NCBI RefSeq assembly: GCF_946482535.1
Contig: NZ_CAMLRU010000021.1
Coordinates: forward strand, 1-21,765
Source of the DNA: an uncultured Flavobacterium sp.
GTDB lineage: Bacteria; Bacteroidota; Bacteroidia; Flavobacteriales; Flavobacteriaceae
Length of the DNA stretch: 21,765 nt
Direction of reading: 5' to 3'
Within the stretch, counting starts at the first letter, position 1, and the number at the start of each line of letters is the position of its first letter. The position numbers were made by a program, and so were the translations under genes. Positions 1-21,765 of this stretch are shown here, piece after piece. The notes beneath the pieces are model-generated. The model did no database searches, was not told the DNA's origin, and saw only the letters and a program-made list of their open reading frames with translations.

Positions 1-2
1 AT

Positions 3-143
3 AACGGTCAACAAATTCAAGTAGTTTATTCTTTGGATAGCAATGAAGCTATAGTTAATGCGGAATATTACGAAACTTTAAAAAGTTTCTACAAAGAAAT
101 CATTGCCAAACAAACGGAAAAAATAGTACTTAAAAAAATCTAA
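3..143 (+). CDS. DUF3857-family protein, C-terminal fragment (5' end outside window)
   Basis: Only the last 46 codons are in the window, ending with TAA at 141-143. The translated tail closely matches the C-terminus of the next gene: about 29 of 46 positions are identical by eye, including the shared ending KQTEKIVLKK. It is therefore a tandem paralogue of the 660-residue protein that starts 2 nt downstream. By homology it should be a secreted or periplasmic protein with DUF3857 and transglutaminase-like domains, but none of those domains lie in the visible part. The 2-nt gap to the next ATG implies cotranscription. Confidence 0.85.
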   Translation, partial: NGQQIQVVYSLDSNEAIVNAEYYETLKSFYKEIIAKQTEKIVLKKI

Positions 144-145
144 GC

Positions 146-2128
146 ATGGTGAAAAAGTGGGTGTTTATTTTATTTTTATTAGGGGCAAGCAGCGTCTCTG
201 CTCAGTTGTTAAGCAATGAGGAAGTCACTAAAAGTGAATTAAAACAGGCCCGACATGAAAAAGACACGACCGCTCCTGCCGCTTTTTTATATAAGAAAGG
301 ACAAACTTATTTTAAGTACTATGCCAGCCATGGTTTTGTCTCTTTTACAGAGATAGCCGTTAAAATTAAAATATACAAGAAAGAAGGACTTAAATGGGCC
401 AATTTTGAGATTCCGTTTTATACCGGTTACAAAGCTCTCGAAGATGAGATGATTGACATCAAAAAAGCCATTACTTACAATCTTGAAAATGATAAAATCA
501 TCAAAGAAAAAGTAAAAAGCGACGGCAAGTTTAAAGAAGTAATCAACGAAAATTGGAGCGTCAGCAAAATCACTTTTCCCAATGTTAAAGTGGGCTCAAT
601 AATTGAATTCCATTATATTTTAAGAACAGAAAATTTATCGGAGTTGCCCGATTTTCAATGCCAATTCGATATCCCGGTTGACAAAGTGGAATACACCACT
701 AAAATCCCTGAATTTTACATCTATAAAGGGATTAAAACCGGCTATGCGGATATTGAGCAAAATACAGTGTTGGAATCGGCTTCACAGTCGTTTAATAATC
801 AATACAATCAAATGCTGGTTATGAATTTTAAACAAGTGAAAACATACTACATGGCCTCAGATGTACCGGCTTTGCATGAAGAAGAGTATGTCAATAACAT
901 CAAAAATTATTACAGCAAAATCATGCATGAGTTGAGCATCATCAGAATGCCCGATGAAGACCCGAAACCGATTGCCACAACTTGGAATGCTATTGCCCAA
1001 TCCATTTACAAAGAAAAAGCCTTTGGCGAAGAACTTGGCAAGTTTAATTATTTTCTCAATGATTTAAAGCTCATCCGAAAGGAATCTGATAGTGCGGAAA
1101 CTAAAATGACCAGCGTTTTCAATTTTGTAAAAAACAAAATGAGTTGGGATGGGAAATATGGTTATTACACCCGAAAAGGTGTCGAAAAAGCTTATGCCGA
1201 AAGAACCGGTAATGTGGCTGAAGTCAACTTGATTTTAACTGCCATGCTGCGATTAAGCGGTTTAGAAGCAAACCCGATAATTTTGAGTACCCGAGACAAC
1301 GGTGTGGCTCAATTCCCTAACACTTCGTTCTTAAATTATGTCATTGCCTCTGTTAAGATTAATGGGAAAATCTATTTCTTAGATGCAACTGATAAATTGG
1401 CCAATATCAATTTCTTGCCCATCCGAGCTCTAAATCAATACGGCGTGTTAATGAAAAAAGATGGCACCTCGGAAGAAATGCAACTGATGCCGAAATTCAA
1501 TTCGCATACCGTGACCAATATTTTGGCTAACGTATCAGAAGAAGGAGAAGTTACCGGAAAAATTAGGAGACAATATTTGGAATACAACGCCTATGTTTTC
1601 AAAGAAAGGAATGATGGTTTTACCCCGGAAAGCTTAATTGAAAAATTAGAAAAAAAGCACAACGGCTTAGAAGTCTCAGAATATACCATTCAAAACAATT
1701 CCGATTTTTTGAAACCGGTTGTAGAGAGTTATTCCTGTAAAACAACTGATGACGCAGAAGTAATAGCGGACCGAATGTATGTTTCGCCATTTTTGTACTT
1801 CGCCACCACTGAAAATCCATTCAAGCAAGAGCAGCGAAAATATCCCATAGATTTTGTGTTTCCGCATCAAGTCAAGTTCAATATCAGCTTTAAAATTCCG
1901 GACAGTTACAGTATAGAAAAAATCCCCGAGTCTAAAGCATTAGCCATGCCCGATAATTTGGGAAGTATGAAATATAATAGCTCAATGGATGGCAATCAAA
2001 TCCAAATACTTTATACCTTTGAAATCAATCAAGCGATTATTGAACCCGAGTATTATGAAATTTTGAAAAACTTCTACAAAGAAGTCATCAACAAACAAAC
2101 CGAGAAAATCGTTTTAAAGAAAGTATAA
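146..2128 (+). CDS. Secreted DUF3857 / transglutaminase-like protein
   Basis: The 660-residue protein begins with a Sec signal peptide (residues 1-19, lysines then a hydrophobic core, ending SVSA-Q). Residues about 55-240 fit the DUF3857 beta domain, about 315-420 a transglutaminase-like fold, and the rest a DUF3858-like C-terminal beta region. The family is common in Bacteroidota, often in tandem pairs as here, and its function is not established; an envelope role is inferred from the signal peptide. The usual catalytic triad is degraded: the segment that normally carries Cys reads GNVAEVN (355-361), the His position is Tyr in NYV (397-399), and only Asp in FLDATD (413) remains. It is probably a non-catalytic fold. 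The start at 146 follows the previous stop by 2 nt and places the signal peptide correctly. Confidence 0.85.
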   Translation: MVKKWVFILFLLGASSVSAQLLSNEEVTKSELKQARHEKDTTAPAAFLYKKGQTYFKYYASHGFVSFTEIAVKIKIYKKEGLKWANFEIPFYTGYKALEDEMIDIKKAITYNLENDKIIKEKVKSDGKFKEVINENWSVSKITFPNVKVGSIIEFHYILRTENLSELPDFQCQFDIPVDKVEYTTKIPEFYIYKGIKTGYADIEQNTVLESASQSFNNQYNQMLVMNFKQVKTYYMASDVPALHEEEYVNNIKNYYSKIMHELSIIRMPDEDPKPIATTWNAIAQSIYKEKAFGEELGKFNYFLNDLKLIRKESDSAETKMTSVFNFVKNKMSWDGKYGYYTRKGVEKAYAERTGNVAEVNLILTAMLRLSGLEANPIILSTRDNGVAQFPNTSFLNYVIASVKINGKIYFLDATDKLANINFLPIRALNQYGVLMKKDGTSEEMQLMPKFNSHTVTNILANVSEEGEVTGKIRRQYLEYNAYVFKERNDGFTPESLIEKLEKKHNGLEVSEYTIQNNSDFLKPVVESYSCKTTDDAEVIADRMYVSPFLYFATTENPFKQEQRKYPIDFVFPHQVKFNISFKIPDSYSIEKIPESKALAMPDNLGSMKYNSSMDGNQIQILYTFEINQAIIEPEYYEILKNFYKEVINKQTEKIVLKKV

Positions 2129-2129
2129 A

Positions 2130-2456
2130 ATGGATATCAAAAACGCCCAACAAGAAGTCGATAATTGGATAAAAAATCACGGCGTTCGCTATTTTAACGA
2201 GTTAACCAATATGGCTCAACTCACCGAAGAAGTTGGCGAAGTGGCCCGAATCATAGCCCGTCGCTACGGAGAACAATCCGAAAAAGAAAGTGATAAAAAC
2301 AAAGACTTAGGCGAAGAACTGGCCGATGTGGTTTTTGTAGTTTTGTGTTTAGCCAACCAAACCGGTGTCGACCTCCAAGCGGCCTTCGACAAAAAAATGG
2401 ACTTGAAAACCCAACGTGACCACGACCGCCATCACAACAACGAGAAACTAAAATAA
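2130..2456 (+). CDS. MazG-like nucleotide pyrophosphohydrolase
   Basis: This 108-residue protein has the all-alpha NTP pyrophosphohydrolase (MazG) signature: EEVGE at 33-37 and EELAD at 62-66, which supply the acidic Mg2+ ligands of the EExxE...ExxD pattern. The family hydrolyses NTPs or dNTPs to NMP and pyrophosphate, usually as a house-cleaning enzyme for non-canonical nucleotides. The length fits the short single-domain MazG-like proteins of Bacteroidota rather than the 260-residue two-domain E. coli MazG. The ATG starts 1 nt after the previous stop (TAAAATG), so it belongs to the same transcription unit. The C-terminus is rich in His, Lys and Asp. Its preferred substrate cannot be read from sequence. 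Confidence 0.88.
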   Translation: MDIKNAQQEVDNWIKNHGVRYFNELTNMAQLTEEVGEVARIIARRYGEQSEKESDKNKDLGEELADVVFVVLCLANQTGVDLQAAFDKKMDLKTQRDHDRHHNNEKLK

Positions 2457-2457
2457 A

Positions 2458-2784
2458 TTGAACTGGATTTTACTCATCATAGCCGGTTTGTTCGAAGTGG
2501 CTTTCGCTTTTTGTTTAGGCAAAGCCAAAGAAACTTCCGGAACAATCATGTGGTCTTGGTATGGCGGCTTTTTAGTTTGCCTAACCATCAGCATGTTGCT
2601 GTTAGTAAAAGTCAGTAAAGAATTGCCCATCGGAACCGCTTATGCAGTTTGGACAGGTATCGGAGCAGTCGGAAGTGTGCTGGTCGGAATTTTGGTTTTT
2701 AAAGAACCGGCCACCTTTTGGCGCGTTTTCTTTATCAGTACTTTAATCATCTCTATAATCGGACTAAAAGTGGTTTCGGAATAA
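2458..2784 (+). CDS. Small multidrug resistance (SMR) family exporter, SugE/Gdx-like
   Basis: A 108-residue, four-helix inner-membrane protein of the SMR family, which works as a proton-coupled antiporter dimer. The essential membrane Glu is E13 (motif LFEV), and the block TAYAVWTGIGAVG (60-72) is typical of SMR proteins and very like the guanidinium exporter Gdx/SugE. The usual Trp after E13 (W16) is Phe here and the loop reads GKAKETSG, so guanidinium versus quaternary-ammonium specificity is open. The start is TTG, 1 nt after the mazG stop. It is preferred because the next in-frame ATG (codon 31) would delete the first helix and E13. The stop overlaps the aroA ATG by one base, pointing to translational coupling. 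Confidence 0.85.
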   Translation: MNWILLIIAGLFEVAFAFCLGKAKETSGTIMWSWYGGFLVCLTISMLLLVKVSKELPIGTAYAVWTGIGAVGSVLVGILVFKEPATFWRVFFISTLIISIIGLKVVSE

Positions 2785-4031
2785 TGACTATAAAATTAAC
2801 CTATAACACCCAACTCGAAACGCTCAACTCGAAACTTTCTATTACCGGTTCCAAATCGGAAACCAATCGTTTGTTGTTGCTTCAGGCTTTGTATCCGAAT
2901 CTGACTTTGGAGAACACTTCCAATTCCGATGATTCAGAGGTTATGACTAAAGCATTAGAAAACGCCCAACTCTCAACTCCCAACTCCCAACTAATTGATG
3001 TGCATCATGCCGGAACTGCTATGCGATTCCTCACCGCTTATTTTGCTATAAAAGAAAATGGCGAAGTGTTGCTAACCGGTTCCACTCGAATGAAGGAAAG
3101 ACCCATCCAGATTCTGGTCGAAGCTTTACAACAACTCGGAGCCGACATCAAGTATGAAGAAAACCAAGGTTTTCCGCCCATCAGAATCAAAGGAAAAAAA
3201 CTAACGCAATCCAAAGTTGCCCTTCCGGCAAATGTCAGCAGCCAATACATTTCAGCTCTTTTGCTCATCGCACCTAAATTAGAAAACGGAATCGAATTGA
3301 CTTTAGAAGGAGAAATCACTTCTGTTCCATACATCAAAATGACGTTAGCTTTGCTCAATGAAATAGGTGTCGAGACAAATTTTATCGGTCCAAAAATAAC
3401 GGTCAAACCCTTATCCCTTATCCCTTATCCCTTATCCCAAACGGTTGAATCCGACTGGTCTTCTGCCTCCTATTGGTATTCCATAATTGCCTTATCCGAA
3501 ATCGGAACCCAAATCACTTTGTCAAGCTACAAACCAAACAGCCTTCAAGGCGACAGTGCTTTGGTAACAATTTATAAAGAGTTTGGGGTCGAGACTGTTT
3601 TTGAAAGCAATTCCATTCTTTTGCGCAAAACCAACAACCAACAACCAACAACCGTCAACTTACAACTAAACAATTCCCCCGACATCGCCCAAACCATAGC
3701 GGTTACTTGTTTCGGACTCGGAATAGGTTGTCATTTAACCGGTTTGCATACGTTAAAAATCAAAGAAACCGACCGATTGGAAGCCTTGAAAACAGAGCTG
3801 ACCAAACTCGGGGCCAAGGTAACCGTAACCAATGATAGCCTGACATTAGAACCTGCATCATCAATCAATGAAAATGTCAGTATCAAAACCTATCAAGACC
3901 ACCGAATGGCGATGGCTTTCGCACCTTTGGCACTAAAAGTTCCCATCATAATCGAAGAAGCCGAAGTCGTTTCCAAATCCTATCCCACTTTTTGGGAAGA
4001 TTTAAAAAACATCGGGTTTGTTTTGGAGTAA
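2784..4031 (+). CDS. aroA: 3-phosphoshikimate 1-carboxyvinyltransferase (EPSP synthase)
   Basis: The enzyme condenses shikimate-3-phosphate with phosphoenolpyruvate in the shikimate pathway (cytosol). Signatures are ITGSKSETNR (20-29, K24 equivalent to E. coli K22), AGTAMRF (76-82), RMKERP (102-107), SPDIAQTIAV, KETDRLEAL and DHRMAMAFAP. The start at 2784 is chosen because it overlaps the previous stop and gives a normal 415-residue protein; the frame is open back to 2718, but those 22 residues belong to the SMR gene in another frame. E. coli P101 is Phe here (F82) while G96 is kept. The gene carries four short tandem repeats with 7- or 14-nt periods, coding for Q/L/S/P/N-rich stretches at about residues 10-18, 62-70, 209-218 and 282-295. 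Its stop lies inside an 8-nt repeat array. Confidence 0.95.
   Translation: MTIKLTYNTQLETLNSKLSITGSKSETNRLLLLQALYPNLTLENTSNSDDSEVMTKALENAQLSTPNSQLIDVHHAGTAMRFLTAYFAIKENGEVLLTGSTRMKERPIQILVEALQQLGADIKYEENQGFPPIRIKGKKLTQSKVALPANVSSQYISALLLIAPKLENGIELTLEGEITSVPYIKMTLALLNEIGVETNFIGPKITVKPLSLIPYPLSQTVESDWSSASYWYSIIALSEIGTQITLSSYKPNSLQGDSALVTIYKEFGVETVFESNSILLRKTNNQQPTTVNLQLNNSPDIAQTIAVTCFGLGIGCHLTGLHTLKIKETDRLEALKTELTKLGAKVTVTNDSLTLEPASSINENVSIKTYQDHRMAMAFAPLALKVPIIIEEAEVVSKSYPTFWEDLKNIGFVLE
2811..2838 (+). repeat. Two-copy 14-nt tandem repeat inside aroA
   Basis: CAACTCGAAACGCT is followed directly by CAACTCGAAACTTT (11 identical bases, then two mismatches). Fourteen is twice the 7-nt period seen in the other aroA repeats. 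It encodes QLETLNSKLS near the N-terminus. Confidence 0.75.
2967..2994 (+). repeat. Heptanucleotide repeat inside aroA (CAACTCC type)
   Basis: CAAC recurs at 2967, 2974, 2981 and 2988, giving units CAACTCT, CAACTCC, CAACTCC and CAACTAA. The stretch encodes QLSTPNSQL (residues 62-70), an insert-like segment just before the conserved AGTAMRF motif. Confidence 0.85.
3408..3438 (+). repeat. Perfect heptanucleotide repeat inside aroA (CCCTTAT x4)
   Basis: Four perfect CCCTTAT units start at 3408, 3415, 3422 and 3429, followed by CCC. The reading frame turns this into PLSLIPYPLS (209-218). Because 7 is not a multiple of 3, loss or gain of one unit would shift the aroA frame; only changes of three units keep it. 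Confidence 0.95.
3629..3666 (+). repeat. Heptanucleotide repeat inside aroA (AACCAAC type)
   Basis: Three perfect AACCAAC units at 3629, 3636 and 3643 are followed by the degenerate units AACCGTC and AACTTAC. They encode the polar stretch TNNQQPTTVNLQL (about residues 283-295). Confidence 0.88.
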
Positions 4032-4079
4032 CGGAGTAACGGAGTAACAGAGTAACTGAGTAACAAAGTAACCAAGTAA
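4028..4079 (+). repeat. 8-nt tandem repeat array (GTAACGGA type) at the aroA stop
   Basis: GTAAC recurs exactly every 8 nt at 4028, 4036, 4044, 4052, 4060 and 4068, with a partial GTAA at 4076. The last three bases of the unit vary (GGA, GGA, AGA, TGA, AAA, CAA). The aroA stop TAA (4029-4031) lies in the first unit. Confidence 0.95.
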
Positions 4080-4107
4080 TGTGGTTCGGTTTAAAGAAAC
4101 GCTGTTT

Positions 4108-4150
4108 GTTACTTCGTCACATCGTCACACCGTCACATCGTCACCGTCAC
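4108..4150 (-). repeat. 8-nt tandem repeat array in inverted orientation (GTGACGAT type)
   Basis: On the + strand GTTAC/GTCAC recurs at 4108, 4116, 4124, 4132 and 4140 (period 8), then at 4146 after a 6-nt step. Read on the - strand the unit is GTGACGAT, close to the GTAACGGA unit 30 nt upstream, so the two arrays face each other. Confidence 0.9.
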
Positions 4151-4173
4151 TTTAAAAATAAATGCCAAAACAC

Positions 4174-4205
4174 TTGACAACGCCTATCTCACAATAGTAT
4201 ATTTG
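4174..4205 (+). promoter_or_regulatory. Bacteroidota-type promoter of queA
   Basis: TTG at 4174-4176 is followed after 21 nt by TATATTTG (4198-4205), a perfect match to the TAnnTTTG -7 box. The predicted transcript would start near 4212 and have a leader of about 54 nt containing the heptanucleotide array at 4225-4259. Confidence 0.75.
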
Positions 4206-4224
4206 CAGGCAGTTAAAATTATGG

Positions 4225-4259
4225 TAACTCATAACTTATAACTTATAACTTATAACTCT
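4225..4259 (+). repeat. Heptanucleotide repeat (TAACTTA type) in the queA leader
   Basis: Five 7-nt units run from 4225: TAACTCA, three TAACTTA, then TAACTCT. They end 6 nt before the queA ATG, so copy-number changes would alter leader length and the sequence at the ribosome landing site. Confidence 0.93.
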
Positions 4260-4265
4260 ATTTAG

Positions 4266-5315
4266 ATGAAATTATCTCACTTTCAATTCAATTTACCCAA
4301 CGAATTACTGGCTGAATTTCCTGTAGAAAACCGCGACGAATCAAGATTGATGGTCGTTAACCGAAAAACCAAAACCATTGAACACAAATTATTCAAAGAC
4401 GTTATCGATTATTTCGACGATGGCGATGTAATGATTTTGAACAATACCAAAGTTTTCCCGGCACGTATGTACGGAAACAAAGAAAAAACCGGTGCTCGTA
4501 TCGAAGTTTTCTTGTTGAGAGAACTCAATGCCGATCAACGCCTTTGGGATGTATTGGTAGATCCGGCGCGTAAAATCAGAATTGGAAACAAATTGTATTT
4601 CGGAGACGATGATTCATTAGTCGCTGAGGTAATTGACAACACCACTTCTCGCGGAAGAACTTTGCGTTTCCTTTACGATGGTTCTTACAGCGAATTCAGA
4701 AAAAAATTAACCGAACTGGGCGAAACCCCAATTCCAAAATACATCAACCGTGAAGTAACCGAAGAAGATGCCGAGCGTTACCAAACGATTTATGCCAAAG
4801 AAGAAGGCGCCGTAGCCGCACCAACAGCCGGTTTGCACTTCTCCAAACACCTATTGAAAAGATTAGAAATCAAAGGAGTAAATTTCGCAGAAATTACACT
4901 ACACGTTGGTTTAGGAACTTTCAATCCGGTTGAGGTTGAAGACTTGTCCAAACACAAAATGGACTCCGAAGAGCTAATCATCACCCAAGAAGCTTGTGAC
5001 ATCGTCAATAAAGCCAAAGAAAAAAAACGCAGAATTTGTTGCGTTGGAACCACTTCCATGCGCGCCATCGAAAGTTCGGTTTCCTCAGCCAGAACGCTAA
5101 ATCCGTACACAGGCTGGACCAATAAATTCATCTTTCCGCCTTACGATTTCAGCATCGCCGATTGTATGATAACCAACTTCCACACGCCAAAATCAACTTT
5201 ACTAATGATGATTTCGGCCTTCTGTGGTCACGATTTAATGAAAAAAGCCTACGAAGAAGCCATCAAAGAAAAATACCGTTTCTATTCTTACGGCGACGCG
5301 ATGTTAATCATCTAA
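4266..5315 (+). CDS. queA: S-adenosylmethionine:tRNA ribosyltransferase-isomerase
   Basis: QueA transfers and isomerises the ribosyl moiety of AdoMet onto 7-aminomethyl-7-deazaguanine in tRNA, giving epoxyqueuosine (penultimate queuosine step, cytosol). The 349-residue length is normal. Family blocks are all present: NNTKVFPAR (59-67), PIPKYI (155-160), a [18 protein letters not shown] block (172-189), [10 protein letters not shown] (213-222), [10 protein letters not shown] (261-270), TNFHTPKS (303-310) and the C-terminal YGDAMLI (342-348). The gene has its own promoter at 4174-4205 and a hairpin terminator directly after the stop, so it appears to be a single-gene unit. Repeat arrays lie on both sides. 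No other queuosine gene is visible in the window. Confidence 0.96.
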
Positions 5316-5322
5316 TAAAATT

Positions 5323-5354
5323 AATCCTAACAGTAATGTTGGGATTTTTTTTTT
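5323..5354 (+). terminator. Rho-independent terminator of queA
   Basis: AATCCTAAC (5323-5331) pairs with GTTGGGATT (5338-5346) with one G-T wobble and a 6-nt loop, and the stem runs into a tract of T to 5354. It begins 8 nt after the queA stop. Confidence 0.88.
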
Positions 5355-5387
5355 GGAGCCAATCGTTCGGGCATTTTTTTAAACCTT

Positions 5388-5433
5388 ATTCCTGCTGTCC
5401 GCGCTACACGGTAGCCAACTCCCATCAGGGCTA
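5388..5433 (-). other. Structured intergenic element of a Flavobacteriaceae type
   Basis: On the - strand it starts AGCCCTGATGGGAG and ends GCGGACAGCAGGAAT. A perfect inner hairpin, GCTAC-ACG-GTAGC (5403-5415), sits between outer arms CCTG (5391-5394) and CAGG (5426-5429). From memory, intergenic elements with these ends and a variable central hairpin recur in many Flavobacterium genomes, usually just downstream of genes. That recognition was not checked by search. The element has no visible reading frame. Confidence 0.5.
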
Positions 5434-5459
5434 ATACAATCTTTAGGTATTAAAACTTT

Positions 5460-5531
5460 GCTACTCTGTTACGCCGTTACTCTGTTACGCCGTTACTTTG
5501 TTACTTTGTCACTTTGTTACTTTGTCACTTT
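5460..5531 (-). repeat. 8-nt tandem repeat array (GTTACTTT type) upstream of kynU
   Basis: Nine units of exactly 8 nt start at 5460: GCTACTCT, GTTACGCC, GTTACTCT, GTTACGCC, then five of GTTACTTT or GTCACTTT. It is the same unit family and orientation as the array at 4108-4150. The TTTG produced at unit joints may serve as the kynU -33 element. Confidence 0.95.
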
Positions 5532-5543
5532 TGAATACTTTTA
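5513..5543 (+). promoter_or_regulatory. Candidate kynU promoter overlapping the repeat array
   Basis: TTTG at 5513-5516, within the repeat, is followed after 19 nt by TACTTTTA (5536-5543), a one-mismatch match to TAnnTTTG. The ATG lies 21 nt beyond the box. Other TTTG copies occur every 8 nt, so the exact -33 element is uncertain. Confidence 0.5.
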
Positions 5544-5564
5544 CACCACAAACTAAACAACACT

Positions 5565-6842
5565 ATGACTTTTCAAAATACCCGCGAATTTGCCCAACAA
5601 CTCGATGCGCAAGACGAATTAAAAAACTACCGTAACGAATTTATTTTTCCGCAACACAACGGCAAAAATGTCGTTTACTTTACCGGTAACTCCTTGGGAT
5701 TACAACCCAAACGCACCAAAAAATACGTAGAAGATGTTATGAATGATTGGGCCAATTTAGCCGTTGAAGGACATTTCTACGCCGAAAAACCTTGGTGGGA
5801 TTACCACGAAAGATTCGCCAATCCGCTAAGCCAAATTGTAGGCGCCAAACCTTCGGAAATTACGGTAATGAATACGTTGACCGTAAACCTACACTTGTTA
5901 ATGGTGTCGTTTTACAATCCAACCGCAAAGCGTTACAAAATCATCTGCGAAGAAAAAGCCTTTCCTTCCGACCAATACATGTTCCAAAGTCAGGTTGCCT
6001 TTCACGGTTACAAACCCGAAGACGCCATAGTTGAAATCAAACGCAGAGAAGGAGAACACAACATTCGTTTAGAAGATATATTAGCCAAAATCAATGAAGT
6101 AGGCGATGAGCTTGCTTTAGTATTGTTTGGTGGCGTAAACTATTACACCGGGCAAGTCTTCGATATGAAAACCATCACCGAAGCCGGACACAAAGTAGGC
6201 GCCATAGTAGGTTTCGACTTAGCCCATGCAGCCGGAAATATCAAATTAAAATTGCACGAATGGAACGTAGATTTCGCCGCTTGGTGCAGTTATAAATACA
6301 TGAATTCCGGACCCGGAAATGCCTCCGGTTGTTTCGTACACGAAAAACACCATCAGGCTAATTTGCCTCGTTTTGCCGGTTGGTGGGGACACAACAAAGA
6401 GCGCCGTTTTAAAATGGAGCCGCAATTCGATCCGGTTCACGGTGCCGACGGTTGGCAAGTGAGTAACTTACCGATTTTGTCTTTAGCACCTTATTTGGCT
6501 TCAGCAGAAATGTTTGCGGAAGTCGGTATGGAAAAGTTAATCCAAAAACGAAACCAACTAACCGCTTACCTCGAGTTCATCCTTCACGAAATTGATGCCG
6601 AATTAGACGGAGCCGAATTTGAAATCATCACCCCAAGCAACCAAGAAGAACGCGCTTGTCAACTATCGGTTTTTCTGCATGGACAAGGCCGAAGTTTATT
6701 TGATTATTTAATGAAAAACGGTGTCATCACCGATTGGCGCGAACCCAATGTAATCCGACTGGCACCGGCACCATTTTACTGCTCGTATGAAGACATGTAC
6801 GAGTTCGGCCAAATATTAAAGCAAGGAATTTTAAGAAAATAA
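5565..6842 (+). CDS. kynU: Kynureninase
   Basis: A PLP enzyme that cleaves kynurenine or 3-hydroxykynurenine to anthranilate or 3-hydroxyanthranilate plus alanine. The length of 425 residues is typical. The expected blocks are present: FTGNSLGLQPK (39-49), EKPWWDYHERF (74-84), the cofactor Asp in GFDLAHAAGN (D218), and the Schiff-base lysine in CSYKYMNSGPG (K244, preceded by the conserved Tyr243). Kynurenine 3-monooxygenase (kmo) is coded about 9.6 kb downstream on the same strand, so the likely role is 3-hydroxyanthranilate supply for quinolinate/NAD synthesis or tryptophan breakdown. The other enzymes of that route are not in the window. It seems to be transcribed alone, from a promoter just after the repeat array. 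Confidence 0.95.
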   Translation: MTFQNTREFAQQLDAQDELKNYRNEFIFPQHNGKNVVYFTGNSLGLQPKRTKKYVEDVMNDWANLAVEGHFYAEKPWWDYHERFANPLSQIVGAKPSEITVMNTLTVNLHLLMVSFYNPTAKRYKIICEEKAFPSDQYMFQSQVAFHGYKPEDAIVEIKRREGEHNIRLEDILAKINEVGDELALVLFGGVNYYTGQVFDMKTITEAGHKVGAIVGFDLAHAAGNIKLKLHEWNVDFAAWCSYKYMNSGPGNASGCFVHEKHHQANLPRFAGWWGHNKERRFKMEPQFDPVHGADGWQVSNLPILSLAPYLASAEMFAEVGMEKLIQKRNQLTAYLEFILHEIDAELDGAEFEIITPSNQEERACQLSVFLHGQGRSLFDYLMKNGVITDWREPNVIRLAPAPFYCSYEDMYEFGQILKQGILRK

Positions 6843-6843
6843 A

Positions 6844-6866
6844 AATTGTTTTTTATAAAAACAATT
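6844..6866 (+). terminator. Possible kynU terminator hairpin
   Basis: AATTGTTTTT (6844-6853) and AAAAACAATT (6857-6866) form a perfect 10-bp stem with a 3-nt loop immediately after the kynU stop. The stem is AT-only apart from one pair and no long T tract follows, so termination strength is doubtful. Confidence 0.45.
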
Positions 6867-6918
6867 CGTTGATTTGTAATTATTTATTAATCAAAATCCA
6901 CAAAACCAAAGATTTAGG

Positions 6919-8982
6919 ATGAAAACAAAATTACACTTTGCCTTTGTTGCAATTTTTGCCTTTCTAACGTCAAGCAATGCTCAGGTATCTGAGAGAGAAG
7001 CTGAAGCAAGACAATGGATCAAAGCAAATGAGAAAAACCTAAAAATTAATCCGAATGAAAATTTTTCACTTCGATTTGTCAGAAAAACACAAACCGGAGA
7101 GACACTTCGTTTCCAACAATTAAAAAATGGGGTTCCTGTTTTTGATTCAGAATTAGTAGTGCATTTTTCACCCTATGGTGAAATTACTTGTCCGGCTTCT
7201 TCTTATGATGCCACTGTGGCTGATGTAAACACCACGCCTGCTATCACCAAGGAGAACGCTATTGCTATTTCAAATGTAGCTTTGAAGATTACAAGTGATA
7301 TTACCTTTCAGGAAAGCAAATTGGTGGTTTATAACAAACTTGGTGCAACCAAATTAGTTTACAGGGTTCTGACAGATTCTTACGATAAAGTTGGGAGTTG
7401 GGAAACTATTGTTGACGCACAAACCGGAGCGGTTCTTAGTACAAAAGATGTGGCTTGCTACTATAAAAATCACAAGCACAATAAAAAAGAAAACAAAAGC
7501 AATCCACCGGTTTCAATGGCGCCTTTAGCGTTTGTATCCGGTACCGGGATGGTCTTTAATCCGGATCCGCTCTCTCAAGCCGGGGTTACTTACACTACTA
7601 CCGGATATGCTGACGGAAATGATGCTGCTACTACTCAGTTGAACAATGCAAGAGTATCGGTTACCTTGCCGGAAATTGATTTGACAGCCGGTACCTATAA
7701 ATTGAAAAGTACTTATGCCGAAATAAAAGAGTTAGGTGCGCCTAACAAAGGGCTTTTTACTCAAACTTCTTCAGCATTCAATTTTACCCGACTTGAGGAT
7801 GGTTTTGAAGCAGTAACAGCTTTTTATCATTTGGATAAGAGTTTAAGATATATCAATCAAACTTTAGGAATAGCCTGTGTACCTTATCAAAGTGCTAATG
7901 CAGGAGCTGTTTTCTTTGATCCGCATGGCGCCAGCAGTGCTGATAATTCTTTTTACAGTAATGGTCAATTACAGTTTGGAGAAGGCGGTGTAGATGATGC
8001 CGAAGATGCCGATGTGGTTTTACACGAACTTGGACATGGCTTACACGATTGGATTACCGGTGGCGGATTGTCACAAGTAAACGGGCTAAGCGAAGGATGT
8101 GGAGATTATTGGGCAGTATCCTACAGCAGAAGTTTGAATCAATGGACATCAGGAACACCACAATATAATTGGGTGTTCAGTTGGGATGGACACAATCCTT
8201 TTTGGGGTGGAAGAACAACAGATTACGGCGCTTCTTACAATGGAGGTTTAGTCAATCAAATTCATACTGACGGGCAAATTTGGGCCACTGCCTTAATGAA
8301 AATTTGGGATGGTATCGGGAGAGAAAAAACAGATAAAGCTTTCCTTAACGGATTGGATTTAACTACCAGTAATACTTCTCAACAAGGGGCTGCAATAGCT
8401 GTAAGAACAGCGGCAATCACCATGAATTATCCATGTGCTGATATTGCAATCATAACTGAAAAGTTCTTAGAAGCCGGCTATGCAATGCCTACCTTAGCGC
8501 TGTCAATGAATCCGATAACAAATCAAACCGTTCAAGCGGATTCTTCAAATACTTACACTTTAACCAGTTTTACGGCTTTAGCCAATCCAATAACTGAAAA
8601 TTGTAATGCAACATTGACACAGTCACCTACTGTAGGTACTGTTTTAGCGCCCGGAAATCATACCATTACTATGGTGGCAACCAGCGGTTCTTCAACGGTA
8701 ACCAGAACATTTACATTGACGGTATTGCCTTATTTAGGAGTTGAGGAAAATGCGAAAAATAACTTTATCATGTATCCGAATCCTGCAACCAATCAAATTA
8801 CCGTTAAAGGAGAATTTGAGACCAATGAAAGTGTAACTTTCTATAATGTTTTAGGTCAAGTGATAATGACTAAAGCGATAACTTCAAACGAACAAAGTAT
8901 TGATGTTTCAAGTTTGGCTTCCGGGGTATATACCGTAACTTTTAATACAGCTAAAGTATCTCGTAAGTTTATCAAAGAATAA
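6919..8982 (+). CDS. Secreted zinc metallopeptidase (M36/M4-like) with T9SS sorting domain
   Basis: A 687-residue preproprotein. Residues 1-21 are a signal peptide ending SSNA-Q. Residues about 45-175 resemble the FTP/PepSY propeptide of thermolysin- and fungalysin-type proteases (LRFQQLKNGVPVFDSELVVH, VDAQTG). The catalytic part carries HELGH (369-373), with the probable third zinc ligand E392 in SEGCGD, and a downstream IHTDGQIWA block (448-456), which fits M36 fungalysin better than M4. Residues about 528-603 form an HYR-like beta domain. Residues about 608-687 are a type A T9SS sorting domain (MYPNPATNQITVKG, LASGVYTV, KFIKE end). It should leave the cell through the type IX system and be processed at the surface or released. 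The gene stands alone, with a strong terminator after it. Confidence 0.88.
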   Translation: MKTKLHFAFVAIFAFLTSSNAQVSEREAEARQWIKANEKNLKINPNENFSLRFVRKTQTGETLRFQQLKNGVPVFDSELVVHFSPYGEITCPASSYDATVADVNTTPAITKENAIAISNVALKITSDITFQESKLVVYNKLGATKLVYRVLTDSYDKVGSWETIVDAQTGAVLSTKDVACYYKNHKHNKKENKSNPPVSMAPLAFVSGTGMVFNPDPLSQAGVTYTTTGYADGNDAATTQLNNARVSVTLPEIDLTAGTYKLKSTYAEIKELGAPNKGLFTQTSSAFNFTRLEDGFEAVTAFYHLDKSLRYINQTLGIACVPYQSANAGAVFFDPHGASSADNSFYSNGQLQFGEGGVDDAEDADVVLHELGHGLHDWITGGGLSQVNGLSEGCGDYWAVSYSRSLNQWTSGTPQYNWVFSWDGHNPFWGGRTTDYGASYNGGLVNQIHTDGQIWATALMKIWDGIGREKTDKAFLNGLDLTTSNTSQQGAAIAVRTAAITMNYPCADIAIITEKFLEAGYAMPTLALSMNPITNQTVQADSSNTYTLTSFTALANPITENCNATLTQSPTVGTVLAPGNHTITMVATSGSSTVTRTFTLTVLPYLGVEENAKNNFIMYPNPATNQITVKGEFETNESVTFYNVLGQVIMTKAITSNEQSIDVSSLASGVYTVTFNTAKVSRKFIKE

Positions 8983-9003
8983 GAATTCAACTCAAAATTT
9001 CTG

Positions 9004-9040
9004 AAAACCACAATGAGCAATCGTTGTGGTTTTTCTTTTT
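9004..9040 (+). terminator. Rho-independent terminator of the metallopeptidase gene
   Basis: AAAACCACAA (9004-9013) pairs perfectly with TTGTGGTTTT (9024-9033) around a 10-nt loop, followed by CTTTTT. It begins 21 nt after the stop codon. Confidence 0.9.
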
Positions 9041-9059
9041 GAATTCCACACAGAAATAA

Positions 9060-9090
9060 TTTGCAATCCCGAAGTTTCGGGATAACTTTG
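9060..9090 (+). promoter_or_regulatory. Promoter of the ureohydrolase gene with a palindrome filling the spacer
   Basis: TTTG (9060-9063), a 19-nt spacer and a perfect -7 box TAACTTTG (9083-9090) make a textbook Bacteroidota promoter; the start codon is 24 nt past the box. The perfect inverted repeat ATCCCGAA-GT-TTCGGGAT (9066-9083) occupies almost exactly the spacer, where an operator would be expected. Similar palindromes with CCCGA/TCGGG arms also occur as dispersed repeats in this group, so an operator is only one reading. Confidence 0.7.
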
Positions 9091-9113
9091 TAACTTTCAA
9101 ATTTTAGCAAAAA

Positions 9114-10202
9114 ATGACCAAAGAACAAATTATAGCCAATTTTGACCCTTCACAACCCGGTTTAGCTGATGCAACCGTTTTTGGTTTGCCGTTTTCGGCC
9201 GAACAAAGTGAAGTCATTGTAATTCCTGTGCCCTGGGAAGTTACTGTAAGCTACGGTGCCGGTGCTTCTGAAGGACCAGATGCGGTACTTGACGCTTCTT
9301 TTCAAGTGGATTTAAACCACCAAGATTTTCCCGAATTGTGGAAACTCGGGATCTACCTTGATGAAGCGCCTGCGCATTGGAAGAAGAATTCTGAGCAATA
9401 CAAAGATTTAGCACAACCTATAATCGAGTTATTGGAAAGTGGTGAAGCTGTAGAAAATTATCCGGCCTTACAAGCCGACTTGGATAAAATCAATAAAATA
9501 TGTCGGGAGTTGCATACCGAAGTCAAAGAGAAAGTTCTGTTTTGGATGCAACAAGGTAAAAAAGTAGTCCTTTTAGGTGGTGACCATTCTACACCATTAG
9601 GTTATTACGAAGCTTTGGCTACGATTCACGACAATTTCGGAATTCTGCATTTGGATGCGCATATGGATTTGAGAATCGCTTACGAAGGCTTTACCTTTTC
9701 ACACGCTTCTATCATGTACAATGCGTTACAGATTCCGCAGATTTCTAAATTGGTGCAAGTAGGCATCCGCGATTTCTGCGAACAAGAAGTAGACGTGGTC
9801 AAAAAAGCCAATGGGCGCGTGTTAGTGAATACTGATGCCGACTTAAAAGCGGAAACCTTTGAAGGTAAATCTTGGGCGGAACAATGCGAGGCTATTATTG
9901 CTTCCTTGCCGCAAAAAGTTTGCATCAGTTTTGATATCGATGGGATGTATCCTTGGTATTGCCCAAATACCGGTACGCCGGTTCCGGGTGGTTTTTCTTT
10001 TGAACAAGCCACCTATTTATTCAATAAATTAGCCGAAAGCGGTAAAGAAATCATAGGTTTCGATTTAGTAGAAGTCGCTCCCGGTGAAACCGACGATTGG
10101 GACGGAAACGTAGGAGCCCGAATGTTATTCCACATGTGTGGCGTTTTGGCCAAAAACAATGGATTACAAGTTGGGCAGAAAATCAATTTCCAAAGAAAAT
10201 AA
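9114..10202 (+). CDS. Arginase/agmatinase-family ureohydrolase
   Basis: The 362-residue protein carries all six usual Mn2+ ligands of the ureohydrolase superfamily: GGDHS (155-159, H158), LDAHMDLR (180-187: D181, H183, D185) and SFDIDG (272-277: D274, D276), followed by PNTGTPVPGG (284-293). Members hydrolyse arginine, agmatine, formiminoglutamate or related guanidino/amidino compounds. It is longer than E. coli SpeB (about 306), with extra sequence at about 78-140 between the N-terminal strand and the GGDHS motif, and the usual DP after DxDxxx is YP (279-280). No his-utilisation or arginine genes are nearby, so the substrate is left open; agmatine or another guanidino compound is the first guess. 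Own promoter and terminator. Confidence 0.85.
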   Translation: MTKEQIIANFDPSQPGLADATVFGLPFSAEQSEVIVIPVPWEVTVSYGAGASEGPDAVLDASFQVDLNHQDFPELWKLGIYLDEAPAHWKKNSEQYKDLAQPIIELLESGEAVENYPALQADLDKINKICRELHTEVKEKVLFWMQQGKKVVLLGGDHSTPLGYYEALATIHDNFGILHLDAHMDLRIAYEGFTFSHASIMYNALQIPQISKLVQVGIRDFCEQEVDVVKKANGRVLVNTDADLKAETFEGKSWAEQCEAIIASLPQKVCISFDIDGMYPWYCPNTGTPVPGGFSFEQATYLFNKLAESGKEIIGFDLVEVAPGETDDWDGNVGARMLFHMCGVLAKNNGLQVGQKINFQRK

Positions 10203-10208
10203 TATTTA

Positions 10209-10240
10209 AAAACCCTTCAGTGATGAAGGGGTTTCTTTTT
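10209..10240 (+). terminator. Rho-independent terminator of the ureohydrolase gene
   Basis: AAACCCTTC (10210-10218) pairs with GAAGGGGTTT (10225-10234) with one bulged G and a 6-nt loop, followed by CTTTTT. It lies 7 nt after the stop. Confidence 0.87.
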
Positions 10241-10256
10241 AGTGCAGATTTTCCAA

Positions 10257-10291
10257 ACTTCGTACTTCCAACTTCGTACTTTGTACTTCCC
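10257..10291 (+). repeat. Heptanucleotide repeat (ACTTCGT type) upstream of the acylase gene
   Basis: Five 7-nt units run from 10257: ACTTCGT, ACTTCCA, ACTTCGT, ACTTTGT, ACTTCCC. The array sits between a terminator and the -7 box of the next gene, so it overlaps the region where a -33 element should be. Confidence 0.9.
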
Positions 10292-10298
10292 AATTTCC

Positions 10299-10306
10299 TA
10301 TATTTG
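10299..10306 (+). promoter_or_regulatory. -7 promoter box of the penicillin-acylase-family gene
   Basis: TATATTTG is a perfect TAnnTTTG match 19 nt before the ATG. The nearest upstream TTTG (10280-10283, inside the heptanucleotide array) leaves only 15 nt of spacer, shorter than the 19-21 nt seen elsewhere here, so the -33 element is uncertain. Confidence 0.6.
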
Positions 10307-10325
10307 AGTATTCAATCTCTTCTCC

Positions 10326-12713
10326 ATGAAACTCGTTAAAAAAATCCTCCTTGTAATTGTATTGTTGATTGTTTTAATCGTTATGGTTGGTGCAACTTAT
10401 TTGCAATACAGCAAACCCGATTATGAAGGCGAATTAACGCTGAACAATCTCAACAAAGAAACCACAGTTTATTTTGACGACTATGGTGTGCCGCACATTT
10501 ATGCCGAAAACCAAAAAGACGCCATGACCACATTAGGTTATGTTCATGCGCAAGATCGTTTGTGGCAAATGGAACTCATGCGACGCATCGCTCCGGGAAG
10601 ATTGGCCGAAATTTTTGGTGGTGCCGCTTTAAAAACAGACCAATTTTTTGCCGGAATCGGGATAGATGAAAATTCGGCTAAAGCAGTTGCCCAATTGGAT
10701 AAAAAATCGCCAACGTATATTTTGGCGCAAGCCTATCTCGACGGAATCAATCAATATATTGATAACGGTACGACTCCGGTGGAAATTCGATTACTCGGAA
10801 TAAAACAAGAAAAATTTACGCTAAAAGACGTGTACAATATTTTCGGTTTTATGTCGTTCAGTTTTGCGATGGCACAAAAAACCGATCCGTTACTGACTGA
10901 CATTCGTAACCGTTTTGGGATGGATTATTTAAAAGATTTCGGGATCAACGGCGAATTGGGAACGCAACAATTACAGTCGTTTCAAGGCCAATACAAAGAA
11001 TATAGTGAAATTTCTAAATCGGTCGCAGCACTACTTGATAGTTCTCCGGTTCCGGCTTTTATAGGTAGTAACAGCTGGGTTATCGGTACCGAAAAAACCA
11101 AAAACGGCAAAGTCATTTTGGCCAACGATCCGCACATTATGTATGCCCAACCCGGGACTTGGTACGAAGCGCACATCGTTTGTCCTGATTACGAAATGTA
11201 TGGCTACTACATTGCCGGAACGCCGTTTCCGCTTTTGGGTCACAATCGAGATTACGCCTATGGTTTGACTATGTTTGAAAACGATGATGTAGATTTCTTT
11301 GCCGAAGAAGAAAACCCCAATAATGCCAAGCAATACAAAACCCCTGAAGGGTTTAAAAATTATACCTACCATCAAAAAATCATCAAAGTTAAAGACAGTT
11401 CCGAGGTTAAGTTGAATGTGAAAACCAGTAAGCACGGACCAATTATTAATGGTTTGTTGGATGGCTTGCAAAGTGACCAATCTGTAGCCATGTCGTGGAT
11501 TTACACCCAACAAAAAAACCGAATTTTAGAAGCGGTTTATGCCTTGTCTCATGCTGAGAATTTGGAGCATTTTCATAACAGCATCGAATTGATTCATGCG
11601 CCGGGACTCAATGTAATGTACGGTGACGCCAAAGGTAATATCGCTTGGATTACTTCGGGGAAACTTTACAAGTTGCCTAAGTCGGTTAATGGTAATTTTA
11701 TAATGAACGGCGCTAACGGCGTTGATGACCAAAAAGAATGGTTGCCTTTTGCCCAAAATCCGCAAGCGATTAATCCGCCTTGGCATTATGTGTACAGTTC
11801 TAATAACCAACCTTCGCCCATCAACGGCTATTTGTATCCGGGATATTATTTGCCGAAAGACAGAGCCGTGCGAATAGATGGTTTTTTAAATCAAAAAAAC
11901 AAATGGGATAAAGAAGCCGTTTCTAAAATGATAGTCGATAATACGTCGGCAACAGCACAAACGATAGTTGGGAATATGACGAAACCGATGCAAACTAAGG
12001 ATTTTACTGGTAATGAAAAACAGGCGTTATCGGTATTGCAATCTTGGAAAGCCACTCACAATTTAGAGGACATCGCGCCAACGATTTACAACAAATGGTT
12101 TTATTTTTACTTGAAAGCCACTTTGGAAGATGAATTCGGAGAAGAAAACTTCAAGTTGTTGCTCAGCACACACATTATCAAACAAATGATAGAAAACCAA
12201 ACGGCGAACTCCGCTTCGCCATGGTGGGACAACATCAATACCAAAGACAAAAAAGAAACCCAATCGGAAATACTCACTCAATCGTTTAAACAGGCCGTGG
12301 CTTCTTTAGAAACCCAATTGGGCAGCGATGTTTCACAATGGCAATGGAGCAAAGTACACCAAGTCACCTTCCAACATCCTATAGGTAAAGTGAAATTGTT
12401 CAGCAGCTTCTTTAATGTAGGTCCGTTTCCAATATCAGGCACCAATGAAGTCATCAACAACCAACTGTTTATTTACACCGACGATGCTATAATTCCGGTC
12501 AAAGGCGGACCTTCAACTCGACGTATTATCGACTTTTCAGATATTGAAAACAGTCTGAGTGTTTTACCAACCGGACAAAGTGGTAATCCGATGAGTAAAC
12601 ATTACAGCGATCAATCGGAATTGTTTGTTAACGGTAAATTCAGAAAAATGAAGTTGAACAAGAAAGAAATTGAATCGTCCTCGACTAAAGTAGTGTTCCG
12701 ACCTCAAAACTAA
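10326..12713 (+). CDS. Penicillin acylase family (Ntn hydrolase) protein
   Basis: A 795-residue amidohydrolase precursor of the penicillin/cephalosporin/acyl-homoserine-lactone acylase family. Residues 4-25 form a hydrophobic anchor or signal. The alpha part includes GVPHIYAENQKDAMTTLGYVHAQDRLWQM (54-82, a strong family block). Autocleavage is expected between G247 and S248 in FIGSNSWVIG, making S248 the N-terminal nucleophile of the beta chain; HGP (in SKHGPIING) and SNNQP blocks follow. The family hydrolyses amide bonds of N-acylated compounds in the periplasm or at the outside of the inner membrane; the natural substrate is unknown. The stop overlaps by 3 nt the stop of the convergent photolyase-like gene, leaving no room for a terminator between them. 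Confidence 0.92.
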   Translation: MKLVKKILLVIVLLIVLIVMVGATYLQYSKPDYEGELTLNNLNKETTVYFDDYGVPHIYAENQKDAMTTLGYVHAQDRLWQMELMRRIAPGRLAEIFGGAALKTDQFFAGIGIDENSAKAVAQLDKKSPTYILAQAYLDGINQYIDNGTTPVEIRLLGIKQEKFTLKDVYNIFGFMSFSFAMAQKTDPLLTDIRNRFGMDYLKDFGINGELGTQQLQSFQGQYKEYSEISKSVAALLDSSPVPAFIGSNSWVIGTEKTKNGKVILANDPHIMYAQPGTWYEAHIVCPDYEMYGYYIAGTPFPLLGHNRDYAYGLTMFENDDVDFFAEEENPNNAKQYKTPEGFKNYTYHQKIIKVKDSSEVKLNVKTSKHGPIINGLLDGLQSDQSVAMSWIYTQQKNRILEAVYALSHAENLEHFHNSIELIHAPGLNVMYGDAKGNIAWITSGKLYKLPKSVNGNFIMNGANGVDDQKEWLPFAQNPQAINPPWHYVYSSNNQPSPINGYLYPGYYLPKDRAVRIDGFLNQKNKWDKEAVSKMIVDNTSATAQTIVGNMTKPMQTKDFTGNEKQALSVLQSWKATHNLEDIAPTIYNKWFYFYLKATLEDEFGEENFKLLLSTHIIKQMIENQTANSASPWWDNINTKDKKETQSEILTQSFKQAVASLETQLGSDVSQWQWSKVHQVTFQHPIGKVKLFSSFFNVGPFPISGTNEVINNQLFIYTDDAIIPVKGGPSTRRIIDFSDIENSLSVLPTGQSGNPMSKHYSDQSELFVNGKFRKMKLNKKEIESSSTKVVFRPQN

Positions 12714-14242
12714 AAAGCATCCGGATTTTCGATGATTTGAGCCGCGCGTTGTTTGTGTTGGAATAACTCTTCCGGTTTCATTTTTTGCAACAAACTCAGC
12801 ATCATCGCCATGCGTTGGTTGTTTTGGAAATGCGCTTTTTTATCGTCTAAAAAGTTCCAATACAAACTGTTGAACGGACAAGCTTTGTCTCCGAATTTGT
12901 CTTTAACCTTATAGTGACACGACTCACAGTAATTACTCATTTTTTGGATATAACTTCCGGAGGAAACATAGGGTTTGGTGGCTAAAATGCCGCCATCGGC
13001 ATACTGACTCATCCCACGTGTGTTGGGCAATTCTACCCATTCAATAGCATCAATGTAAACTCCGAGATACCAAGCATCAACAGCATCGGGATGGCGTTGC
13101 GTTAGCAAAGAAAAATTACCAATGACCATCAACCGCTGAATGTGGTGCGCATAAGCATCGTTCAAACTCTGATGCAAAGCTTGGTGCATGCAATTCATTT
13201 TGGTTTTTCCCGACCAATACATTTCCGGTAACGGCTCGTGGTTTTCCAAAGCGTTCATTTGGGCATATTGCGGCATTTCTTTCCAATAAATCCCTCGGAC
13301 ATATTCTCGCCAACCCAAAATTTGACGCACAAAACCTTCGACTTGTGCCAAGGTAATTTGCTCCTGATTTTGATAATAATGTTGCACTACTGAATCAATG
13401 ACTTCTTTGGGAGAAAGCATTTTAGCATTCATGGCAAATGACAAACGCGAGTGGAATAAATGCGGTTCAGCAGTGTGCATAGCATCTTCATACGTACCGA
13501 AATGCGGCAGCAATTCATTACAGAAATACTGCAATTGTTCCAAACATTCAGCTCTGGACATCGGCCAAACGAAGTTATTAGTGTCAATGGTTCCAAAGGT
13601 AATCACTCCGGCATTTTGTATTTCGGCTACGACATTAGCCACGGCTTTCGGAAAGACTTTGGTTTTCGGAACCGGTACTTCGCCTTTGTATTTTTTGCGG
13701 TTGTCGTGGTCAAAATTCCATTGGTTGCCTAACGGTTGTTCACCTACCATTAATACTTGGTGTTTTTTGCGCATCATCCGATAAAAACTTTCCATTAGCA
13801 ATTGTTTTTTGCCTTGGAAAAACCGACTCAATTCAACTCTATCCGTATAAAAATGTTCCGTGTCAAAAGCTCTTGAAGTAATATCAATCTTTTTGCAAAT
13901 GGCTTTCAATTGTTCGTCAAGTCGATATTCATCCGGTAGCTGATATTCAAAATGGGTGATGCCCGTCGTTGCGATTTCTCGTTGGATTAACTTTTCAAAA
14001 TCGTTTAAATTATCCGAATCCGAGATTTTATAATAGCGAACCTGATGTCCATTTTTTTGCAGCTGTTCCGCAAAGTTCCGCATCGCTAAAAAGAAAGCGG
14101 TGACTTTTTGAATATGGTGTTTCACATAATCGGTTTCCTGACGGACTTCCGCCATCAAATAAAAGACGGTATCATCTTTGGTTTGGAACCAAGAATGATT
14201 CGAGTTTAATTGGTCACCAAGAATTAGCCGGAGTGTTTTCAT
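12710..14242 (-). CDS. FeS-type cryptochrome/photolyase-related protein (PhrB-like, probable (6-4) photolyase)
   Basis: A 510-residue member of the photolyase-related family (FeS-BCP, Pfam DPRP), beginning LRLILGDQLN (4-13). The four cysteines that hold the [4Fe-4S] cluster in Agrobacterium PhrB (C350, C438, C441, C454) match C351, C439, C442 (NYCESC) and C455 (KACPF). The YAHHIQRLMVIGNF segment (364-377), carrying the active-site His pair, is intact. Characterised members repair (6-4) photoproducts with FAD and use a lumazine antenna. The ATG directly follows the cryptochrome-DASH stop (TAAATG), so it is the last gene of the light operon. Nothing key is missing. A light-sensor role instead of repair cannot be excluded from sequence. 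Confidence 0.93.
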   Translation of the reverse strand: MKTLRLILGDQLNSNHSWFQTKDDTVFYLMAEVRQETDYVKHHIQKVTAFFLAMRNFAEQLQKNGHQVRYYKISDSDNLNDFEKLIQREIATTGITHFEYQLPDEYRLDEQLKAICKKIDITSRAFDTEHFYTDRVELSRFFQGKKQLLMESFYRMMRKKHQVLMVGEQPLGNQWNFDHDNRKKYKGEVPVPKTKVFPKAVANVVAEIQNAGVITFGTIDTNNFVWPMSRAECLEQLQYFCNELLPHFGTYEDAMHTAEPHLFHSRLSFAMNAKMLSPKEVIDSVVQHYYQNQEQITLAQVEGFVRQILGWREYVRGIYWKEMPQYAQMNALENHEPLPEMYWSGKTKMNCMHQALHQSLNDAYAHHIQRLMVIGNFSLLTQRHPDAVDAWYLGVYIDAIEWVELPNTRGMSQYADGGILATKPYVSSGSYIQKMSNYCESCHYKVKDKFGDKACPFNSLYWNFLDDKKAHFQNNQRMAMMLSLLQKMKPEELFQHKQRAAQIIENPDAF

Positions 14243-15550
14243 TTAAAATAAGCTTGTTTGTAACCAAAGTTTTTGAAAGGCACCATTGGCATCGTACATT
14301 TCCGCTTGGCGTTTGATGTTGAATTTTCGGTCGCGCGGATCATTGCCTACGCCTGAGTTGTAAATCCAGTTTCCATAATTAGAATGCACATCATAATCGA
14401 TGAGCATACTTTCGAAATACGCTGCGGCTATGCGCCAATCTTGTTCCCATTCTTTGGCCCAAAAACTAGCCACGTTTTGCCGACCGCGATTGCTCATCCA
14501 ACCGGTTTGTTGGAGTTCAATCATGTTGGCGTTTACGAAAGGTTCTTTGGTTTGTCCGTTGGTCCATTGTTGGAAAGCTTTTGGGTTGAACTTCCATTCG
14601 TAGGTTTTGTTTAAAATACCCTTGAGTTGGAAAATTTTGTTGCCATGTTTGAGCGATATGTATTTGAAATAATCGCGCCAAATCAATTCAAAAATCAACC
14701 AATAAGTATCTTCATTGGCACCGATTTCTTTTTCGTAGCGCTTAACTTCCCAATAAATGGTTCGCGCCGAAATGCTGCCGTTGGCCAACCAAGCCGAGAG
14801 TTTGGAACTGTAATCTTTTCCGATTAAGCCATTGCGTGTTTTTTTGTACACCGACAGTTTTTTGGTCTCCCAAAAGTATTCCTCGATGCGAGAAAGTGCA
14901 TGATTTTCGCCACCTTGAAAAGGAAAAGCGGTTTTCTGATTCATTTCAAAATCTTCCAAGCCTAAATCGGTTACTGAAGGAATGACAGTGTTGTTTTCAA
15001 TCCAATTAGACTCGGGAAGTTTTGGGGTTTCTAACCGACTTTTCACGCGTACCGTTTTCTCGCATTGCTTGCGGAATTCGGTAAACACTTCCGGAATTTT
15101 CTTGAAGTCAGCATACGGAATGTCATCGGGATGGAATAAAAACTGATCGTAATATTCATTCCAAACGATTTGATTCAACTCGTTTTTCAATGCATCGGTT
15201 ACAGTCGCTTCTTCAGAAGTCCATTCTTTTTGAAGATAAATGGCTTCGATGCCGTAGTCGCTAATCAGTTTCGGAATTACTGCTTCCGGTTTTTCATGGA
15301 AGACCAATAAAGCGATGTGGTGTTGTTTTAAATTTCGGCGCAATTCCTGAACCGTTTCAATTAAAAATTGGGCTCTGAATTTTTCCGTTTTTTTGAAACC
15401 GTATGGTGTTTCGGCAAAATGCCTCGGGTCAAAGCAATACAAGGCGATGACTTGTTCGCTTTCTTTTGTGGCTCGGTATAAAGCGGTTTGGTCGTTGACC
15501 CGTAAATCGTTACGAAACCAAACTAAGCTTGTTTTTTGTTTTTTCTGCAT
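14243..15550 (-). CDS. Cryptochrome DASH family protein
   Basis: A 435-residue photolyase/cryptochrome. The N-terminal Rossmann antenna domain begins [14 protein letters not shown] (7-20). The FAD-binding helical domain contains [16 protein letters not shown] (246-261), ELIWRDYF (288-295), and the DASH signature [13 protein letters not shown] (351-363) with [16 protein letters not shown] (391-406). DASH proteins bind FAD and usually MTHF, repair cyclobutane dimers in single-stranded DNA and may also signal. The start at 15550 lies inside the end of the DUF2256 gene (28-nt overlap), and the stop abuts the FeS photolyase start, so translation of the three genes is probably coupled. The protein is not truncated. 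Confidence 0.94.
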
Positions 15551-15666
15551 CGGTCACTACAATAAAGTACTTCATTCCAATTTTTTTCCCATTTCTTACG
15601 CCAAGCGAAAGGCAATCCGCAGGTTTTGCAGATTTTTTCGGGTAAGTTCACTTTTTTATGCGCCAT
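15523..15666 (-). CDS. DUF2256 small zinc-ribbon-like protein
   Basis: Found by reading the reverse strand between the flavin reductase and the cryptochrome. It has 47 residues, starts [20 protein letters not shown] and ends with TAG at 15523-15525. Four cysteines, C13, C16, C36 and C40 (CKTC...CSDRC), suggest a zinc ribbon; the RKKWEKNW segment with conserved Trp and basic residues matches DUF2256. The family's function is unknown; from memory it often sits beside photolyase or cryptochrome genes. The start overlaps the reductase 3' end by 11 nt, and the 3' end overlaps the cryptochrome start by 28 nt. A single-strand nucleic-acid or photolyase partner role is inference only. Confidence 0.9.
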
Positions 15667-16303
15667 TTTTTAAGATGGATTTGGTTTGGGTTTGCGGACG
15701 CGCATAGTCAAATCGGTCTAAAATTTTGGGCAAGCAATAGCCGTCCAATCCGTTTACAGTTACTACATCGGCTTTATCTAGTTGCAACCAATAATCATCG
15801 TGTAACATCTCGTCACGGAAATGAATTTCTTCAATGGCTGCTATGATATGAATGGTGTTGTTTTCTTTGATTTCGTATTCGTTGAGGTATTTGCAAAGCA
15901 ATTTCACCGGACTTTCCGCAACAAAAGGCACGTCTATTTCTGAAAGGTATTCTTCGGTTAGTTTTACCATTTCAAATTCGGATTCCTCAGCATTATAACT
16001 GGCTGAGGTTTGATGTGCTTGGGCAATGATATTTTGGCCAATATGGTTTACGGTAAAATAGCCGGTTGCTTTTAGGTTTTCATAGGTGTTTCTCGCTACA
16101 ACATTTGGGCGAAGGATAAAACCTAACAAAGCGGGATTGCTTCCCAAATGCGTAACGCTCGAAAATACGGCCACATTAGCAACACCGGTTTCCGATTTGG
16201 TGCCGATTAAGTTAGCCGATTTGTATCCGGTACAACTGTTAATCAAGTTCAGACGATGTACTTTGGATAGCGAATCCCATTCGGAATGGGTAATTTTTCT
16301 CAT
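15656..16303 (-). CDS. Flavin reductase family (FMN-binding split-barrel) protein
   Basis: A 215-residue protein with the flavin reductase-like split-barrel pattern: [30 protein letters not shown] (31-60), GFILRP (61-66) and [17 protein letters not shown] (71-87). Members bind FMN or FAD and reduce it with NAD(P)H or pass electrons to partners. As first gene of the operon it may provide reduced flavin to the two photolyase-type proteins, which need FADH-; this is inference from position. The ATG at 16303 is preferred over the in-frame TTG at 16318, because the TTG lies within the candidate -7 box. A 15-nt palindrome lies in codons 5-9. Its 3' end overlaps the DUF2256 start by 11 nt. Confidence 0.88.
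16276..16290. other. Perfect 15-nt palindrome in the first codons of the flavin reductase gene
   Basis: CCCATTC-G-GAATGGG. As RNA from the - strand it could form a CCCATT/AATGGG stem with a CCG loop, starting about 13 nt after the ATG. It could be an operator downstream of the promoter, a translation-tuning hairpin, or coincidence. Confidence 0.5.
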
Positions 16304-16315
16304 GCTTTTTTCTTT

Positions 16316-16323
16316 CAAAGGTA
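16316..16323 (-). promoter_or_regulatory. Candidate -7 box of the light operon
   Basis: On the - strand the bases read TACCTTTG, a perfect TAnnTTTG match, 12 nt before the ATG at 16303. The leader would be very short. No TTG is found 19-21 nt upstream, so the -33 element is missing or replaced by an activator site in the divergent spacer (16324-16449). Confidence 0.5.
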
Positions 16324-16418
16324 AACTTTGTTTAACTTAAATAAAAAATAATTAAACAAAATTTATGATTTTGACCAAATAAATAAGTCTCAGGCGTTTT
16401 ACTTCTGTAATATTTCAG

Positions 16419-16426
16419 TAATTTTG
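16419..16426 (+). promoter_or_regulatory. -7 promoter box of kmo
   Basis: TAATTTTG matches TAnnTTTG and lies 23 nt before the kmo ATG. A clear TTG at the right distance is absent; TTTTA at 16397-16401 is the nearest candidate. This spacer is divergent with the light operon. Confidence 0.6.
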
Positions 16427-16449
16427 CCTAACTTTTTTTTCAGATTTCA

Positions 16450-17796
16450 ATGCAAAATCCTCAAAAAATTGCCGTTGTCGGTTCGGGTTTAGTCGGAACT
16501 TTATTGGCAATCTATCTTAAAAGGCAAGGACATACCGTTCACGTTTACGACCGAAGTCCGGATATTCGAACAGTCGAATTTTCGGGACGTTCCATTAATT
16601 TGGTAATGTCTAATCGAGGTTGGAAAGCCATGGAAGATGTTGGTTTGGATGATGAAATCAGAAAGATTGGTATTCCGGTCGATAAAAGAGCGATTCATCT
16701 AAAAGACGGCAAACTCAATTACCAATATTACGGCAAAGACGGCGAGGCGATTTTTTCGTTATCACGTGGTGTTTTGAATCGAAGAATGATTGATTTGGCA
16801 GAAGCCGAAGACGTGGAGTTTTTCTTTGAGCACAAAATTTGGGACGTGACTTTAGCCACAGCAACTTTACACATCGGAGAAACCGAAAGAGGCGAGTGGA
16901 CCGAATTAAAGTACGATAAAGTATTTGGTGCCGATGGTGCTTTTTCGAGAATTCGCCACCGCATGCAACGCCAAAGTATGTTTGATTATTCGCAGGAGTT
17001 CATGAAATTGGGCTACAAAGAATTGCACATACCGGCGAACGCTGACGGATCGCACAAAATTGATAAAAACTCTTTACACATATGGCCGCGCGGCAATTTT
17101 ATGTTGATGGCATTGGCCAATTTAGACGGTAGTTTTACTTGTACGTTATTCATGCCGTTTGAAGGCGAAAACTCGTTTGAACAATTAAAAGATGAAGCCG
17201 CGCTGGTCGATTTCTTTGCTAATTATTTCCCTGATACGGCAGCAGTAATCCCCGATTTGGTTCGTGATTTCTTTAAAAACCCAACCAGTTACTTAGCGAT
17301 AATGAAGTGTTATCCTTGGACGTTTGAGGATAAGGTAGCTTTGATAGGTGATGCTTCTCACGCTATTGTGCCTTTTTACGGTCATGGGATGAATGCCGGT
17401 TTTGAAGACATTACCATTTTGAGCGAAATGATTTCAAAGTACGGCGATGATTGGAAAACTATTTTCTCCGAATACCAAAAATCGCGTAAACCCAATGCCG
17501 ATGCGATAGCCGAATTATCCTTGCGCAATTTCATCGAAATGAGTACCAAAACCGCCGATGAAAAATTCTTATTACAAAAGAAAATCGAAAAATGGTTCTC
17601 CGACAAGCATCCCGACAAATGGATGCCTTTGTACAGTCGCGTAACGTTTAGTTTGCAACCTTACTCCGAAGCTTTGGCGATAGGTGATTTCCAAAATCAA
17701 ATTATGGAAGAGGTGATGCAGATGCCGAATATTGAAGAAAAGTGGAATAGCGAAGCGGTGGAAAACAAAATTATATCGCTATTAAACTCCAAATAG
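16450..17796 (+). CDS. kmo: Kynurenine 3-monooxygenase
   Basis: A 448-residue FAD-dependent aromatic hydroxylase that converts L-kynurenine to 3-hydroxykynurenine with NADPH and O2. The N-terminal dinucleotide-binding motif is GSGLVG (11-16). Family blocks SGRSINLVMSNRGW (45-58), SLSRGVLNRRMIDLA (103-117), GADGAFSRIR (160-169) and GDASHAIVPFYGHGMNAGFED (starting at residue 300) identify KMO rather than a general hydroxylase. Its product is a substrate of the kynureninase coded at 5565-6842. The two genes are not in one operon. The C-terminal codons (NSK) and stop lie in a 14-nt repeat. A long inverted repeat downstream probably ends transcription. Confidence 0.95.
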   Translation: MQNPQKIAVVGSGLVGTLLAIYLKRQGHTVHVYDRSPDIRTVEFSGRSINLVMSNRGWKAMEDVGLDDEIRKIGIPVDKRAIHLKDGKLNYQYYGKDGEAIFSLSRGVLNRRMIDLAEAEDVEFFFEHKIWDVTLATATLHIGETERGEWTELKYDKVFGADGAFSRIRHRMQRQSMFDYSQEFMKLGYKELHIPANADGSHKIDKNSLHIWPRGNFMLMALANLDGSFTCTLFMPFEGENSFEQLKDEAALVDFFANYFPDTAAVIPDLVRDFFKNPTSYLAIMKCYPWTFEDKVALIGDASHAIVPFYGHGMNAGFEDITILSEMISKYGDDWKTIFSEYQKSRKPNADAIAELSLRNFIEMSTKTADEKFLLQKKIEKWFSDKHPDKWMPLYSRVTFSLQPYSEALAIGDFQNQIMEEVMQMPNIEEKWNSEAVENKIISLLNSK

Positions 17797-17811
17797 TAAA
17801 CTCCAAAACTC
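17784..17811 (+). repeat. Two-copy 14-nt repeat over the kmo stop codon
   Basis: AAACTCCAAATAGT (17784-17797) is followed by AAACTCCAAAACTC, again a multiple of 7 nt. The kmo stop TAG is part of the first copy, as the aroA stop is part of an array. Confidence 0.65.
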
Positions 17812-17829
17812 AAATAAATTTCAAATTAA

Positions 17830-17871
17830 AAGCTTCAAATATCAACTGTCAAAGTTTGAGATTTGAAGCTT
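17830..17871. terminator. Probable bidirectional terminator between kmo and the cupin gene
   Basis: AAGCTTCAAAT (17830-17840) and ATTTGAAGCTT (17861-17871) form a perfect 11-bp inverted repeat around a 20-nt loop that can pair further (TCAAA-G-TTTGA). It lies between convergent genes. The T-rich run on the + strand begins only 20 nt later, so efficiency is uncertain. Confidence 0.6.
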
Positions 17872-17909
17872 GGGGCTTATTTGGAATTTGGCATTTTATT
17901 TTTTGTGAT

Positions 17910-18272
17910 TTATTCTTCCCGATGCACTTTATTAAAATCAAACGCCGGTTGGCAAATCGCAATGTATTCACAAGGTTCGTCAAACGGATTGGAATATTGC
18001 ACTCGCGTATTTTTTTCAATTTTGATGGATTCTCCGGCTTCTAAAACCACCGTTTCATCTTCAATAATAAACTGCTTTTTTCCAGAAATAATATAGGTGT
18101 ATTCGTCGAACTCAGGCGTTTGAAACGGTTCGCTCCAATGCGGCGGCGCAATCATGTGTGCGATTGAAATATTTGGGTTGTTAGTCGTAGCGTTGCCGTG
18201 GTGTTCTTCTATGAGTTTGCCGTCTGTAGTTGGCACAACAAAAGGTTTTTTTTGGATGAAATATTTACTCAC
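17910..18272 (-). CDS. Cupin domain-containing protein
   Basis: A 120-residue single-domain cupin: HWSEPFQTPEFDEYTYIISGKKQFII covers the first conserved motif (metal-ligand His and Glu positions partly kept), and AGESIKIEKNTRVQYSNP the second, whose usual His is not evident. Small cupins serve as metal-dependent enzymes or ligand-binding proteins, and no specific reaction can be assigned. It is too short and lacks the motifs of 3-hydroxyanthranilate dioxygenase, although it lies beside kmo. It begins 54 nt after the end of the DUF4440-like gene on the same strand and may be the last gene of that series. Confidence 0.8.
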   Translation of the reverse strand: MSKYFIQKKPFVVPTTDGKLIEEHHGNATTNNPNISIAHMIAPPHWSEPFQTPEFDEYTYIISGKKQFIIEDETVVLEAGESIKIEKNTRVQYSNPFDEPCEYIAICQPAFDFNKVHREE

Positions 18273-18326
18273 TGTTTAATATTTTTTAGTGTTCGTGAAC
18301 CTTTGGTTTTTTATTTGTTGTTGGTT

Positions 18327-19433
<1,107 letters not shown>

Positions 19434-19434
<1 letters not shown>

Positions 19435-20954
19435 TATTTTCTGAAAAGCTTATTCAGTACACCAAAAACCCCGCGAATAAAAGTGGCGCTGGTCACCACT
19501 TTGGTCACTGATTTCCCGATGACTTCGGCGGTAGTTGGCTCGTTGCTTTTTCTTTTTTCTTCTTGTTGGGTTTCTTGTTCAGATTCGGCTTGCTGATTGG
19601 CTTCCTGAATTTTTCGATTGAGAATTTCATAGGCGCTTTCGCGGTCTATTTCTTCATTGTATTTTCTGACCAATTTTGAATTGGCGTTGATTTCGGCAAT
19701 TTCGCTGTCGGTCAAAACATCCATACGACTCATTGGGGCACGCATCATTGTTGCGGCTAACGGAGTAGGAATTCCTTTTTCGTTTAAGGCCGTTACAAAA
19801 GCTTCGCCGATTCCCAAAGAGGTTAACACTTCATCCGTTTTATAATGATCGGAAACCGGATAATTTTCGGCCGTTTGTTTGATGGCTTGTCTGTCGTTGG
19901 CGGTAAAAGCTCTCAAAGCATGCTGGATTTTCAATCCTAATTGGGCCAAAACACTCGCCGGAACATCCATAGGGTTTTGAGTGATAAAATACACGCCTAT
20001 GCCTTTGGAACGAATGAGTTTGATGATGGTTTCAATTTGGTTGAGTAAGGCATCGCTGGCTTCATTAAAAATCAAATGTGCTTCGTCAATAAAAATGACC
20101 AATTCCGGTTGGTCGGCATCCCCTTTTTCGGGTATTTGCTGGTAAATTTCTGCCAACAAACTCAGCATAAACGTGGAGAATAATTTGGGTTTGTCTTGTA
20201 TGTCGGTTAATCGAAGAATGTTGACATAGCCTTTGCCATTTTCGTCAATTCGCATTAAATCATCAATCTCGAATGATTTTTCGCCAAAGAAAATATCGCC
20301 ACCTTGTTGTTCCAATTCGATAATTTTTCGCAGGATGATTCCGGTGGTAGATGTAGAAATTTTTCCGTAGTTTTCTTCGATCTCATCTTTGCCTTCTTCG
20401 GTGATGTAGTTGATGACTTTTTTGATATCTTTTAAATCCAAAAGTGGCATTTGGTTGTCGTCACAATATTTGAAAATCACTGCGACAACTCCGGCTTGCG
20501 TATCATTTAAATCGAGAATTCGGGAAAACAAAACCGGTCCGAATTCTGAAACAGTAGCGCGTAAACGCACACCGTTTTGTTGGGACAAAGACATCAACTC
20601 TACCGGGAAGCTTTGCGTTTGATATGGAATATTGATTTTAGCATGACGTTCCGTAATAAACGGTTTTTCTTCGCCTTCTCTGGCAATACCTGAAAAGTCA
20701 CCTTTAATATCCATCATCAGTACCGGAATGCCGAACAAAGACAACTGTTCTGAAAGAACTTGTATGGTTTTGGTTTTTCCGGTTCCGGTAGCACCGGCTA
20801 TTAATCCGTGACGGTTCAAAGTTTTTAAAGGCACTTTTACAAAAGTATCAGCTAAGGGTTCGCCGTTGAGTATGGCGCCGCCAAGAATAATACTTTCGCC
20901 TTTGGAGATGTAACCTTCGTTGATGTATTTTGAAAAATCGGATGCTGTAGCCAT
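19434..20954 (-). CDS. HerA-like ATPase (DUF853, YjgR-type)
   Basis: A 506-residue P-loop ATPase of the HerA/FtsK superfamily. Walker A is GATGTGKT (54-61), Walker B LVIFIDEAH (285-293), and a sensor-like YFITQNP follows. The DUF853 blocks DIKGDFSGIA (82-91), SEFGPVLFSRILDLNDTQ (136-153) and GEAFVTALNEKG are present. Residues about 445-480 are rich in Gln and Glu and probably disordered. The length matches E. coli YjgR (about 500). HerA relatives translocate on DNA, but the role of this widespread branch is unknown, and no NurA nuclease is nearby. It is the first gene of the - strand series. Confidence 0.92.
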
Positions 20955-21354
20955 TTATTTTTTGAGTTTTTTATTATAAATATAAAGGTAGGGCAAAATA
21001 ATATAATTTTAAAAATTTATGAAATGTTAATTGTTTTCTTTGGGAGAAAAAAAACGAGTAATTTTAAAAAAGCAAAATTATTATTGTTAAAAATACATTT
21101 TCAAGAATTTTTGCGTTATACATGAAGAAGCTTGATTAAAACCTTGAAAAATAGACTTAATTTTAATGATTATTTAATGATTGTTTTAAATGAGATTAAT
21201 GACTCCAAAAGTGCAAGTAAATCGATATGTTATGGATATGTTATTAATGTTAAAAAAAGTTTTTTTATTTCGAGTAAAAAATTAAATTTGCCCTCAATCA
21301 AGTTTATTAACAACTAAAACTTATAATTTATTAAAACTTTTAAAATTTAAAAAA
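20955..21354. other. 400-nt AT-rich intergenic region between divergent genes
   Basis: It separates the HerA-like gene (- strand) from exbB (+ strand). No convincing gene is present; a 61-codon open frame at 21132-21317 has no recognisable features and consists of AT-driven Lys/Asn/Ile codons. An 11-nt tandem pair, TTTAATGATTA and TTTAATGATTG (21162-21183), with a related ATTAATGAC at about 21195-21203, could be regulator sites. The exbB promoter lies at its right end. Confidence 0.6.
21283..21290 (+). promoter_or_regulatory. -7 promoter box of exbB
   Basis: TAAATTTG is a perfect TAnnTTTG match 64 nt before the ATG, implying a leader of nearly 60 nt. A T-run near 21261 is the only -33 candidate. 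Confidence 0.6.
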
Positions 21355-21765
21355 ATGGCAAACGTTAAAAAAGAATCTGGGTCAAACGGTTTAGGTATGA
21401 TGTCAGGAATCATCATTGTAGCATGTATTTTTGTTGGTTGGATTATTTGGAACTTCATCATGGGTGCAGGTTCAAACTTTGAAGGTGGTGTAAATACAGG
21501 ACATCCACTACCGGGTAATTATTTAGCAATGGTTTATAAAGGAGGACCAATTGTACCTGTTTTGATGGGATTGTTTTTGATGGTGATTGTATTCTCATTT
21601 GAGCGTTTCTTTGTGATTTCTAAAGCAGGAGGAAAAGGAAACTTAGATACTTTCATGAGAAATGTACAAGCGAGTGTGAAAGCCGGAAATATTGATGATG
21701 CTATCTCAGCTTGTGACAAACAACAAGGTTCTGTAGCCAATGCTATTAAAGCGGCTTTAGTAAAA
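21355..21765 (+). CDS. exbB: MotA/TolQ/ExbB proton-channel family protein (3' end outside window)
   Basis: The first 137 residues of an ExbB/TolQ-type inner-membrane protein, open to the window edge. A first membrane helix at about 16-36 (MSGIIIVACIFVGWIIWNFI) is followed by a periplasmic loop with PLPGNYLAMVYKGGPI and a second helix at about 65-84, then the typical SFERFFVISKA...NLDTFMRNVQASVKAGNIDDAISACDKQQGSVANAIKAAL cytoplasmic segment. This fits the Bacteroidota ExbB that energises TonB-dependent transport with ExbD. Downstream exbD genes would be outside the window. The ATG at 21355 follows an A-rich leader typical of highly expressed genes of this group. Confidence 0.9.
   Translation, partial: MANVKKESGSNGLGMMSGIIIVACIFVGWIIWNFIMGAGSNFEGGVNTGHPLPGNYLAMVYKGGPIVPVLMGLFLMVIVFSFERFFVISKAGGKGNLDTFMRNVQASVKAGNIDDAISACDKQQGSVANAIKAALVK

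Follow-up and report, generated by a model that had tools for sequence, protein, structure and literature searches.

A compact group of photolyase-associated genes

The analysed stretch of DNA (the window; 21,765 nt from an uncultured Flavobacterium sp.) carries on its minus strand four open reading frames that form one tightly packed group. In the order of transcription, these encode a 215-aa flavin reductase-like protein (FR; 15656..16303, PF01613), a 47-aa DUF2256 protein with a zinc-finger-like set of four cysteines (15523..15666; PF10013, 2.1e-21), a 435-aa cryptochrome DASH (14243..15550; PF00875 and PF03441, TIGR02765), and a 510-aa FeS-BCP, or prokaryotic (6-4)-type photolyase (12710..14242; PF04244). 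These are the four families named by an earlier, sequence-only reading of this DNA, and re-measuring the coordinates in the window returned the two overlaps (11 nt between FR and DUF2256, 28 nt between DUF2256 and DASH) and the single abutment (0 nt between DASH and FeS-BCP) that it had described. The gene order is kept in 15/17 related loci; the two others are one that lies at a contig end (L015) and one from Pustulibacterium (L016) that has DASH and FeS-BCP only. Since junction lengths vary from -28 to +219 nt among relatives, we rejected the earlier suggestion that the tight coupling of the genes reflects a fixed stoichiometry. An anti-phage role was dropped after a PADLOC scan gave no match at E 0.1, as was the presence of an RNA element after an Rfam scan of the window gave nothing above the gathering score.

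The three larger proteins score above the thresholds of their families. FR scored 64 bits against PF01613 (gathering score 27), and its top PDB match was 3fge, described as a "putative flavin reductase with split barrel domain" (4.6e-48). DASH reached 511 bits with TIGR02765 (cut-off 317) and matched 1np7 (2.8e-119), and FeS-BCP reached 257 bits with PF04244 (cut-off 22.1), matching both the "6-4 photolyase (FeS-BCP, CryPro)" structure 7ykn (2.7e-165) and the Agrobacterium PhrB structure 4dja (4.6e-125). The cluster cysteines of FeS-BCP (C351, C439, C442 and C455) are separated by 87, 2 and 12 residues, within the spacing of 86-89, 2 and 12-15 residues given in the excerpted text of PMC3204975. 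PF04244 membership and the four-cysteine pattern are shared with the FeS-BCP (6-4) photolyases PhrB and CryPro; unlike those, the protein examined here is encoded together with DASH, FR and DUF2256 in one gene group.

The DUF2256 protein scored 76 bits against PF10013 (gathering score 25), and its cysteines C13, C16, C36 and C40 are invariant across 50 aligned sequences, a pattern by which we consider this tiny protein probably zinc-binding. A sequence search against solved structures returned nothing significant (best E 0.31). By fold, the top matches were the gyrase-bound YacG structure 4tma, which came first in Foldseek but with a weak score, and 2w0t, an FCS finger from LMBL2. YacG is the family called DUF329. 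Both DUF2256 and DUF329 have been placed in the Pfam TRASH clan, according to the part of PMC4047054 available to us. DUF2256 therefore shares its clan with YacG and other TRASH-clan treble clefs, with a genomic context that is photolyase-linked where that of YacG is gyrase-linked. We saw no DUF2256-photolyase fusion, the longest open frame around 70 DUF2256 hits in 218 genomes being 153 aa. In the accessible portions of the open-licence literature we found no function for DUF2256 or link to photolyases, and no report tying DUF2805, TIGR03643, COG4338 or PF10013 to photolyases or to the operator described below.

A conserved inverted repeat at the promoter

Upstream of FR lies a perfect 34-bp inverted repeat, TTTGTTTAA-N16-TTAAACAAA (16327..16360, 0 mismatches; strand not assigned), which we predict to be an operator; even with 3 mismatches allowed, nothing else in the window matches this pattern. 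Three nt from its arm and 12 nt 5' of the FR start codon is a candidate -7 box, TACCTTTG (16316..16323, minus strand), of what we take to be the Bacteroidota TAnnTTTG type. The repeat is found in 15/15 relatives that have FR (14 exact, one with 1 mismatch), and across the window and these 15 relatives the arms are 99.7% conserved, whereas the spacer and the upstream flank reach 68% and 66%, respectively.

Searching 218 Bacteroidota genomes at up to 1 mismatch retrieved 113 sites in 47 genomes, versus 13 for the reversed pattern. The reversed control is itself over-represented among genomes with a CarH-like gene (see below), which make up 5 of the 11 that carry a control hit, so that a small share of the sites may be due to AT-rich base composition. 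Between them, the sites in six related genomes adjoin a CarH-like MerR gene with crtI (the identity of this neighbor as crtI being our assumption), rhodopsin/BCD, folE, tspO, DUF2805 and SDR-photolyase genes; folE leads to pterins, the precursor of the DASH antenna. Among the 75 sites listed, 13 lie within 3 kb of a gene for DUF2256, FeS-BCP, DASH, FR or class I-like photolyase (0.44 expected), and in 9 of 68 DUF2256 loci an operator, with 2 mismatches allowed, stands in front of a run of genes on one strand that extends to DUF2256. Since relatives have this repeat next to carotenoid and rhodopsin genes and further photolyase genes as well, the gene group is probably switched on by light, with a CarH-like protein as the likely sensor.

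Each operator arm contains one TAAACA, a sequence compatible with the half-site TnnACA that the available parts of PMC8156234 and PMC9304148 give for characterised CarH operators. In Thermus, Bacillus and Myxococcus, as far as these sources extend, CarH operators consist of tandem 11-bp direct repeats (nAnnTnnACAn), whereas the site described here is a single inverted pair separated by N16. The open-licence literature, in the portions accessible to us, yielded no report of a CarH/LitR operator or regulon in Flavobacteria/Bacteroidetes.

A CarH-like regulator accompanies the operator

At a threshold of >140 bits, a CarH-like MerR gene was found in 44/218 genomes. It is present in all 23 genomes with at least 2 operator sites (Fisher 3e-19) and in 36 of the 47 with at least 1 site (Fisher 1e-23); conversely, 8 of the 44 genomes with the gene lack any site at up to 1 mismatch. 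Physical proximity points in the same direction, with 16/75 listed sites falling within 500 bp of a CarH-like gene where 0.04 are expected. As 37 of the 64 genomes with both DUF2256 and FeS-BCP have no CarH-like gene at this threshold, control of this kind would apply to part of the phylum only.

We infer the regulator of the window from its relatives, the gene having been found in the genome (G001) of relative L003. The G001 protein combines MerR HTH and B12-binding_2 domains, carries an RxWEKRY motif of the RxWE(R/K)RY form, and has T. thermophilus 3whp and CarH 5c8d as its best PDB matches. Aligned with 3whp, it presents Wx9EH as WQTDTITPAHEH at 143 and the lower-ligand motif ExHxxG as EIHELG at 191. 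The MerR plus B12-binding architecture, these two motifs and the presence of a site beside crt genes are all as in CarH of Thermus, Bacillus and Myxococcus. The B12 motif of CarH is incomplete here, with YMT at the SxT/V position and GG absent; B12 binding by the regulator is therefore uncertain, and we refer to it as CarH-like rather than as a B12-CarH.

DUF2256 co-occurs with photolyases across Bacteroidota

The sequence-only reading had staked its case on these families occurring together more often than by chance, and across the 218 genomes they do, with DUF2256 and FeS-BCP together in 64 genomes (23.1 expected) and DUF2256 and DASH in 48 (16.4 expected). DUF2256 is present in 45/46 genomes with both FeS-BCP and DASH, in 19/26 with FeS-BCP alone, in 3/5 with DASH alone, and in 3/141 with neither; the difference between FeS-BCP alone and neither photolyase is highly significant (Fisher 2e-16). 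The association has exceptions, as 8/72 FeS-BCP genomes lack DUF2256, and where FeS-BCP occurs in the absence of both DASH and a class I-like photolyase, only 9/15 genomes carry it.

In phylogenetic contrasts, taken as edge-disjoint pairs on a RecA tree, 11-13 of 17-18 were concordant for DUF2256 and FeS-BCP with 0 opposite, and 11-14 of 15 for DUF2256 and DASH, where no test gave more than 2 opposite. Because DUF2256 also tracks DASH, the two photolyases are hard to tell apart as its partners; we dropped the idea that it tracks FeS-BCP and not DASH, since DASH occurs without FeS-BCP in only 5 genomes. FR is a looser partner of these families: its contrasts were weak, 7-11 being concordant and up to 3 opposite, with p reaching 0.23 in the worst case.

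The earlier proposal of a self-contained repair or light-response module is partly supported, its light-response reading being strengthened by the operator, which also occurs at carotenoid and rhodopsin genes. That the module is self-contained is unsupported, since in only 27/64 genomes with both families is a DUF2256 hit found within 5 kb of an FeS-BCP hit.

Discussion

We consider it fairly likely that the four genes form a single light-induced DNA-repair operon whose repressor, probably of the CarH/LitR type, occupies the 34-bp operator in darkness. A CarH-like protein would bind the inverted repeat at the promoter and keep the operon off in the dark, and light, possibly via adenosylcobalamin, would free the operator. 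FR, DUF2256, DASH and FeS-BCP would then be made along with carotenoids, rhodopsin, folE and a second photolyase operon. FR would supply reduced flavin, and DUF2256, as a small treble-clef zinc finger, may act as an adaptor or assembly partner; judging from the genomic associations, its partner is most likely the FeS-BCP (6-4)-type photolyase, or the FeS-BCP/DASH pair.

An ordinary photorepair cluster, kept by linkage and vertical descent, could present a similar picture if the repeat served another regulator, of a stress or TetR type, and the signal were not light. Three genomes (G073, G147 and G093) lend this some weight, as there the operator belongs to a TetR-like gene that has an ABC1-kinase gene behind it and lies 5' of DUF2256-photolyase genes, and genes that we presume to be fasciclin-, msrA- and glutathione-peroxidase-like also lie 3' of operator sites. 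We nevertheless regard this explanation as unlikely, given that the CarH-like gene, the regulator gene counted across the 218 genomes, is in every genome with at least 2 sites and beside 16 of the 75 sites listed, and given that one site is common to rhodopsin/BCD, crtI-like and photolyase genes.

Within a light-induced operon, the roles of the two smaller proteins may differ from those proposed above. Instead of partnering a photolyase, DUF2256 could be a small regulator or nucleic-acid binder of a wider light/UV response that resembles YacG or an FCS finger, in line with its best fold matches. It also adjoins several kinds of photolyase, and outside the Bacteroidota set (14 control genomes and 14/134 plasmid records examined) it occurs on Hirschia, Thioclava, Erwinia and Pantoea plasmids with no photolyase within 5 kb. 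We hold this to be possible, if on the improbable side. FR, for its part, may work in some other flavin-dependent process and merely be co-regulated with photolyases, a reading to which we give somewhat less than an even chance: its orthologues (>130 bits) occur in 38/218 genomes, yet only 10/32 genomes with both have FR within 5 kb of FeS-BCP, and its phylogenetic contrasts are weak. Against this, among photolyase-bearing genomes FR is found in 28/57 with FeS-BCP as compared to 4/54 without, and in G073 and G147 FR and FeS-BCP form a separate pair of their own behind an operator.

Returning to the proposed dark-repressed operon, we tentatively suggest a broader picture, in which a Bacteroidota CarH-like light regulon, acting through the palindromic repeat, links two photolyase operons with those for rhodopsin, carotenoids and pterins, with DUF2256 as a dedicated partner of bacterial iron-sulfur (6-4) photolyases. 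With its strong genetic link to both FeS-BCP and DASH, DUF2256 acquires a role that can be tested, and this link may be the sign of a component still missing from bacterial (6-4) repair. From the operator, regulon members can be predicted for each genome in turn; it also offers a handle on how light would coordinate rhodopsin, carotenoids and photorepair in non-phototrophic Bacteroidota, and raises the question of whether inverted repeats can be recognised by a CarH-like protein.

Among the closest described counterparts is the Pseudomonas LitR/PplR light regulon (phrB, cryB, folE, SDR and ufaM). According to the available part of PMC9758184, it likewise has a repressor of the LitR/CarH type, and its light-induced genes include folE as well as photolyase and cryptochrome-like genes. 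It differs in using a class II LitR with LOV proteins and TGTACA-N12-TGTACA sites, whereas here the protein is of the Wx9EH type, the site is an inverted pair with N16, and DUF2256, FR, DASH and rhodopsin are added. The UV-B operon of Synechococcus PCC 7335 contains other photolyase classes, and the excerpted text of PMC9649867 makes no mention of DUF2256, FR or a CarH operator; similar to the group described here, it has two photolyase genes and an 11-nt overlap, and its co-transcription was established by RT-qPCR.

A four-gene run predicted to be light-regulated

The four genes on the minus strand are predicted to form an operon that belongs to a light regulon and has a CarH-like operator of an unusual kind. 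Using Pfam and NCBIfam, we assigned them to a flavin reductase-like protein (FR; PF01613; 16303-15656, from its ATG start), DUF2256 (PF10013; 15666-15523), cryptochrome DASH (TIGR02765 at 511 bits, cut-off 317; 15550-14243) and the (6-4)-type photolyase FeS-BCP (PF04244; 14242-12710). The closest solved relatives by sequence were 3fge for FR, 1np7 for DASH and 7ykn (a 6-4 photolyase, FeS-BCP/CryPro) for FeS-BCP. All four cluster cysteines of FeS-BCP are kept, with 87, 2 and 12 residues between them, which falls within the spacing mentioned in PMC3204975 (86-89, 2, 12-15). The positions of the four reading frames, proposed in a sequence-only reading as a light operon, were confirmed, with overlaps of 11 nt (FR/DUF2256) and 28 nt (DUF2256/DASH) and a last junction of 0 nt; the four-gene arrangement is genuine, and of greater interest than that reading suggested. 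The FeS-BCP gene also overlaps, by 4 nt at the 3' ends (12710-12713), a convergent plus-strand ORF (10326-12713).

Among 17 loci of relatives collected by a DASH scan (13 titled Flavobacterium), 15 kept the order FR-DUF2256-DASH-FeS-BCP. The exceptions were a contig end (L015) and a Pustulibacterium locus with DASH and FeS-BCP only (L016), in whose genome a search for DUF2256 gave no match. The junctions ranged from −11 to +2 nt (FR-DUF2256), −28 to +219 nt (DUF2256-DASH) and −13 to +135 nt (DASH-FeS-BCP); such variability is compatible with a single transcript but not with a set stoichiometry, so that the fixed stoichiometry suggested earlier is not supported.

Between FR and a divergent plus-strand ORF (16450-17796), which we take to be kynurenine 3-monooxygenase-like, lies a predicted 34-bp inverted-repeat operator, TTTGTTTAA-N16-TTAAACAAA (16327-16360, 0 mismatches). 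All 15 relatives with FR carry the operator, 14 of them exactly and the other with a single mismatch. Conservation is 99.7% in its arms, 68% in the spacer and 66% in the upstream flank, and a TAnnTTTG box lies 2-5 nt beyond the operator in the window and in 14 of these 15 relatives. Some match at up to 3 mismatches appeared in 19 of 100 shuffles.

Genomic company of the operator

In six genomes, allowing up to 2 mismatches, we found 9-15 sites each versus 2-9 with the reversed pattern used as control, so that part of the two-mismatch sites are due to chance. Across an even draw of 218 Bacteroidota genomes, at up to 1 mismatch, there were 113 sites in 47 genomes, compared with 13 in 11 genomes for the reversed pattern. 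A gene for a CarH/LitR-like MerR regulator (>140 bits, a threshold of our choosing) was found in 44/218 genomes, including all 23 with two or more sites and 36 of the 47 that have at least one; among the 44, 8 lacked a site at up to 1 mismatch. Base composition contributes to this association to some extent, since the gene is also present in 5 of the 11 genomes where the reversed pattern matched. Among the 75 sites (of 113) whose positions were listed, 16 lay within 500 bp of a CarH-like gene, where 0.04 would be expected. A DUF2256, FeS-BCP, DASH, FR or class I-like photolyase gene was no more than 3 kb away from 13 of them (0.44 expected; 27 class I-like photolyases were taken into this count).

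We read 40 regions around chosen sites in the six genomes, scanning families on one member each; crtI, START-like, fasciclin and a few other neighbours carry presumptive names, given by appearance. The CarH-like gene stood beside the operator in 5/6 genomes, adjoining a crtI-like gene in 4. Between them, the regions also showed operator copies flanking rhodopsin, beta-carotene dioxygenase, folE, tspO, DUF2805, a TetR-ABC1 kinase pair, FR-FeS-BCP, and operons in which a small START-like gene comes first, with SDR and photolyases (the latter in L160 and L196). These two stretches hold a second operator-linked photorepair run, with SDR and two photolyase-like ORFs (L160:4001-8034; L196:3001-6032). 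In three of the relatives (L172, L185, L188) rhodopsin-like and beta-carotene dioxygenase-like genes diverge around two tandem operator copies, 43-45 nt apart. Presumed fasciclin-like secreted proteins repeatedly adjoin the operator (L162, L165, L177, L181, L187, L192, L195, L197).

The CarH-like protein has MerR and B12-binding_2 domains and matches Thermus thermophilus CarH (3whp, 5c8d), with which it shares these domains, Wx9EH and ExHxxG; RxWEKRY is also present, but SxT/V and GG of the B12 motif, as defined in PMC9304148, are missing from the protein examined. Both operator arms include a TAAACA, in agreement with the TnnACA half-site that CarH operators have; those described in PMC8156234 and PMC9304148 are, however, tandem direct repeats, whereas ours is inverted. 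Given the inverted repeat and incomplete motif, we use the label "CarH-like" and regard B12 binding as uncertain. Pseudomonas LitR proteins are described as acting on light-induced phrB, cryB and folE (PMC9758184), carotenoids as light-induced in Chryseobacterium lacus (PMC7064467), and cryptochrome and photolyase genes of Dokdonia MED134 are mentioned as being under light-dependent regulation (PMC9040609).

DUF2256 tracks FeS-BCP and DASH

In the 218 genomes, DUF2256 was present in 70 (69 over cut-off), PF04244 in 72, DASH over its cut-off in 51 (any photolyase-family match in 150) and FR in 38 at >130 bits, a threshold set at the score gap from 135 to 59 bits (any FR match in 117). Co-occurrence of the four families, the check proposed with the sequence-only reading, exceeded chance: DUF2256 and FeS-BCP occurred together in 64 genomes versus 23.1 expected (Fisher p = 9e-39, kinship ignored), DUF2256 and DASH in 48 (16.4), DUF2256 and FR in 33 (12.2), FeS-BCP and DASH in 46 (16.8), and FeS-BCP and FR in 32 (12.6). 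The DUF2256 and FeS-BCP matches were ≤5 kb apart in only 27 of these 64 genomes (same strand in 27/27), indicating that their tie is more than linkage.

DUF2256 was found in 45/46 genomes with FeS-BCP and DASH, 19/26 with FeS-BCP alone, 3/5 with DASH alone and 3/141 with neither; where all photolyase-family matches were class I-like (E ≤ 1e-40) it occurred in only 2/49, one of which (G016) is a weak partial match. Within the 111 genomes with DASH or a class I-like photolyase, DUF2256 was present in 55/57 with FeS-BCP versus 5/54 without (Fisher p = 4e-23, kinship ignored), and FR in 28/57 versus 4/54; outside the 111, DUF2256 was present in 9/15 versus 1/92. DUF2256 therefore tracks FeS-BCP and DASH rather than photolyases at large, and FeS-BCP alone suffices; DASH is also a candidate partner, but is too seldom alone (5 genomes) to be separated. 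Among 14 control genomes, Caulobacter and Synechococcus elongatus had DUF2256, and these two and Haloferax had PF04244.

Since Fisher p-values ignore kinship, we constructed RecA trees for 80 of the 218 genomes, a set with every discordant member of the 111 (7 genomes) and with 37/55 and 36/49 of the concordant ones, and counted contrasts on edge-disjoint pairs. Changes in DUF2256 went together with those in FeS-BCP in 11-13 of 17-18 contrasts, and in none did they run the opposite way (worst sign-test p = 0.001). For DASH and FeS-BCP the count was 12-15, with no more than 2 in the opposite direction (worst p = 0.013), and for DASH and DUF2256 it was 11-14 of 15, with 1 opposite at most (worst p = 0.006). 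The signal for FR was weaker, with 7-11 contrasts in agreement, up to 3 opposed and a worst p of 0.23.

These patterns suggest a model in which the CarH-like protein would repress the operon in the dark and light would release it, the four genes being carried on one mRNA. FR may supply reduced flavin for the FADH− of both photolyases, and DUF2256 may serve FeS-BCP, or FeS-BCP together with DASH, as an adaptor or assembly factor. Among these proposed functions the tie of DUF2256 to photolyases is the best supported and the role of FR the least; for DUF2256 it would be a first functional lead, drawn from sequence comparison.

The DUF2256 protein and its neighbourhoods

In an alignment of 50 DUF2256 sequences (the window's and 49 of 120 listed homologues, of 236), K5, P9, K11, C13, C16, W22, K24, W26, W30, C36 and C40 were invariant. 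The best matches of the predicted model (pLDDT 82.6, pTM 0.52), both with weak scores, were gyrase-bound YacG and a zinc finger of the FCS type, and PMC4047054 mentions DUF2256 and DUF329 in the Pfam TRASH clan. DUF2256 is likely a zinc-binding treble clef.

We read 68 DUF2256 loci with a simple ORF caller, leaving out the weak partial matches of genomes G016 and G087. A photolyase-family ORF was the immediate same-strand neighbour in 40/68, and lay within the stretch (~5 kb on either side, contig ends permitting) in 48/68; further repeated neighbours included SDR, DUF2805/TIGR03643, FR and the TetR-ABC1 kinase pair. The operator occurred in 8/68 loci at up to 1 mismatch, and at up to 2 headed a same-strand run reaching DUF2256 in 9/68 (L055, L067, L070, L082, L085, L086, L094, L112, L114). 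In L067 and L086 this run holds a photolyase-family gene, DUF2256, FeS-BCP and a presumably phytoene-synthase-like gene. In L070, L082 and L094 the operator is followed by TetR-like and ABC1/AarF-like kinase genes, then the DUF2256-photolyase genes; L085 has this arrangement with the kinase gene called first.

DUF2256 also occurs in 134 plasmid records, 57 of them Pantoea. Among 14 that we read, 6 had an FeS-BCP homologue ≤5 kb away, a Salinivibrio plasmid had a photolyase gene overlapping DUF2256, and one had only a weak photolyase match at the stretch end. In the plasmid stretches searched, six had no photolyase ≤5 kb from DUF2256 (Spirosoma, Azospirillum, and Hirschia, Thioclava, Erwinia and Pantoea, stretches L130, L132, L134 and L135), which, for plasmid stretches, counts against a strict local partnership. 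Another small protein, DUF2805/TIGR03643, recurs near DUF2256 or photolyases (L173:3034-3324; L131, L136), and in one genome has an operator copy of its own.
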